Assembly (NCBI GenBank): GCA_944324465.1
Contig: CALUWI010000008.1
Coordinates: forward strand, 1 to 64,000
Direction: 5' to 3'
DNA length: 64,000 nucleotides
Origin: an uncultured Mucispirillum sp.
GTDB taxonomy: Bacteria > Chrysiogenota > Deferribacteres > Deferribacterales > Mucispirillaceae
Of the stretch, positions 1 to 64,000 are shown piece by piece. The notes under the pieces were generated by a model. The model was given only the letters and a program-made list of their open reading frames with translations. It was not told the origin of the DNA and did no database searches. The position numbers and the translations under genes are program-made. Within the stretch, counting starts at the first letter, position 1. Each line of letters starts with the position of its first letter.

Positions 1-1
1 A

Positions 2-37
2 GCACCTTTAGATGCTGCAGGTGATAGAGGCTTATAG
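2..37 (+). CDS. possible C-terminal tail of a gene cut by the window edge
   Basis: One frame is open from the first bases to a TAG at 35-37 and reads APLDAAGDRGL. A strong hairpin terminator follows ten bases later, which is the normal layout for a gene end in this window. Twelve codons are too few to identify a product, and this could instead be untranslated sequence or the 3' end of an RNA. Confidence 0.25.
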   Translation, partial: APLDAAGDRGL

Positions 38-46
38 CCGAAGAGC

Positions 47-71
47 AAACTACCCGTTAAACGGGTAGTTT
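47..71. terminator. hairpin terminator, 12-bp perfect arms
   Basis: AAACTACCCGTT and AACGGGTAGTTT are perfect inverted repeats around a single central base, so the real loop is a few bases. A short T-rich stretch follows on the plus strand, and A-rich sequence on the left makes it usable in both directions. From here to 320 the sequence is very AT-rich and I see no gene or clear motif. Confidence 0.75.
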
Positions 72-320
72 TGATTTGTATATGTATTTATATATCTGCT
101 TACCAGTATTTTTTAAATCGTTTTTATATTTATTGATGTGTATAAAAACAATCACTATTTATGTATAAAACTTATGATTATTTAAGGCAGTTATACAGCA
201 TAAAACAATTTATCTATGTTTATTCTAAGCACTCCTGATATATTCATTATTAGTCTTTTATATGTATATATACCGATTTTATGTATAACTTATTATTTTA
301 GGAATTATAAAGAAATTTAT

Positions 321-348
321 TTGACAATAAAAAAATATAAGATAATAA
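321..348 (+). promoter_or_regulatory. sigma-70-type promoter of the 370-1574 cassette
   Basis: A perfect TTGACA at 321-326 is followed after 16 bases by TAATAA at 343-348. The next gene starts at 370 with AAGGAG at 358-363, six bases before the ATG. The -35 is strong and the -10 is approximate in an A/T background. Confidence 0.5.
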
Positions 349-369
349 TAAAAGAAAAAGGAGAAAAAT

Positions 370-891
370 ATGAATAAAAGTAGAAGATTATTTATTAAAA
401 AATCGTTAGTATTAGCAGTAAGTATGTGTGTTTTGAGTGGTAATGCAGTATATGCTGAAGAAGTAGTTACAAGAGATAACTATATTTATAAAAATGAAAT
501 TCTTGATAAAAATTATCAATTAATCTTAAGACATACACTTATTCATGAAAAAGCAAAAAGGGATATTTTAAGAAATGATTATGAAATAATATATAATAAT
601 AAAGCATATGTTGTAAAAAACGAACATAACTTTTTCCTTTTAGGTAAAAAAGGTAAAATTGTGGCAAAAGGTCCAACATTTATACAGATTACACCAGAAA
701 AGATTAATAATTTAAAAGTAAAAGTAGATGATGTGGTTGTGGAATTTAATAGTGATACTTTTATATTAAAAAGAAATAATTTAGAAAAAGTATATAAAAA
801 TGAAAGCTCTGTAAGAGTATTGTATGATTTAGAAAAAAGAGTAATTAAATATTTTGAAAATGATAAACTGCAGCAGGAAGAATGTTTTTAG
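370..891 (+). CDS. Tat-signal exported protein of unknown function
   Basis: The protein has 173 residues. The N-terminus carries SRRLFIK, which fits the twin-arginine consensus SRRxFLK, then a moderately hydrophobic stretch and a likely signal peptidase site after AVYA (about residue 29). Tat export implies folding, and often a cofactor, before export. The mature part is lysine/asparagine rich with no domain I recognise. A region near residues 115-150 (containing INNLKVKVDDVVVEF) aligns with the product at 1128-1574, so the two are paralogues flanking a ferredoxin. The gene is extremely AT-rich even for this genome. AAGGAG with a six-base spacer supports the start. Confidence 0.8.
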   Translation: MNKSRRLFIKKSLVLAVSMCVLSGNAVYAEEVVTRDNYIYKNEILDKNYQLILRHTLIHEKAKRDILRNDYEIIYNNKAYVVKNEHNFFLLGKKGKIVAKGPTFIQITPEKINNLKVKVDDVVVEFNSDTFILKRNNLEKVYKNESSVRVLYDLEKRVIKYFENDKLQQEECF

Positions 892-901
892 GTGTTAAAC
901 A

Positions 902-1111
902 ATGTTGAAAAATATTACACAGCCAACAGAGCCTATACCACCTGTTTGTAATTATATAGTCAAGCAGGATTTATGTATAGGCTGTGGCAGTTGTGCAAGT
1001 GTATGTCCAACAGATGCTGTAAAAATAGATTATACAGCGTATATAGATTCTAATAAATGCATTTTCTGTGGAAGCTGCATTTGGGTATGTCTAGTAGAAG
1101 CAATAGGATAA
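902..1111 (+). CDS. 2[4Fe-4S] bacterial-type ferredoxin
   Basis: This is a 69-residue, two-cluster ferredoxin. CIGCGSCASVCP and CIFCGSCIWVCL give two CxxCxxCxxxC motifs, the second lacking the usual proline after the last cysteine. An additional cysteine lies in the N-terminal extension (PPVCNY). No signal peptide is visible, so it should act in the cytoplasm as a one-electron carrier. It lies ten bases after the Tat-signal gene and one base before the next reading frame, so the three are very probably co-transcribed. Its redox partner cannot be named from the sequence. Confidence 0.85.
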   Translation: MLKNITQPTEPIPPVCNYIVKQDLCIGCGSCASVCPTDAVKIDYTAYIDSNKCIFCGSCIWVCLVEAIG

Positions 1112-1127
1112 AATGGAGAGTATTATT

Positions 1128-1574
1128 ATGAAAAAAGTTATTTTATTAATTACAACAATTATTTTACTATTTAGTGTAAGTTATGCTTCAGAAAATAAAT
1201 GGCAAATATTGCGTGGAGTTGAAACTGGTATTATTGTATCCAAAAAAACAGATAATAACAGCATATATTCTAGTGAAGTAATATATGAAAAAGACACGGT
1301 AAGTTTATATAATAATGATTTTTCTGTTTTTTCAAGCAATGATAGAATATTTGAAAAAAATGGAAACAGGCTTACTATATATATACCAAAAAACAAGATA
1401 GATAATTTAAGAATTAATGTAGATAATGTATATGTGGAATATAAAGATAATAATGTAACATTAAATGTAAATGGAAATTTTTATAATATAAATAACCATG
1501 CATATTATTATATAGATAAGGGTGAGCTTGTAACAACCATATCTAATAAGGCAGAAAGTGTATTACTTAATTAA
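1128..1574 (+). CDS. Sec-exported paralogue of the Tat-signal protein at 370
   Basis: The protein starts MKKVILLITT, with a classical Sec signal peptide and a probable cleavage after SYAS, giving about 148 residues. An in-frame ATG at 1113 would add five residues, but the GGAG at 1115-1118 sits nine bases before the 1128 ATG and is better read as its ribosome-binding site. The segment KIDNLRINVDNVYVEY matches KINNLKVKVDDVVVEF of the upstream protein, showing common descent, although the two use different export routes. No catalytic motif is recognised. A periplasmic or surface role is inferred from the signal peptide alone. Confidence 0.75.
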   Translation: MKKVILLITTIILLFSVSYASENKWQILRGVETGIIVSKKTDNNSIYSSEVIYEKDTVSLYNNDFSVFSSNDRIFEKNGNRLTIYIPKNKIDNLRINVDNVYVEYKDNNVTLNVNGNFYNINNHAYYYIDKGELVTTISNKAESVLLN

Positions 1575-1728
1575 TTAGTATCAATAATAACATAAGATTA
1601 TTATAATATATGGCTCATATGTAATTAAAAAACATTGTTAACATTTATAAAAATATTTATATTTTTTAAATAAAGTAATATTAGGATACTTTCAATAGAA
1701 CAATGAAGTGTTGCAAGTAAAATTATAA

Positions 1729-1944
1729 CTGGTGGTACCCCATTTTTTTATTAAAAAATGCTATAATTATTTGATAATATATGTAAGAATAGAAATAATC
1801 TCAGGTAACTGTCATTCAGAGCCTGCGATAGTAGGCGAAGAATCTTATAATGTTCTAGTTAGTAAAAATTATAGACTCTTCGGCTCCGCTAGCACTTCGC
1901 ATCAAGGTGACATAAAATGTTGTAAAAAAATGGGGTACCACCAG
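1729..1944. mobile_element. 216-bp MITE with 22-bp terminal inverted repeats and 9-bp target duplication
   Basis: Positions 1729-1750 (beginning CTGGTGGTACCCC) and 1923-1944 are perfect 22-bp inverted repeats. The 9-bp AAATTATAA occurs immediately outside both ends (1720-1728 and 1945-1953), as expected of a target-site duplication. There is no transposase inside. The centre (about 1811-1912) is a second, imperfect palindrome whose arms begin GTCATTC and end GAAGAATCT-like. An almost identical left end (one mismatch) occurs at 61558. Together with its flanks it fills the gap between the cassette at 370-1574 and hslU. Confidence 0.8.
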
Positions 1945-1982
1945 AAATTATAAATATAATAAGAAAAATATATTTTGCTGTA

Positions 1983-2009
1983 AAAAAGCAGGTGTTACAC
2001 CTGCTTTTT
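1983..2009. terminator. bidirectional terminator at the end of hslU
   Basis: AAAAAGCAGGTG (1983-1994) pairs with CACCTGCTTTTT (1998-2009) around a TTA loop. It lies directly downstream of the minus-strand hslU stop, with an A/T run on each side, so it can end transcripts from both directions. Confidence 0.85.
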
Positions 2010-2013
2010 ATGA

Positions 2014-3354
2014 TTATAAAATATATCTGCTTAAATCCAAGTTTGTGCTTATTTCTTTCAGTTTAGACTGCACATATTCTGCATTAATGATAATTTCGCC
2101 TGTTGCATTTTCTGGTGCTTCAAAAGCGATATCTTCTAATAATTTTTCCATAATAGTATGAAGTCTTCTTGCACCTATATTTTCATTAGAAGCATTTACT
2201 GTACATGCAATATCTGCAATAGCATCTATGCCGTCATCAGTATAAGTAATAGTAACATTATCTGCTTTTAAAAGTGCTGCATATTGTTTTGTAATAGCAT
2301 TTTCCGGTTCTTTTAAAATACGCAGAAAGTCTTCTTTAGTAAGTGCATCAAGCTCTACTCTTATAGGGAAACGGCCCTGCAGCTCAGGTATTAAATCTGA
2401 CGGCTTAGCCATAGAGAAAGCACCAGCAGCAATAAATAATATATGGTCAGTTTTTACTATGCCGTATTTTGTATTAACTGTTGAGCCTTCTACAATAGGC
2501 AGTAAATCTCTCTGCACGCCTTCTCTTGAAACATCGCCGCCCCTTGAATTTCCTGTGCTGGATGAACATATTTTATCTATTTCATCAAGGAAAACTATGC
2601 CAGACTGTTCTACTCTTTTTAATGCAGTGCTTTTAACATCATCCATATCAATAAGTCTGTTTAATTCCTGTACTTCTAATATGCCCCTTGCTTCGCTTAT
2701 TTTCATTTTGCGTTTTTTCTTTTTATTTGGGAACATATTTTTCATCATATCGTTTAAATCTACACCCATATCCTGAAAACCAGCATTTGTAAGCACTTCT
2801 ATATGTGGTGCAGGCTCATCAACATCTATTTCAATAAACCTGTCATCAAGTTCGCCGGCTGCTAATTTTTCTTTCATTTTATCTCTTGATTCTTTGCCAG
2901 TGCTTTCATGACCATCCATAGAGTAAGTCATAGGTTTAGGCGGAAGTAAAATATCCAAAATTCTTTCTTCTACTAAAGATTTAGCTTTTCCCATATGAAG
3001 TTCTTTCTGTTCAGAACGCACCATATTTACTCCAATTTCTACTAAATCCCTAATCATAGATTCTACATCTCTGCCCACATATCCTACTTCTGTATATTTG
3101 CTGGCTTCAACTTTTAAAAATGGTGATTTAGTAAGGCGTGCAAGTCTTCTTGCTATTTCTGTTTTACCAACCCCTGTAGAGCCTATCATAATAATATTTT
3201 TAGGTGTAATATCTTCCTGAATTTTTGCAGGCAGCTGCAGTCTTCTCCATCTGTTTCTTAATGCTACTGCCACTGCTTTTTTTGCATTTTTCTGCCCAAC
3301 TATATATTTATCAAGCTCATCTACAATCGTCTTTGGTGTAAGCTCCTCTGCCAT
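2014..3354 (-). CDS. hslU: ATP-dependent protease ATPase subunit HslU
   Basis: HslU (ClpY) is the AAA+ unfoldase that feeds substrates into the HslV peptidase in the cytoplasm. The 446-residue length is normal for the family. Walker A is GSTGVGKT at residues 58-65 and Walker B is the [10 protein letters not shown] segment. The N-terminal [17 protein letters not shown] is the standard family opening, and an acidic insertion (I-domain) lies between. The C-terminus ends LSRYIL, the tail that inserts into HslV. It lies 15 bases downstream of hslV in one operon closed by the 1983-2009 hairpin. Confidence 0.97.
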
Positions 3355-3369
3355 TTACTTCTCCTTAGT

Positions 3370-3915
3370 TTATATTTCTTCTATAATAATATTTTTGTTA
3401 GTATATATACATATACCGCCTGCTATATTGATAGCTTTTTCAGCAATTTCGCGAACTGTAAGTTCTGTATTTTCCACTAATGCTCTGCCTGCTGCAAGTG
3501 CATAAGGGCCGCCAGAGCCGATAGCTGTAACACCGTCATCTGGGTCTATAACATCGCCGTTGCCAGAAACCACATACATTCCTGTTCTATCTGCCACTAT
3601 CATCATAGCTTCAAGTTTGCGAAGATATCTGTCATTACGCCAGTCTTTTGCAAGCTCTACTGCAGAGCGTTCAAGATTAAAATTATAGCTGTTTAATTTT
3701 GCTTCAAATCTATCCATTAATGTAAAAGCATCAGCTGCTGAGCCTGCAAACCCACAGAGCACTTTGCCTCCAGCTAAACGGCGTACTTTTCTGGCATTAT
3801 CTTTCATAACCATATTGCCAAAAGTAACCTGACCGTCTGCTGCCATTGCAACATGTTCGCCTTTTCTGATTGCAACAACTGTTGTTGCCTGTATTGAATT
3901 ATTATTATGTTCCAT
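3370..3915 (-). CDS. hslV: ATP-dependent protease peptidase subunit HslV
   Basis: HslV (ClpQ) is the proteasome-like N-terminal-nucleophile peptidase partner of HslU. The conserved core starts [20 protein letters not shown], with ten residues ([10 protein letters not shown]) ahead of the expected catalytic threonine. The enzyme therefore needs removal of this short leader, longer than the single Met in E. coli but like leaders seen in some other phyla. The [14 protein letters not shown] block is also typical. At 181 residues it is normal length. It is first gene of the hslVU operon, behind the promoter at 3963-3991. Confidence 0.96.
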
Positions 3916-3962
3916 TCTAACCTCAAAATTATTTGTAATAAATTAACAGTAAATTTTACCAT

Positions 3963-3991
3963 ATCATAAAAAAGTGTAAGTAATATGTCAA
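3963..3991 (-). promoter_or_regulatory. hslVU promoter
   Basis: Reading the minus strand, a perfect TTGACA (3986-3991) is followed by a 17-base spacer and TATGAT (3963-3968). The hslV start is about 48 bases further on. This is a housekeeping sigma-70 layout; no heat-shock sigma-32 motif or CIRCE element is visible. Confidence 0.7.
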
Positions 3992-4026
3992 ACTGTTATA
4001 TTATTTTTTTGAATATTTTTTACAAA

Positions 4027-4055
4027 TTTACTTTATTTATTAAAAATATTATAAT
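4027..4055 (+). promoter_or_regulatory. promoter of the LPS/lipid A gene group
   Basis: TTTACT (4027-4032), a 17-base spacer and a perfect TATAAT (4050-4055) lie 32 bases before the acyltransferase start at 4087. It is divergent from the hslVU promoter. Confidence 0.6.
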
Positions 4056-4086
4056 AAAATAGTATAAATAATTTTTAAGGTAAAGT

Positions 4087-4731
4087 ATGAAACTAAGTCG
4101 CAGAATAGGTTATGCAGTTACATATTATTTAGGCACTGCAATTTTAAAAACATGGAGAATAAAAAATATTAATAAAGAAGCCTATGATAAAAGCAGAAAA
4201 GAGGGTAAACGCCCTGTGCTTGTATTATGGCATGATTCTTTACTTCCATTATCTTTCAGTCATTATAAAGACAGTATTGCAACAATAGCATCTGATTCAA
4301 AAGATGGAGATTTAATTGCATATATATTAGAAAAATGGGGCTATAAGCTGGCAAGAGGTTCATCTACCCGTGGTGGAATTAAAGCAGCTATGAAGCTCGT
4401 AAAATTATGCAAAACACATAATATTGCGGCAGCTATTACAGTGGACGGTCCAAAAGGCCCGCGTCATGAAGTAAAAAGCGGTGCAGTATTTATTGCAAAA
4501 TGCCTTGATAATGAAATATATGCAGTTACACTAAAAACTGACAGCTTTATCAGATTTAACAGCTGGGATAAGTTTATTTTTCCTAAACCTTTTGCTAAAG
4601 TGGAGGTATGGTATTCTGATGCTTTTTATGTAAGCGAAGATAAAGATGAAAAAGCATTAAAAGAAGATACCGAAAGACTGCAGAAGTTTATGATGCAGAG
4701 AACAAGCGAAGTATATAGTGAGTTTCTCTAA
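4087..4731 (+). CDS. DUF374-type lysophospholipid acyltransferase-like protein
   Basis: The 214-residue protein belongs to the LPLAT superfamily, DUF374 branch. It shows the LWHDSLLPL segment carrying the family histidine, the ARGSSTRGG block and the highly conserved VDGPKGPRHEVK motif. In other diderms such proteins lie in lipid A or Kdo gene clusters and are thought to acylate LPS or a phospholipid. The substrate here is unknown. It heads a same-strand group with waaA, an LpxL-like acyltransferase and gmhB, which supports a role in LPS assembly at the inner membrane. Confidence 0.85.
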   Translation: MKLSRRIGYAVTYYLGTAILKTWRIKNINKEAYDKSRKEGKRPVLVLWHDSLLPLSFSHYKDSIATIASDSKDGDLIAYILEKWGYKLARGSSTRGGIKAAMKLVKLCKTHNIAAAITVDGPKGPRHEVKSGAVFIAKCLDNEIYAVTLKTDSFIRFNSWDKFIFPKPFAKVEVWYSDAFYVSEDKDEKALKEDTERLQKFMMQRTSEVYSEFL

Positions 4732-4748
4732 AAAAAATATGGTGAAAT

Positions 4749-5984
4749 ATGCGGATTTTGCTTTTTATATATAACTTTATACTTATTATTTTAACACCTG
4801 TATTAAGTATTGCTGGTTATTTTATACTTCGAAAGAAAAATAAACATCAGCACTACTGGGAAAGGTTTGGATTTATCCGTATTGATGATTTTAAGCCAGT
4901 TAAATCTGTATGGTTTCACTGTGCCAGTGTTGGAGAAGTAAGAAGTATCAAAAAAATTGCAGATACTTTAAGGCAGGATAATAAAGATATAAGTATTATT
5001 ATATCCACAATGACAGCAACAGGCAGACAGGTGGCTATAGATTATATATATGCTGATAAGGCATTTTTACTGCCTGTTGAAAATTCAAGGGCAGTTAGTA
5101 TGATTATATCATACATGAATGTATCTGTATTAGTAATAGTAGATACAGAATTATGGCCTAATCTTATTTTTACTGCATCAAATCAAGTGCCTGTATTTCT
5201 TATAAACGGCAGAATATCTGATAAAACTTATAAAACATATAAAAGATTTAAGTTTATTTTTAAAAGTGTGCTTAAAAGATTTAGTGCAATTATGACTAAA
5301 AGCGAGCAGGATGAAGAAAGATTTGCAAATATATTAGGCAAAAGCAGTAAAATTATAACAGCAGGCAATATTAAATTTCAGGAAAGAAAGTCAAAAGACA
5401 GTGTAAAAACTATAAAAGAGCTTGAAAATATAAAATATTTCTTAGCAGCTTCCACCCATAAGGGAGAAGAAGAAATAATTATATCCTGGTTTTCAGGCAG
5501 TATGAAAGGCTTTGATAAATTAATTTTTGTGCCTCGCCATATAGAAAGAAGTGCAGAAATAAAAGAAATGATTGAAAAGCAGGGATACAGTGTAAGCCTT
5601 TATTCTGAAAATGATTTTTCAAAACAGGTAGTAATTATTGATGCTTTTGGACTTTTAGAAGGGCTTTATGTGCTGGCAGATAAAATATTTATAGGCGGCT
5701 CTTTAAAAGAGATTGGCGGCCATAATATATATGAAGCTCTGCAGTTTGAAAAAACTGTAGCTGTTGGCAGATATATGTTTTCTTTTAAAGAAATATTTGA
5801 TGAGGCAAAAGAGTTTGGACTTGTTACTGTCATAAATAATAAGGAAGATGCATTAGAATTTTTGCTTGGACTTGAAAAAAATAATAATTTTATTGATTTT
5901 TTTAATAGAATAGATAAAATTAATCAGGATACAGTATCTACAATAACAGATACTATTAATGCAGTAATTAAAAAAGGAAGTTAA
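4749..5984 (+). CDS. waaA: 3-deoxy-D-manno-octulosonic acid (Kdo) transferase
   Basis: WaaA (KdtA) transfers Kdo from CMP-Kdo to lipid IVA on the cytoplasmic face of the inner membrane. The 411-residue protein has an N-terminal membrane anchor (residues 1-25), the family motif FHCASVGEV, and the TELWPNLI segment. The GT-B C-terminal half includes GGSLKEIGGHNIYEAL, typical of the family. The number of Kdo residues added cannot be told from sequence. It sits 17 bases after the DUF374 gene and one base before the next gene. Confidence 0.95.
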   Translation: MRILLFIYNFILIILTPVLSIAGYFILRKKNKHQHYWERFGFIRIDDFKPVKSVWFHCASVGEVRSIKKIADTLRQDNKDISIIISTMTATGRQVAIDYIYADKAFLLPVENSRAVSMIISYMNVSVLVIVDTELWPNLIFTASNQVPVFLINGRISDKTYKTYKRFKFIFKSVLKRFSAIMTKSEQDEERFANILGKSSKIITAGNIKFQERKSKDSVKTIKELENIKYFLAASTHKGEEEIIISWFSGSMKGFDKLIFVPRHIERSAEIKEMIEKQGYSVSLYSENDFSKQVVIIDAFGLLEGLYVLADKIFIGGSLKEIGGHNIYEALQFEKTVAVGRYMFSFKEIFDEAKEFGLVTVINNKEDALEFLLGLEKNNNFIDFFNRIDKINQDTVSTITDTINAVIKKGS

Positions 5985-5985
5985 A

Positions 5986-6885
5986 ATGATACTTTATTAT
6001 ATACTAAAACCATTAGTAATACTTTTAAACCACACACCAAGGAAAGTGCTGCATGGTATGGCAAAATTTATGGCTTTCTGTCTGTGGCATTTATCAAAAG
6101 ACAGGCGTCATGTGGCAGTAACGAATGCAAAAATTTTAGGTGCAAAAGACCCATATAAAACAGCAAGAAAATCATTTGATTATACATTTATGGCTTATCT
6201 TGATATTTTTTATGCTCACAGGATTGGTGATGATTATATTAAAAATCATGTTACCATAGAGGGCAGGCAGATATATGAAAAAGTAAAAAATGAAGATAAT
6301 AAGTTTGTATTTGTTGGCGGTCATTTTGGTACATGGAGTCTGCTTGCAACTATTGTTCCTCAGGCACTAGATACTCAAGTTATAACTATAGGCCGTTCTA
6401 CAAAAAATGCAGCCTTAGATAAAATATTAGATGAACTTAGAACTTTTGACCGAGTAAAATATGTTACTCACAGAGGTGCTATGGAAAAACTTTCATCTTA
6501 TATTAATGAAGGCTGTATTCCTGGAGTATATATAGACCATACAGCTACAGCAAAAGACTGTATAAATGCAAATTTCTGCGGCTATAAAGTGCCTGTTATT
6601 GCAGGTATTCCTGCTCTTTGTGCCAGAAAAAATTATCCTATAGTATTTTTCTTTGGACTTTATGACGGATTTAATACAAAAGTTATTTTAAAAGGTCCTG
6701 TTTACCCAGATAAAAACTTAAAACCAAAAGAAAGAATTATAAAAATTGCAGAAGATATAAATAAAGTTTATGAAGAAGTTTTTAAACAGTATCCTGAGCA
6801 GTGGTATTTAATCCACAGGCGTTTTAAAAGGGTGGAGTTAGAAGACGGCACAATGAGTAATCATGTTTATAAGGAGAGTAAATAA
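5986..6885 (+). CDS. LpxL/HtrB-family acyltransferase with altered HX4E motif
   Basis: The 299-residue protein has an N-terminal hydrophobic segment and the overall layout of lipid A late acyltransferases (LpxL/LpxM/LpxP), which add secondary acyl chains to Kdo-lipid A. The family catalytic motif is HX4E, usually HFGNWE. Here it reads H113-FGTW-S118, so the acidic residue is replaced by serine. The PGVYIDHTATAKDC region corresponds to the conserved second half. It may use another acid, act on a different lipid, or be inactive. Position between waaA and gmhB supports an LPS role. Confidence 0.8.
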   Translation: MILYYILKPLVILLNHTPRKVLHGMAKFMAFCLWHLSKDRRHVAVTNAKILGAKDPYKTARKSFDYTFMAYLDIFYAHRIGDDYIKNHVTIEGRQIYEKVKNEDNKFVFVGGHFGTWSLLATIVPQALDTQVITIGRSTKNAALDKILDELRTFDRVKYVTHRGAMEKLSSYINEGCIPGVYIDHTATAKDCINANFCGYKVPVIAGIPALCARKNYPIVFFFGLYDGFNTKVILKGPVYPDKNLKPKERIIKIAEDINKVYEEVFKQYPEQWYLIHRRFKRVELEDGTMSNHVYKESK

Positions 6886-7466
6886 TGGCTGAATTAAAAC
6901 CTGTTGTATTTTTAGACAGAGACGGCACTATAAATTATGATGCAGGATATATTAATGATATTGATAATTTTGTAATGTATCCTTATGCAGCTCAGGCAAT
7001 CAGAATGTTAAACATAAGCGGCTTTTTAGTTGTAGTGATTACTAACCAGTCAGGACTTGCAAGAGGCTTTTTCAGCGAAGAAACATTATCAGAAATTCAT
7101 AATAAAATGGTGCAGGATTTAAAAAAGCAGGGTGCTGTAATTGATGCAATATATTTCTGCCCCCATGACCCAAATGCTAAAGTGGAAAAATATAAAGCGG
7201 TATGTTCCTGCAGAAAGCCTGAAACTGGACTTATTGATATGGCATTAAAAGATTTTCAGATAGATAAAAGCAGAATGTATTTTATAGGTGATAAACATTC
7301 AGATATTATGGCAGGCTATAAATCAGGCTGTAAAACTATAATGGTAAAAACAGGTTACGGAAAAGGCGATTTAATTAATAAATCACATAAGTGGGAAGTG
7401 AAGCCTGACAGGGTGGCAGACACTTTACTTGATGGTGTAAAATTAATATTAAAAAAACAAATATAA
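6885..7466 (+). CDS. gmhB: D-glycero-D-manno-heptose 1,7-bisphosphate 7-phosphatase
   Basis: GmhB removes the 7-phosphate in the heptose branch of LPS core synthesis. The 193-residue HAD-family protein opens with FLDRDGTINYD (catalytic DxD). It has VVITNQSG as motif 2, and the zinc loop CPHD...CSCRKP that marks GmhB, then GDKHSDIMAG as the final acidic motif. Its ATG overlaps the preceding stop in a TAATG, implying translational coupling. No other heptose genes are in view. Confidence 0.93.
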   Translation: MAELKPVVFLDRDGTINYDAGYINDIDNFVMYPYAAQAIRMLNISGFLVVVITNQSGLARGFFSEETLSEIHNKMVQDLKKQGAVIDAIYFCPHDPNAKVEKYKAVCSCRKPETGLIDMALKDFQIDKSRMYFIGDKHSDIMAGYKSGCKTIMVKTGYGKGDLINKSHKWEVKPDRVADTLLDGVKLILKKQI

Positions 7467-7526
7467 GCCTTGAAAATATTTTCATAATGTAATACTATAA
7501 ATTAATACAAAAGGAAGAGGTGATTT

Positions 7527-7922
7527 ATGAAAGGAAAATCATTATTTTTTAAACTATTTATGGTAGTTGCATTACTTATTCCTGCATTTGCTTTTGCAGA
7601 AATTAAAAATGAAGATGTTGCAAAAGTAGAGGAACTTATCAAATCAGGAAAATACACAGTAATCGATGTTAGAACAAAAGAAGAATATGATGCTGGTCAT
7701 ATTAAAGGTGCTCTTAATTTTGATTACTACAACGATGATTTTGAAGAAAAAATAGAAGAAGCACTTAAAGACAAAGATAAGCCATATATTGTTTACTGCC
7801 GTTCAGGTATGAGAAGCCTTTATTCTGCTGAAATATTAGAAGAACTTGGTTACACTAATGTTACTAATATGAAAGGCGGCTTTTTAGCATGGCAGAGTGC
7901 TGGTAAACCAGTAGCGGAGTAA
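7527..7922 (+). CDS. exported single-domain rhodanese
   Basis: The 131-residue protein has a Sec signal peptide ending about FAFA (residue 25) and one rhodanese domain with VIDVRTKEEYDAGHIKGA and the active-site loop VYCRSGMRS, whose cysteine would carry persulfide. PspE-like periplasmic rhodaneses have this architecture. The sulfur acceptor is not known. A good ribosome-binding site (GGAAGAGG) precedes the ATG. Confidence 0.93.
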   Translation: MKGKSLFFKLFMVVALLIPAFAFAEIKNEDVAKVEELIKSGKYTVIDVRTKEEYDAGHIKGALNFDYYNDDFEEKIEEALKDKDKPYIVYCRSGMRSLYSAEILEELGYTNVTNMKGGFLAWQSAGKPVAE

Positions 7923-7958
7923 GCATAATAATTTTCTGTTTATTTTTTAGAGGGAAAT

Positions 7959-8324
7959 GTGGATTACGAAAAATTAAAAGAAATAACAGTTCTCTATGTA
8001 GAAGATGAAGAAATGATGAGAGAATCTGTTGTTATGCTTCTTAAAAGACGATTTAAGCAGGTGTTTGTTGCTGCCAATGGTCTTGAAGCTATAGCTATTT
8101 ATAAAGCTGAAAATCCTGATATTGTAATCACTGATTTACAGATGCCTGTTATGGACGGTATGGAGCTTGCCCGCCAGATTAGAGCATTGGGCAATACTCC
8201 AATTGTTGTTGTTTCTGCATTTAATGATGACAGTCACCAGGTGCCAGAAGCAAATGGCAGGCTGCTGAAACCTATTAGAAAAAATGATTTATTTGATATA
8301 GTGCTGGACTGCATAAGTGCTTAG
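7959..8324 (+). CDS. stand-alone response regulator receiver protein
   Basis: The 121 residues form one CheY-like receiver. The acidic pocket is EDEE, the phospho-acceptor is D in ITDLQMPVMDG, then VVSAF and LLKPI supply the conserved Ser/Thr-equivalent and lysine. There is no output domain. The start is GTG at 7959 preceded by GAGGGA; the overlapping ATG at 7957 is out of frame. No sensor kinase is adjacent, so its partner is unknown. The stop codon lies inside its own terminator hairpin. Confidence 0.9.
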   Translation: MDYEKLKEITVLYVEDEEMMRESVVMLLKRRFKQVFVAANGLEAIAIYKAENPDIVITDLQMPVMDGMELARQIRALGNTPIVVVSAFNDDSHQVPEANGRLLKPIRKNDLFDIVLDCISA

Positions 8325-8346
8325 TCCAGCACTTACTGTTTTTTTT
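8301..8346 (+). terminator. terminator of the receiver gene
   Basis: GTGCTGGACT (8301-8310) pairs with AGTCCAGCAC (8323-8332) and a run of eight T begins at 8339. The stop codon of the receiver gene (8322-8324) abuts the right arm. From 8347 to 8484 the sequence is T-rich with nothing else visible. Confidence 0.85.
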
Positions 8347-8484
8347 AGTAGTGTTTTAAACTGCAAATTTCATTTAATATATAATCAAATTATTTTTAGA
8401 ATATTGATAAAGTCATTTAATATCTTCTATATTAAATCATTTTATATCTTTATTTAAAAGTTCTATTTATATACTTTATAACTA

Positions 8485-8820
8485 TTATAAATTATAGGCT
8501 TTTCTTAAAATATTTTCAGGATTTTCTTTAATAAGGTTGCTGAAAAGTCTGATAATTCGTTTATTGTCTTCTATATTATTGCCACGGGCTATATTATCTA
8601 ATGCATTATTTATTACATTATCCACATATATTTTAGTAGGTGTGGAAAGTGTTTTTGGAGTTTGCAATGTAGAAAGAGATAAAGTATCAGTATTTAAACT
8701 TTCTTTTTCAACTGCATACTCATCATTTGATGGTGCCTGTGCAATAATATTTGTATTTTTTTCTGTGTGAGTATTATACAAACTACTTTGAAAAGCTCCG
8801 TTTATATTTTGAGTAACCAT
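8485..8820 (-). CDS. unrecognised 111-residue protein behind a sigma-54-like promoter
   Basis: I do not recognise the family. The N-terminal 60 residues are polar, Asn/Ser/Thr rich and probably disordered, including a DTLSLS patch. The C-terminal 45 residues (from VDNVINNALDNIARG) look helical. There is no signal peptide, membrane segment or cysteine. The start is set by AAGGAG about eight bases upstream. A sigma-54-like element 40 bases before the start suggests a flagellar regulon member, since sigma-54 often drives flagellar genes. It somewhat resembles small flagellar regulators in size, but FlgM identity is not supported. Confidence 0.7.
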   Translation of the reverse strand: MVTQNINGAFQSSLYNTHTEKNTNIIAQAPSNDEYAVEKESLNTDTLSLSTLQTPKTLSTPTKIYVDNVINNALDNIARGNNIEDNKRIIRLFSNLIKENPENILRKAYNL

Positions 8821-8860
8821 AGCCGCACTCCTTAAAAGTAATATTGTAATAATTTACTAT

Positions 8861-8875
8861 CAAAAAGCGTGCCAA
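8861..8875 (-). promoter_or_regulatory. sigma-54-like (-24/-12) promoter
   Basis: The minus strand reads TTGGCACGCTTTTTG followed by AT. This gives the full -24 element TTGGCACG and, exactly ten bases after its GG, TTGA in place of the consensus TTGC at -12. The predicted start lies about 28 bases before the ribosome-binding site and ATG of the 8485-8820 gene. One -12 mismatch keeps this below certainty. Confidence 0.5.
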
Positions 8876-8885
8876 ATATTATTAT

Positions 8886-9473
8886 TTAGAAACTGGAACA
8901 TATAAGCAGTTCTTTTTGTGCATTCATATTATTTCTAAAGCGTCTTTTATACATATCAAACTTAAATGGGAGCTGTGCTTTATTACGGTATCGCATTTTT
9001 TTGGTAGATTCTATAATATTTTTAAATATAGAAAAATCATATACAGCAGGCACTGCATTATTTGTGCAGTGAGTGCATATTTTTTCAATCAGTTCTGATT
9101 CTGCTGCAAGAATAAAAAATATATTTGCTGTTGTATATATTTTGTCATCAAAAATATCATTTATTAATATTAGAGAGCATGGTGAATAAACATGCAAATC
9201 TTTAATGCGGTGGTTTTGAAACCAGTGGCAGTATATATTATTAAGTCCTGTGAAACTGCAAAATCCTTTAACACATGAAAAATTTAACTCTTGGATTTTT
9301 AAGCTGCCCGCATTAATAAATTTATCAATACCATCTATCACATTGGAGTTTTTTAATTCTATTGAAAAATCAATAGACACTTCATTTAATACAAGTTTTC
9401 TGATATATAAAATTATTTCACTGTAAGACAGCTGTTTGTATGAATTTCCGCCTACAATAAGATTATATTTCAT
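8886..9473 (-). CDS. unrecognised 195-residue cytoplasmic protein
   Basis: I do not recognise a domain. There is no signal peptide or clear membrane span. Six cysteines are spread through the chain, including ICTHC near residue 132, but without a recognisable metal or cluster motif. The C-terminal 35 residues are basic (YKRRFRNNMN). A good minus-strand promoter (9524-9552) and the AGGAG before the ATG show it is a real gene. It is divergent from the his operon and may share a transcript with the sigma-54-linked gene downstream, which also has its own promoter. Confidence 0.65.
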   Translation of the reverse strand: MKYNLIVGGNSYKQLSYSEIILYIRKLVLNEVSIDFSIELKNSNVIDGIDKFINAGSLKIQELNFSCVKGFCSFTGLNNIYCHWFQNHRIKDLHVYSPCSLILINDIFDDKIYTTANIFFILAAESELIEKICTHCTNNAVPAVYDFSIFKNIIESTKKMRYRNKAQLPFKFDMYKRRFRNNMNAQKELLICSSF

Positions 9474-9523
9474 AAAAAACTCCTAGTGTAAAGATATTAA
9501 TACTCTTTTTATTTCATTAATGC

Positions 9524-9552
9524 ATAGTATATTAGAAAGAATAATATGTCAA
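9524..9552 (-). promoter_or_regulatory. promoter of the 8886-9473 gene
   Basis: On the minus strand TTGACA (9547-9552) is followed by 17 bases and TACTAT (9524-9529). An alternative -10, TATACT, would leave a 15-base spacer. Confidence 0.6.
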
Positions 9553-9576
9553 CACAAAATGTAAAATCAGTGAAGT

Positions 9577-9606
9577 TTGACAAGATGATAAAAGTACACA
9601 TATAGT
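9577..9606 (+). promoter_or_regulatory. promoter of the his-rsmI gene string
   Basis: TTGACA (9577-9582), an 18-base spacer and TATAGT (9601-9606) point toward hisB, leaving an approximately 115-base leader. The leader contains no histidine-codon run or obvious attenuator that I can see. Confidence 0.6.
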
Positions 9607-9731
9607 TTATAGATATAATAATGGAGTAAGTGGCACATAATAAAAGACAATAAAAATAAAAGAGTTAGAAAAATACTTTATTTTTTTTACTATATATTAT
9701 ACAATACAAGAAAATATATTTAGGTGATTAA

Positions 9732-10313
9732 ATGTCAAGACAGTTTAAAGGCAGCCGCAATACAAAAGAAACTCAGATAGACATATCTTTAGATTTAGAA
9801 AAATATGATTACAGCATATCTACAGGTATAGGTTTTTTTGACCATATGCTGGAGCTTTTTGCTCATCATGGCTCATTTGGGCTTGAAGTAAAAGCATCTG
9901 GTGATACTCATATCGATTTTCACCATACTGTAGAAGATACAGGCATACTTTTAGGGCAGGCTTTTTACAATGCAGCAGGTGATAAGAAAGGCATAAAAAG
10001 ATACGGCTTTTTTAAAGTGCCAATGGATGAAGCATTAGTAGAATGTGTTATAGATTTTGGCGGCAGACCATATCTATCATACAGTTTAGAGTTTTCAACA
10101 CAAAAATGCGGCGATTTTGATATGGAATTAGTAGAAGAATTTTTCCGAGCTTTTGCCTATAATGCAAAAATTAATCTGCATATCATTATGCATAAAGGCG
10201 GTAATTCTCACCATGTATCAGAAGCTGCATTTAAGTCATTTGCAAGAGCATTGCGTGATGCATTAACAATAGAAAATGACAGATTAATGTCTACAAAAGG
10301 AATAATAGAATAA
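9732..10313 (+). CDS. hisB: imidazoleglycerol-phosphate dehydratase
   Basis: HisB dehydrates imidazole glycerol phosphate to imidazole acetol phosphate in histidine synthesis. The monofunctional 193-residue form lacks the N-terminal phosphatase of E. coli HisB. Family motifs are FFDHMLELFAHHG, the metal-binding DFHHTVEDTG and later GGNSHHVSEAAFK. It is first in a his trio (hisB-hisH-hisA), so the rest of the pathway is encoded elsewhere. Confidence 0.97.
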   Translation: MSRQFKGSRNTKETQIDISLDLEKYDYSISTGIGFFDHMLELFAHHGSFGLEVKASGDTHIDFHHTVEDTGILLGQAFYNAAGDKKGIKRYGFFKVPMDEALVECVIDFGGRPYLSYSLEFSTQKCGDFDMELVEEFFRAFAYNAKINLHIIMHKGGNSHHVSEAAFKSFARALRDALTIENDRLMSTKGIIE

Positions 10314-10314
10314 T

Positions 10315-10929
10315 ATGATTACAATAATAGATTTTGGCGGCGGTAATCTCCGCAGTGTTCAAAAATCCATAGAATATGTTGGATTTAAAGCAGAAATCAC
10401 ATCAGATGCAGAGATAGTTAGAAAAGCAAGCCACATAGTTTTTCCCGGCAACGGTGCATTTGGCGACTGTATGGCAGGTATGAAAAAACAGGGGCTTATA
10501 TCTGCAGTTGATGAATTTATCCAAAAAGGCAACCCATTTTTAGGAATATGTATAGGTATGCAGGCTCTTTTTGAAAAAAGCTATGAATTTGGAGTACATG
10601 CTGGGCTTGGATATATTAAAGGTGTAGTGAAAAGGTTTCCTGATGAACTTATAAATAAAGGTATGAAGATACCTCATACTGGCTGGAACAGTGTTCATTT
10701 TAAAGAAAATCACCCAGTATTTAAAAATATTAAGCAGGATTCTTATTTTTACTTTGTACATTCTTTTTACGGCGAATGTGCAGATGAAAAAAATGTGCAG
10801 GGCAAAACTAACTACGGTATAGATTTTGTTTCTGCCGTTACATATGAAAATATAACTGGTGTGCAGTTCCACCCAGAAAAAAGCCAGCAGGCAGGGCTTA
10901 AACTGCTGGAAAATTTTTGTAATTTATAA
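10315..10929 (+). CDS. hisH: imidazole glycerol phosphate synthase, glutaminase subunit
   Basis: HisH releases ammonia from glutamine and channels it to HisF, which is not in this window. The 204-residue class I amidotransferase shows the nucleophile elbow GICIGMQ (cysteine), the PHTGWN block, and the His/Glu pair of the triad in VQFHPEKS. It begins one base after hisB ends. Confidence 0.96.
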   Translation: MITIIDFGGGNLRSVQKSIEYVGFKAEITSDAEIVRKASHIVFPGNGAFGDCMAGMKKQGLISAVDEFIQKGNPFLGICIGMQALFEKSYEFGVHAGLGYIKGVVKRFPDELINKGMKIPHTGWNSVHFKENHPVFKNIKQDSYFYFVHSFYGECADEKNVQGKTNYGIDFVSAVTYENITGVQFHPEKSQQAGLKLLENFCNL

Positions 10930-10947
10930 GAGTGATGAGGTTATAAA

Positions 10948-11667
10948 ATGATAATTATACCAGCTATTGATTTACTTGATGAGAAAGTAGTAAGGCTTAA
11001 AAAAGGTATTATGGAAGATGCTACAGAATACGGCCATGACCCTAGAGATATTGCATTAATGTTTGCAGAGCTTGGTGTGGAAAGGCTGCATATTGTAGAC
11101 TTAAATGGGGCAAGAACTGGTGAAAACCAAAACTTTAATATCATAAAAGAAGTAGTAGAAAAATCAAAACTGCAGATAGAAGTAGGCGGGGGCATTAGAG
11201 ATATGGCTCGTCTTGATGCATATATGGATATGGGCATAAGCTATGCTATACTTGGCACAGTTGCTGTTAAAGACCCAGAATTTGTAAAGGCTGCTGCAAA
11301 AAAATATCCAAATAAAATAATATTAGGAATTGATGCAAAAAATATGATGGCAGCAACAGAGGGCTGGTATGAAGAAAGTTCTCTGTCAGTTTTAGATGTA
11401 ATCAAAAGATATGAAGGCTGTCAGATAGACAGTGTGATTTTTACAGATATAGAAAAAGACGGTATGCTTGCAGGTATTAATCTGGAACAGATAAAAAAAG
11501 TGGCAGATAATTCTATATTTCCAGTAATTGCATCAGGCGGTGTATCTGGAATTGATGATATTAAGCTCTTAAGAAGTATGGACCATAAAAATATTAAAGG
11601 CTGTATTGTAGGCAAAGCCATATATGAAAATAAAATTAATTTAGAAGAAGTCTTTAATCAAAGGTAG
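10948..11667 (+). CDS. hisA: phosphoribosylformimino-5-aminoimidazole carboxamide ribotide isomerase
   Basis: HisA performs the Amadori rearrangement of ProFAR in histidine synthesis. The 239-residue TIM barrel has the IIPAIDLLDEKVVRL opening with its catalytic aspartate, the EVGGGIRD phosphate loop and the second phosphate loop ASGGVSGIDDI. TDIEKDGML provides the second catalytic aspartate. It follows hisH by 18 bases. Confidence 0.96.
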   Translation: MIIIPAIDLLDEKVVRLKKGIMEDATEYGHDPRDIALMFAELGVERLHIVDLNGARTGENQNFNIIKEVVEKSKLQIEVGGGIRDMARLDAYMDMGISYAILGTVAVKDPEFVKAAAKKYPNKIILGIDAKNMMAATEGWYEESSLSVLDVIKRYEGCQIDSVIFTDIEKDGMLAGINLEQIKKVADNSIFPVIASGGVSGIDDIKLLRSMDHKNIKGCIVGKAIYENKINLEEVFNQR

Positions 11668-11675
11668 AAAATAAT

Positions 11676-12152
11676 ATGAAAAAAATTCCATTACTAATTG
11701 ATATGCTTGCAACAGGCTTATATATGGGTAAAATTCCATTTATGCCTGGTACATTTGGAAGCCTTGTGGCAATTCCTGTTGGTTATTTATGTACATTTTT
11801 ACCAGTGTATGGGAAATTCTCAGTATTTGCATTTATCTTTTTTCTAGGGGTTTATGTTTCAGGCAGATATTCTTTAGTTTCAGGTATTGAAGACCCGGGC
11901 TGTGTTGTAATAGATGAGGTGGCAGGGTTATTACTTTTTTATATTATTTTTCCATTTAAGCCTGTTTATATTTTAGCAGGTTTTATCTTATTTAGATTTT
12001 TTGATATATTAAAGCCATTTCCTGTCAGTTTTTTTGACAGAATAAAAAACGGCTGGGGTATAATGCTTGATGATATTGCAGCAGGCTTGTATGCTGTTGC
12101 AGTATGGTTTATTGTAGTAAAAATTTTGGAATATTATAATATTGTATTATAA
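11676..12152 (+). CDS. pgpA: phosphatidylglycerophosphatase A
   Basis: PgpA dephosphorylates phosphatidylglycerophosphate to phosphatidylglycerol at the inner membrane. The 158-residue integral membrane protein has the family opening PGTFGSLVAIP. It also has acidic motifs DEVAGLLL and FDRIKNGWGIMLDDIAAGL, and four hydrophobic segments. Its stop overlaps the next ATG as TAATG. Confidence 0.93.
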   Translation: MKKIPLLIDMLATGLYMGKIPFMPGTFGSLVAIPVGYLCTFLPVYGKFSVFAFIFFLGVYVSGRYSLVSGIEDPGCVVIDEVAGLLLFYIIFPFKPVYILAGFILFRFFDILKPFPVSFFDRIKNGWGIMLDDIAAGLYAVAVWFIVVKILEYYNIVL

Positions 12153-13384
12153 TGGAGTATAAATCTATGCGTTCATGTATTTTAAGTATTGGTTCAGAGC
12201 TTTTAGAAGGAAGTGTTGTAGATACTAATTCTGCATTTATTGCAAGTAATCTTGCTCATTACGGCTCTGCACCAGATATGATACGCATGGTTCAGGATAA
12301 CAGGGAAGAAATAGTTTCTCTTTTTAAATCACTTTCAAAAGAATTTGATGTAATACTTACTACTGGCGGTCTAGGACCTACTTTTGATGATATAACTGCA
12401 GAATGTTTAGCTTCTGCCTGCGGTGTGGAAGTTACTCTTAATGAAAAAGCATATAATCACATGAAAGAAAGCCTTGAAAGGGCAGGTGTAACTGTTAGAA
12501 AAGAGCATAAGCATCAGTCTATGCTGCCTAAAGACTGCAGCCTTTACTATAATGAAAAAGGCACTGCTGCAGGCTTTGGTATGCACTTAAACAGGGCAGA
12601 TATTATATGTATGCCTGGAGTGCCTGTTGAAATGAAAACTATGTTTACAGATGAAGTGCTTCCAGTTTTAAAGGAAAAATTTTCTCTTGAAGAAATCATA
12701 TATAAAGATTTGCATTTTCTTTCGATTCCAGAATCAGATGTAGATGCAGTTATAAGAAATTTAAATATCAGCAGTGAAACTGAATGTATTATAAATGCAG
12801 GCAGCGGCAAGATTGTAGTAAAATTAAGGGGACATAACAGCCAGGAAATTAAAAGTATTTCAGAAAAACTTTCATCTCATTTTAAAGACCATTATTTAGG
12901 GGATAATATTGTAGATGAGGCAAAATTAATAATAGATTTATTAAGAGAAAGAGATAAAAAAATATCTTTTGCAGAAAGCTGTACAGGCGGTTTATTATCA
13001 GAATATATTACAAATATAAGCGGTGCATCAGATGTATTTATGGGTTCTGTAGTAAGCTATGATAATGCAGTAAAGCAGAATGTATTAAAAGTGCCTGAAG
13101 AAATATTAAAAGAGTATGGTGCAGTCAGCGAAGAATGTGCTTCTTTTATGGCTCAGGGTGTAAAAGATTTAATGAAAACAGATTATTCTGTATCTATTAC
13201 AGGTATTGCAGGTCCAGGTGGAGGAACTGACGCTAAACCTGTTGGACTTGTATATATTGGCGTAGCATCTAAAAAAGGTATATCAGTATATAAAAATATT
13301 TTTAACGGCGACAGGCAGCAGGTCAGAATGAGAAGTGCAAAAAAGGCACTCTTTTATCTTTTAAATGCTGTAAAAGAGAATTAA
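12152..13384 (+). CDS. cinA: CinA-family NMN amidohydrolase / nicotinamide-nucleotide recycling protein
   Basis: The two-domain protein has about 410 residues. An N-terminal molybdopterin-binding-like domain (LSIGSELLEGSVVDTNS, TTGGLGPTFDD) is followed by the C-terminal PncC amidohydrolase domain (FAESCTGGLLSEYIT, GIAGPGGGT), which deamidates NMN. The first ATG overlaps the pgpA stop. An in-frame ATG at 12167 has GGAG nine bases upstream and may be the true start, shortening the protein by five residues. Confidence 0.93.
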   Translation: MEYKSMRSCILSIGSELLEGSVVDTNSAFIASNLAHYGSAPDMIRMVQDNREEIVSLFKSLSKEFDVILTTGGLGPTFDDITAECLASACGVEVTLNEKAYNHMKESLERAGVTVRKEHKHQSMLPKDCSLYYNEKGTAAGFGMHLNRADIICMPGVPVEMKTMFTDEVLPVLKEKFSLEEIIYKDLHFLSIPESDVDAVIRNLNISSETECIINAGSGKIVVKLRGHNSQEIKSISEKLSSHFKDHYLGDNIVDEAKLIIDLLRERDKKISFAESCTGGLLSEYITNISGASDVFMGSVVSYDNAVKQNVLKVPEEILKEYGAVSEECASFMAQGVKDLMKTDYSVSITGIAGPGGGTDAKPVGLVYIGVASKKGISVYKNIFNGDRQQVRMRSAKKALFYLLNAVKEN

Positions 13385-13385
13385 T

Positions 13386-14342
13386 ATGGGTATATTTGGT
13401 AAAGACAGGGAATTATTTAAGCCAGAATATAATAAAAATCAATATTCAATCCAGTCAACCACCCGCCAGTCTTATAGCCAAAAAGAAGTTACTTTAGAAG
13501 AAAATATCAGCTTAAGGTGTCCTATAGATAATCTGCAGAAAATATGGGCAAAAAATTTTATAATGCTTACTCTGCTGCCTTTATTATTCATAGCATCAAT
13601 CGGATTGTTAGAAGCATATATTGGCAGTGAATTTATGTTATTAACTGTTACTGTCTTATTTCTTATTATATATGCAGGTATCTGGCTGCAGAATATGCAC
13701 ATGAAAGATAAGCTGGTTAATACTTATGTTGATAGAAAAACAAAATTTTATGAACTGCTTTATAAAAGAATGTCAGAAAAATATACTGTTGCAGCAGAAT
13801 GTGCTGATAAAATAAATGAATATATAAGAATATTCCCTAAAAAATATAAAATGCATACTGCATTAAAAGAAATTACTGGTATTGTATTATTTTTTGTACT
13901 TTTTACTGCATGGGTGTTTTTTTTAATTGGAGCATTAACAACAATAAGTGTAGAAAAATATTTTCCTTATGAAAGTTCTTTTCAGTTATTAATTACATTA
14001 ATAGTGGTATTTGGCATAGTCCTGATTATAATATATAAATTATTTATAATTAACCCATTAAAGCGTAAAAATGAAATATGGTATGAAATAAGTTTATTTG
14101 AAAAAAATGTAACAGATACTTTGCAGCAGATAATTCCAGATAATGATGCAAATAAAAAAACAGTTAACTATCCTGTTGATAAAACATTAAAACAGCCGTT
14201 TGCTCTTTATTTTATAGTAAGTATTTTAACAGGTTTCTTTTTTATAATATGGGATTATCAAATGGTAATGGCTAAACAGAAATATTTATCAAAAGCATAC
14301 CTTGTTGAAGATTATTTTGCAGAACTTGTATGGAGCAGATAA
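13386..14342 (+). CDS. membrane protein, first of three tandem paralogues
   Basis: The function is not recognised. The 318-residue protein has a polar N-terminus, a pair of membrane helices (about 58-105), a soluble helical segment, a second pair (about 158-215), another soluble stretch and a final C-terminal helix (about 272-292). The pattern TLKQPFALYFIVSILTG...WDY...VEDYF repeats in the products at 14342-15011 and 15042-15812, so these three genes arose by duplication. It begins one base after cinA. The context of lipid and cofactor genes gives no clear functional hint. Confidence 0.8.
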   Translation: MGIFGKDRELFKPEYNKNQYSIQSTTRQSYSQKEVTLEENISLRCPIDNLQKIWAKNFIMLTLLPLLFIASIGLLEAYIGSEFMLLTVTVLFLIIYAGIWLQNMHMKDKLVNTYVDRKTKFYELLYKRMSEKYTVAAECADKINEYIRIFPKKYKMHTALKEITGIVLFFVLFTAWVFFLIGALTTISVEKYFPYESSFQLLITLIVVFGIVLIIIYKLFIINPLKRKNEIWYEISLFEKNVTDTLQQIIPDNDANKKTVNYPVDKTLKQPFALYFIVSILTGFFFIIWDYQMVMAKQKYLSKAYLVEDYFAELVWSR

Positions 14343-15011
14343 TGGATAATATTTTCAGCAGCAATATAAGCCAAAGAAGTGAAGAAGGAAATATTGGAAA
14401 AAATCAATGGAATATCTTTAAAAAATTTTGCCTGTGGGCTGCAGCAGCTGCTGTAATTCCATTTATAATAGTACAAATTATTAATGGTATTTTCTATTTA
14501 TTTAATCTATCTGAAACCTTATTTTTTGATGTTAGAAATGTAATTTATTTATTACAGACAATATTTTTTATTATAATAAGCATAGCGGCTATTTTTAAAT
14601 TCTTTTACTATGGTGATAAAGGTGTAAATCATCTTGTTAAAAGAAAGGCAGATTTTTATAATACTGTATATAATATATTAAGTAAAAAATATTCTTTTAG
14701 TAATGAAGAACTGGCGAAATTAAAAATACAGAACACTGGTTTTGAAGATAAATGCAGACTAAACTCATACTATTTAGTACCAATAGGCTTGTTTGGTCCG
14801 CCTTTTAATGTCTAAAAATATTATAGAAAATCCACTGCGTTTAGATATAGATAATAAGTTTCAGAAGCCTTATTTATTATTAGTAATTATGTCTATAATA
14901 ATACCTGCTCTGTATTTTGTTGTAGAGATAGATAATACAAATGCAGAAAAAAAATATTTAAAAATGATTTATCCTGTTGAAGATAAATTATTAGAAATTT
15001 TAGAATATTAA
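14342..15011 (+). pseudogene. decayed middle paralogue: internal deletion plus frameshift
   Basis: The first frame (14342-14815; ATG overlapping the previous stop as TAATG) carries the N-terminal third with one membrane pair, then runs out at GLFGPPFNV. The C-terminal module (ENPLRLDIDNKFQKPY...IYPVEDKLLEIL) lies in another frame, ending at 15011. Compared with the intact neighbours, about 100 residues including the second membrane pair are missing between the pieces. The simplest reading is a deletion that also shifted the frame near 14780-14815. Two short separate proteins are possible, though the second piece has no good ribosome-binding site. Confidence 0.65.
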
Positions 15012-15041
15012 TTATATTATATATATTGAGAGGTCATATAT

Positions 15042-15812
15042 ATGGTAAATCTGGTATATAATCAGCTGCAGGAAAATATTTTAGAAAGGCAGAAAGTAGA
15101 TAAGCCGCTTATAAACTGGTTTCTGCTTACTTTTGTTTTAAGCTGGCTTACATTAGGTATTGCTTTAGTGTATGTATTTGTAAAGCGTATCTTAAGGGTG
15201 GATAAATATATAAGAAGAAAGTATGAATTTTTTGATATGGTTATCCATTTCATAGAGCTTGAATCAAATGAAAGAGGGCTTGATAACTACGAAAAATACA
15301 TGTCAGATTTAAAAAGCAGGCTTGCAAGGTTTCAAAGAGAAGTGCGTCCATTAATGCCTTTTGTAATAAAAGCATTTATACCAGTTATTATATTCACTTT
15401 ATTTGTTATTCTTTTTATACTTTTTACTGGTTTATCAAATATATCTGTTGTAACATTAACGGCAGTGCTTGTAATATGGGGTATTGATACAGCAGTAGTT
15501 GTATTAATATATATCTATAGAATGAATAGAATATGGGATGATATACAGCAGTTTGAAAGCGAGATGTATGATACTATAAGTCAGGTGTTTATGTCGCTTA
15601 AACTTCTTGACCATCCAGTTATATACTGCACAGACCCAAGAATTAAAAAAGATTTTACTATTTATACTATATTAGGCTTTGTAACAGGTGGAATTTGGTT
15701 TTTAGTATGGGATTATTATGTCCATACAGCACCAGATGATATGTACCAGACATTTCACAAGGCAGAAGATATTATGGTAGAAGTTGTAAAATCATGCTGT
15801 AAAAGGGATTAA
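15042..15812 (+). CDS. membrane protein, third tandem paralogue
   Basis: The 256-residue protein is shorter at the N-terminus than the first copy. It keeps the layout: membrane helix (about 25-47), soluble helix, two membrane helices (about 105-150), soluble segment, and a C-terminal helix with GGIWFLVWDYYVHTAPDDMY. The arginine-rich segment after the first helix should be cytoplasmic. Function is unknown. GAGAGG precedes the ATG, and the gene lies 31 bases after the broken copy and seven bases before ribF. Confidence 0.8.
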   Translation: MVNLVYNQLQENILERQKVDKPLINWFLLTFVLSWLTLGIALVYVFVKRILRVDKYIRRKYEFFDMVIHFIELESNERGLDNYEKYMSDLKSRLARFQREVRPLMPFVIKAFIPVIIFTLFVILFILFTGLSNISVVTLTAVLVIWGIDTAVVVLIYIYRMNRIWDDIQQFESEMYDTISQVFMSLKLLDHPVIYCTDPRIKKDFTIYTILGFVTGGIWFLVWDYYVHTAPDDMYQTFHKAEDIMVEVVKSCCKRD

Positions 15813-15819
15813 TATTTGT

Positions 15820-16761
15820 ATGGAAGTAGTTTACGGACTTGAAAATTTATCTATAAAAGAAAGATGTGCAGTCTGCATTGGCAATTTTGACGGACTGCAT
15901 TTAGGCCACAGGCTTATAATATCAGTATTAAAAAAGGAGGCAGCTCGTCGTGGCTTAAAAAGTGTGATTATGACATTTGAGCCACATCCTTTTAAATATT
16001 TTAATAAGCCAATAAAGCTTATTTCTACCCCTGCAAAAAGAATGGATAAATTTTTAGCACAGGAAACTGATTATCTTGTAGTAGCAGAGTTTAATGAAAG
16101 CCTTGCAGGTTTAAGCCCTGAGCAGTTTGTAAAAGATGTGCTTGTGGAGAAACTGCATGCAGAACTTGTGATTGTCGGTACAGATTACAGATTTGGAAGC
16201 GGGAAAACGGGAAATACAACACTTTTAGCTCGTCTTGGTGAAAAATACGGCTTTAAGTGTATGTTTGCTCATAAGCTGAAAGACGAAAACGGTATAGATA
16301 TATCAAGCTCACGAATCCGTGCATTATTAGAGCAGGGTCAGGTGGAAGAAGCCGGCAGGTTTTTGTCATGCCCATATAGTTTAGAGGGTGAAGTTATCCA
16401 TGGCGATAAAATGGGCAGAACTTTTGGATACCCTACTATGAATTTAAAAGCTGTAAATGAAATGATACCAGCCTTTGGAGTGTATGCTGCAAAAGTTAAA
16501 ATTAAAGATGAAATATATAATGCAATGGCATATATTGGCAAAAGACCTACTATAAATCATGGGCTTGAATTAAGGGTAGAAGCAAATATTTTTGATTTTA
16601 ATGAAGAAATTTATGGAGAATATGCAGAAATAATATTGTATAAATACATACGAAGTGATATAAAGTTTAATTCATTTGATGAATTAATTGCTCAAATGGG
16701 TAAAGATAAAGAAGAAATACAAGCATATTTTAAAAATATAGATAATTTTAAAAAAGATTAG
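15820..16761 (+). CDS. ribF: bifunctional riboflavin kinase / FAD synthetase
   Basis: RibF phosphorylates riboflavin to FMN and adenylates it to FAD. The 313-residue protein has the N-terminal nucleotidyltransferase motifs GNFDGLHLGH and ISSSRIR, then the C-terminal kinase motifs GRTFGYPTMNL and IGKRPTI. Length is normal. It is followed eight bases later by rimO. Confidence 0.96.
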   Translation: MEVVYGLENLSIKERCAVCIGNFDGLHLGHRLIISVLKKEAARRGLKSVIMTFEPHPFKYFNKPIKLISTPAKRMDKFLAQETDYLVVAEFNESLAGLSPEQFVKDVLVEKLHAELVIVGTDYRFGSGKTGNTTLLARLGEKYGFKCMFAHKLKDENGIDISSSRIRALLEQGQVEEAGRFLSCPYSLEGEVIHGDKMGRTFGYPTMNLKAVNEMIPAFGVYAAKVKIKDEIYNAMAYIGKRPTINHGLELRVEANIFDFNEEIYGEYAEIILYKYIRSDIKFNSFDELIAQMGKDKEEIQAYFKNIDNFKKD

Positions 16762-16769
16762 GAATGTAG

Positions 16770-18083
16770 ATGAAGCAGAAAAAAATTAGTTATGTAAGTT
16801 TAGGCTGTGCAAAAAATCAGGTTGATTTTGAATATTTAATAGGTGAGCTTTCGAATGACGGCTTTATTGCAGAAACTGACCCTGCAAAATGTGATGCTGT
16901 TATTATAAATACATGCGGCTTTATTGAGCCTGCAGTTAAAGAAGCTATTGATAATATACTGCAGATGGAAAATCTTATATCTAAAAAAGCAAAGTTGATA
17001 GTTACCGGCTGTATGGTAGAAAGATATAAAGATGATATATTAAAAGAAATGCCTGAAATAGATTTTATTACAGGTGTAGGAAAATTAAGTGAAGCAGCAG
17101 ACTATTTACGGAAAGAGTTTAATGTGGAAAAACATGAGGGGCAGAATGTAAGAGCAATCACTAATGCACCTTATTATGCTTATGTAAAAATCAGTGAAGG
17201 CTGCAATAATACATGTGCATTCTGTGTTATTCCAAATATCCGTGGCAGACTTAAAAGCAGAACAATAGAAGATATTGAGCAGGAAATAGAATTTTTAGCT
17301 GAAAAAGGTGTAAAAGAGATTGTTATAATAAGTCAGGATACAACTCAGTATGGTATGGATATATATGGGGAAGAAAAACTTATACCCCTTATGAAAAAAC
17401 TGACAGAAAGGTTTAGCGGTCTGCTTTTTAGAATGCTTTATTTAAACCCTGAAGGTGTATCAGAAGAATTAGTTAAGTTTGTGGCAGAAACAAAAAATGT
17501 TATTAAATATTTTGAAGTACCTGTTCAGCATGCAAGTGATAAAATACTTACAAAAATGAGGCGTGCTTCCACAAGGCAGGTTATAGATAATGTATTTGAT
17601 ACAATAAGAAATCTGTGTCCTGAAGCATTTATTCGTACAACATTTATTGTAGGATTTCCTGGAGAAACTGAAGAAGATTTTAATGAACTTTATAAATTTA
17701 TAGAGGATAAAAAACCTGACTATGCAGGCTTTTTCCCATACTATAAAGAAGAAGGCTCTATTGCATATAACTATAATGATGATATTGATGAAAAAACAAA
17801 AAAAGAAAGAATAAAAAAACTGCAAAGCCTGCAGAAAAAAAATACAAGTGCCAGATTAAGAGAATATAAAAAGAAAGAGTTTATATGCTTTATAGATAAA
17901 GTAAATGATGATTTTGAATTTATTTTAGAGGGCAGGGCAGTATTTCAGGCACCAGATACTGACGGAAAACTTTATGTAACAGACGGAGTTGCAGATAATG
18001 GCAGCGGACCATATACATGTGTTATTAATAAAATAGCATATCCAGATATATATGTTACTTTTGTGGAGAATAATAATGGCTAG
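16770..18083 (+). CDS. rimO: ribosomal protein S12 methylthiotransferase
   Basis: RimO adds a methylthio group to an aspartate of S12 by radical-SAM chemistry. The 437-residue protein has the N-terminal UPF0004 domain with cysteines in SLGCAKNQVD, NTCGF and TGCMVE holding the auxiliary cluster. The radical SAM motif is CNNTCAFCVIP, and a C-terminal TRAM domain follows. SLGCAKNQVD with the CGFI context favours RimO over MiaB. The last eight bases overlap the next gene. Confidence 0.95.
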   Translation: MKQKKISYVSLGCAKNQVDFEYLIGELSNDGFIAETDPAKCDAVIINTCGFIEPAVKEAIDNILQMENLISKKAKLIVTGCMVERYKDDILKEMPEIDFITGVGKLSEAADYLRKEFNVEKHEGQNVRAITNAPYYAYVKISEGCNNTCAFCVIPNIRGRLKSRTIEDIEQEIEFLAEKGVKEIVIISQDTTQYGMDIYGEEKLIPLMKKLTERFSGLLFRMLYLNPEGVSEELVKFVAETKNVIKYFEVPVQHASDKILTKMRRASTRQVIDNVFDTIRNLCPEAFIRTTFIVGFPGETEEDFNELYKFIEDKKPDYAGFFPYYKEEGSIAYNYNDDIDEKTKKERIKKLQSLQKKNTSARLREYKKKEFICFIDKVNDDFEFILEGRAVFQAPDTDGKLYVTDGVADNGSGPYTCVINKIAYPDIYVTFVENNNG

Positions 18084-19041
18084 ATTTTTATACATAATAA
18101 TTATAATTTTTGCAATATATGGCTGTGCCAAGGAAGTGGAGCTTGATAAGCCTGCAACATATTATGAAGAAATGGGTGATACTTTAGCATCTGAAGGTAA
18201 GTATGCTAAGGCTGCAGAAAGATATGAACAGGCTCTTGTTCGTGCAGAATCGCCAGAATATGCAGCTACGATTCAGCTTGCACTTGCAGACAGCTATTTT
18301 TTAGCTGGTAAATATATAGATGCAATTCCTGTATATGAAGTGTATTTAGAAGTATATCAAGGCTGGGAAAGTGCAAAACTTGCTACAGTACGCGTAGGGC
18401 TTGCATATTTTAACTTAGTCCGCTATGCATCTCAGGACCAGACAAATACAGAGCGTGCATTATTTTATTTAGAAGAAGTAAAGAAAAAATATCCAGATTT
18501 AGTGGAAGAATATGATGTAGATTTAAGGATACAGCTTTTAAGAGAGCGTCTTGCTAAAAAAGAAATGCAGGTAGCCTTTTATTATGCAAGGATATTAGAG
18601 CCGGAGCCTGAATTTTTAAGATATAAATATGTTGTAACTTATTACAGCGATACAATATATTATGGTGAAGCAGTATATAAAGTTGTAAAACTGCTTTTAA
18701 AGAAAGATGAGCTGCAGGAAGCAGAATATTATCTTTTAAAACTGATAAGCGATGATAAAGAAAATAAATTTGTGGCAAAAACTCAGAAATTAATAGATAA
18801 ATATAAAGAGAAAAAAGAAAAAGAGCGTTTAAAAGCATTAGAAAAAGGCGGTAATACTGAAAATGCTGATAAAAGTATGGAAGAAACTCCAGCAGAAACA
18901 GTAAATGAGCCTGCAGAAGCAAATCAGCAGGAAAATACTGCAGATGAAACTAAAATACAGGAAACTCAGGAACAGCCAGTGCAGGCAGATGATAAAATAG
19001 TACACAGACTGTTCCAGCAGAAGCCGTACCAGAAGAAATGA
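18076..19041 (+). CDS. BamD-like TPR lipoprotein
   Basis: The start at 18076 is supported by GTGGAG seven bases upstream; an earlier in-frame ATG at 18052 would sit before a poorer site. The product has a lipoprotein signal with lipobox IYGC, so the cysteine near residue 17 should be acylated. TPR-like repeats follow (GDTLASEGKYAKAAERYEQAL and successors), as in BamD/YfiO of the outer-membrane assembly machine. The final 70 residues are a Glu/Gln/Ala-rich low-complexity tail unlike E. coli BamD. Another TPR lipoprotein role is possible. Confidence 0.75.
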   Translation: MARFLYIIIIIFAIYGCAKEVELDKPATYYEEMGDTLASEGKYAKAAERYEQALVRAESPEYAATIQLALADSYFLAGKYIDAIPVYEVYLEVYQGWESAKLATVRVGLAYFNLVRYASQDQTNTERALFYLEEVKKKYPDLVEEYDVDLRIQLLRERLAKKEMQVAFYYARILEPEPEFLRYKYVVTYYSDTIYYGEAVYKVVKLLLKKDELQEAEYYLLKLISDDKENKFVAKTQKLIDKYKEKKEKERLKALEKGGNTENADKSMEETPAETVNEPAEANQQENTADETKIQETQEQPVQADDKIVHRLFQQKPYQKK

Positions 19042-19072
19042 ATTAATAATAAGATAATATAAAGGTGAAAAT

Positions 19073-20344
19073 ATGTTAGATTTAAAATTTATCATCAGTA
19101 ATTTAGAAGAAGTAAAAGCAAAAACAAAAGCAAGAAACTATTCATTTGATTTTGACAGCCTTATCCAAAAAGATGCTTTAAGAAAATCAGTGATTAATGA
19201 AGTGGAAAAATTAAAAGCAGATAGAAATGCTATATCAAAACAGGTAGGCATATTAAAAAGAGAAGGTAAAGATACTACAGAACTGCAGGAACAGGTAAAA
19301 AGAGATGCAGGTAAAATGCAGGAACTTGACAGCAAATTAGCAGAAATAGATGAAGAAATCCGCAGTATGCTTTTAAATATTCCTAACCTTATAGATGATA
19401 CAACACCGATAGGTAAAGATGAAACAGAAAATGTAATGGTTAGAAAATGGGGCGAACCAAGAAAATTTGACTTTGAACCTAAAAACCACTGGGATATTGG
19501 TGCGGATTTAGGAATAATAGATTTTGAAAGAGGGGTAAAAATAGCAGAATCCCGCTTTAATGTTTTAGCAGGTATTGGAGCAAGGCTTGACAGAGCTATT
19601 TCATCATTAATGCTTGATATGCACAGAGAAAAAGGCTACATAGAAATGAGTGTGCCTTATCTTGTTAATACAAAATCTATGATAGGTACAGGTCAGCTTC
19701 CAAAATTTGCAGAAGAAGCCTATGTATGCGAAAGAGATAACTTATATCTTATCTCTACAGCAGAAATTCCTGTTACTAACTTATATTCAGATGAAATATT
19801 AGATGTAAAACAGCTTCCAGTAAAAAATACATCTCTTACAGCATGTTTTAGGAGAGAGGCTGGCAGCTATGGTAAAGATACAAAAGGACTTATCAGAAAC
19901 CACCAGTTTAATAAAGTAGAGCTTGTAAAAATATGTGCTCAGGATAAATCAGTAGAAGAACATGAGAGCTTAACTCATGATGCAGAAATGGTGCTGCAGG
20001 CATTAAACCTGCCGTATAGAGTTATGGCATTAAGTTCTGGTGATTTAGGTTTTTCAAGTGCTAAAACTTACGATTTAGAAGTATGGCTTCCAGGTCAGAA
20101 CTGTTACAGAGAAATATCTTCATGTTCTAACTTTAAAGACTTTCAGGCAAGGCGTGCAAATATCCGTTACAGAGATGCAGACGGTAAAGTAAAATTTGCT
20201 CATACATTAAACGGTTCTGGTCTTGCAGTAGGCAGAACTCTTGTGGCAGTGCTTGAAAACTATCAAAATGAAGACGGCTCTGTTACAATTCCAGAAGCAC
20301 TTCGCCCATATTTAGGCGGACTTGATATTATTAAAAAAGGATAA
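19073..20344 (+). CDS. serS: seryl-tRNA synthetase
   Basis: The 423-residue class II synthetase has the N-terminal long coiled-coil arm (about residues 30-100) that grips tRNA-Ser. Motif 2 is FRREAGSYGKDTKG and motif 3 is GSGLAVGRTLVAVLENYQ. Length and layout are standard. It is part of the hisB-rsmI string. Confidence 0.97.
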   Translation: MLDLKFIISNLEEVKAKTKARNYSFDFDSLIQKDALRKSVINEVEKLKADRNAISKQVGILKREGKDTTELQEQVKRDAGKMQELDSKLAEIDEEIRSMLLNIPNLIDDTTPIGKDETENVMVRKWGEPRKFDFEPKNHWDIGADLGIIDFERGVKIAESRFNVLAGIGARLDRAISSLMLDMHREKGYIEMSVPYLVNTKSMIGTGQLPKFAEEAYVCERDNLYLISTAEIPVTNLYSDEILDVKQLPVKNTSLTACFRREAGSYGKDTKGLIRNHQFNKVELVKICAQDKSVEEHESLTHDAEMVLQALNLPYRVMALSSGDLGFSSAKTYDLEVWLPGQNCYREISSCSNFKDFQARRANIRYRDADGKVKFAHTLNGSGLAVGRTLVAVLENYQNEDGSVTIPEALRPYLGGLDIIKKG

Positions 20345-20349
20345 TATAA

Positions 20350-21012
20350 GTGCCTGTTTTATATGTTGCAGGGGTATCTATCAGCGAAAATGTGAAAGAT
20401 ATCCCTGAAAAAACATTAAAAATAATAAGCAGATGCAGTGTAGCAGTTGGCGAAGAAAGAAAAGTATCTTTAAAGCTGTTAAATGCGGCTTCAAGCAGTG
20501 CAGAGCTTTATTTAATAAATGAGCATACAGAAGATAAGCAAAGGTATGAAGCATTGAATGCTGTTTCTCATGCAGAATATTCTGTATTTTTTTCAGATGC
20601 AGGAACACCTTGTATTTCTGACCCAGATTATAAGTTTATAAGTATGTGCAGAGATAAAGGTATTATAATAAAAAGCCTGCCAGGTCCTAGTTCTATAACT
20701 TCTGCCATAAGTGTATCAGGCATTAATGCGAAAACATTCTTTTTTGCAGGATTTCCACCAAGAGAGCAGGAAAAACGCAGAAAGTTTTTTGAGTATATTG
20801 AAAAAAGCAGTGTTACTAATGTATTTATGGAGCGGCCTTATGCTCTTTCTGCTACATTAAAAGATATATCATTTTTTAAAAGAAAAGTAAGTATTTCATT
20901 AAATTTAGGCTGTGATGATGAGGCTACATATTATGATTATCCTAACAGGCTTTTAGAAAGACTGGATGGAGTAAAAGCACCTTTTGTTATAGTAGTCAGC
21001 GGTAAAAAATAA
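20350..21012 (+). CDS. rsmI: 16S rRNA 2'-O-ribose methyltransferase, C1402
   Basis: RsmI methylates the 2'-OH of C1402 in 16S rRNA using SAM. The 220-residue protein starts with GTG at 20350. SDAGTPCISDPDY and LPGPSSITSAISVSG are the characteristic family blocks, and FFAGFPPR also matches. It is shorter than the roughly 286-residue E. coli protein, lacking the C-terminal extension, as in several other phyla. It is the last gene of the string. Confidence 0.9.
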   Translation: MPVLYVAGVSISENVKDIPEKTLKIISRCSVAVGEERKVSLKLLNAASSSAELYLINEHTEDKQRYEALNAVSHAEYSVFFSDAGTPCISDPDYKFISMCRDKGIIIKSLPGPSSITSAISVSGINAKTFFFAGFPPREQEKRRKFFEYIEKSSVTNVFMERPYALSATLKDISFFKRKVSISLNLGCDDEATYYDYPNRLLERLDGVKAPFVIVVSGKK

Positions 21013-21092
21013 TATAGACATTGTGTAGTATATAGTAGACTTTTACAATTTTCCCCTTGTCAAAATAATTTAATTATATTATGTTTATGGGT

Positions 21093-21121
21093 TGATAACA
21101 AAGGTTATCATTTTTGTTTTT
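21093..21121 (+). terminator. weak A/T-rich terminator after rsmI
   Basis: TGATAAC (21093-21099) and GTTATCA (21104-21110) form a seven-bp stem followed by TTTTTGTTTTT. It lies between rsmI and the KAS III gene. The short A/T-rich stem could instead be an operator for the downstream gene. Confidence 0.4.
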
Positions 21122-21210
21122 ATTTGTGGCGCAATTTTTTTAAAAAAACTAATTTATTTTATTTTGTCTTTATCCGCCACGCCATTATTTTTTATATGAG
21201 GTTTTTTGTT

Positions 21211-22236
21211 ATGGCGAAACGAGCTTATATTAAGCACATTACATCTTACTACCCAAATAACTTTGAGTTTAATAACCCAGAGAACCGTATTACAAGTAAA
21301 ATAGGGGTATCAAGGCGTCCTATTGCACTTCCAAACGAATGTGCATCAGATTTAGCTGTAGAAGCGGCAAAAATTATGTTTGAAAAGTACAATGTGAATA
21401 AGGAAGATATTGATGCTCTTGTACTATGTACAGAAACACCAGACCATATTATGCCTGCAACATCATGTATTATTCACGGCAGACTTGGTTTAAAAACAAA
21501 CTGTATGTGCCTTGATTATAACCATGGCTGTACTGGTTATATTTACGGTCTTTCTATATCTAAAGCATTAATAGAATCAGGACAGGCAAATAATGTTTTA
21601 CTGCTGACTGCAGATACATTAAGTAAACTTATTCACCCAAAAGATATGAGAACTAAGCCTCTTTTTGGTGATGCAGCTGCTGCTACATTAGTTTCTTCTA
21701 CATATTCAAGAACAGAGTATCTTCGCGGTTTTCAGTTTGGTACAAACGGCGTAGATTTTATGAAAATCATTGTAAACTATGGTATGATGCGGATGAAATA
21801 TGCACCAAAAGAAGAAGCATTTAGAGAGATAGAAGACCAGTATGGTAATGTAAGAACAGATGCTACTGTATATATGGACGGTAAAGGTGTTGTACAGTTT
21901 ACTCAAACAGTAGTACCGCCAATGCTTAAGTCTATTTTAGAAAAAAATATGCTTTGCCTTGATGATATAGATAACTTTATTTTCCACCAGGCAAATAAAT
22001 TTATGCTGCAGACTATACAGAAAGCCTGCAAAATACCAGATGACGGCAGATATTTTAATGACTGTGAAGATACTGGTAATACTGCATCTGCGACTATACC
22101 TATAGCTATTAATAAAATGCAGTCATTAAATATTCCTCTTGGCAGAAGGGCATTATTAATGGGTTTTGGAGTTGGTTTAAGCTGGGGTGGATGTATTGCA
22201 GATTTAACACTTATGGACCCGGAAGAAGAAATTTAA
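21211..22236 (+). CDS. 3-oxoacyl-ACP synthase III family protein
   Basis: I chose the ATG at 21211 (MAKRAYIKH) because TGAGG lies nine bases upstream; the frame stays open back to 21124 but that extension is not FabH-like. The roughly 341-residue protein has the thiolase-fold KAS III signature with catalytic cysteine in NHGCTGYIYGL, histidine in FHQANKFML and asparagine in DCEDTGNTASATIP. FabH initiates fatty acid synthesis from acyl-CoA and malonyl-ACP. No plsX or fabD is adjacent and the sequence looks diverged, so it may make a special acyl chain rather than be the housekeeping FabH. Confidence 0.85.
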   Translation: MAKRAYIKHITSYYPNNFEFNNPENRITSKIGVSRRPIALPNECASDLAVEAAKIMFEKYNVNKEDIDALVLCTETPDHIMPATSCIIHGRLGLKTNCMCLDYNHGCTGYIYGLSISKALIESGQANNVLLLTADTLSKLIHPKDMRTKPLFGDAAAATLVSSTYSRTEYLRGFQFGTNGVDFMKIIVNYGMMRMKYAPKEEAFREIEDQYGNVRTDATVYMDGKGVVQFTQTVVPPMLKSILEKNMLCLDDIDNFIFHQANKFMLQTIQKACKIPDDGRYFNDCEDTGNTASATIPIAINKMQSLNIPLGRRALLMGFGVGLSWGGCIADLTLMDPEEEI

Positions 22237-22255
22237 AATTTTTTAAAAAAAGTTG

Positions 22256-22284
22256 TTGACAACTTAAAGAAAATATGGTTTACT
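22256..22284 (+). promoter_or_regulatory. promoter of the tRNA-Asn gene
   Basis: A perfect TTGACA (22256-22261) is followed after 17 bases by TTTACT (22279-22284), about 34 bases ahead of the mature tRNA. The -10 is imperfect. Confidence 0.5.
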
Positions 22285-22317
22285 CTTCAAACATTGAGAG
22301 GGTAACCTTTCAGACAT

Positions 22318-22390
<73 letters not shown>

Positions 22391-22398
22391 CTTCTTTT

Positions 22399-22425
22399 AA
22401 GCCTTGCATAAGCAAGGCTTTTTTT
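22399..22425 (+). terminator. terminator of tRNA-Asn
   Basis: AAGCCTTGC (22399-22407) and GCAAGGCTT (22412-22420) form a nine-bp stem with an ATAA loop, followed by five T. Confidence 0.9.
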
Positions 22426-22545
22426 ATGTCTTGAATTATGTTTCTTAATTCTCTTAATTATATTTTTATAATATTTTAGTTTTAATAAAATACTTCCTTT
22501 TATTTTTTTGCATAGCTGATAAGTTATAAGATTTTAATTAATACA

Positions 22546-22616
22546 CAGCCGATATAAATATTTAAATAATATAAAAATGCTTTAGCAGATTTATAAATTT
22601 ATATCGCTGATTTTTT
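22546..22616. terminator. A/T-rich hairpin, possible end of the micro-peptide transcript
   Basis: CAGCCGATATAAAT (22546-22559) pairs with ATTTATATCGCTG (22597-22609) apart from one mismatch, and ATTTTTT follows on the plus strand. On the minus strand it lies about 100 bases downstream of the 22710-22796 micro-ORF. Its true direction is unclear. Confidence 0.4.
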
Positions 22617-22709
22617 ATTTTTGATGTATAAATAGCAGGACTATAAATATATACTTTTTAATTATAAATCAATAAAACAGGATTTATAAGTCAAAATATA
22701 AGTTTTGTT

Positions 22710-22796
22710 TTATCCTTTTATAATATCTAATAATAAATTAGCAGCAGATAATATAACAATAAGAATTAATAATATAGTTCTTTGTTTTTCACTCAT
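22710..22796 (-). CDS. putative 28-residue membrane peptide (micro-ORF B)
   Basis: An ATG at 22794-22796 opens a 29-codon frame ending at TAA 22710-22712. The predicted peptide begins MSEKQRTILLILIVIL and continues as one hydrophobic helix ending with DIIKG, that is, a charged start, one membrane span and a short charged tail. AAGGG lies ten bases upstream, a weak ribosome-binding site. It is downstream of micro-ORF A on the same strand. Small single-span peptides like this include type I toxin family members. The function here is inferred only. Confidence 0.4.
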   Translation of the reverse strand: MSEKQRTILLILIVILSAANLLLDIIKG

Positions 22797-22808
22797 TTTC
22801 TTTTACCC

Positions 22809-22837
22809 TTGACAATATCACGAAGAAAGGTTAAATT
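22809..22837 (+). promoter_or_regulatory. candidate antisense promoter opposing micro-ORF A
   Basis: On the plus strand a perfect TTGACA (22809-22814), a 17-base spacer and TAAATT (22832-22837) would start an RNA near 22844 running antisense through micro-ORF A and its ribosome-binding site. AGCTCTC (22891-22897) and GAGAGCT (22954-22960) followed by a T-run (22964-22970) could end it. This is a prediction, with a weak -10. Confidence 0.35.
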
Positions 22838-22883
22838 ATGGGTAGAGATGCAGGGCTTTCATACCCCGCACCTCAAAAAAGTT

Positions 22884-22976
22884 TTAGTTTAGCTCTCTTA
22901 CAAGCCTTATAATCTCAATGATTGCTAGCACAACCATTGAAACATCGGCTAATGAGAGCTTTCTTTTTTTACCCAC
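22884..22976 (-). CDS. putative 30-residue membrane peptide (micro-ORF A)
   Basis: A GTG at 22974-22976 is preceded seven bases away by AAGGAGG (22984-22990), the best ribosome-binding site in this kilobase, and by a near-consensus promoter. The frame has 30 codons plus TAA. The peptide starts MGKKRKLSL (basic), has a hydrophobic core VSMVVLAIIEIIRLV and ends RELN. Basic N-terminus plus one amphipathic or membrane helix recalls holin-like and type I toxin peptides, but there is no family match I can assert. An antisense promoter is predicted on the other strand. Confidence 0.55.
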   Translation of the reverse strand: MGKKRKLSLADVSMVVLAIIEIIRLVRELN

Positions 22977-23020
22977 TTTCTAACCTCCTTCGTTTATTTT
23001 AGCTTTACAGCCGATTATTA

Positions 23021-23049
23021 TTTATATCATAAAAACCCTTATTTATCAA
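23021..23049 (-). promoter_or_regulatory. strong promoter of micro-ORF A
   Basis: On the minus strand TTGATA (23044-23049), a 17-base spacer and TATAAA (23021-23026) lie about 45 bases before the micro-ORF A start, giving a short leader with the AAGGAGG site. Confidence 0.6.
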
Positions 23050-23253
23050 TGTCTGTTATAATATTTTAAGGTTTTTTATATAGTTTGACCTTGTATTCTT
23101 TAAGAAAACATTAAACATTGTTCAAATATATTATTATTAATAAAAAGAGCAGTGATTTTTCACATGTTTAGCATATATATTATTGAGTATATAGGTATAA
23201 GTTAGAATAAAAGCATTTCTTTATTTTAAGTATAATATCATGAGAGTCTTACC

Positions 23254-23406
23254 ATACATTACAGATTATCGAAAAAATACATTTTTCGCCAGTCTTTTGC
23301 CAGCCTAATAATGCTCTCTAGCCACTTTTTCTTATTCCTCCTTATTCAGTCGGGCGTAGTGTCCTTGTAAAAAACACTTGTCACATTTTATTAGGCTGTA
23401 ATGTAT
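23254..23406. repeat. nested palindromic element sharing a 59-bp segment with 61.8 kb
   Basis: ATACATTACAG (23254-23264) and CTGTAATGTAT (23396-23406) are perfect outer arms. CAGCCTAATAA (23301-23311) and TTATTAGGCTG (23388-23398) are perfect inner arms, and a third small palindrome (CGAAAAA/TTTTTCG) sits at 23270-23288. The loop (about 23321-23379) is, on the opposite strand, nearly identical to 61801-61858, including GGACACTACGCCCGACTGA. No protein frame is convincing. The flanks (23050-23253 and 23407-23486) show nothing recognisable. Confidence 0.65.
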
Positions 23407-23486
23407 ATTACTATACATTATCCATTTTAAGCAGCACAGTTTTTATAATAATTTAAACTTAAATTTTAAAAATTTTACAGTGCTTT

Positions 23487-23774
23487 TTATTTATAATAAT
23501 CTTCCAGCTTTATGCCTTCAAAATATAATAAATCTGTAGAAATATCTGTATTATCATCCCAAGTAACAGAGCCGCAGCTTATATAGCATTTAGAAAAAAG
23601 TCCATGGTCTTTTAAGTGATTAAATACAGGGGCAGAAAGATAAGGCTTAAAATCAAAAATTTTAGTTTCCCTGCTTGAAAATGTAACTTTCAGCATATAG
23701 TCGCTTAAAGCAGTAACTGCTGTAACAGTTATAATCGTTTTTGCACCAGTTTCAGTATGTTTTTTCCTGTTCAT
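23487..23774 (-). CDS. DUF2442 family protein
   Basis: The 95-residue protein matches the DUF2442 pattern: VTAVTALSDYMLKVTFSSRE, then KIFDFKPYLSAPVFNHLKD, then CGSVTWDDNTDISTDLLYFEG. DUF2442 proteins are small, often encoded next to a DUF4160 protein in pairs that resemble toxin-antitoxin modules. No DUF4160 partner is present here. The region where a ribosome-binding site should be is an uninterrupted run of ten G, ending five bases before the ATG, with an in-frame TAA directly before it, so the frame cannot extend upstream. Confidence 0.85.
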   Translation of the reverse strand: MNRKKHTETGAKTIITVTAVTALSDYMLKVTFSSRETKIFDFKPYLSAPVFNHLKDHGLFSKCYISCGSVTWDDNTDISTDLLYFEGIKLEDYYK

Positions 23775-23779
23775 AACAG

Positions 23780-23789
23780 CCCCCCCCCC
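23780..23789 (-). repeat. G10 homopolymer in the ribosome-binding region of the DUF2442 gene
   Basis: Ten consecutive C on the plus strand (G on the coding strand) lie five bases before the ATG of the DUF2442 gene. Such a tract is exceptional in this A/T-rich sequence and is the type of tract that changes length by strand slippage. From 23790 to 24008 the sequence is A/T-rich leader for the divergent MATE gene with no clear motif. Confidence 0.7.
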
Positions 23790-24008
23790 TTAATACCATA
23801 AATGTATTTAAGAATAAACCAGCTTGTAATATATTATATAAATATTTTTAATAATAATCTATAAATATTTAAATAATCGTATATTATTATTTTTTTATTA
23901 GAGATTTTTACAAATTATACTTTTTTTAAAATACTTCTTTACAATAAAATTTGTTTTTTGTAGTGTATGTAGGCTTGATTAAATCATATTTTTTTTACAG
24001 GGTGATAT

Positions 24009-25415
24009 ATGAAAAAAGATTTAACAGTGGGAAGTCCTTTAAAATTAATCATTTATTTTACAATTCCATTATTAATAGGCAACCTTTTACAGCAGTTATA
24101 TAATACAGCAGATACAATGATAGTTGGCAGAACAATAGGCTTTAATGCATTAGCTGCTGTTGGTGTTACTGGTGCATTAGTATTTTTTGTTATAGGGTTT
24201 GCTCAAGGACTTACAGGTGGTTTTTCTATTATCACGGCACAAAAGTTTGGCAATAAAGATGAGGCAGGGGTAAGAAAAAGTGTTGCATCATCTTTTATAT
24301 TATCATTTATAATCAATATTGTTTTAACATTATTAAGTGTTATTCTTGCCGGCTGGCTTCTGCATGTAATACAAACACCTGATGAACTTTATGATAATGC
24401 ATATAAATATATAGTTATTATCTTCTGGGGCACAGGGGCGGCTATTATTTTCAATCTTTTTTCAAATATGTTAAGAGCCATAGGCAATTCAAAATGGCCT
24501 TTATATTTTTTAATAATCGCCTGCATTGTCAATATAGTATTGGATTATCTTTTCATACTTTCTTTTAATATGGGGGTAGCAGGTGCAGCATTAGCTACAG
24601 TAATTTCCCAAATAACAGCAAGTCTTTTATGCTTTGAATATATAAGAAGATATGTGCCTGAGCTTCAGGCAAAAGGCAGTGACTGGAAAGTTACTAAGCA
24701 GGACTTATGGGAGCATATAAGAGTAGGCATACCAATGGCTGTACAGGTAGCAATTATTGCTATTGGTATAGTAATATTACAGTGGGCATTAAACAAACTT
24801 GGAGCATTAGCTGTAGGTGCTTTTACAGTGGCACAGAGAATAGATGTGCTTGCAGTGCAGTGCCTTTTATCTTTTGGTATTACTATGGCAACATATACCG
24901 CCCAAAACTATGGTGCAGGTGAGATTCCAAGAATAAGGCAGGGGGTAAGGCAGGGCAGTATTGTTTCTGTTGCATTTGCTGTAATAAGTGGTATATTAAT
25001 ATTATTAGCAGCAGATTTTTCTGTAAGATTATTTTTAGGTAAAAATATAACTGACCCAGCACAGATAGAAGAAACTATCCGCCTTGCAAAAGTATATTTA
25101 ACTATTAACTGCTCTATGTATGTATTTTTAGCACTTCTTTTAGTATTCAGAAGCACACTGCAGGGGCTTGGTAATAGTATTGTTCCAACATTTGCAGGTG
25201 TGATGGAGCTTATTATGCGGACAGTTGCCGCAATAATACTTTCTGCATATATTGGTTTTGCAGGTATATCCTGGGCGAGTCCTATTGCATGGGTTGGTGC
25301 ATTTATACCAGTTTTTGCAGCTTATTTTTATATTATAAAAAGGCTTATGCGTAAATATGAAATAAAAAAAGCAAGGCAGAAACATGCAGAAAAATTAAGG
25401 GAGGCAGCATTATGA
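24009..25415 (+). CDS. MATE family efflux transporter
   Basis: The 468-residue inner-membrane protein has twelve predicted helices and the family signature near the start, TIPLLIGNLLQQLYNTADTMIVG. It resembles the DinF/NorM-like branch, which exports cationic drugs or metabolites in exchange for sodium or protons. Substrate cannot be predicted. The last four bases overlap the next gene (ATGA). The C-terminus is a basic cytoplasmic tail. Confidence 0.93.
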   Translation: MKKDLTVGSPLKLIIYFTIPLLIGNLLQQLYNTADTMIVGRTIGFNALAAVGVTGALVFFVIGFAQGLTGGFSIITAQKFGNKDEAGVRKSVASSFILSFIINIVLTLLSVILAGWLLHVIQTPDELYDNAYKYIVIIFWGTGAAIIFNLFSNMLRAIGNSKWPLYFLIIACIVNIVLDYLFILSFNMGVAGAALATVISQITASLLCFEYIRRYVPELQAKGSDWKVTKQDLWEHIRVGIPMAVQVAIIAIGIVILQWALNKLGALAVGAFTVAQRIDVLAVQCLLSFGITMATYTAQNYGAGEIPRIRQGVRQGSIVSVAFAVISGILILLAADFSVRLFLGKNITDPAQIEETIRLAKVYLTINCSMYVFLALLLVFRSTLQGLGNSIVPTFAGVMELIMRTVAAIILSAYIGFAGISWASPIAWVGAFIPVFAAYFYIIKRLMRKYEIKKARQKHAEKLREAAL

Positions 25416-25771
25416 AACAAAAACAATTATTCATTATTTTAGGAGCAGCAGGTATATTATTATGGGTATACAGCATTTATTCATCTATTCCCTTTGCAAA
25501 GCATTTAAATTTTAACACTTTAAAAATGATACTTGAAAATATGCTTTCATTAGAAAGTCTTGTTACACCATTAGGGTTTATTATAGTTATTGCTGGTGCA
25601 TTTATTAATCAAAAGATTGCAGTTGCTGCAGGCGGTGTTATTTCATTAATTATGCCAGTGTATGCTGTAATAGAAAGCGGCAGTGCAGAAATTATTTCAA
25701 TCATTATGATACTTGTTTCTATAGCTGCTGTTGTATTAAGCCTTGCCGGTAAAAAACTAAAACTTAAATAA
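25412..25771 (+). CDS. small four-helix membrane protein coupled to the MATE gene
   Basis: The 119-residue protein has about four hydrophobic segments and a basic C-terminus (KKLKLK). No family is recognised. The ATG overlaps the MATE stop by four bases and GGGAGG precedes it, so the two are translationally coupled. It may be an accessory of the transporter, by position only. Confidence 0.75.
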   Translation: MKQKQLFIILGAAGILLWVYSIYSSIPFAKHLNFNTLKMILENMLSLESLVTPLGFIIVIAGAFINQKIAVAAGGVISLIMPVYAVIESGSAEIISIIMILVSIAAVVLSLAGKKLKLK

Positions 25772-25783
25772 TCACATAAAAAA

Positions 25784-25816
25784 CTGTCTTATAAGGGGGA
25801 ATCCTTTATAAGACAG
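25784..25816. terminator. bidirectional terminator between the MATE operon and the Rrf2 gene
   Basis: CTGTCTTATAA (25784-25794) and TTATAAGACAG (25806-25816) are perfect 11-bp arms, with A/T-rich tails on both sides. Convergent genes flank it. Confidence 0.85.
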
Positions 25817-25853
25817 CTTAATTTTATTCTAATATATATTATATACTTATGTA

Positions 25854-26282
25854 TTAATCAGGGCAGCCAAGAACTGGGTATTTTTTATCATTTAAAGAAG
25901 CTATGCTTATCTTTTTTAAATATTCTTCCATATGGTTTTTCATTTCAAACCAAAGTCCGTAAATAGAACAGTCTGCACATACTGTACAGTCTTTATTATT
26001 GACACAGTGAACAGGAACAAGTCCGCCGTCCATAACAGTGATAACATCAAGAATAGAAATTTCTTCTGCAGGTCGTGCCAGTTTGTAGCCGCCCAGCTTT
26101 CCTGCTGTTGAAATAACCAGCTTGCTTTTTTTAAGACTGGAAAAAATCTGTTCTAAATACTTGTTAGATAAACCCAGTTTTTCAGAAAGAGTGGCAATGC
26201 CCACAGGCTTGCCTTCCTCTGAAAGCATATTCAGCGTATGCAGTGCTCTGATTGCATAGATTGATTTTGTAGTAATTTTCAT
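25854..26282 (-). CDS. Rrf2 family transcriptional regulator
   Basis: I place the start at 26282 (MKITTKSIYAIRAL), since GGAGGGGG lies just upstream; a further ATG at 26297 would add MGGGI and overlaps that site. The 142-residue protein has the winged-helix domain with SNKYLEQIFSSLKKSKLV as recognition region. The three-cysteine cluster loop is CVNNKDCTVCADC (four cysteines), as in Fe-S sensing members such as IscR and NsrR. The signal (iron-sulfur status or NO) is not determined. It lies 30 bases after nfo in the same direction. Confidence 0.9.
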   Translation of the reverse strand: MKITTKSIYAIRALHTLNMLSEEGKPVGIATLSEKLGLSNKYLEQIFSSLKKSKLVISTAGKLGGYKLARPAEEISILDVITVMDGGLVPVHCVNNKDCTVCADCSIYGLWFEMKNHMEEYLKKISIASLNDKKYPVLGCPD

Positions 26283-26312
26283 AATTCCCCCTCCCACTTT
26301 TTATTAAGTGTA

Positions 26313-27143
26313 TTAAGTAAAGTTTTCCCTTAACATTTTAATCTCTGCTGCATATCCATCAAGCTCATTTGGAGTTTCAAGATAGAAAGGCAGATGACGA
26401 AGTTTTGGGTGGTTAATAAAATTAATAACTGCATCAATCCCAATTGTGCCTTTACCAATTTTTTCGTGCCTGTCTTTGCGGCTGTTGTAGGGCATCATAG
26501 AGTCATTTAAGTGGACTGCTTTCAGTCTTTCAAGCCCTATAACCTTATCAAACTTTTCTAATACACCTTCTAAATCATGGACAATATCATATCCTGCAGA
26601 AAAAATGTGGCATGTATCAAGGCATACTCCTAATTTGTGGTTTAATTCCACTCTGTCAATAATAGTGCGAATTTCCTCAAAAGTAGAGCCTACTTCACTG
26701 CCTTTGCCAGACATTGTTTCAAGCAGCACAGTTGTCCGATATTCTTCTTTTAATATAGAGTTAAGCATATCTGTAATAAAATCTATTGCAGTATCAACCC
26801 CTTGCCCCACATGGCTTCCAGGGTGGAAATTATAAAGATTTCCTGGAATATATTCCATAATTTCCAAATCGCTTGCCATTGTATTTTTTGCAAATTCTCT
26901 AAGTCCTGCATCATTAGAGCAGGCGTTTAATGTGTATGGTGCATGAGCTAATACAGGTGCAAAATTATTTTCTTTTAAGATTTCATTAAGGGCAGCAGTA
27001 TCCTTTTCATCAACAGCTTTCGCTTTACTGCCGCGTGGATTTCTACTAAAAAATTGAAATGTGTTTGCATTAATACTTAATGCTTCTTTACCCATATGCT
27101 TAAAACCTTTTGACGATGATAGATGACATCCAATATTAAGCAT
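26313..27143 (-). CDS. nfo: endonuclease IV
   Basis: Nfo is a zinc-dependent AP endonuclease of base-excision repair. The start at 27143 ([14 protein letters not shown]) is favoured by a GGAG six to seven bases upstream; an earlier ATG at 27155 would add MEYI. The 276-residue TIM barrel shows the metal ligands in [41 protein letters not shown] and [11 protein letters not shown]. It is upstream of the Rrf2 regulator, which may be co-transcribed. The region 27156-27399 upstream is A/T-rich with only weak promoter-like motifs. Confidence 0.96.
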
Positions 27144-27399
27144 TATATACTCCATAAATGTATTTAAATAATTTCACTTAATACATCTTTAAAAGATTAC
27201 TTTAAGTATTACAAGTAATTTTATATGAAAATAATTTAAATGCAAGTAAAATAAGAAAATATTTTAAAAAAAATATGTAGAAACAGTATTTTCATAAATC
27301 AGCAGCTTAAACTTAAATTATTAAAAAAACACTTGTCAATAATAAAAACTTTTACTACACTATAATTAATAGATATATTTTATATGGTGGAGGCTAGAT

Positions 27400-27627
27400 A
27401 TGTATAAGCTGTTAGACATTTTAAACCCAAACCAAATCAATTTTTTATCATCAATTGGTATATCTGTTACTGATAAAGAATATACTGGTGATGAAGTCAG
27501 CGATATTTACTTTGGAGTAATGGATAAGCTCAGTGATAATCTGGGGGATGAAATTACTTCGCCAGATGAATACAGTAAAAAGTGCTCTGATATTTTAAGC
27601 ACACTGTCAAAAGTTACAAGTATATAG
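27400..27627 (+). CDS. small acidic protein of unknown function
   Basis: The 75-residue protein starts MYKLLDILNPNQINFL. It is acidic, without signal peptide, membrane segment or motif I recognise. GGTGGAGG six bases before the ATG and a separate A/T-rich promoter region argue that it is translated. It stands alone between nfo and the ferric-reductase-like gene. Confidence 0.65.
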   Translation: MYKLLDILNPNQINFLSSIGISVTDKEYTGDEVSDIYFGVMDKLSDNLGDEITSPDEYSKKCSDILSTLSKVTSI

Positions 27628-27770
27628 TTTTTTAGAAATAACATACTGATAGTGAACTATTTATTTGCGGACTTGTCATATTCTATTATAAGTTTATAAC
27701 TTATTAATTCTTTTTGCGTCTAAATATAAGGCATATGTATATAAGTTATAAATAATATATGAGGTGAAGT

Positions 27771-29090
27771 ATGAGTAAGGCTGCAAAATGGAGTGTAGCA
27801 GGGTTTTTGCTGGGGGCATTAATATTTTTACTATCTCCAAGTTTTAATAATCTTATTTCAAATTTTGCATTTTGGAATGCAAAAGAGCAGTTTCTGTATT
27901 TAACAGGTTCTATTGCCATTGTATATATGGTAATGTGTATGCTGCTTTCTGTTCGTTTTAGTTTTATTAATAATTTAACAGGCGGGCTTGATAAAGCTTA
28001 TGTTATACATAAATGGGCTGGTATATGGGCATTTATTTTTTCAGTTATCCACTGGTTTATAGAAAGCTGGTTTATAGATATCTGTAAACTTCTTTTTGAA
28101 ATACCGCCGAAAGTAAAAGGTGCATCTACTATAAGCGAATTTGCTAAAGCCATATATCATATAGGTAATGATTTAGTAGAGTATGCTTTTTATATAATTG
28201 TGGCAGTTTTAATTGTGGCACTAATTAAAAAAGTACCATACCACATATTCAAATATATTCATAAAATTATTCCAGTTCTTTTTCTTGTTATTGCATACCA
28301 TTCTTTTACAATACAGATTAAAGGTGTGTGGTTTGGCTCAATAGGCAGCTATATTTTATCTGCAGTAATATTTATTGGTGTAATTGCTGCTGTTATAGAT
28401 TTATTCCAATTAATAGGCTGTAAACATAAAGTATTTGCAGAAGTAGCAAAAGCAGAGCATAATGAAAAAAGTAAAACTCTTGAATTAATTTTAAAACCAG
28501 CTGAGCATTTTGAATATACTGCAGGTCAGTATGTATTTTTAAAATTCTGCCACAGCAGGGAGGCTCACCCATTCAGTATTGCAGGGTATGATAAAGAAAA
28601 CAATACTCTTAGATTTTTAATAAAAGAGCTTGGAGATTTCACAAAAGAGCTTTCAAAAAATATTAAAAAAGATGATATTATTACAGTGGAAGGTCCTTAT
28701 GGTAATTTTACATTTAATGACAGCAAAGCACAGCAGATATGGGTAGCTGGCGGCATAGGTGTTACACCATTTGCAGCAAGGCTTGAATACCTTGTATCTC
28801 TTGGTAAAAAAGTAGATAATGTAGATTTCTTTTACAGTGCAAGGGGAGAAAACCCATATCCTGAACTTGCTGCATTAAGTGAAAAAGCAGGCGTTCGTTT
28901 CCATTACAGAGATACATCAAAAGAGGGCAGGCTGAATTTTGATATAATAAAAGAAAAAATAAAAGATATTAAAAATACATCATTATGGTACTGCGGTCCT
29001 GCAGCTTTTGGTGCTTCTTTACAGAAAGGTGCATTAGACTGCGGCATAAGCAAAAAAGATATCCATTATGACAGCTTTGATATGCGGTAG
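27771..29090 (+). CDS. ferric-reductase-like transmembrane oxidoreductase with FAD/NAD domains
   Basis: The 439-residue protein combines an N-terminal heme-binding ferric reductase transmembrane domain (about residues 1-215) with a ferredoxin-NADP reductase-type half. In the membrane part, histidines in YVIHKWAG, FSVIHWF, YIHKIIP and IAYHSF are candidate heme ligands. HPFSIAG binds flavin and GGIGVTPFAARLEYL binds NAD(P)H. Such proteins move electrons from cytoplasmic NAD(P)H through flavin and heme across the membrane. The acceptor (iron, oxygen or another) is unknown. It stands as a single gene closed by a terminator. Confidence 0.88.
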   Translation: MSKAAKWSVAGFLLGALIFLLSPSFNNLISNFAFWNAKEQFLYLTGSIAIVYMVMCMLLSVRFSFINNLTGGLDKAYVIHKWAGIWAFIFSVIHWFIESWFIDICKLLFEIPPKVKGASTISEFAKAIYHIGNDLVEYAFYIIVAVLIVALIKKVPYHIFKYIHKIIPVLFLVIAYHSFTIQIKGVWFGSIGSYILSAVIFIGVIAAVIDLFQLIGCKHKVFAEVAKAEHNEKSKTLELILKPAEHFEYTAGQYVFLKFCHSREAHPFSIAGYDKENNTLRFLIKELGDFTKELSKNIKKDDIITVEGPYGNFTFNDSKAQQIWVAGGIGVTPFAARLEYLVSLGKKVDNVDFFYSARGENPYPELAALSEKAGVRFHYRDTSKEGRLNFDIIKEKIKDIKNTSLWYCGPAAFGASLQKGALDCGISKKDIHYDSFDMR

Positions 29091-29136
29091 AATAGTAATA
29101 TAATAAAACAATCGTTCGTCTATTATTTTTAACAAA

Positions 29137-29178
29137 AAAGGCTGGTTGTATTCTAAAAAATACACCAGTCTTTTTATT
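29137..29178 (+). terminator. terminator after the ferric-reductase-like gene
   Basis: AAGGCTGGTTGTATT and AATACACCAGTCTT form a stem with one bulge and a G-U pair, followed by TTTTATTTTT. Confidence 0.75.
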
Positions 29179-29205
29179 TTTCCTTGTTTATCAATAACTT
29201 ATAAG

Positions 29206-29221
29206 TGGCATATATTTTGCT
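29206..29221 (+). promoter_or_regulatory. sigma-54-like promoter upstream of lpxC
   Basis: TGGCATATATTTTGCT places GG and GC exactly ten bases apart, matching the sigma-54 TGGCAY-N5-TTGCW pattern. It ends 35 bases before lpxC. No good -35 accompanies the A/T-rich sequences that could serve as a sigma-70 -10 just downstream (TATATT). In an A/T-rich region a chance match is possible. Confidence 0.4.
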
Positions 29222-29256
29222 ATATTATAGAATGTAGTAAATAAGGGGTGTAATAT

Positions 29257-30195
29257 ATGCAAAAAACACTAGCAAAAGCTTTTACAATAAAAGGAATTGG
29301 ACTTCACAGCGGCAAAGAGTTTACAGCGGTGGTAAGTCCTGCTCCAGAAAATACAGGTATTCAGTTTAGGCGTGATGATGTGCGTCACTGCGAATATACT
29401 CGTATTACTCCTTATAATGTTTCTTCTACTCAGCTTGCTACAACTATTGACTGTGGCGGTCTGCCTATCAGCACAATAGAACATTTTTCTGGTGCATTTT
29501 ACGGGCTTGGTCTTGATAATGCTTATGTTTCAGTTTCTGGAACAGAAGTGCCTATATTAGACGGTTCTGCAAAAGAGATTATGGAGCATATTGAAAAAGC
29601 CGGCTTAAAAGAGCAGAAAGCACCTAGAAAAGTTTTAAAAGTAACTCGTCCTGTATCTATAGAATATGAAGGAAAAACTGTGGAAATTGAGCCTTATGAC
29701 GGTTTTCAAATCACTTTTGAACTTGATTATCCGCATCCAGTAATAGGCAGGCAGGTTTTTACTTATGATTATAATGAAAATACATTCCATAAAGAAATAG
29801 GTATTGCCCGCACTTTTGGATTTAAAAGAGAAGTGGAAGCATTATGGTCTATGGGGCTTGCAAAAGGCGGCTCTCTTGATAATGCTATAGTTATAGATGA
29901 TAAAGAAGGTGTATTAAACCCAGAAGGTTTAAGAGCACCTAATGAGTTTGTCCGCCATAAAATACTTGATATGTTTGGCGATTTATCATTAATCGGCTAC
30001 AGACTGCAGGGTAAAATTAAAGCCAGCAAATCAGGCCATCAGGTAAATAATGTATTTGCAAGAACTCTGCTTGAAGCAACTAACAGTTATGTAATAGAAG
30101 ATGTTTTAGATAAACAGGAAAATATGCAGGAAAGAACAGCAGAAAATATTTCATTTAATCCATTTGCGGCTTCCCCATCTATCAGCCCAGCATAA
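29257..30195 (+). CDS. lpxC: UDP-3-O-acyl-N-acetylglucosamine deacetylase
   Basis: LpxC is the zinc deacetylase that commits UDP-GlcNAc to lipid A synthesis. The 312-residue protein has IKGIGLHSGK at the start and the zinc histidine in STIEHFSGAFYGLGLDN. The HKILDMFGDLSLIG block carries the second zinc histidine and aspartate, and KSGHQVNN the catalytic histidine. AAGGGG precedes the ATG. It is separate from the other LPS genes at 4-7.5 kb. Confidence 0.96.
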   Translation: MQKTLAKAFTIKGIGLHSGKEFTAVVSPAPENTGIQFRRDDVRHCEYTRITPYNVSSTQLATTIDCGGLPISTIEHFSGAFYGLGLDNAYVSVSGTEVPILDGSAKEIMEHIEKAGLKEQKAPRKVLKVTRPVSIEYEGKTVEIEPYDGFQITFELDYPHPVIGRQVFTYDYNENTFHKEIGIARTFGFKREVEALWSMGLAKGGSLDNAIVIDDKEGVLNPEGLRAPNEFVRHKILDMFGDLSLIGYRLQGKIKASKSGHQVNNVFARTLLEATNSYVIEDVLDKQENMQERTAENISFNPFAASPSISPA

Positions 30196-30224
30196 TCTTA
30201 ATATGTTATTTAGTTTAATATAAT

Positions 30225-30271
30225 AACCTGTCTGTAATTTTATATAATAAAATAAAGGCAGGTTTATTTTT
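30225..30271 (+). terminator. terminator after lpxC
   Basis: AACCTGTCT (30225-30233) pairs with AGGCAGGTT (30256-30264), including one G-U pair, and is followed by TATTTTT. The T-run is also the 8-bp sequence duplicated by the MITE that begins at 30272. Confidence 0.55.
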
Positions 30272-30676
30272 CTGCTTCACCCCCATTTAACTATAGAATA
30301 ATGAAAATAAAATATTTACTAGAATTAAAAATAGGGCTTAAAAATTAGTATATATTAATATGACATTATATCCGCTTTTAAATGATGTTCCCCTGTTATT
30401 TTATTACCTTTGGGACTTAATTGTATATGAACAATTTTTTCGGAATGATTTGCTGACAGATTGTTTGAGCGAAGCGAGTTGCTGCAGCAATGGAGAAAAA
30501 ATTGAGAATGTTTATACAATTGGAGCATAAGTAATAAAATAACAAAAAGATTGATTTATGAGATTTGCGGCGGTAATATAGTCTAAAATATACTACAAAT
30601 ACATAAATAATAATTACTAAGTTTATTATAAATTAGCATTTTTAATCATAGTTTCAAAAAAATGGGGGTGAAGCAG
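30272..30676. mobile_element. 405-bp palindromic MITE, copy at 30.3 kb
   Basis: The ends are perfect 17-bp inverted repeats (CTGCTTCACCCCCATTT at 30272-30288 and its complement at 30660-30676). TTATTTTT occurs directly outside both ends (30264-30271 and 30677-30684) as an 8-bp target duplication. Internally the two halves are themselves complementary over long stretches, for example TTATTTTATTACC near 30397 against GTAATAAAATAAC near 30533, so the whole element can fold into one long hairpin. No reading frame is present. Related copies lie at 52955 and 61558. Confidence 0.8.
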
Positions 30677-30750
30677 TTATTTTTTTTATTGATAATTTTT
30701 TCACTATATAATACTATGGCAGACTAAAAATTAAATTTAAGGTAAAGATT

Positions 30751-32490
30751 ATGAGACAAAGCAGATATTTTATACAAACTATGAGAGAAATTCCATCAGA
30801 GGCAGAAGTTATCAGCCACCAGCTTATGTTAAGAGCAGGTATGATAAAAAAAGTTGCAGCAGGTATATATGACTACCTGCCGTTAGGCTTAAAAGTTATC
30901 CGCAAAGTAGAAAATATTGTTAGAGAAAATATGAATAAAGCTGGTGCTATTGAGCTTTTAATGAGTGTTGTTCAGCCTGCAGAACTTTGGCAGCTTTCTG
31001 GCAGATGGAACCATTTTGGTAAAGAGCTGCTCCGTTTTAAAGACAGGGGCGAAAGAGAATTCTGCCTTGGTCCTACTCATGAAGAAGTAATTACTGATGT
31101 TGTTAAATCTCAGATTAATTCATATAAACAAATGCCTGTCACATTATATCAAATACAGACAAAATTCCGTGATGAAGTCCGCCCTAGATTTGGCTTAATG
31201 CGTGGCAGAGAATTTATTATGAAAGATGCATATTCATTTGATATAGATGATGCAGGTGCAGATATAAGCTATCAGAAAATGTATGATGCCTACAGAGCAG
31301 TATTTAATGCCTGCGGTCTTCGCCATAAAGTAGTTGATGCAGATACAGGCTCTATTGGCGGTTCATTTTCACATGAATTTATGGTGCTTGCTGATACTGG
31401 TGAAGATGCAATTATGTCTTGTACAAAATGCGATTACAGTGCAAATATTGAAAAAGCTGTAGTAGTAGACAGCGGTGAAAAAGAAACAGCAGAACTTTTA
31501 CCATTAGAAGAAGTTGCAACACCAGATAAACATACAGCAGTAGAGGTTGCAGAATTTTTAGGTGTTGATATTAAACATGTTCCAAAAACTATGATTATTA
31601 GATGTGAAGGCGTAGTAGAAGGTAAAGAAGAAAAAACTGTTTTTGTTGCCTGCATGGTTAGAGGCGACCATGAAGTTAACCTTGCAAAAGTTAAAAATAT
31701 ATTAAAAGCAAAATCAGCAGAATTTGCAGAACACTATGAAGTGCAGGATATGGCAGGATGCACAGTTGGCTCTTTAGGTCCTATCAATATGCCTTTAAAA
31801 GTGTATGTTGATAATGCTTTAAAATATGTATCAAATATAGTTGTGGGTGCAAATAAAGAAGGCTTTCATATTAAAAATGTAAATCTTGAAAGAGATGCAA
31901 AAATAGAAGGCTACTTTGATATTCGTAATGCAATAGCAGGGGATAAATGCCCAGTATGCGGTGCAGAATATGAAGAAACAAGAGGTATAGAAGTAGGCCA
32001 TATATTTAAGCTGGGTACAAAATATTCTGAAAGCATGGGAGCAAAAGCTCTTGATAAAAACGGTAAAAATATTCCTATAGTTATGGGCTGCTACGGTATC
32101 GGTATAGGCAGAACGGCAGCCAGTGCAATAGAACAGAACTATGATGAATCAGGCATTATATGGCCTAAAGCTATAGCACCTTTTGAAGTGATTGTTGTGC
32201 CTGTTAATACAAATGATGAAGAAGTTATTAAAAAAGCCGATGATATATATGAAAGCCTTTTAAATATGGGTGTTGATGTATTAATTGATGACAGAAACGA
32301 AAGGGCAGGTGTTAAGTTTAATGATGCAGATTTAATCGGCTATCCTGTGCGGGTAAGCGTTGGTAAAAAAGCATTATCTGAAGGCAAAGTGGAAGTATTA
32401 ATCCGCAGAACTAAAGAGGTTATTTTAATAGATGCTGCAGGTAATGAGGCAGAAAAAATAAAAGAAATATTAGATACAAAAGTTTTATAA
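30751..32490 (+). CDS. proS: prolyl-tRNA synthetase
   Basis: This is a bacterial-type ProRS of 579 residues. Class II motif 1 lies around residues 60-90. Motif 2 is in FRDEVRPRFGLMRGREFIMKD-type sequence, and the inserted editing domain (about 220-400) removes mischarged alanine. Motif 3 is GCYGIGIGRT and the anticodon-binding domain is at the C-terminus (VIVVPVNTND). It stands alone between a MITE and its own terminator. Confidence 0.97.
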   Translation: MRQSRYFIQTMREIPSEAEVISHQLMLRAGMIKKVAAGIYDYLPLGLKVIRKVENIVRENMNKAGAIELLMSVVQPAELWQLSGRWNHFGKELLRFKDRGEREFCLGPTHEEVITDVVKSQINSYKQMPVTLYQIQTKFRDEVRPRFGLMRGREFIMKDAYSFDIDDAGADISYQKMYDAYRAVFNACGLRHKVVDADTGSIGGSFSHEFMVLADTGEDAIMSCTKCDYSANIEKAVVVDSGEKETAELLPLEEVATPDKHTAVEVAEFLGVDIKHVPKTMIIRCEGVVEGKEEKTVFVACMVRGDHEVNLAKVKNILKAKSAEFAEHYEVQDMAGCTVGSLGPINMPLKVYVDNALKYVSNIVVGANKEGFHIKNVNLERDAKIEGYFDIRNAIAGDKCPVCGAEYEETRGIEVGHIFKLGTKYSESMGAKALDKNGKNIPIVMGCYGIGIGRTAASAIEQNYDESGIIWPKAIAPFEVIVVPVNTNDEEVIKKADDIYESLLNMGVDVLIDDRNERAGVKFNDADLIGYPVRVSVGKKALSEGKVEVLIRRTKEVILIDAAGNEAEKIKEILDTKVL

Positions 32491-32504
32491 ATGTAAATAT
32501 TAAT

Positions 32505-32564
32505 AAAAATCTTACAAATATATAAAAACAAATTATAACTAACTTATATATTGTAAGATTTTTT
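32505..32564 (+). terminator. long-stem terminator after proS
   Basis: Arms at 32505-32524 and 32545-32564 pair over 19 positions with one bulged A and share the core AAATCTTACAA. The 3' side ends in T5, followed by GCTTG. From there to the M23 gene at 32736 I see no other feature. Confidence 0.7.
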
Positions 32565-32735
32565 GCTTGATTATTACAGAGAAATCTGTCATAAATAAAA
32601 GTAATATGATGTGTAGATGTCATATTGCATAATATATTGAGCATGTAAGTAAAATATGTCATTTAATTATGCTTAAAAGTTACAGCAGTTTTTGGCGATA
32701 ATGTGAGTAATGACTGATAAACTAGGGAGAATGTA

Positions 32736-33674
32736 ATGGCAAAAAAATATACAGTAATGATTTTTGACCCTGAAAAATATGGTAAAAGCAAAACTATATT
32801 TATTTCTAAAAGACCTTTCTGGGTTGTAGGTTTTATCATACTTTTCCTTTTAGCTTCTACTGGTGTATCATCTTACATTGCTTACAATTTTTATAAAGAA
32901 AGCCGTATGCAGCAGGCAGCTGTTGGCAATGAAACAAATAATGCTGTTTTTAATGCTCAGTTTGCTAATTACATTCAACAGCTTGATGAATTAAATAATA
33001 AAATGAGCGCATTAGATGAGCTTGAATATAAAGTAAGAGAGCTTGTTTCTTATCAGGATGGCAGCCGTGTTGTAAAACAGGTTGCAGTTGGCGGTAAGGA
33101 AGTTGATATATTAAGAGAATATTTCGCTTTCTCTGATAGAAGAGAGCAGGAATTTTTTGACAGCTTAAATGAAACATTAGATGTAATGCGTATAGAAATT
33201 AATAAAAGGGAAGTAAGCCTTGCAAAACTTGTAGACTTTTTAGAGGAACAGCGTCTTGTAATGCTTTCTACACCTACAATATGGCCTGTAAGAGGCTGGG
33301 TATCTTCTAAATTTGGATTTAGAACTTCCCCATTTTCAGGCAGGCGAGTTTTCCATGAAGGTTTAGATATTGCTGCAAGATATGGTCTTCCAGTCCGCTC
33401 TACAGCAAAAGGCATAGTTGTATATGCTGGCGAAAAAGCAGGCTATGGTAAAATCGTTACTATTGACCACGGCTATGGTTATATGACAAGATACGGCCAC
33501 AACAGCTCATTAACTGTAAAAGTTGGTGATAAAGTTGAAAAAGGTGATGTAATTGCCAAAGTTGGTTCTACAGGCAGAAGTACAGGACCTCATGTTCACT
33601 ATGAAGTGCTTGTAAACGGTATACCTGTAAACCCACAAAAATTTATTATTGATGAAAATGAAACTGGACTATAA
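32736..33674 (+). CDS. membrane-anchored M23 (LytM-type) murein peptidase
   Basis: The 312-residue protein has a short basic cytoplasmic N-terminus, one membrane helix (about 28-52), a coiled-coil stalk (about 70-160) and a C-terminal peptidase M23 domain. HEGLDIAA supplies the first zinc His and Asp, and GPHVHYEVLVNG the HxH pair. All expected metal ligands are present, so it should be an active endopeptidase rather than a degenerate EnvC-like activator. Likely substrate is peptidoglycan cross-bridges in the periplasm. Confidence 0.9.
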   Translation: MAKKYTVMIFDPEKYGKSKTIFISKRPFWVVGFIILFLLASTGVSSYIAYNFYKESRMQQAAVGNETNNAVFNAQFANYIQQLDELNNKMSALDELEYKVRELVSYQDGSRVVKQVAVGGKEVDILREYFAFSDRREQEFFDSLNETLDVMRIEINKREVSLAKLVDFLEEQRLVMLSTPTIWPVRGWVSSKFGFRTSPFSGRRVFHEGLDIAARYGLPVRSTAKGIVVYAGEKAGYGKIVTIDHGYGYMTRYGHNSSLTVKVGDKVEKGDVIAKVGSTGRSTGPHVHYEVLVNGIPVNPQKFIIDENETGL

Positions 33675-33681
33675 TTAATAT

Positions 33682-33715
33682 AACGCCTTATGTATGCAGC
33701 ATAAGGCGTTTTTTT
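33682..33715 (+). terminator. terminator after the M23 peptidase gene
   Basis: AACGCCTTATG (33682-33692) and CATAAGGCGTT (33700-33710) form an 11-bp stem followed by five T. Confidence 0.92.
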
Positions 33716-33920
33716 GTATATTAAGGTTTCTTTTTTAAGACTAATTTTAGATAATTATATAAATAAATTTTCAAACACACTCTGTATTTCTATTTCATAA
33801 CAATGTAATATTATTGCAATTAAAAACGGTATAAACAAAGAATATATTTATGTAATTTTTTTGTATAATTTTTTTCTTTTTTGTTTTAATTCTTTGATAT
33901 GTCAATAAATTTTTACATTT

Positions 33921-33949
33921 TTTACAATAAAACTCTTTACTTTTACATA
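33921..33949 (+). promoter_or_regulatory. candidate porin promoter
   Basis: TTTACA (33921-33926), a 17-base spacer and TACATA (33944-33949) give a leader of roughly 40 bases ending in a very strong AGGAGGA site before the porin ATG. The surrounding region from 33716 is extremely A/T-rich and several alternative -10 boxes exist. Confidence 0.4.
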
Positions 33950-33995
33950 AAATAATATTATATTTAGATAAATTAATCGAGGAGGATTAAGAAAC

Positions 33996-35156
33996 ATGAA
34001 AAAGGTTTTATTAACTTTAATTGCTGTCTTAATGGCAGTTCCTGCTTTCGCTATTGAAGTTTATAATAATGGCGAAGACACTTCTGTTGAAATCTACGGT
34101 ACAGCTCGTGGCTATGTTGGTTATGGTCATTCTGCAACTGATGATGGTGTTAATGTACCTGACAATGATAATTTTCTTTATGGCTTACAAGGTAACTCTC
34201 GTATAGGTACTAAATTTAAAGTTGGTAACTTTGCAGGTCAAGTAGAACTTGGTGCTAACGAAAATACTTTAACTTATGGTCAAGATAAAGTAGGCGTTGG
34301 TCTCCGTCAAGTTTGGGGTTCTTACACTTTCGGTAATGCAGGAACATTTGTTGCTGGTAAAACTGATACTCCAACATCTATGAGCGGTTTTTCTTCTGAT
34401 ATCATGGATACAGATGGTGGTTTAAAAGGTTTTGGTGGTAACTCTACTTCTAACAGACGTTTCCAAATGGCTTATAGAGTTATGGGCTTAGATATTGCAA
34501 TTATTGAAGATGAAATGTCTTCTAATGCAGCAAAAATTAATGGTTTTACTGATAATGCTAATGCATATATTCCTCGTTTAGCTATTGCATACACTTATAA
34601 AGGTGCAAATTTAATGGCTAAAATTGGTGCTACTTATAGTGCATTAAATGGTACAATAACAACACCAACTAATGCTGACACTCGTTGGACAACAATTCAT
34701 GCTTTCGGTATCGTAGCAGGCGTTAAACCAACTTTTATGGATGGTAAAATGTGGTTAGCAATCCAAGCTAGATATGGTATGAACGAAGAATTATACGGTG
34801 AAGCTGGTACTTATGAAAACTTAGGTGCTTTTGGACACACTGCATATGGCAATAACCTTATGAGAGTTGATGGCGACGGCACAGTTAATAATACTTCTCG
34901 TGTTAATGTAGGCCTTGAATTAGGTTATAAAGTAACAGAAGCATTTTCTGCAATCTTAGGTGGTGGTTATCAGCTTACTATGAATGATGTAGCAGGTTTT
35001 GAAAACATACACAGCTATGGTGCTTATGTTCAAATCCCTTATGCAGTAAGCAAAAACTTCTCACTTATTCCACAAATCAGCTACTTTGGTACAAACCAAA
35101 CTAATCATCAAACAGATGCAGTTCTGTTAGTTATGCAGGCTAGATTTACTTTCTAA
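33996..35156 (+). CDS. major outer-membrane porin-like beta-barrel
   Basis: The 386-residue protein has a Sec signal peptide ending VPAFA (about residue 19) and alternating-residue beta strands with many Gly/aromatic positions. It ends ...MQARFTF, the terminal phenylalanine typical of barrels inserted by the BAM machine. VEIYGTARGYVGY near the N-terminus is like the first strand of general Gram-negative porins. The codon choice (many GGT, CGT, AAC, CAA) differs from neighbours as in highly expressed genes, and AGGAGGA gives strong initiation. Selectivity is unknown. Confidence 0.88.
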   Translation: MKKVLLTLIAVLMAVPAFAIEVYNNGEDTSVEIYGTARGYVGYGHSATDDGVNVPDNDNFLYGLQGNSRIGTKFKVGNFAGQVELGANENTLTYGQDKVGVGLRQVWGSYTFGNAGTFVAGKTDTPTSMSGFSSDIMDTDGGLKGFGGNSTSNRRFQMAYRVMGLDIAIIEDEMSSNAAKINGFTDNANAYIPRLAIAYTYKGANLMAKIGATYSALNGTITTPTNADTRWTTIHAFGIVAGVKPTFMDGKMWLAIQARYGMNEELYGEAGTYENLGAFGHTAYGNNLMRVDGDGTVNNTSRVNVGLELGYKVTEAFSAILGGGYQLTMNDVAGFENIHSYGAYVQIPYAVSKNFSLIPQISYFGTNQTNHQTDAVLLVMQARFTF

Positions 35157-35187
35157 TCTAAGATTAGTTTAGTGAAATAAGATATAT

Positions 35188-35217
35188 AAAGCCGCTTTTA
35201 TAAAGCGGCTTTTTTTG
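35188..35217 (+). terminator. porin terminator
   Basis: AAAGCCGCTTT (35188-35198) and AAAGCGGCTTT (35202-35212) form a strong stem followed by more T. Confidence 0.92.
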
Positions 35218-35307
35218 TATTTAATGCACTTTTTTTTGATAACCTACTTTTTAATTACAAGTGACAGCAAATAATCTTCATAAATTTTTATAACAATAGA
35301 ACTTTGT

Positions 35308-35334
35308 ATTTTGTAAAAAACATATTTACAAAAT
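35308..35334. repeat. 10-bp perfect palindrome without a T-run
   Basis: ATTTTGTAAA (35308-35317) and TTTACAAAAT (35325-35334) are perfect arms around AAACATA. No T-run follows, so it is not an ordinary terminator and could be a regulator site upstream of thiF, or chance in A/T-rich DNA. Confidence 0.3.
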
Positions 35335-35428
35335 TAATCCGTTAAATGACTACACAAGTGATATCTTATCATTATGCTTGCTGTTAGACTGCTAATATTT
35401 TTCTTACACTTATAATTCCCTTGATTTC

Positions 35429-35457
35429 TTGACTTTTACATTTATGCATAATATACT
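35429..35457 (+). promoter_or_regulatory. thiF promoter placing transcription start at the ATG
   Basis: TTGACT (35429-35434), a 17-base spacer and TATACT (35452-35457) fit sigma-70 well. Transcription would start about seven bases after the -10, at or next to the thiF ATG (35464), and there is no Shine-Dalgarno sequence in between. Confidence 0.6.
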
Positions 35458-35463
35458 CATCAA

Positions 35464-36264
35464 ATGAAAATTACAGTAAACGGCAGAGAAATATTACTGG
35501 AAAATGCTTTATCTATAAAAAATTTAATAAATCAATTAAATATTGATGCAGATATATTTATAGTAAACTCTTTTCCAGTATCTTCATCTTACATTATAAA
35601 TGATAATGATACTGTTACTTTAATAAAAAAATGTACTGTACCAGATAAAGAATATTTAGAATACCAGCTTATCAGCAGGCAGGGATTAAAAGAATACAAT
35701 ATATTAAAAAATTCATCTGCTGTAATATGCGGTCTTGGAGGGCTTGGCAGTAATGCTGCAATCAGCCTTGCAAGAGCAGGACTCGGCAGATTAAAACTGA
35801 TTGATTTTGATATTGTAGAGCCATCAAATATAAACAGACAGGCATATTTTATAGAGCATATCGGTATGTATAAAACGGATGCTTTAAAAGAAATAATATG
35901 TAAAATATCGCCTTATATTAATATAGAAACATCAAATATTTACTTAGATGAAGAAAATATATTAAATGAGCTTTCTGGTTTTCAAATAGTACTTGAATGT
36001 TTTGATAATGTAACATCAAAAATGAAATTAATAGAAAAATGTGTAAATAATATGCGAGACAGCTATATTATAGGTGCATCAGGTGTTGCAGGATATTATA
36101 ATACAGATAAGTTTACACAGAAATCTTTAGGCAGTAACTGCATAATAATTGGTGATTTTGAAAATGAAGCAGGCTTTAATCAGGGACTTTATGCACCACG
36201 GGTTGCAGCTGCTGCAAATATTCAGGCAAATACCGCTTTAAGATACTTATTAAAGGATAAATAA
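35464..36264 (+). CDS. thiF: ThiF-family adenylyltransferase with fused N-terminal ThiS-like domain
   Basis: Residues 1-60 resemble ThiS (MKITVNGREILLENALSIK) but lack the C-terminal Gly-Gly. The rest is an E1-like adenylyltransferase with the ATP-binding ICGLGGLGSNAAISLARAG, LIDFDIVEPSNINRQ and LECFDN. This corresponds to the ThiF form in which a non-functional ubiquitin-like domain precedes the E1 domain. It would adenylate the ThiS C-terminus for thiazole synthesis. It overlaps thiS by one base (TAATG), which strengthens the assignment. thiG and thiH are not in the window. The transcript appears leaderless. Confidence 0.85.
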   Translation: MKITVNGREILLENALSIKNLINQLNIDADIFIVNSFPVSSSYIINDNDTVTLIKKCTVPDKEYLEYQLISRQGLKEYNILKNSSAVICGLGGLGSNAAISLARAGLGRLKLIDFDIVEPSNINRQAYFIEHIGMYKTDALKEIICKISPYINIETSNIYLDEENILNELSGFQIVLECFDNVTSKMKLIEKCVNNMRDSYIIGASGVAGYYNTDKFTQKSLGSNCIIIGDFENEAGFNQGLYAPRVAAAANIQANTALRYLLKDK

Positions 36265-36464
36265 TGCAGATAAAAGTTAATGGCAGATTATATAATTTTG
36301 ATGATAATATAACTCTTGAAAATATTATAAATCAGTTAAATATTTCATCACAGAATATTATAGCAGAAGTAAATGGGGAAGTTATCACAAAAGAAAAATT
36401 TAATAAAACAGTTATAGAAAATAATTCCGTAATAGAGCTTATAAAATTTGTAGGCGGCGGTTAG
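36264..36464 (+). CDS. thiS: sulfur carrier protein ThiS
   Basis: The 66-residue ubiquitin-fold protein ends FVGGG, giving the C-terminal Gly-Gly that is adenylated and converted to thiocarboxylate. The opening MQIKVNGRLYNFDDNITLENII parallels the N-terminal domain of the adjacent ThiF, suggesting the fused domain came from a thiS duplication. Translation is coupled to thiF. Confidence 0.92.
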   Translation: MQIKVNGRLYNFDDNITLENIINQLNISSQNIIAEVNGEVITKEKFNKTVIENNSVIELIKFVGGG

Positions 36465-36474
36465 TGGTGGTTAT

Positions 36475-38076
36475 ATGAAAAAATTAATTTTATTCCTTAT
36501 TCTTATTCCAAATATTATATATGCAAAAGAAACATTTGACAGTTTTGCTGCACGGCTAGACAGCTGGACGCAGGGCTTAAATGGATATGTTGTATCCAGC
36601 GGTAAGGATGTAACTATTGATTTAGGTAAAAATGCCAATGTAATAAAAGGTATGGAGTTTACAGCTACAAAAGAAGGCCAGGAACTATTACACCCAGTAA
36701 CAGGTAAATCTTTAGGCAGAAAAAAGATTGAAACTGGTAAAATTGTAATAAACAGTGTAGAAGCAAAATACAGTGTATGCAGCATAAAAGAAAATAAAGG
36801 AATTGGCAAAGGCAATCAAATATCACACATATATCCTGTTCCTGTAAGTATTAAAACAAACCTTTTAGAAGAAAGTGAAACTGCACAGTTAAGGTATGCT
36901 TTATTTAAACAGGGTACATTAGTGGAAAGTGAAAAATCTGATTACAGTATTGTATGCGGCAGAGAAAAAGAAGGAGATAATACTGCAAAATGCAGCCTTA
37001 CTTTTAAAGGAAGTGAAATATTTTCTGACGATATAGCTGTAAAAGGTGTTAAAATTATTACAACTGTAAAAAATGTAGATAATATTAAACCATATAAAAT
37101 AGAAACTTCTGCTTACGGTATGGCTATAGGCTACTTTTTAGGAAAAGATAATGGTTATCTTGTAGCAGTTAATGAAAGAACATCAGTAATAGTATATGAA
37201 CTTAAAGATGGACTTTTAATAGAAAAAGCATCTGTTCACTCTATTGGTGAAAATATTGTTAATATAGAAGCACTTGATTTAAATAATAACGGCAAAGATG
37301 AATTATTTGTTTCAGCTGTAACAAAGAAAAATCAGCCTGCATCATATATATTTGAATATGATAATGGGGAATTTAAAATACTGCAGAAAGAAATACCATA
37401 CTTTTTCCGCACATATTATGTAGCTGGCAGAAAAAATATTATATGCCAGAGTTATACAGAAGGTGCTATGACTGGTATGATATATGGTGTGGAATATAAA
37501 GAAGATGAAAAAAAATATTTATTTACAACACCATACAGCCGCAGCTACGGTGCAGCTATATACGGCTTTGGCTTAATTAAAGGCAGTGAAAATAGAGATG
37601 ATGAAATAATGTTTTTTAACAGGCACGGCGAGCTTAGTTTAAGTGACGGCGAAAACATTAAAATATATAAAGAATTAGACTGCGGTAATACTCCAAACTA
37701 TCTGGAATATTCAGAAAAATTAAATACTGGTGTAAATGTTGCAGCAACAGGGGACAGCTCTGGTTTTTTTGTATATGATGAACAGAGTATAATAGTGCCT
37801 GTTTATCAAAGAATAATACAAATGCCTGATGGCTCAATTATGCTTTATTCAAATAAGCTGGCTAAAATGAATGTAATAGGCAAATATAAAGCTGCAAAAA
37901 TCGGCTCATATTTTTTTACAGATAAAATGGTACCAGTATGGGAGAAAAGCCTTTCTGGAACAGCCGTAGCAGAAATTGATGTGACAAGTGACGGCAGTCA
38001 TCTGGCTTATATATTATCCAACAATAAAAACGGCTTAAGCAAATCATTTTTATATGTGATAGACAGTAAGCTTTAA
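36475..38076 (+). CDS. secreted beta-propeller-like protein of unknown function
   Basis: The 533-residue protein has a Sec signal peptide (cleavage near IIYAKE). The N-terminal ~180 residues resemble the flagellar or lipoprotein-type beta-rich domains found with FlgO-like or CsgG-like proteins only vaguely, and I do not assign it. The C-terminal half has repeated short beta segments and a calcium-loop-like DLNNNGKDELFVSAV, as in FG-GAP/VCBS beta-propeller repeats. It starts ten bases after thiS with GGTGG ahead, so it may be read through from the thi promoter although no functional link is evident. Confidence 0.7.
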   Translation: MKKLILFLILIPNIIYAKETFDSFAARLDSWTQGLNGYVVSSGKDVTIDLGKNANVIKGMEFTATKEGQELLHPVTGKSLGRKKIETGKIVINSVEAKYSVCSIKENKGIGKGNQISHIYPVPVSIKTNLLEESETAQLRYALFKQGTLVESEKSDYSIVCGREKEGDNTAKCSLTFKGSEIFSDDIAVKGVKIITTVKNVDNIKPYKIETSAYGMAIGYFLGKDNGYLVAVNERTSVIVYELKDGLLIEKASVHSIGENIVNIEALDLNNNGKDELFVSAVTKKNQPASYIFEYDNGEFKILQKEIPYFFRTYYVAGRKNIICQSYTEGAMTGMIYGVEYKEDEKKYLFTTPYSRSYGAAIYGFGLIKGSENRDDEIMFFNRHGELSLSDGENIKIYKELDCGNTPNYLEYSEKLNTGVNVAATGDSSGFFVYDEQSIIVPVYQRIIQMPDGSIMLYSNKLAKMNVIGKYKAAKIGSYFFTDKMVPVWEKSLSGTAVAEIDVTSDGSHLAYILSNNKNGLSKSFLYVIDSKL

Positions 38077-38235
38077 TATAAAATGAAGAATATTACTATA
38101 TTGTTTTATAAGTAATATGACAGTTAAATTTTTTTATTGTTTAAATAAATTTATAAGTAAAAGACTTAATCACTGTAGTTTGAATGGTTAAGATTAATTG
38201 CAATTTAAAAATATGGTGCAATAAAAATAGTTGCA

Positions 38236-38265
38236 TTGTGTATATATTTAAATTATTAGTATAAT
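38236..38265 (+). promoter_or_regulatory. candidate promoter of the ATPase-DUF4276 pair
   Basis: TTGTGT (38236-38241), an 18-base spacer and a perfect TATAAT (38260-38265) precede the ATPase start at 38310. The rest of 38077-38235 is featureless A/T-rich sequence. Confidence 0.4.
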
Positions 38266-38309
38266 ATGATGCTGTAATACAATTATAAAATTTATCAAAT
38301 GAGAGAATT

Positions 38310-39383
38310 ATGCTAAATAATATTAGTGTATATGGTTACAAATCTATACAAAAGCTGGAAAAATTCAAGCTCAGTAATGTAAATATTTTAATAGGAATAA
38401 ATGGAGCTGGAAAAAGTAATATAATATCTATTTTTAAATTATTAAATAATATATATAACCGTCAGTTGCAAAATTATACTTTAAAAAATAACATAGATAG
38501 TATGTTTTATATGGGGACAAAAAATACTAAAAAAATTACATTAGAGTTTGAATTTAATGAAAATAGAAATAAATATAAAGTAGAATTACAAGCAACTAAT
38601 GATAATAAAGTAATGATAGCAAAAGATACATTTGATTATTATTTATCTAGTAACTTATATAAAATTACAGAAAATAAATTAGAAAGTGATATGGCAGATG
38701 CTGAAAATATAATTGATTCTAAAAATGTAGCAAAACACTGTTTAGAGCCTATTAAACAATGGAAAGTGTATCATTTTCATGATACTAGTGATGATTCTCC
38801 TATCAAAAGACAGTGTTCAAATAATGATAATTTAATATTTAAACCAGATGCTTCAAATTTAGCAGCATATATTAAAATGATATATAAAAAATATAAAAAA
38901 AATTACAAGCTTCTTATTAATACTATTCAAGATGTAGCACCATATTTTGGTGATTTTATTATTAGAGATGATGAAAATATTCAACTTGAATGGGTTAGTA
39001 AATTTGATAAAGATACTGCATTAAAGGCCCATATGCTTTCAGATGGAACATTAAGATTTATATGTTTAGCTGTTTTATTATTGCAGCCAACAGAGAAGAT
39101 GCCTGATTTGATTTTAATAGATGAGCCAGAATTAGGGTTACACCCTTATGCAATAGAAAAACTGGCAGGGTTAATTAGACGCCTTGAAACAAAGCAGTTT
39201 ATTATTTCTACTCAATCAGTTGAATTTTTAAATTATTTTTCACCTGATGAAATTATTGTTGTTGAAAATAAAAACAATCAATCAGAAGTTAAAAGATTAG
39301 ACAGTACTCAATTAGAAATATGGTTAAAAGATTATTCTTTAGGTGAATTATGGAATAACTATATAATAGGCGGAAGGCCATGA
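38310..39383 (+). CDS. AAA15/AAA_21-type ATPase of a putative defence pair
   Basis: The 357-residue ABC-like P-loop ATPase belongs to the OLD/RecF-like AAA group. Walker A is GINGAGKS at residues 29-36, the signature-like LSDGTLRF is near 243, Walker B LILIDEPELGLHP near 266-278 and ISTQSVEFL supplies the switch region. In this family the ATPase is often paired with a TOPRIM or DUF4276/DUF4435 effector, as in PARIS and related anti-phage systems. It overlaps the DUF4276 gene by four bases (ATGA). Glutamine is mostly CAA here whereas core genes of the window prefer CAG, suggesting acquisition. Confidence 0.85.
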   Translation: MLNNISVYGYKSIQKLEKFKLSNVNILIGINGAGKSNIISIFKLLNNIYNRQLQNYTLKNNIDSMFYMGTKNTKKITLEFEFNENRNKYKVELQATNDNKVMIAKDTFDYYLSSNLYKITENKLESDMADAENIIDSKNVAKHCLEPIKQWKVYHFHDTSDDSPIKRQCSNNDNLIFKPDASNLAAYIKMIYKKYKKNYKLLINTIQDVAPYFGDFIIRDDENIQLEWVSKFDKDTALKAHMLSDGTLRFICLAVLLLQPTEKMPDLILIDEPELGLHPYAIEKLAGLIRRLETKQFIISTQSVEFLNYFSPDEIIVVENKNNQSEVKRLDSTQLEIWLKDYSLGELWNNYIIGGRP

Positions 39384-40084
39384 AAACGATATATGTTATG
39401 TGTGAGGGCAGCACCGAAGTGTCATTTGTAAATTCAGTGTTAAATGAATATTTACATGGTAGAATTACTTTTATAGCTAAAACATTTGTAACATCTTCTA
39501 ATCATAAAACAGGTAGTGTAAATAAAGGAGGTATACCAAACTATATATCTGTAAAAAATCAAATTATAAATACTATTCGCACATCTAGTTGTGATTATAT
39601 AACAACTATGATTGATTATTATGGTTTACGGAAAGATTTTCCAGGTAATGATAATAAAGCAGAAAATGATTCTATTAATATATATAATAAAATTGATTTT
39701 TTAGAAAATGAGTTCAATAAAGATATAAAAACATGCATTAATCAATATAATACTAGAACAGAGTTTTTTGCATATTTTCAATTACATGAATTTGAAACAT
39801 TATTATATACTGATTTAGATAAATTACAGGAAGTAGAGCCAGAATGGCATAATAAAGAAATTAAAAAGTTAAAAGATAGCATAAAGCAATATAATAATAT
39901 AGAATTGATTAATAACAGCCCTGATACAGCACCATCAAAAAGATTGCAAAATGCTTTTTCTAATACAAAATATAGTAAAACAATTCATTCTAATCTTATA
40001 ATAAAATCAATAGGTATAAATAATATAAGGGAGAAATGTGAACATTTTAATCAGTGGTTAAATAAAATAGAAAGTATTATATAA
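39380..40084 (+). CDS. DUF4276 family protein, partner of the AAA ATPase
   Basis: The 234-residue protein has the DUF4276 landmarks in order: CEGSTEVSFVNSVL near the start, KGGIPNY, TMIDYYGLRKDFPG and LHEFETLLYTD. The acidic EGxTE and DYY positions recall TOPRIM-like metal-binding nuclease cores, which is the proposed relation of this family, but no activity is established here. It is translationally coupled to the ATPase. The likely arrangement is ATPase sensor plus effector. The 40085-40217 gap to fliR has no clear feature. Confidence 0.85.
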   Translation: MKTIYVMCEGSTEVSFVNSVLNEYLHGRITFIAKTFVTSSNHKTGSVNKGGIPNYISVKNQIINTIRTSSCDYITTMIDYYGLRKDFPGNDNKAENDSINIYNKIDFLENEFNKDIKTCINQYNTRTEFFAYFQLHEFETLLYTDLDKLQEVEPEWHNKEIKKLKDSIKQYNNIELINNSPDTAPSKRLQNAFSNTKYSKTIHSNLIIKSIGINNIREKCEHFNQWLNKIESII

Positions 40085-40217
40085 TCTATGTAATATGTTC
40101 TTAATAATTCTACAATTTTAAATCAAGATAATATGAGCAGTTTAATCTAGTAGTATAAATATGAAGTGCGTAAAATTATAAAAATATATGTATATTATAA
40201 CTATTTCTACATCATAA

Positions 40218-41006
40218 CTAGTTTAAAAGTCCATTTATTTCAAAGAATTTCTGTATCTGCCTGAAATATTCAAATACGATTTTTTCATAAGCTATGTAGA
40301 AAAGCTGCATAGATGCTACAAGCATAAGTACACCTATTGTAATTTTTACAGGGAAACCTATAACCATAATATTCATTTGAGGTACAAGCCGTGCAAGTAT
40401 ACCCATGATAACATTTGTTACCATAAGAGCAATAAATACAGGTGCTGTAATCTGTATGGCTATAATGAATATTTTAATAAATGTAGTTAATATAAACATT
40501 AAAGCATCTTTATTAAAAGTAAAATCGCCAACAGGCATAAAATCAAATGACTGACCAACAGCCCGCATAAATATATGGTGGCCGTATATACCAAGATATA
40601 TTAATGTACCTAAAATATTATAAATCTGCCCAGTAAAAGATACATTTGAGTTAGTGGATGGGTCTATAACGCTTACCATACTAAAGCCTATTTGATAGTC
40701 TACAAGATAACCGCCAAGCTGCAGACCGGAAAAAAGCAGGCTTGTCATACCGCCTATACATACACCTATTAATATTTCCTTTGCAACACTTACTACAAGC
40801 CATAAAATATTAGGGTCTGTAACTGTAACAGGGGTAACTACAGGCAGTAAAAGTAAAGATGTTATTAAAACTAAAATCATACGGACAGGGTTTAAAAGTG
40901 ATGAACTGCTGAAAACTGGTGCTGTAAAAAATAAGCCACCCATACGCATTATTATTAAAAAATATGTAAGCAGGCGGCTTGGTTCAAACAGGTCAGTAAA
41001 CCCCAT
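40218..41006 (-). CDS. fliR: flagellar biosynthetic protein FliR
   Basis: FliR is part of the flagellar type III export gate in the inner membrane with FliP and FliQ. The 262-residue protein has about six hydrophobic segments and matches FliR from RMGGLFFTAPVF through DYQIGFSMVSVIDPS to VPQMNIMVIGFPVKI. It lies nine bases downstream of the amidase gene. fliP and fliQ are not in the window, so the export gate genes are dispersed. Confidence 0.93.
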   Translation of the reverse strand: MGFTDLFEPSRLLTYFLIIMRMGGLFFTAPVFSSSSLLNPVRMILVLITSLLLLPVVTPVTVTDPNILWLVVSVAKEILIGVCIGGMTSLLFSGLQLGGYLVDYQIGFSMVSVIDPSTNSNVSFTGQIYNILGTLIYLGIYGHHIFMRAVGQSFDFMPVGDFTFNKDALMFILTTFIKIFIIAIQITAPVFIALMVTNVIMGILARLVPQMNIMVIGFPVKITIGVLMLVASMQLFYIAYEKIVFEYFRQIQKFFEINGLLN

Positions 41007-41015
41007 AATAATTAC

Positions 41016-42824
41016 CTAGAAGTTATTATATTTTGATATATATTCCTTGATACCGTCATATATACCTTTTGCCACTTTTTTTCTATAGGCTGATGATTTT
41101 AATTTTGCAGCATCATTATTATTAGATATAAAGCCAGTTTCTACAAGGATAGCAGGCATAGTTGCACCTACAAGTACATAAAACGGTGCCTGTTTTACTC
41201 CAAGGTTTTGTTTTGAAGATGCACCAACATTTTTTACAAGACAGCTTTGCACTGAGCCTGCAAGTGATACTGATTCTTCTAATTTAGAGTATTTTAAAAT
41301 ATCTTTTAAAATACCCTGTAAATCTGAAATAGATTTAGTAGTTGCCTGGTTTTCAAGTGCTGCTACTTCAAGTGCCGCTCTGTCGTTTGTAACATTGAAT
41401 ACAAATGTTTCAAGCCCTGATGCTGCTTTATTTTTTGCAGCATTAGCATGTATTGATACAAATATATCTGCTTTTAATTTGTTAGCAATAGCTGTTCTTT
41501 CTTCAAGTGGTATAAACACATCTTTATTTCTAGTTAAATGAATATTTAAATCTGGGTCTGCTTTTAAATATTCATAAAGATACTTACTGATTTCAAGAAC
41601 AATATCTTTTTCTTTTAAGCCGTTATAAACTGCCCCTGGGTCTTTGCCGCCATGACCTGGGTCTATAACAATAGTTCTTATTTTAAGCCCTAATGCAGCA
41701 CCTAAAGTAATATCTTTTGGCAGGTCATCTGGTCGTTTCGTTTTCATATCTGTTGATGACTGATTATTTTTGGCCACTTGAGTATTAGAAGCAATAACTG
41801 GTCGTTTTACTTTTTCTTGTCTTTCAGAAGAAAATACATCAACAACTATTCTGCTTGGGTTGCTCATCTGAAAAACTGTAAAATCTTTTACATTTTCAGA
41901 ATCAAGTACAACGCGGGTTCTTTTATCCTGTGGATGATATCCAAGACGAACAGCACTTAAAAGACCATCTTTTATGGAAAAGTTTCTTGATACATTACTG
42001 CCAAGTATTGAGTTATTAATATCAATAGTTAATCGTGGCGGTTTATGGAGTGCTGCATCAGCTTTAAGCCAGTGGCTTGAATATTCTGCATTATTAGATA
42101 AGTCTATAACTATTCTTGTATAATCCTGGTCAGAAAAATATCTGATACCATGTACATTTACTGTTTTGCCTGATGCTGTAGCTCCAGAATCCTGCCCGGC
42201 AGATACTGATACTACATCTTTATCATCTTCTTCTGCAATATTTTTCACAGGCTCTTTTACAGGTCTGCTTACTGGCTGTTTTACCTGATTATTTGCAGTT
42301 ATAACTGGGTTAGGTCTTGTAATAGTAGAGCGGTTATTTGTACCAAGAGAAGCAAGTTTTTTTTCTGCTTCGCGGGCTTCCATGCTGTTAGGATGCTTTT
42401 GTATCAGCTTGTTTAAAGTAAATTTTGCAGAAGTACTGTCCCGCCTTGCTAGAAAAATATCAGCACTTTCTAAATATGCCCGCCTTGCAGCAGAAGAAGA
42501 AAATGCTCCCTGTACCATTCTGTAATAGTTAAGAGATTTATCTAAATCTATCTGCATATTAAAACGCTCAAAAGAACGCCTGTATGCTCTAGCAGCACCT
42601 AGAAGTGCATCATCTGCATATTTGCCTGACGGATTATCTGCATAAATTTTATAAAATTTATCACCCATTGTAGTATAAGACTTTCTGCCTATTTGAGCAG
42701 TCCTGTCAAGAAGGGTTAAATCCTTATACATATCATCAATCTGGCTTGCATAAACACAAACTGATGATACCATAAGAATAAGAACTACAAAAAATGATAA
42801 CCTGAATTTATTTATAATATACAT
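41016..42824 (-). CDS. AmiC-like N-acetylmuramoyl-L-alanine amidase with TPR and AMIN domains
   Basis: The 602-residue protein has a signal peptide (residues 1-27), a TPR-like helical region (about 30-160), a Pro/Lys-rich linker, an AMIN domain (about 225-335) for cell-wall targeting and a C-terminal Amidase_3 domain. Zinc ligands appear in VIDPGHGGKDPGA, the glutamate of LKEKDIVLE and VSIHANAA, with the catalytic glutamate in ILVETGFISN. It cleaves the amide between MurNAc and the stem peptide, normally at septation. It shares an operon with fliR, perhaps coordinating wall opening for the flagellum. Confidence 0.92.
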   Translation of the reverse strand: MYIINKFRLSFFVVLILMVSSVCVYASQIDDMYKDLTLLDRTAQIGRKSYTTMGDKFYKIYADNPSGKYADDALLGAARAYRRSFERFNMQIDLDKSLNYYRMVQGAFSSSAARRAYLESADIFLARRDSTSAKFTLNKLIQKHPNSMEAREAEKKLASLGTNNRSTITRPNPVITANNQVKQPVSRPVKEPVKNIAEEDDKDVVSVSAGQDSGATASGKTVNVHGIRYFSDQDYTRIVIDLSNNAEYSSHWLKADAALHKPPRLTIDINNSILGSNVSRNFSIKDGLLSAVRLGYHPQDKRTRVVLDSENVKDFTVFQMSNPSRIVVDVFSSERQEKVKRPVIASNTQVAKNNQSSTDMKTKRPDDLPKDITLGAALGLKIRTIVIDPGHGGKDPGAVYNGLKEKDIVLEISKYLYEYLKADPDLNIHLTRNKDVFIPLEERTAIANKLKADIFVSIHANAAKNKAASGLETFVFNVTNDRAALEVAALENQATTKSISDLQGILKDILKYSKLEESVSLAGSVQSCLVKNVGASSKQNLGVKQAPFYVLVGATMPAILVETGFISNNNDAAKLKSSAYRKKVAKGIYDGIKEYISKYNNF

Positions 42825-42941
42825 TTACACCTGCAGTAATACTTGTAAAATTAAATAATTATATTATCAATATTGTATGAAAATATCAATTATTTATTTT
42901 GCAAGTATAATATATTTTTGCTTTATTGTAAAAGTAAATAA

Positions 42942-43991
42942 TCAAAAAAAGTCCTTTTTCTTAAAAAACCATGCAAGCATAAATGAAACTGCAAACATAG
43001 CAAATACACTTACCGCAAATCCATGTGGATATGATGTGAATGGTATTTGTTCAAAGTTCATTCCAAAAATACCACCTATAACCATTGGCGGCAGCATTAA
43101 TGTGGAAAGCATAGTAAGTATATTTATAAACTTATTAGATTTTAACTGCATTCTTGACATATTTTCATCATATACAGAGCGGATAGAGTCTTTGCAGTAT
43201 AAAATAGCTTCATTTAAATACATTGCATGTTCAAATAAGTCTTCATAGTATGGCACAATAGATACTGTATCATCGCTTGAATGCTCTATGGACAGCTTTA
43301 AAAGCTGGTTTACAACATCATAAGATGCTCTTGTATGCCTTGATAAAAAGTTTACATGCCTTTTTAATGTAAAAAGTTCAGAAGTATCACATGGGCAGGT
43401 AACATCCTGTGTCATAGTATCTTCTAAAGAATCTACTGATAAGTTAATAGAGTTTAATATCATTATGTAGTTATCTATCATAGCATCTATTAAGGCATAT
43501 AAAAGATAATCGCTTCCACGGGTATAAAAATTATTAAAATGCTTATATATCCTTTGCAGAACAATATTAAATTCATCGCAGTGATATTCTTCAAAGGTAA
43601 TTAAAAAATTTTCTTTTTGAATAAAGGAAATCTGGTTGTCCTGCATATTAGTATTATTAATGCTTAATGACCGCATAATAATAAAGTTATAGTCAAAAGT
43701 ATCATCAAATTTAGGGTTATGGTATGTTTCAAAAACATCTTCTAAAGTAAGGCTGTCAATATTAAAGGGTTTTAATGCTTCTACAACTTTGCTGCTGTCT
43801 GAAAGTCCAGTTACTCTAACCCATGTAATAGATTTATTTTTGTTATCATAGTCTATAACATCGCTTTCAATTACTTTGTCATTCATAATTTTGCAGCATG
43901 TAATATTTGTTTGAACTGGTGCTGTATCGCCTTCGTAAATGATTGTGCCAGGAGCTGCACCTTTTGATTTTAAGAAAAGTTTTTTATTCAT
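42942..43991 (-). CDS. corA: CorA family magnesium/cobalt transporter
   Basis: The 349-residue protein has the long cytoplasmic funnel domain followed by two C-terminal membrane helices. The selectivity motif GMN lies between them (IGGIFGMNFEQIP). The C-terminus is the basic KKKDFF. CorA forms a pentameric Mg2+ channel in the inner membrane. It is a single gene. Confidence 0.95.
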   Translation of the reverse strand: MNKKLFLKSKGAAPGTIIYEGDTAPVQTNITCCKIMNDKVIESDVIDYDNKNKSITWVRVTGLSDSSKVVEALKPFNIDSLTLEDVFETYHNPKFDDTFDYNFIIMRSLSINNTNMQDNQISFIQKENFLITFEEYHCDEFNIVLQRIYKHFNNFYTRGSDYLLYALIDAMIDNYIMILNSINLSVDSLEDTMTQDVTCPCDTSELFTLKRHVNFLSRHTRASYDVVNQLLKLSIEHSSDDTVSIVPYYEDLFEHAMYLNEAILYCKDSIRSVYDENMSRMQLKSNKFINILTMLSTLMLPPMVIGGIFGMNFEQIPFTSYPHGFAVSVFAMFAVSFMLAWFFKKKDFF

Positions 43992-44132
43992 ACTACTGCT
44001 CTCTTACTTTAACCATATAGATACAGGCTAAAGTGATTTAAAATGATAAAAAATTTATAAGCTGATTTACATGATGGACTAATTAATACTATTAGACCAT
44101 AAAACAGTATAAACAGGTTATCTGCTGGTTAT

Positions 44133-44324
44133 TTACTGTTTAGCTTTTGGTTTGGGGACAAAATGCATACACTGACTGCCTGAATTTTTAAATACTTCCA
44201 GTGATGGTATCATTTTAGATTTAAACCCTATAGCCTTGCATGCATAAGGTGTAGCAGGCTGCCAGGTAATCTGTAAATGTGTGCAGTCAAAACAGTTTAT
44301 TCTTTTTTGATTATTTTCTTTCAT
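44133..44324 (-). CDS. small conserved cysteine protein
   Basis: The 63-residue protein has the order CFDCTHLQITW, PYACKAIGFKSKMIPS and SGSQCMHF. The four cysteines and the GFKSK-PS pattern match a small uncharacterised family in anaerobic and microaerophilic bacteria, sometimes mislabelled uracil-DNA glycosylase. Four cysteines could bind zinc. Function is unknown. Confidence 0.8.
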   Translation of the reverse strand: MKENNQKRINCFDCTHLQITWQPATPYACKAIGFKSKMIPSLEVFKNSGSQCMHFVPKPKAKQ

Positions 44325-44435
44325 ATTAGGTATATAAAATAGTTATAGAAAAATTGCAAGCAGTGAATTTGAATAAGTCATAATAAATTTATATTTTTAA
44401 CTTATAAAATTTTTTAGATAAGATGTAAAAATATA

Positions 44436-44467
44436 AAACTCTACCGCTTTTTAAGGCAGTAGAGTTT
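44436..44467 (-). terminator. terminator of the chemoreceptor at 44484
   Basis: AAACTCTACCGC (44436-44447) and GGCAGTAGAGTTT (44455-44467) form a stem with small mismatches. On the minus strand it follows the stop and runs into TTTTATATTTTT. Confidence 0.8.
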
Positions 44468-44483
44468 ATTTTTATATTAGTTA

Positions 44484-46136
44484 TTATAATTTAAAGAAAG
44501 ATGCTTCTTCTTTTAACTGCATAGAGATAGTTTCAAGTTTTTCAACTTCTCTAACATTTTCCTGCATCATACTTTGTGTATTAGATGACATATCAGCCAT
44601 TTCAGCTAAATATGCTTCAATAGTATTAATACCATTTTCCTGTTCAGTAGATGATGTGCTTACATCTTGAGCCATAGCAAGGGAACCTTGAGCCTGTTTT
44701 TGAATCTCATTTAATATTTCACTTGTAATGCCTGCAAGTTCTAAACCTTTTTCTACCTGTGGCAGAGTCTGCTCCATAGCTGCTACTGTTACTTCAATTT
44801 CTTTTTGAATTTCAGTAATCATATTAGTTATTTGAGCAGTAGTATCGCCAGTTCTTTCTGCAAGTTTTCTAACCTCATCTGCAACAACTGCAAAGCCTCT
44901 GCCGTGTTCACCAGCTCTGGCTGCTTCAATTGCAGCATTTAATGCAAGCAGGTTAGTCTGGTCTGCAACTTCAGCAATTAAGCCTGCACTGCCGCTGATT
45001 TCTGTTGATTTATCTTTAAGAGTTTTAATTTTTTCAGCAGTTTCAAGTACTGTAGAGCTTACTTTATTAATAGCTTCTGTAGTATTATTCATAGCTTCGT
45101 TTCCTTTTTTAGAAAGCTCTAAGGTTTTTTCAGAATTCTGCTCTGTCTGTCTTGCAATTTCAGCAATTTTTGCTGTGCCTGCACTGATTATTTTTATCTG
45201 GTCAACACTTCGCATAGATGCAGCATGCTGTTCTTCTGCTGCATGCTGTGCCTGGTTAGAAGAATCTGCCACAACATGTGTACTTCTGCCTAATTCTTCT
45301 GCTGAATGCTGGATATTTTTAATAACATTTCTTAAGTGGCCCTGCATAAATACAATGTGTGAAAGCATACTGTCTGTATTTTTCTGGTTAGTTTTAATTT
45401 CATGGGATAAATCACCCTGAGAAATAGCATTAAAGCTTTTAGAAGCATCCTGCGGGTCGCCGCCTAAAAGTTTAACAAGGTATCTGATAATGAAAAATGC
45501 AATAGAAAAGCCAAGCACTAAAGCTATGATTGAGTTTAATATCATCATAAGTTTAAAGTTAGCTGTACTTGCTGTAACAACAGGTGTAACAGCTTGATTT
45601 TTTGCTTCTTCTAAATTAATAAATTCGTTTATAAATTTTAACCAGTCTACAAATAATGGGCGAACTTTATTTAATTTCTCCATCATTTCTACATTATTCC
45701 CAGCTTTTTTATCGGCAATTATTCCTTGAATTAAGGGCATAGCTGCTATTTCAGTATTATTTATTTTATCTAAAATAGCTTTTTCTTCGTCTGTAAGCAT
45801 ATTTTTATTAACAAAATTTTCCATCATGCGATTTTTTGCATCTATATAAAACTGCTCTTCAAAGCGTATTTCTTCAAGATATTTGTCTAAATCCTGCTGA
45901 TTATTTGCAAGCACCACATCTCTAATAGATATTGAGCGGTTATGCACTGAACCTCTGTAATCTATTGTTACCCTTTGTTTTGCTGAATTAACATTGTTAA
46001 TTTCAGATAAGTTTCTATCAATAAAGCTGATTCTGTTTATTGAAAGAATTGATATACCTAATATAATTAAAACAAGTACAGCATAACCTGCACCAATTAT
46101 GGTAAATATGCTGATTTGCCGTTTTTCATTATTCAT
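44484..46136 (-). CDS. methyl-accepting chemotaxis protein with 4HB sensor
   Basis: The 550-residue protein has a first membrane helix (about 13-33), a four-helix-bundle periplasmic sensor with NRISIRDVV-like sequence, a second helix (about 190-215), a HAMP domain and the long cytoplasmic coiled coil. The conserved hairpin tip is [20 protein letters not shown], preceded by [15 protein letters not shown]. The tip interacts with CheA and CheW. The ligand is not predictable. No che genes are adjacent. Confidence 0.93.
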
Positions 46137-46381
46137 AGACTGCTCCCAAATATTGATTTATTACTATTAAAATAAGTAAAGCAAATGAAGGCACACTGAT
46201 TACTTAAAAAAACAGTAATAATTACTATTTATTTCATTTATATATATAAGTCAAGGCAAAATATATTTATATAATATAATAAAATACTTTTCTTATGTAA
46301 AAAAATAATGTATATATAAAATAATAGATTAAAGTTTTTAGATAAGCAAACATAATATACAAACTTATATAAGGATTATAA

Positions 46382-47413
46382 ATGAGCAGTATTAAAAGGA
46401 TTTCTTTTCAAGAAGGTGTTGATTTATACAATAATGCAGATATTTTAGAGCTTGGCAGAATGGCTGATGATATCCGCAAAGAAAAACACCCAGAAAATAT
46501 TGTAACATTTGTTATAGACAGAAATATTAACTATACTAACATATGCACATGTAAATGTAAATTCTGTGCCTTTTATAAAAATGAAGGTGAGGAAGGCGGA
46601 TATGTTATTTCAAAAGAGGAGCTTGCTCAGAAAATTCAAGAAACACTTGATTTAGGCGGCTCACAGATTTTACTGCAGGGCGGTCTTCATCCTGAATATA
46701 AAATTGATTTTTATGAAGATATGCTGAAATATATGAAAACTTTTCCAGTGTGGCTGCATGCCTTTTCGCCGCCTGAAATACATCATATTGCAAAAATGAG
46801 CGGCTTAACTATTGCAGAAACAATAAAAAGGCTTGTAGCTGCAGGGCTTGACTCTATCCCGGGCGGCGGTGCTGAAATATTAGATGATGAAGCAAGAAAA
46901 AATGTAAGTCCTAATAAAATTAATTCTGCCTCTTGGCTTTCTGTTATGGAGGAAGCTCATAAACAGGGGCTTAAAACTACAGCTACAATGATGTTCCGTA
47001 AAAAAGATGCAGCAGAGATAATTGTTGGTCATTTTGATAAAATTCGTTCATTACAAGATAAAACAGGTGGATTTACTGCTTTTATCCCTTGGCCGTTTCA
47101 GCCGGGTAACAGCGAGTTAGATGATGAAGCTGTTACTGCTGTGGAATATTTGCGAGTGCTTGCTCTTGCAAGAATTTACCTGGATAATATACCAAATATA
47201 CAAGTTTCATGGGTAACTCAGGGAGCAAAGGTTGCACAGATTGGTTTATTTTTTGGCGGCAACGACTTTGGCAGTGTTATGATAGAAGAAAATGTTGTCC
47301 GTGCAGCAGGTGCTAATTTTCGCCTTAAAACTGAGGAAATTAAACATATTATTAAAACAGCAGGTTTTACACCTAAAGTTCGTAATATGCAGTATGATAT
47401 TATAGGCGACTAA
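46382..47413 (+). CDS. mqnC: cyclic dehypoxanthine futalosine synthase
   Basis: MqnC is a radical-SAM enzyme of the futalosine menaquinone pathway. The 343-residue protein has the CX3CX2C cluster motif in NICTCKCKFCAFYK and SQILLQGGLHPEYKI. DSIPGGGAEIL, typical of MqnC, follows. MqnE and the CofH/CofG relatives share the fold but SIPGGGAEIL and IPWPFQPGN favour MqnC. It implies menaquinone made without chorismate-to-o-succinylbenzoate enzymes. Other mqn genes are elsewhere. Confidence 0.9.
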   Translation: MSSIKRISFQEGVDLYNNADILELGRMADDIRKEKHPENIVTFVIDRNINYTNICTCKCKFCAFYKNEGEEGGYVISKEELAQKIQETLDLGGSQILLQGGLHPEYKIDFYEDMLKYMKTFPVWLHAFSPPEIHHIAKMSGLTIAETIKRLVAAGLDSIPGGGAEILDDEARKNVSPNKINSASWLSVMEEAHKQGLKTTATMMFRKKDAAEIIVGHFDKIRSLQDKTGGFTAFIPWPFQPGNSELDDEAVTAVEYLRVLALARIYLDNIPNIQVSWVTQGAKVAQIGLFFGGNDFGSVMIEENVVRAAGANFRLKTEEIKHIIKTAGFTPKVRNMQYDIIGD

Positions 47414-47446
47414 TTATAAATTAAATTTTTTATATGGAAGTGTCAC

Positions 47447-48571
47447 TTGAAAGGGCCGTTATTAAATGTATTAATTAAAATTTCTGCAGAAATCAACTCT
47501 ACTATGGAGCTTGATACTCTGCTGCCTGATATTGTAAAAATCACGGGCGATTATTTAAAAGTCCGCAACGCTTCCATTATGCTTATTGACTGGGATACTC
47601 TTACAATAAACTGTTATACAGGCTGTTCGCCGCACCATAACTCATTATCTGTTAAGCAGGGTATTATAGGTGATGTGGCAGGCACTGGTACAGAATATAT
47701 TGTTAATAAAAAATCATCTTCATCATCAAGTAAATCTTTCCTTGCTCTGCCATTGAAAGCAGGCAGTAAAATATTAGGTGTCTTTAACTTAACTGATAAA
47801 GATGAAGACTACTTTAATGATGATGATGTTTCAATAGCAAGATATATTGCTTCTCAGTGTGCTTTAGCAATAGAAAGGCACAATATTTATAATAAAATGA
47901 GAGCCAATGAGAACCTGCAGGCTATAGGTCTTTTAAAATCTTCTGTTGCTCATGATATATCAAATCTTTTAGCGATTGCAGATGTTTATCTTGGACTTAT
48001 GGAAGATGAAGTTGATAAATCATCTGCAATGTATGAATATGTAAAAGCAGTAAAAAGCGAAATGAAACGCATAAGCATACTTGCAACAGATATGCTTGAT
48101 TTATCAAAAGATAAGCTTGTCGTCCATAAAACTAAATTTAAAATAAGCGAACTTGTTAATGAATTAAAACTATACAGTGAAGCATTTTCTAAAAACTCTA
48201 ATGCAAAAGTGGAGTTTCATATAAAATGCGATGATGAGATAGTAGCCGATAAAAACAGGCTTTTCAGAGTATTTTTTAATCTGCTTAATAATGCAGGTGA
48301 TGCAGTAAAAGAAAACGGCAGAATTATTTTTGCTGTTAAAAAAACAGGCAAAGATATTACTTTCTTAGTAGCAGATAATGGTAAAGGCATACGAAAAGAA
48401 GATATTGGCAAACTTTTTCAGCCATTTTTTACATCAGGCAAAATCAAAGGCACAGGGCTTGGTCTTGCGGTAGTTCATGATATTATAGAAGCCCATTCAG
48501 GCAGTATTCGTGTTCGTTCTACATTAGGCTCTTATACATGTTTTCTTATAAGGATACCAAAAGATGGATAG
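47447..48571 (+). CDS. GAF-domain sensor histidine kinase
   Basis: The 374-residue soluble kinase starts with TTG at 47447 (GGAAG six bases upstream). A GAF domain covers about residues 5-150. The dimerisation helix carries the phospho-acceptor histidine in SVAHDISNLLAI, and the ATPase domain has the N-box NLLNNAGDAVKE, DNGKGIRKEDIGKLF and GTGLGLAVVHDI. No membrane span is present, so it senses a cytoplasmic signal. It overlaps fapA by eight bases, suggesting a shared regulatory or flagellar role. Confidence 0.92.
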   Translation: MKGPLLNVLIKISAEINSTMELDTLLPDIVKITGDYLKVRNASIMLIDWDTLTINCYTGCSPHHNSLSVKQGIIGDVAGTGTEYIVNKKSSSSSSKSFLALPLKAGSKILGVFNLTDKDEDYFNDDDVSIARYIASQCALAIERHNIYNKMRANENLQAIGLLKSSVAHDISNLLAIADVYLGLMEDEVDKSSAMYEYVKAVKSEMKRISILATDMLDLSKDKLVVHKTKFKISELVNELKLYSEAFSKNSNAKVEFHIKCDDEIVADKNRLFRVFFNLLNNAGDAVKENGRIIFAVKKTGKDITFLVADNGKGIRKEDIGKLFQPFFTSGKIKGTGLGLAVVHDIIEAHSGSIRVRSTLGSYTCFLIRIPKDG

Positions 48572-50102
48572 AATAACAGTCAGGGCAGAAAGACCACAGG
48601 AAAGAGCAAAAGATATATGCAATAAAATATATAACCTGCGTGCAGGTGAATATGAAATAGAGGGCGGCACAGAAGACAGGGCCACAGTAATATTTAAGTG
48701 TGCAGATAAATCTTGTAATTCAAAAGTATTCTTAACAACAGATGAAGGTGCATTTACTGGATTTCTTTTTATGTATCCCGCATTAAATGAAGGCACAACT
48801 CATACTTTAGAAGAAATCCTTGATTATTTAGCTGCAGAAGAAATAGAAAATATCGATAAAAACCAGATAAGCAGCCTTTTCCACAGGTTTGCAGATGGGG
48901 AAGTTATTGAAAATGAAATCATAGCAGAGGGCATACGGCCTACAGCGGGAAAAGATGCAGAAATAACTCTCCATTTTGGTACAGCCGATAAAAAACCAAA
49001 AATTAAAGACGGTAAGGTGGACTTTAAAAACCTTGATAATATAGTAATGGTTGAAAAAGGCGATGTACTTATTACTAAAAAACCAGCAATACAGGGCAGC
49101 CGTGGCAGAAATATTAAAGGGGAGGAAGTTACTCCAACACCTGCAAAAGATATTGTGATACTTCCAGGTGATGGTGCAACTGTTAATGAAGCAGGCACAA
49201 TATTTTCTGCTACTACAGATGGATATGTAGATTTTGGTAACAAGCGTCTTGGTGTGTATCCTGTTTATATGGTAAAAGGTAATGTGGACTACTCTACAGG
49301 TAATATCCGTTTTAATGGGTCTGTCCATGTAAAAGGCGATGTTCTTTCTGGCTTTAAGATAGAAGCTGATAAGCATATATTAGTTGACGGCATTTGTCAG
49401 GACTGTGAAATTATTGCAAAAGGCAATGTTATTTTAAGAACTGGTATAAAATGTACAGGTTCAGGGCTTGTAAGAGCTGGCGGAACTGCTGTAATTGGAT
49501 ATGCTGAAAAAGCAAAGGTATATGCAAGGGAAAGTATAGAAATAAGAAAATATGCTTTTAACTGTGAGCTTTTTGCAGGCACTAAAATAGATGCAATGAA
49601 TGGGGACGGCATTATTGCAGGCGGCTTAATCAGAGCATTTCAGGATATTTCTGTTAAACAGCTTGGCACAAATGGCAACTCTAAATTTAATGTAATTATT
49701 GGAATGAAATATTATATAGAATTTGAGCTTGAAAAATTACGCAGAGAAAAAGCACGGATTGCAGAAACTATTGAAAGAGTAGATACTGCACTTTCAAGGT
49801 TTAATCTAAGCAGACCAAAAGTTGCAAATCACCCTAAAATTATTAAAATGCTTGAAGTTAAGTCATCTTTAGGTGAGCTGCTTACAGAACTTGATAAAAG
49901 AGAAGCTAAACTTATAGAAGAAAATAAGGCAAAATCCCCTAGAATGAAAGTAAAAAATAAAGTATTTGAAGGGGTAACAGTTATGTTTTATAATGTTGGT
50001 GCAGTGGTAAAAGAGCCTATGGAAAATATGGTATTTTACTACGATGAAAAATATGGCGAAGTTGCCTGGATAAGCCTTAAAAATGCCAACGCACTTGATT
50101 AA
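48564..50102 (+). CDS. fapA: FapA/DUF342 family polar flagellar-associated protein
   Basis: The 512-residue protein has the DUF342 (FapA) beta-helix region with repeated Gly-rich turns (GNVDYSTGNIRFNGSVHVKGDV, broken across repeats), following an N-terminal domain. A coiled coil covers about residues 385-455 (LEKLRREKARIAETIERVDT region). FapA-type proteins help place or assemble polar flagella in vibrios and relatives, but DUF342 proteins are widespread and that role is inferred. It is translationally coupled to the upstream kinase. Confidence 0.85.
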   Translation: MDRITVRAERPQERAKDICNKIYNLRAGEYEIEGGTEDRATVIFKCADKSCNSKVFLTTDEGAFTGFLFMYPALNEGTTHTLEEILDYLAAEEIENIDKNQISSLFHRFADGEVIENEIIAEGIRPTAGKDAEITLHFGTADKKPKIKDGKVDFKNLDNIVMVEKGDVLITKKPAIQGSRGRNIKGEEVTPTPAKDIVILPGDGATVNEAGTIFSATTDGYVDFGNKRLGVYPVYMVKGNVDYSTGNIRFNGSVHVKGDVLSGFKIEADKHILVDGICQDCEIIAKGNVILRTGIKCTGSGLVRAGGTAVIGYAEKAKVYARESIEIRKYAFNCELFAGTKIDAMNGDGIIAGGLIRAFQDISVKQLGTNGNSKFNVIIGMKYYIEFELEKLRREKARIAETIERVDTALSRFNLSRPKVANHPKIIKMLEVKSSLGELLTELDKREAKLIEENKAKSPRMKVKNKVFEGVTVMFYNVGAVVKEPMENMVFYYDEKYGEVAWISLKNANALD

Positions 50103-50145
50103 TATATAAAAGGAGTAATAAAAGCATTTCTGCTTTTACAATAAA

Positions 50146-52953
50146 ATGAAAAATAATATAATTATCCGCGGTGCAAGACAGCACAATCTTAAAAATATTG
50201 ATTTAGACATACCAAAAAATTCTCTTGTTGTAATAACCGGAGTCAGCGGCTCTGGTAAATCTACACTTGCTTTTGATACTTTATATGCAGAAGGTCAGAG
50301 AAGATATGTGGAAAGCCTTTCTTCTTATGCAAGGCAGTTTTTAGAACTTATGGAAAAACCTGATGTGGATTTAATAGAATATTTATCTCCAGCTATCAGC
50401 ATAGAGCAGAAATCTATAAGTAAAAACCCACGGTCAACAGTTGGAACTATTACAGAAATATATGACTATATGCGTCTTTTATTTGCAAGGGTTGGTGATG
50501 TATTCTGCCCAAGCTGTAATAAAAAAATACAGTCATACACTGTGCAGAAAATAGTTGATAATGTATTAGCTTATGGAGAAGGGGCAAGAATAGAAATACT
50601 TGCACCTGTTATCAGAGGTAAAAAAGGCGAATTTAAAAAATATTTTAAAGATATGCTTAAAAATGGATTTGTACGAGCTTATCTTGACGGTGAAAGTGTC
50701 CGCCTTGAAGATGATATAGAGATAGATAAAAATATAAAACACGATGTATCTATATCTGTAGACAGGATAGTTATAAAAGATGATATTGCAAGAAGATTAA
50801 CTGATTCTATAGAGATAGCTTTAAGAAATGCAGACGGCTTGGTGGAAATATTATGCAACGGCGAAAAAACACTTTACAGCGAAAAATTTGCATGTATTGA
50901 CTGCGGTATAAGTATTGCAGAAGTAGAGCCTAGAATATTTTCTTTTAACAACCCATTTGGAGCATGCCCAGTATGCGAAGGTATTGGCGAACGCTCAGTA
51001 TTTGATGAAGATGCAGTTATTCCAGATAAATCAAAAAGCATAAGAGAAGGTGCTGTAAAAGTATGGGAGCAGTATGATAACTTCCATTTTTATAATATAT
51101 TAAATGCACTTTCAGCAAAATATGATATAGATTTAAACAGTCCATGGCAGAAACTTTCTCAAAAACATAAGGAAATTATCCTTCATGGAGTAGAAGAACC
51201 TTTAGAGCTTTTTACATTTAAAGGTGATAAGAAAGTTTTTTATGAAAAACAGTTCCATGGTGTTTTTGGTGAGCTGCAGCAGATGCTTTCATCTGGCATT
51301 ATCAGTGAAATAGAAACAGCTAAAAAATATATGACTTTTAGACCATGTGAAGAATGTAATGGTACAAGGCTTAAAAAAGAAAGCCTTTCTGTCAGGATTA
51401 ATGGTCTTAATATTGCAGAAGTTTCTAAATTTAACATTAAGCAGGCAATAGATTTCTTTTCCAGTTTAGAGTTTGAAGGCTTTAAAAAAGAAGTGGCAGA
51501 TAAAATTATTAGAGAAATATTAAGGCGTCTTAATTTTCTTAATGATGTAGGCATAGATTATATTACAATGGACAGGAAAGCATCCACCTTATCAGGCGGT
51601 GAAGCTCAGAGGATAAGGCTTGCAACACAGATTGGTTCAGGGCTTACAGGTGTGCTTTATGTATTAGATGAGCCATCTATCGGTCTGCATCAAAGAGATA
51701 ATGATATGCTTATTGCTACTCTTAAAAACTTACGGGATATAGGCAACAGTGTAATAGTTGTTGAACATGATGAAGATACCATTATGCAGTGCGACCAGAT
51801 TATAGATATGGGAGTAGGTGCAGGCAGAAAAGGCGGCGAAGTAGTATTTCAGGGCACACCAAAAGAGTTACTTCATTCAGAAAAGTCGTTAACAGGCGGC
51901 TATCTTTCAGGCAGACTTAATATTGAAGTGCCAAAAGAAAGGCTGAAAGCTGATAAAAATAAAATGATTTCCATAAAAGGTGCTCGTGAGCATAACTTAA
52001 AAAATATAAATGTAGATATTCCACTTGGCTTGATTACATGTGTTACTGGAGTAAGCGGCTCTGGCAAGTCTACATTAATATTAAATATATTATATCCTGA
52101 GCTTATGAGACAGCTTTACGGCTCTACATATAAAGCAGGGGAGCATAAATCTGTAACTGGTGTATCTAATATTGATAAAGTTATAGATATAGACCAGTCA
52201 CCAATAGGAAGAACCCCTAGAAGCAACCCTGTTACTTACACAGATATATTTAAGGATATAAGGGAGCTTTTTGCTGTTACTCCAGAAGCTAAAAGGCGGG
52301 GATATAATGCAGGCAGGTTCAGCTTTAATAAAAAAGGCGGCAGATGTGAAACATGTCAGGGTGAAGGATATATTGAAATAGAAATGCATTTTCTGCCAGA
52401 TATGTTTGTAAAATGCGATGCCTGCAACGGCTCAAGATATAACAGAGATACATTAGATATTACATATAAAGGTAAAAATATTGCAGAATGTCTTGATATG
52501 ACAGTTAATCAGTCAGTAGAATTTTTTGATAATATTCCAAAACTGAAAGCAAAACTGGAAGTATTAAGAGATGTCGGTTTAGGCTATATTAAACTTGGCC
52601 AGCCTGCTACTACCTTATCAGGCGGTGAAGCTCAAAGGGTAAAACTTGCAAAAGAGTTAATGAAACGCTCTACAGGCAAAACATTATATCTTTTTGATGA
52701 GCCAACTACAGGTCTGCATTTTGATGATATTAATAAACTTATTAAAATATTCCAAAGACTGCGTGATAACGGCAATAGTATTGTAATTATTGAGCATAAC
52801 TTAGATGTAATAAAATGTGCTGATTATATAATAGATTTAGGTCCAGAAGGTGGTGACGGCGGCGGAGAAATAGTATTTGCCGGCACACCGGAAGACTGTG
52901 TAAAATGCGAAAAATCATATACTGGTAAATATCTTAAAAGCAAGCTGAAATAA
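50146..52953 (+). CDS. uvrA: excinuclease ABC subunit A
   Basis: UvrA recognises damaged DNA in nucleotide excision repair. The 935-residue protein has two ABC modules: Walker A GVSGSGKSTLAFDTLYAEG and GVSGSGKSTLILNIL, two LSGGEAQR signatures, and zinc-finger cysteines CPSC, CIDC..CPVC and CETC..CDAC. Length is standard. A palindromic MITE has inserted right after its stop, and the stop codon lies inside the duplicated target. Confidence 0.97.
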   Translation: MKNNIIIRGARQHNLKNIDLDIPKNSLVVITGVSGSGKSTLAFDTLYAEGQRRYVESLSSYARQFLELMEKPDVDLIEYLSPAISIEQKSISKNPRSTVGTITEIYDYMRLLFARVGDVFCPSCNKKIQSYTVQKIVDNVLAYGEGARIEILAPVIRGKKGEFKKYFKDMLKNGFVRAYLDGESVRLEDDIEIDKNIKHDVSISVDRIVIKDDIARRLTDSIEIALRNADGLVEILCNGEKTLYSEKFACIDCGISIAEVEPRIFSFNNPFGACPVCEGIGERSVFDEDAVIPDKSKSIREGAVKVWEQYDNFHFYNILNALSAKYDIDLNSPWQKLSQKHKEIILHGVEEPLELFTFKGDKKVFYEKQFHGVFGELQQMLSSGIISEIETAKKYMTFRPCEECNGTRLKKESLSVRINGLNIAEVSKFNIKQAIDFFSSLEFEGFKKEVADKIIREILRRLNFLNDVGIDYITMDRKASTLSGGEAQRIRLATQIGSGLTGVLYVLDEPSIGLHQRDNDMLIATLKNLRDIGNSVIVVEHDEDTIMQCDQIIDMGVGAGRKGGEVVFQGTPKELLHSEKSLTGGYLSGRLNIEVPKERLKADKNKMISIKGAREHNLKNINVDIPLGLITCVTGVSGSGKSTLILNILYPELMRQLYGSTYKAGEHKSVTGVSNIDKVIDIDQSPIGRTPRSNPVTYTDIFKDIRELFAVTPEAKRRGYNAGRFSFNKKGGRCETCQGEGYIEIEMHFLPDMFVKCDACNGSRYNRDTLDITYKGKNIAECLDMTVNQSVEFFDNIPKLKAKLEVLRDVGLGYIKLGQPATTLSGGEAQRVKLAKELMKRSTGKTLYLFDEPTTGLHFDDINKLIKIFQRLRDNGNSIVIIEHNLDVIKCADYIIDLGPEGGDGGGEIVFAGTPEDCVKCEKSYTGKYLKSKLK

Positions 52954-52954
52954 A

Positions 52955-53300
52955 CTGGTTCACTCCATATTTTTGGAAAGATATTTAATAAATGTATAAT
53001 AAAGGTAAAATGGATAAGAAATTAAAAAATATCCTTTAAGCTTAATATATTATATGTTCCTATTTCTGCTTTTAAGAGATGCTCCAAGTTATTTCATTAT
53101 TTTTGCGACTTAATTGTGAATGATTATGCAATTCTCCAGCATAAGGAATGAAATAACAAAAATTTTGCTTTATGAGATTTGCGGCAGTAGTGATAGTGTG
53201 ATATATTATACAAATATATACTATAAAAAAATATAAAACATCAATTTTATTGTAAAATAATTGCTTTTTATTACAGTTTAAAAAATGTGGGTAATGCAAG
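52955..53300. mobile_element. degenerate copy of the palindromic MITE family, abutting uvrA
   Basis: The left end CTGGTTCACTCCATATTTT and the complement of the right end resemble the ends of the 30.3-kb copy. GAAATAAA occurs just outside both ends (52947-52954 and 53301-53308), an 8-bp target duplication. The interior shares blocks with the other copies, such as GCGACTTAATTGT, AATAACAAAAA and TATGAGATTTGCGGC. It lies one base past the uvrA stop and 46 bases before flhB. Confidence 0.7.
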
Positions 53301-53346
53301 AAATAAAGCCTGTGAATAGAAGTGTATATTTAAGGTGTAGGTAGAT

Positions 53347-54411
53347 ATGGCAGAAAATCAGGACGGAGCAGAAAAGAGCGAGGAAGCCACTTCCAAGAAA
53401 AAGGAAGATGCCCGGAAAGAAGGTAATGTTGCCAAAAGTATGGACTTATCTTCTGGTGTGCTGCTTGTGGCAGCAGTTGCGGCAATGTATGTCTATGTAC
53501 CTTATATGCTTGATAATTTTGAAAATCTTGTAGAAGAATTTTTCAAATTTAATAATTTTACTATTACTCAGGATTCTGCAGCTGATTTATTTATGTTTTC
53601 TCTGCAGTTTATGGCAAAAGTAACTTTTCCTATATTTGCCCTTCTTTTTGTATTAGCAATAGGTATAAATGCGTATCAGGTAGGCTTTTATATTTCTACA
53701 AAAGCAATAGAACCTAAATTTAACAAGCTCAATTTCTTTGCGAATTTTATGAAAACATTTTTTAATAAACGCAAAGTAGTAGAGCTTATAAAATCACTTT
53801 TAAAAATATTTGTTCTGACAGCTTATGCCTGGTATTTAGTTCATAATGAGTTTGATACAATTGTCCGAATGACAGATGCAGATTACAGAGACCAGATGGT
53901 ATATCTTGGTCATTTGGTTTTTGATGTGGCAATCCGTATTGCAGCATTAGTGCTTGTAATAGGTATTGCAGATTATGCTTATCAAAAATGGCAGCATAAT
54001 GAAGACTTAAAAATGACAAAGCAGGAAGTAAAAGAAGAATATAAGCAGATGGAAGGGGACCCTATTGTAAAAAACCGTATCAGACAGGCTCAAAGAGATG
54101 CGGCAAGGCAGCGTATGATGGAGGAAGTTCCTAAATCAGATGTAGTAATTACTAACCCTACCCATTATGCTGTTGCAATAAGATATGATATGGATGTGGA
54201 TAGAGCACCAAAGGTTGTTGCAAAAGGTCAGCGGCTGATGGCATTAAAAATAAAAGAAATAGCAAGAGCCAGTGGGGTAAAAATAGTGGAAGACCCGCCG
54301 CTTGCAAGAACACTGTATAACTCTGTAGAAGTTGATGAGGAAATACCAGAAACACTTTATAAAGCACTGGCACAAATCCTTATGACTCTTGATAAGTTTA
54401 GAAGAAGATAA
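53347..54411 (+). CDS. flhB: flagellar biosynthesis protein FlhB
   Basis: FlhB is the substrate-specificity switch of the flagellar export gate. The 354-residue protein starts with the typical polar, basic N-terminus (EKSEEATSKKKEDARKEGNV). Four membrane helices and a cytoplasmic domain with the autocleavage motif NPTH in VITNPTHYAVAIRYD follow. All expected elements are present. Normally it lies next to flhA; here a chemoreceptor gene and an IS separate them. Confidence 0.95.
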   Translation: MAENQDGAEKSEEATSKKKEDARKEGNVAKSMDLSSGVLLVAAVAAMYVYVPYMLDNFENLVEEFFKFNNFTITQDSAADLFMFSLQFMAKVTFPIFALLFVLAIGINAYQVGFYISTKAIEPKFNKLNFFANFMKTFFNKRKVVELIKSLLKIFVLTAYAWYLVHNEFDTIVRMTDADYRDQMVYLGHLVFDVAIRIAALVLVIGIADYAYQKWQHNEDLKMTKQEVKEEYKQMEGDPIVKNRIRQAQRDAARQRMMEEVPKSDVVITNPTHYAVAIRYDMDVDRAPKVVAKGQRLMALKIKEIARASGVKIVEDPPLARTLYNSVEVDEEIPETLYKALAQILMTLDKFRRR

Positions 54412-54495
54412 TTTTTAAAAAATAAATTTTAAATATACAAAGCTGCTTTTTAAATTAAATATTATTGTAAAAAGATATGATAATATATTTTCTTG

Positions 54496-54524
54496 TTGAC
54501 AAGATTATCTTATTATTCTATGAA
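54496..54524 (+). promoter_or_regulatory. candidate promoter of the second chemoreceptor gene
   Basis: A perfect TTGACA (54496-54501) with a 17-base spacer to TATGAA (54519-54524) lies about 100 bases ahead of the start. The -10 is imperfect. No sigma-28 motif was found. Confidence 0.35.
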
Positions 54525-54626
54525 GTAAAAATAATAGTTACATAAGTGTATAAAAAAATAGCAGGGTGTAAATCTTATTATTTTTTTATATTTCTTAGTA
54601 ATACAATATTTTAGTGGAGAGAATAT

Positions 54627-56552
54627 ATGAGTAAAATTAATTTATCATTAAGAGCAAAACTCTTAATAGTATCTGCTGCTGCATTAATTATGACAGTATT
54701 AGTTTTAATTTCTTTCAATTACTTTAGTATGCATACCAGCTCTATGAATCTTTATAAAAATATTCAAAATAGAGTGACAGATAACATTGCAACTATCTTA
54801 GGAAAAGATTTTGACAGATATACAAGCGGTATTACTATGCTTGCAAAATCAATACAGGCAGATACTCCTGCAGATTTAGTTGCCAAATATAAACTTGCAT
54901 TTGAAGAAACAAAAAGCACTCTTGATGTTTCAAATATTATGGCTGCCTTTGATGACGGCACATTTTACAGTGTTAATAATTTAGGTCTTGACTCAGATTA
55001 TGACCATAGAACAAGAGACTGGTATAAAGATGGTGTATCAGCTAATGGCTTAACTATTTCAAAAGCATATATTGACCAGGTTCGTAAAGATGCGCCATGT
55101 ATCTCTATAAGTTATCCATTAACAACAGGAAATGGTGTGAAAGGTATTATAACTTTTGATGTATATCTTGATTTTGCTGCTCTTTATAAAAAAATGGCAA
55201 ACGAAACAGTTGATGGTAAATTTTATTTAATGGAACGGGATACAACTATTGTTTCAGCACTGGAAAGTGGTGTTCTTCTTAAAAAAGCAGACAGCATATT
55301 TGCTGCAGAATTAGGCAACTTTATTAAAAGTGTAATAAACGGTTCAGTTTCTTCAAAAGAATATGTTGATTATGTAAGCCGTGCTGGTGAAGAGCGTATG
55401 GGAACAGTTTATAAACTTCCTGGATATGACTTATATGTGTTATATGGTATAAGCGGCAATCTGGTTGTAAAACAGATAAGAACAGTAGCTCTGCAAAGTA
55501 CTCTTTTTGGTTTAGTTCTTTTAGCAGTATCTCTTATAGTTGTTCTTTTTGTTTTAAGAATGTCATTAAATACATTAACTGTATTCCAAAAACAAATTAC
55601 AAGTGCAGCAGAAAGTAAAGACTTAACTGTCCGTATTGAATCAAAAACTGATGATGAGTTAGGTCAGATTGCTAAAGGTGTTAATACATTCATAAAATCT
55701 ATGGAAAGTGTAATAAAAGAAGTAAGAGATTCTATTGAAGAAGTAGCATCAGCTAACAACCAGCTTGCAGCAACTATGGAAGAATTATCTACTACTTTTG
55801 ATTCTCAGGCTCATCAGGTATCTGAAATGGTAGACGGTATGGGTCAGGTAAGTAATATTTCTAAAAATACAAGCGATGCTCTTGAAACAAATATGCAGTT
55901 CTTAGAAACAACTGCTGATAATACAAGAAAAGAAGCTGAAAATTTAGATAAAGTAAGCAGCGATATGGGTGATATTGAAAGAGATACAATATCATTATCT
56001 GAAACTATCCGCCACTTATCAGACAGCTCTGCACAGATAGGCAACATATTAAATGTAATTAATGATATAGCAAACCAGACTAACCTGCTTGCATTAAATG
56101 CAGCTATTGAGGCAGCTCGTGCTGGTGAAGCAGGCAGAGGTTTTGCAGTTGTTGCAGATGAAGTAAGGAAACTTGCAGAAAGAACACAACATGCAATCGG
56201 CGAAGTAGAAACTATTATTAATGAGTTATCAAGAGATTCTGAAAATGCATCTAATGCTATGAATAAATCTGTAACAAGTGTTCAAGAAGGTGCTGGAAAT
56301 ATTCAAAGTGTTACAGGTGAAATTAAACGAGCAGTAGAAGATGTTACAAACCTTTATACTGATATGAAACCTATTTCTCAGTCAGTATCAGACCAGTATG
56401 TTACAATTCAGTCTGTTGTAGATAATGCACAGGTAGTAGCAGCAGGTATTGAAGAAAGTAATGCAGCAGTAAATGAAGTAAATAATACTGTAAGCCATCT
56501 GCAGCAAAGAACTGAAAGGCTGAAAAGGTTAATTGAACAGTTCAGAGTTTAA
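54627..56552 (+). CDS. methyl-accepting chemotaxis protein with dCache sensor
   Basis: The 641-residue receptor has a first membrane helix (about 10-30), a double-Cache periplasmic sensor (about 35-285) with [12 protein letters not shown], typical of ligand-binding dCache pockets, a second helix (about 290-312), HAMP and the cytoplasmic signalling domain. The tip is [20 protein letters not shown]. Amino acids are common ligands for this class but that is not shown here. It lies between flhB and the IS, in flagellar context. Confidence 0.94.
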
Positions 56553-56581
56553 TATTTTATTATAATATAAATTCTTTTAAG

Positions 56582-56617
56582 TCCCTGTATATTACACTAA
56601 TATACAGGGATTTTTTT
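56582..56617 (+). terminator. terminator of the dCache chemoreceptor gene
   Basis: TCCCTGTATATTA (56582... see arms near 56583-56595) pairs with TAATATACAGGGA (56598-56610) around a three-base loop, followed by seven T. Confidence 0.92.
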
Positions 56618-56632
56618 ATGTAAGAGCACAAG

Positions 56633-57693
56633 ACATATGTTACAAACAAGTGGATAAAAAAATACCTCCTAGTAATATAATAGTTATCAAGTAAAATAAA
56701 CTAAACTAAGAGGTATCACAATGAATAAAGTGATAATAACAAAAGAGATGTTATTTCGTCAACGATTATGTGAGTATGCGAAGAAAAAAGGCGTGATAAA
56801 AGCAGCCCGTAAATACCAAACGAACCGAATGTTTGTATATAGGCAATTAAAGAAATGGGATGGAACAGTAAAGAGTTTAAGTTTGCGAAGCCGTAGACCG
56901 AAGACATTCCCCAATAAGCATACCGAAGAAGAATTGCATTTAATAAGCATTATGTATTTAGAACATGGTCTATATGGTAATGCAGAGTTGTATGTAAGAC
57001 TTAAAGAATGTGGCTATAATCGTAGTTTTGGCAGTATGTGTAAGCAGATAAGGGCAAAAGGATTAAAGTCTGTTAAAAGGAAAAAGAAGAGTTATACTAA
57101 ATATAATAATATAACAGGTCAGTATATTGGAGATAAGGTTCAGATAGATATTAAATATGTTCCACAAGAGTGCATTATGTTTCCCAGCTATGGAAAAAAT
57201 ATTATCAGATTACAGCTATAGATGAATACAGTAGAAAGAGAATATTAGAGATAGTGGAAGAAAAAAACACTTTTGAAACTGGCAAGTTTTTAGAACAACT
57301 GGAAAGTAAATTTGACTTTCCCATACATACAATTCAAGTAGATAATGGTTATGAGTTTGTAAATGACAAAGAAGTAACAAATAGGAAAACCTACTTTGAA
57401 GAAGTAGCAGAAAAGAAAGGATATATTATTAAACGAATACGACCTTATTCTCCATGGCAGAATGGAAAGGTAGAAAGAAGTCATAGAGAAGATGAGAAGA
57501 TTTTATATGCTAATAATAAATTTTATACTAAAAATGAATTAATTAATGCTGTTAAAATACATCAGGATAGATATAATAATACAGCTAAAATATGCTTAAA
57601 CTTTAAATCTCCTTGTGAAGTTGCTGAGGAAAATAAATTATTGCTTGATTTATAATATAATAAGATTTATTTTTTTAAAAGTGTAACATATGT
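56633..57693 (+). mobile_element. IS element with 12-bp terminal inverted repeats
   Basis: ACATATGTTACA (56633-56644) and TGTAACATATGT (57682-57693) are perfect inverted repeats around one transposase gene in two frames. The outer boundary may extend a few bases, as partial similarity continues (CACAAG/CAACA). No clear target duplication is visible. Size about 1.06 kb and an integrase-type transposase fit the IS481/IS3 group. It separates the flhB-chemoreceptor genes from flhA. Confidence 0.75.
56721..57655 (+). pseudogene. IS481/IS3-type transposase split by a -1 frame change at an A6 run
   Basis: The first frame (56721-57221) encodes a helix-turn-helix region and the first catalytic aspartate (VQIDIKYVP). 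The second (from about 57170, to 57655) has TAIDEYSRKRIL, the second aspartate in IQVDNGYEF and the glutamate in NGKVERSHRED. Read with a -1 shift at the six-A run (57195-57200) the protein becomes continuous, about 311 residues, with the family sequence YGKKYYQITAIDEYSR. It is either a frameshift mutation or programmed slippage; the short run favours mutation slightly. Confidence 0.7.
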
Positions 57694-57838
57694 GTTGTTA
57701 GTTAAGAAAATATCCCGCTTTTTTTCATTTTTTTTCTGGAAAAAATAATATAATTTTTATATAATATAAAAAAGTATGGCTATAATAAGCTGTATAGTAT
57801 ATATACTATATCAGTAAGTAAATATTTTAAGGATAAAT

Positions 57839-59974
57839 ATGGCAGAGCAGAAAGCAAATTTAACATTGTCTACTATTATGAAAAAACTTTCAAAGCAGAC
57901 TGAAATAGTATTGCCTATTAGCTTTATGGCAATACTGGCAGTTCTTTTTGTGCCAGTTCCGCCTATTGTTCTTGACTTTTTTCTTGCTATAAGTATATCT
58001 TTAAGCCTTATTATACTTTTTGTTTCTATTGCAGCAGAAAGACCGCTGGATTTTTCATCGTTTCCATTTATTCTGCTTTTTACAACACTTTTCAGGCTTT
58101 CGTTAAATGTATCTACCACAAGAACAATACTTCTTCACGGTCATGAAGGTCCAGATGCAGCTGGTGAAATTATCCGTGCATTTGGTCAGTTTGTTGTTGG
58201 TGGTAATTACGCTGTTGGTATTATTGTATTTATCATACTTATTTTAATTAACTTTATGGTTATTACAAAAGGTTCTGGCAGGGTTGCTGAGGTTGCTGCA
58301 CGATTTACATTAGATGCTATGCCTGGTAAGCAGATGGCTATTGATGCAGACTTAAATGCTGGTATCATTAATGAAGATGAGGCAAGAAAACGCAGGGAAG
58401 ATGTTAGAAGGGAGGCGGATTTCTACGGTAGTATGGATGGTGCTTCTAAGTTTGTCCGTGGTGATGCTGTTGCAGGTCTTATTATTACAGCTATAAATAT
58501 TATTGGTGGTTTAGCACTTGGTATGCTGCAGCATGGTCTTCCTGTTGCTGAAGCTGCTTCTACATATACAATCTTAACTATTGGTGATGGTCTTGTTGGT
58601 CAGATTCCTGCACTTATTATTTCTACATCTGCAGGTATTATTGTAACAAGGGCTGGTAATGATTCTAGTGCTGGTACATTTTCAAAACAGCTTACTAAAC
58701 AGCTTTTTCCTGACCCAAGGATATTATTTTTAGCAGGCGGTATTCTGCTTTTCTTTGCTGTTATTCCTGGTATGCCGAAGCTGTCTTTTTTCACTGTTGG
58801 TATTATTTTAATTGCAGTAGGTTATCTAATGCATAAAAAAGTTAAAATTGGCGGCAGTGTAGAAGAAGATGAAGAAGAAAATGAAGAAGAAAAACCACCT
58901 GCACCAGAGGAAGAAGAAGTTAAAGAACTGCTTGAAATGGATACAATGGAGCTTGAAATAGGCTTTGGAATTATTCCGCTTGTTGATGCAGCTCAAGGCG
59001 GTACACTTTTAAATAGAATAAAATCTATCAGACGGCAGATAGCTCTTGAAATGGGCTTTATTGTTCCACCTGTAAGAATAAGGGATAATCTGCAGCTTGA
59101 TGCAGATGAATATGTAGTGCTGCTTAGAGGTGTACGCACTGCAAAAGGCAATGTTATGCCTGACAGATATATGGCAATGAACCCAGCAGGACCAATGGAT
59201 GATATTAATGGTATTCCAACAAAAGAGCCGGCTTTTGGTCTTCCTGCAAAATGGGTAGATGAAGTAGAAAAAGAAAAGGCAGAAATTTCTGGATACACTA
59301 TTGTGGACCCAGCAACTATTATTGCTACACACTTAACAGAAGTTATTAAGAAAAATTCAGCAGAACTTCTTGGAAGACAGGAAACTCAAGACCTGCTTGA
59401 TAAACTGAAAGAAAAACATCCAAAAATTGTTGAAGATGTTGTGCCTGGTATATTAGATTTAAGTACATTAAACAGAGTGCTGCAAAACCTTTTAAAAGAG
59501 CGTGTTTCAATTAGAAACTTACAGACTATTTTAGAAGCACTTGCAACTTATGGCACTATGAATAAAGATATAGAATATTTAACTGAAAAAGTACGCTTTG
59601 CACTGCGTAAGCAGATTACAGAAAGTCTTTTAGCACAAGACGGCAAACTTTATGTATTTGCACTTCCTCAGCCTATTGAGCAGCTTATTATTAAAAATAT
59701 GCACCCATCAGACGAGGGTAAAGAGATTGTTATAGACCCTGCAACAGCAAGGAAAATTTTAACAGGACTTATGGATAAAACAGAAGAAGTTACTGCAAAA
59801 GGTATTCCGCCAGTTTTATTTGTATCTCAGCCTATCCGCTTTGCTATGAGACGCTTTGTGGAAAAATATTCCCCTAGCTTAAATATTATAGCCCATACTG
59901 AAGTGGCAGATAATGTTCAAATAGATTCTCTTGGCACAGTTTTAATTAAAAATGATGATAATAAAGGGCAGTGA
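57839..59974 (+). CDS. flhA: flagellar biosynthesis protein FlhA
   Basis: FlhA is the proton-driven core of the flagellar export apparatus. The 711-residue protein has eight N-terminal membrane helices (about residues 20-340). The FHIPEP family signature region is in SRPLDFSSFPFILLFTTLFRLSLN-type sequence with the RTILLHGH block. An acidic linker (about 345-370, EEDEEENEEEK) and a large cytoplasmic substrate-binding domain follow. Length is normal. It follows the IS by about 145 bases and overlaps the next gene by four. Confidence 0.96.
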   Translation: MAEQKANLTLSTIMKKLSKQTEIVLPISFMAILAVLFVPVPPIVLDFFLAISISLSLIILFVSIAAERPLDFSSFPFILLFTTLFRLSLNVSTTRTILLHGHEGPDAAGEIIRAFGQFVVGGNYAVGIIVFIILILINFMVITKGSGRVAEVAARFTLDAMPGKQMAIDADLNAGIINEDEARKRREDVRREADFYGSMDGASKFVRGDAVAGLIITAINIIGGLALGMLQHGLPVAEAASTYTILTIGDGLVGQIPALIISTSAGIIVTRAGNDSSAGTFSKQLTKQLFPDPRILFLAGGILLFFAVIPGMPKLSFFTVGIILIAVGYLMHKKVKIGGSVEEDEEENEEEKPPAPEEEEVKELLEMDTMELEIGFGIIPLVDAAQGGTLLNRIKSIRRQIALEMGFIVPPVRIRDNLQLDADEYVVLLRGVRTAKGNVMPDRYMAMNPAGPMDDINGIPTKEPAFGLPAKWVDEVEKEKAEISGYTIVDPATIIATHLTEVIKKNSAELLGRQETQDLLDKLKEKHPKIVEDVVPGILDLSTLNRVLQNLLKERVSIRNLQTILEALATYGTMNKDIEYLTEKVRFALRKQITESLLAQDGKLYVFALPQPIEQLIIKNMHPSDEGKEIVIDPATARKILTGLMDKTEEVTAKGIPPVLFVSQPIRFAMRRFVEKYSPSLNIIAHTEVADNVQIDSLGTVLIKNDDNKGQ

Positions 59975-60870
59975 TGAGCTGCTCTAAATTATCAGGCATA
60001 TTTTTACTATGTTTTTTTCTTTTTGTTTTTCCTAATCTCTGCCTGTGTGCTCCAAAGTGTGATTTTATTATCACTAAAAAAGATTTATCAGAAATGCGTA
60101 AAGGCAGAGTATATAATTCTGCAAACACATCAGGCACTGCCTGCCTTAAAAACTATGACAACAGAGATATTTTATTTCCAATAAAAAATGGAAAAATAGA
60201 AGGTACTGCTGTTATGTACTATTATGATGATTTTATAGAAGAAACAACACCATATAAAAACAGCAAAAGAGAAGGGATTGAAAAAAGATATTTTCCAAAC
60301 GGTGCATTATTAAGGTCTACACCATATAAAAATGATAAGATAGAAGGTATTGAAAAAATATACTATGAAATAGGCGGCGTAGAATCTGAAATACCATATA
60401 AAAACGACAGAGTAGATGGTATTAGAAAAGATTACTATATAGACGGCACATTAGCTGCAAGATTTTCTTATAAAAATGATTATAAGGAAGGGCCTGCCAA
60501 AAAATACTACCATGACGGGCAAATCAAATTAGAAAGAATGTATAAAATGGGCAGGAAACACGGCTATGAAAGGTCATATACAGATGAAGGAATAATGACT
60601 GAAGAGATACCTTTTTATGAGGGCAGTGTAAATGGCACATTAAAAGTATTTGATAAAGAAACAGGAAAACCATTTTTATTTGTAGATTTTGTAAAAGGCA
60701 TAAAGCATGGCAAAGCAGTAAAATATTCTGCTGATGGTAAAGTGTATGCTGTAATTAATTTTGAAAATGATTATGCTGTCAGCGGCAAATGCACTAACGG
60801 CTATAAACTTACTCCAAAAGATTTAGAAACTATTCAGTTTAGTATATATAGAATCCAGTGCGGCAAATAA
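59971..60870 (+). CDS. exported MORN-repeat (YwqK-like) protein
   Basis: The 299-residue protein has a signal peptide (residues 1-27, ending LCLCA) and about eight tandem MORN_2-type repeats of roughly 23 residues with the pattern PYKNxxxEGxxKxYYxxG. Proteins of this kind are commonly annotated as YwqK-family antitoxins, but that name is weak evidence of function and export argues against a cytoplasmic antitoxin role. ATGA overlap couples it to flhA. Confidence 0.8.
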   Translation: MMSCSKLSGIFLLCFFLFVFPNLCLCAPKCDFIITKKDLSEMRKGRVYNSANTSGTACLKNYDNRDILFPIKNGKIEGTAVMYYYDDFIEETTPYKNSKREGIEKRYFPNGALLRSTPYKNDKIEGIEKIYYEIGGVESEIPYKNDRVDGIRKDYYIDGTLAARFSYKNDYKEGPAKKYYHDGQIKLERMYKMGRKHGYERSYTDEGIMTEEIPFYEGSVNGTLKVFDKETGKPFLFVDFVKGIKHGKAVKYSADGKVYAVINFENDYAVSGKCTNGYKLTPKDLETIQFSIYRIQCGK

Positions 60871-60970
60871 TACAAGCTGGTGAAAGTATCAGGCAAATAA
60901 TTTACATTATCAGATATTGCAAAATTCTGTAATCTTATATAATCTTCATAAAAAAAACGGGAGAAATAAT

Positions 60971-61549
60971 ATGACAGAATATGAAAAACTATTGTCAGGT
61001 AAATATTATGACGGCAGAGATAAAGACTGCTGGGCAAAACAGTCAAAAGCAAAAAATCTTACAGTAAAATTTAATAATCTTGATTTTAATGATGCAGAAA
61101 ATCACCGTAAAATATTAGAAGAACTTCTTGGCGGAATAGCTGAAGATGCAGATATTTTAGCACCTTTTAACTGTGATTATGGTAAGCATATATTTTTAGG
61201 TAAGGGCTCTTTTATTAACTATAACTGTTCTTTTTTAGATACAGGATATATAGAAATAGGGGAATATGTAATGATTGGTCCAGATGTAAAAATATATACA
61301 GCCAACCACCCAGTTAGAAGTGAAGATAGATACTATATTGATGAAAACGGAAAAAAATTCTGGCATACTTTTACAGAAAAAGTAACAATAGGAAATAATG
61401 TATGGATAGGCGGCGGAGCAATAATATGCCCTAATGTAACAATAGGTGATAATACAGTTATAGGTGCAGGAAGTGTTGTAACAAAATCTATACCTGCTGG
61501 AGTTATAGCAGCAGGCAACCCATGCAGAGTAATAAAGGAAAATAAGTAG
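60971..61549 (+). CDS. maltose O-acetyltransferase-like hexapeptide enzyme
   Basis: The start at 60971 (MTEYEKLLSG) has GGGAG upstream; the frame extends back to 60917 but the earlier ATG is not family-like. The 192-residue protein has the N-terminal Mac domain (MTEYEKLLSGKYYDGRDKD) and a left-handed beta-helix of hexapeptide repeats, for example IGNNVWIGGGAIICPNVTIG. The catalytic histidine is in YTANHPVRSE. It transfers acetyl from acetyl-CoA to a sugar. The acceptor (maltose, galactoside or an LPS sugar) is undetermined. Confidence 0.9.
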   Translation: MTEYEKLLSGKYYDGRDKDCWAKQSKAKNLTVKFNNLDFNDAENHRKILEELLGGIAEDADILAPFNCDYGKHIFLGKGSFINYNCSFLDTGYIEIGEYVMIGPDVKIYTANHPVRSEDRYYIDENGKKFWHTFTEKVTIGNNVWIGGGAIICPNVTIGDNTVIGAGSVVTKSIPAGVIAAGNPCRVIKENK

Positions 61550-61557
61550 ATATAATT

Positions 61558-62142
61558 CTGGTAGTACCCCATTTTTTTATAATAATACTAATAACTATAT
61601 AATAATTAAAATAAAATATTTACTAGAATTAAAAATAGAACTTAAAAATTATTATATATTAATATGGCATTATATCCGCTTTTAAATGATGTTCCCCTGT
61701 TATTTTATTACCTTTGCGACTTAATTGTATATGAACAATTTTTTCGGAATGATTTGCTGACAGAAAGTTTTAAGCGATAGCGAGTTGCTGCAGCAATGCG
61801 AGTGTTTTTTACGAGGACACTACGCCCGACTGAGTAAGGAGGAAATAAAAAAAGTGGCTGATAGAAAAAATTGAGAATGTTTATACAATTGGAGCAAAAA
61901 TACAGGAAGTATTTTCTTCAGCAAGCATATGCGAATTTATTTCGGATATGCGTGGTTATAAAAATTCAGGGATGAATTTTTATATAAAAGTATAATAGGT
62001 TTTAAAATAACAAAAAATTTGATATATGAGATTTGCGGCGGTAGGATAGTTTAAAATATACTACAAATACATAAATAATAATTACTAAGTTTATTATAAA
62101 TCATAATTTTTAATCATAGTTTAAAAAATGGGGATAAAGCAG
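61558..62142. mobile_element. enlarged mosaic copy of the palindromic MITE
   Basis: The left end (61558-61579) differs from the 22-bp end of the 1.7-kb MITE by one base, yet the interior from about 61609 matches the 30.3-kb copy nearly base for base. The right end (AAAAAATGGGGATAAAGCAG) is of the 30.3-kb type. Two insertions enlarge it: about 61800-61865, the 59-bp segment also found at 23321-23379, and about 61900-61995. ATATAAT flanks both sides (61550-61556 and 62143-62149). It fills the space between the acetyltransferase and flgH. Confidence 0.7.
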
Positions 62143-62154
62143 ATATAATAACTT

Positions 62155-62181
62155 GACCTGCTTAATTATCTTAAGCAGGTC
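62155..62181. terminator. terminator of the flgA-flgH minus-strand genes
   Basis: GACCTGCTTAA (62155-62165) and TTAAGCAGGTC (62171-62181) are perfect 11-bp arms about 50 bases past the flgH stop. On the minus strand AAGTTATTATATCT follows, so the T-run is broken. Confidence 0.7.
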
Positions 62182-62232
62182 GTGAAAGTGAGAAATGAGT
62201 ATGTATGAAAGTAAATGAAAAATTTATTTTAA

Positions 62233-62958
62233 TTAAAATGGCCAGATAACATCTATAACTTTACCAAGCCAGCCTTTTTTAGTTGCCTGAGATAATGCAC
62301 CAGCACCAGTATAAGTGATTTGAGCATCAGCTATGGCACTTGATGATACAGTGTTTGCTGCATCTATATCTTTCTGTCTGACTATACCTTTTAATGTAAT
62401 AGTCTGTTTTTCCTGGTCAATAATTATTTCTCTGTTTCCTTCAATAACTAAGTTGCCAGAAGGCATAATGTCTACAATTCTTGCGGCAATAGTTGCAGTA
62501 AAAGTATCTGCCTTATTGCTTGAACCCTGTCCCTGATGGCTGTTGCCTGTTGTAGCTGCAATAGTTGGCTGGAATGCAGCACCTGAGCCTAAGAAGTTAT
62601 TAACACCTAAGTTTGTAGGAAGTCCAAGCATTGCTGTAACATTGGCATTATAAGTTGTAGTTTTAGATGCAGAATTATTTGTAGAGTTAGAAGCAGAAGA
62701 ATCTTCTTCAATTCTTACAATTACAACATCGCCAATTCTTCTTGCCTTATAGTCTAAAAATATAGTGCCGCTTGAGCCAACATCTGACCATAAGGAAGGG
62801 TTTGGTTTATTCATTTCAGCTTCCTGCAGTTTATATGCTTCTATTTCCGATTTATACCCAGATGATGGAATAGAAGTAATTACATCATCATAACCTTTTG
62901 AAGCACATCCTGAAAGGGCTGCAATTATAACTGCTAATAATAAAATATTTTTTTTCAT
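62233..62958 (-). CDS. flgH: flagellar L-ring protein FlgH
   Basis: FlgH forms the outer-membrane L-ring of the flagellar basal body. The start at 62958 (MKKNILLLAVI) is supported by GGCGGTGA upstream; the frame runs back to 63021 without a better site. The lipobox is LSGC, so the mature protein is a lipoprotein of about 225 residues. SLWSDVGSSGTIFLDYKARR, GDVVIVRIEE and the C-terminal LSQATKKGWLGKVIDVIWPF segment match the family. Confidence 0.94.
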   Translation of the reverse strand: MKKNILLLAVIIAALSGCASKGYDDVITSIPSSGYKSEIEAYKLQEAEMNKPNPSLWSDVGSSGTIFLDYKARRIGDVVIVRIEEDSSASNSTNNSASKTTTYNANVTAMLGLPTNLGVNNFLGSGAAFQPTIAATTGNSHQGQGSSNKADTFTATIAARIVDIMPSGNLVIEGNREIIIDQEKQTITLKGIVRQKDIDAANTVSSSAIADAQITYTGAGALSQATKKGWLGKVIDVIWPF

Positions 62959-63163
62959 ATATTCACCGCCTAAATATAATATAATATCTTCCTGCAAATA
63001 TATAAGCAAAAGATATGCCAATAATGATTGATAAGATAAGAGAAACCTGCCTGAAATTACAGTTATTTAAATTTTGGGAAGCGAAATAACCATAACCCAG
63101 GCAATAGTAAGGAGGTAAAAATGTTATATTCACTATATACTTTATAAGTATTGAATATATTTT

Positions 63164-64000
63164 TTAAAAATCAGCTTTAACTATACCATTTCCTATATAG
63201 CTGCCGCTTATTACTTTTTGTGATGTTAAGTTTCTAACAAGCACTTGTTTTCCAGGCATAGCATTTTCTTCTACTACACCTTGAGTTTCAATATGGAGTA
63301 TGCCATTTGATACTACAATTTTAACTGCTTCGCCTTTTTTAAGTGCTGGTTTTTCCTGAACTATATCCGCAGTTATCACTTTGCCGGCAGGCACTGCTCT
63401 TGATGCTGCTAAACTTTCAGCATTATCAACAAGTTCATTTTTTAAGTTAGTAACTTCTACATTTACTTTTTTAATTTTTCCTGCCAGACTGTCCCCAGCT
63501 TTTATTCTTTCAGTAGTAACATAAGCATCTTTATAGCCTTTTACATAGTAGTAAATTTGATATTTATTGTTACCAAGTCTAACTTGAGCATATCCGCCGC
63601 CAAGTTTAGAAGTATCGCATGATATATTCATTTTAATATCTGGATTATCATAAATATCTTCTGATATTCTAAGCTGGTCTACAACTATTTTCATATCTGG
63701 ATATGCTTTTTTATATTCATTTTTTATATATTCAGAAACTTTTTCATAGGAAAGTTTTTCCCACTCTCTAGCTACAAGTACATCATTTAAAACTGTACCT
63801 TTAATGCCTGTGCTGTCTAAATGTGACTGAATAACATCTTTTGTAATTAATTTTTCGCTGCCAGCTTTTATGCCGCATTCTACTTTATTATGTGGAATAT
63901 GGCTTGCAGTAAGTTCATCAAGATATACACAATCTTCTGTGATAGTTACATATTTTTGAGCAAAAGCAAAACCTGTGCTTAAAAGCAGCATTAATATTAT
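63164..64000 (-). CDS. flgA: flagella basal body P-ring formation protein FlgA, 5' end beyond the window
   Basis: FlgA is the periplasmic chaperone for P-ring assembly. The C-terminal part is a SAF-type domain (DSLAGKIKKVNVEVTNLK, AVPAGKVITADIVQEK, KGEAVKIVVSNGILHIET). The ATG at 63991 has only a few bases upstream in the window; the frame continues in hydrophobic codons to the edge, so the signal peptide probably starts outside. Signal cleavage is likely after GFAFA. The 205-base gap to flgH contains no minus-strand gene. Confidence 0.88.
   Translation of the reverse strand: MILMLLLSTGFAFAQKYVTITEDCVYLDELTASHIPHNKVECGIKAGSEKLITKDVIQSHLDSTGIKGTVLNDVLVAREWEKLSYEKVSEYIKNEYKKAYPDMKIVVDQLRISEDIYDNPDIKMNISCDTSKLGGGYAQVRLGNNKYQIYYYVKGYKDAYVTTERIKAGDSLAGKIKKVNVEVTNLKNELVDNAESLAASRAVPAGKVITADIVQEKPALKKGEAVKIVVSNGILHIETQGVVEENAMPGKQVLVRNLTSQKVISGSYIGNGIVKADF

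Follow-up and report, generated by a model that had tools for sequence, protein, structure and literature searches.

The window, a stretch of 64,000 nucleotides on contig C8 of a 2.42-Mb genome from the genus Mucispirillum (phylum Deferribacterota), holds a compact module in DNA that carries no annotated gene; the locus lies within roughly 1.6 kb, with tRNA-Asn (22318-22391) on one side and a MATE-like gene (named by eye) at 24009 on the other. A sequence-only reading had pointed here to two overlooked minus-strand frames of 30 and 28 residues, and to a near-consensus promoter and an AAGGAGG motif ahead of the GTG start of the first; we found both frames open and both signals present. The first frame, P1 (22884..22976, minus strand, MGKKRKLSLADVSMVVLAIIEIIRLVRELN), encodes a 30-aa candidate membrane toxin with its Shine-Dalgarno sequence AAGGAGG at 22984..22990 on the same strand, 7 nt before the GTG, and the sense promoter, TTGATA (23049-23044)-N17-TATAAA (23026-23021), occupies 23021..23049 (minus strand), placing the predicted mRNA start at ~23014. 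P1 is predicted to form a single helix over residues 9-29 (pLDDT 90) and has the properties of an amphipathic peptide of <60 aa (net charge +3, H 0.59, muH 0.35); we model it as a cationic helix probably inserted in or on the inner membrane. The second frame, P2 (22710..22796, minus strand, MSEKQRTILLILIVILSAANLLLDIIKG), encodes a 28-aa single hydrophobic helix (KD19 2.8).

Facing P1 on the plus strand is a second promoter, TTGACA (22809-22814)-N17-TAAATT (22832-22837), spanning 22809..22837, which the same reading had noted and which is one of three 10/12 matches in 2.6 kb. As promoter-like matches across these 2.6 kb numbered 21, compared with 16.8 ± 4.5 in shuffles, promoters alone would prove nothing. 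The predicted antisense RNA, a candidate antitoxin of ~128 nt (22843..22970, plus strand, ends approximate), would finish at a plus-strand terminator-like hairpin with arms AGCTCTC (22891-22897) and GAGAGCT (22954-22960) and a T-run, TTCTTTTTTT (22961-22970), all of which read in the sequence as had been described. This RNA had also been expected to be complementary to both the coding and the initiation region of P1; the coding region is indeed covered, but the predicted end at ~22970 falls within codons 2-4, and the Shine-Dalgarno sequence is therefore left uncovered.

The predicted minus-strand RNA (22690-23022) has a folding energy of -97.7 kcal/mol, compared with -61.2 ± 4.7 in shuffles (z = -7.7), with the core of the transcript reaching z = -9.9. 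This strong fold is due to a long helix in which CGAAGGAGGUUAGAAAGUGGGU, carrying the Shine-Dalgarno sequence and start, pairs with ACCCAUAAUUUAACCUUUCUUCG, which lies ~140 nt further downstream; between the two strands of this helix sit a hairpin in P1 and another in the 3′ UTR. The 3′-UTR hairpin (GAGGTGCGGG / CCCTGCATCTC, 22842..22875, minus strand) is the complement of the 5′ hairpin of the antisense RNA, and the anti-Shine-Dalgarno/anti-start arm, ACCCATAATTTAACCTTTCTTCG (22820..22843, minus strand; partner at ~22970-22993), is contained in the spacer of the antisense promoter.

The sequence-only reading had suggested searching related genomes for similar micro-ORFs in the same arrangement, and we identified ten other loci, giving 11 copies (the window's and 10 more) in 3-4 diverged subtypes across 7 of the 10 species-level Mucispirillum genomes. 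The three genus genomes with no copy have completeness values of 57%, 75% and 86%, and the remaining 41 of the 51 phylum genomes yielded no copy with search models trained within the genus. A DNA search recovered closely similar copies (85-86%) from G001 and G005, together with a broken one from G006 and, from G003, the 3′ portion of a distantly related one; matches to the promoter part elsewhere led to subtype B (MGKKEKIALLTKILETVTAVIKLLKELL). A covariance model built from subtype A, R1, found two more copies, one in G007 (MGILKKLKIANQVLRLLATILKLIKLAKELI, with a TTG start) and one in G009, the latter representing subtype C, in which MGKQKRKLLTWKRLTLLVIIVDLIKSIMEL is followed by a P2 homologue. 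Homologous P1 peptides are present in 7 genomes, with a decapitated extra copy in G006, a subtype A locus whose promoter and P1 start have been lost or replaced and whose antisense unit is whole. Loss of both frames in relatives, which the reading had named as evidence against itself, was not what we observed: P1 is open in all intact copies, and P2 stays open in them as well, with subtype B having no P2.

Several other matches from these searches were set aside. The antisense-promoter pattern in Firmicutes, other bacteria and viral contigs came without the fold and looked like ordinary promoters, except at L089 (3827-3999), where a contig of 4.4 kb, assigned by binning to an "uncultured Bacilli bacterium", carries a subtype-B copy; this may be a misbinned contig or a mobile or transferred module. 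A match in G002 (E 0.022) lacks P1 and falls at the start of a gene that, by eye, looks like endonuclease III, protein matches in G013 and G041 (E 0.4-1.5) were taken as chance, and a plus-strand 24-aa frame in the window (22838-22912) is, by eye, not kept in G005. Plasmid and phage records queried with the window, subtype-B and G003b DNA returned no relevant match. In G006 (L012, ~1165-2340), we additionally observed an IS30-like insertion (named by eye) at the P2 start, with a short target duplication.

Both promoters are kept in all ten copies scored (the window's and nine others), the sense promoter with its 17-nt spacing and the antisense promoter as TTGACA-N17-TATATT or TAAATT. Every intact copy keeps the Shine-Dalgarno sequence and an (A/G/T)TG-GGT start, the 3′ hairpin, and an antisense terminator-like hairpin inside the P1 ORF, the stem of which is retained in subtype B with altered sequence; for the predicted antisense RNA, promoter, terminator and full complementarity are conserved in the 10 loci. 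In subtypes A, B and C, the sequences show that the Lys codons following ATGGGT form, on the opposite strand, the antisense terminator T-run, which would explain the MGKK of P1.

The fold is likewise conserved, with sense-strand z scores between -8.1 and -10.9 across the eight intact copies examined. In 9 of 9 intact copies folded, the Shine-Dalgarno and start hexamer is predicted to pair with a distant 3′ arm, whose sequence varies by subtype (CCTTTCTTCG, GCATTCCTATT, CACTTTCCTATTTT) with pairing kept. When 9 copies were aligned jointly, with the structure of subtype A guiding the fit, 91.7% of cells were paired, compared with 36-47% when partners are slid, and 25 pairs had two-sided changes, compared with 14.3 ± 2.2 in shuffles (0/500); such changes affect 8 pairs in helix 1 (the anti-Shine-Dalgarno arm) and 6 in helix 6 (the 3′-UTR hairpin). 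The unfitted subtype A alignment has 99.1% of cells paired, with variation too low to exceed shuffles (93/500). In silico removal of the 3′ arm freed the start codon in 7 of 8 copies (0.51-0.99 unpaired; 0.15 in G003b), while two cases, subtype B (0.22 unpaired) and the window copy (0.34), kept the Shine-Dalgarno sequence partly masked. It is the fold z scores of the window's transcript and its core, together with the conservation of elements in ten other loci, that raise the locus above chance.

These data also bear on which strand carries the function. G-U cells outnumber A-C cells by 52 to 18 on the coding strand, an excess that points to selection acting on the fold of the peptide-coding strand, although the cells do not count as independent events, which makes its p value optimistic, and the structure itself comes from the sense strand. 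If the functional product were instead the plus-strand RNA, as a structured small RNA acting in trans, with the minus-strand ORFs incidental, one could understand why no element is kept better than the plus-strand promoter and terminator, which persist in G006 despite the lost P1 start. The sense strand, however, folds far better than the antisense (-86 vs. -55 kcal/mol), the G-U/A-C asymmetry favours it, and Shine-Dalgarno sequence, start codon, open frames and P2 codon bias are all conserved, so that we consider a small RNA of this kind very unlikely.

We find it harder still to credit that the locus is a palindromic, MITE-like mobile repeat whose inverted arms give the fold and whose peptides arise by chance. 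The arms are indeed similar to one another in inverted orientation (CGAAG..AGGTTA..TGGGTA), copies lie at different places, and a true hairpin repeat is found nearby at 23253-23405; against this, there are only one to three copies per carrying genome, the arms diverge with compensation, promoters and ORFs are kept, and locus boundaries differ between subtypes.

The P1 frame spans 28-31 codons, with in-frame length changes between subtypes, and ends in ...EL(x) (termini ELN, ELL, ELI or MEL across copies); only five residues are invariant, and what is kept is the character of a cationic N-terminus followed by one amphipathic helix. Substitution counts for P1 are 4.5 synonymous vs. 4.5 replacement differences between G000 and G001 and, within subtype A, up to 9 synonymous vs. 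4 replaced codons (G001-G006), with fewer for other pairs. As P1 overlaps RNA constraints, its conservation alone is modest, and support therefore comes mainly from the frame, start and length class persisting across subtypes. For P2, we counted 7 synonymous vs. 4 replacement differences between G000 and G001 (over 18.7 and 65.3 sites, P = 0.004), 9 vs. 4 between G001 and G006 (P = 0.0004) and 4 vs. 2 in a further pair; by these pairwise comparisons, which are not independent of one another, P2 is under purifying selection. Matches to a P2 profile in the phylum are confined to P1 loci (G000, G001, G005, G006 and G009), with weaker matches, mostly within long frames, taken as chance. P2 lies outside the predicted antisense RNA; it may act as a second toxin, or as a partner peptide with an immunity-like function.

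The surroundings of the copies are in several cases plasmid-like or prophage-like. Four subtype-B copies come after a gene for a ParA-like ATPase, with a sigma-70-region-4 gene facing them; the subtype-A copies of G001 and G005 also have a gene of this second type next to them. The G003b copy adjoins an endolysin and a weak spanin match, and a baseplate protein and a HicB-like antitoxin are encoded near the one in G009 (neighbour families were tested on L069, L010, L013 and L066, with the remaining copies assigned by similarity). The window copy is chromosomal and adjoins a tRNA, with no adjacent mobile gene. In G006 we also noted a further tiny hydrophobic frame, MKKYHKILLILIGILVILSIINLII (L015, ~1615-1690, minus strand), with no family match, in the interval that separates the subtype-B locus from the ParA-like gene.

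Such neighbours, among which holin-like or partition helpers are also plausible, would suit a different role for the peptides, namely that P1 and P2 are RNA-regulated, non-toxic small membrane peptides that modulate a membrane complex or serve plasmid or phage functions, their dose being set by the mRNA lock and antisense RNA already described. The clear purifying selection on P2 and its position outside the antisense RNA speak for this as well. A strong translational lock together with a dedicated antisense RNA is, however, typical of peptides that are harmful when freely made; P1 diverges fast in sequence with constant physical character, and both the patchy presence of the module and the decayed P1 start in G006 fit toxin modules. 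We accordingly rate the non-toxic role as unlikely, if worth keeping in view.

We instead favour a type I toxin-antitoxin-like module, which the sequence-only reading had proposed and which the recurrence of the architecture in 10 loci, several by plasmid-like or prophage genes, supports; on the sequence evidence, we hold this to be quite likely. We infer transcription, processing, RNA-RNA inhibition and toxicity of the module as follows. A sigma-70-type promoter would produce a ~330-nt mRNA encoding P1 and P2, which at full length would be inert, with its Shine-Dalgarno sequence and start paired to the arm ~140 nt downstream. By analogy with AapA and Hok, trimming of the 3′ end would free the Shine-Dalgarno sequence and start codon. 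The second promoter would give the ~128-nt antisense RNA over the P1 coding region, which would pair with the opened mRNA, block translation and lead to mRNA degradation, probably via RNase III. Upon loss of the antisense RNA (e.g., with a plasmid or prophage), toxin mRNA would remain and P1 would be made, depolarising or stopping the cell. The folding models suggest that the main translational lock is the 5′-3′ interaction within the mRNA rather than antisense cover of the Shine-Dalgarno sequence.

Searches for known families gave no match to these components. Four distinct P1 and two P2 sequences had no Pfam or NCBIfam match at E<=10 (including Hok, Fst, Ldr, Ibs and others), and Pfam TisB_toxin (PF13939) left P1 unmatched while recovering the positive control TisB at 2.5e-9. 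PHROG returned no match for the module peptides, and in Rfam 15 only tRNAs scored above the gathering score, with sub-threshold matches unrelated.

In its predicted anatomy, the module most invites comparison with AapA/IsoA of Helicobacter and Campylobacter, which shares with it a ~30-aa peptide, a short mRNA, several copies per genome, a Shine-Dalgarno sequence locked by a 5′-3′ long-distance interaction and a cis antisense RNA nested opposite the ORF (PMC6733600). The full-length 225-nt AapA3 mRNA is inert through its 5′-3′ interaction and a 3′-trimmed form is translated; this trimmed form goes undetected if the antisense RNA is produced (PMC6733600). Unlike in AapA/IsoA, the antisense promoter here lies in the 3′ UTR and itself includes the anti-Shine-Dalgarno arm, there is a P2, and the phylum is different; the conserved C-terminal Lys-Arg of AapA (PMC10537873) is also absent from P1 in all copies, a separation made on described features. 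Hok/sok similarly opens translation through 3′ processing and mRNA refolding and is plasmid-associated (PMC8309996), but Hok has ~50 aa, its translation is coupled to mok, and its RNA is not homologous (no Rfam match). The Bacillus yonT-yoyJ/SR6 system likewise has two small peptides on one mRNA with one antisense RNA (PMC5848175), although SR6 overlaps the yonT 3′ end and, through its 5′ end, yoyJ downstream, whereas the antisense RNA predicted here lies over the first peptide, with P2 outside it. TisB of TisB/IstR-1 resembles P1 as a 29-aa charged amphipathic membrane helix, with a structured 5′ region in the system (PMC8309996). By analogy, the module would work like AapA/IsoA and hok/sok, yet it fits no family definition by sequence.

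Judged from these comparisons, it most likely represents a type I family that is new and may be the first found in Deferribacterota. Some DNA stretches appear to do double duty, with the antitoxin-promoter spacer also serving as the anti-Shine-Dalgarno arm and the toxin Lys codons as the antitoxin terminator U-tract. For the full description, a new family that is the first in Deferribacterota and combines two peptides, one locked mRNA and such double-duty stretches, we see the case as evenly balanced. A 2025 paper places type I systems, before its own cyanobacterial case, only in Proteobacteria, Firmicutes and Tenericutes, and blames similarity-based searches for this narrow range (PMC12390103). 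A module that has no similarity to known families and shares their anatomy would therefore extend the type I range to another phylum, suggesting that structure (a locked start with a nested antisense promoter) can find modules that sequence misses. In a search including few subscription journals, no type I system was apparent from the titles and abstracts of literature naming Mucispirillum together with toxin-antitoxin, and no paper was found joining type I toxin-antitoxin with Deferribacter-. Mucispirillum is a model commensal of the mouse gut that becomes round bodies as it ages (PMC10535455), and AapA1 is described as driving the spiral-to-coccoid change in H. pylori (PMC8108984); taken together, and by analogy, these make a link between the module and round bodies a concrete question.

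The DNA at the site itself differs in other genus members, making the locus a variable site: the interval after tRNA-Asn (22392-24000) is occupied by ~890 bp of other DNA in G003 and by an 8.4-kb stretch in G006. Within it lies an orphan DUF2442 gene (23487-23774, minus strand, E 3e-11), beside which no partner gene was seen. The sequence-only reading had called the surrounding kilobase repeat-rich, which holds mainly for the hairpin-forming MITE-like repeat at 23253-23405 (inverted ends ATACATTACAG..CTGTAATGTAT). This repeat is also found in most genus members and recurs, as full ~145-bp copies or 54/59-bp parts, at ~14 other places in the genome, such as a 59-bp part at 61801-61859 that is 92% identical.
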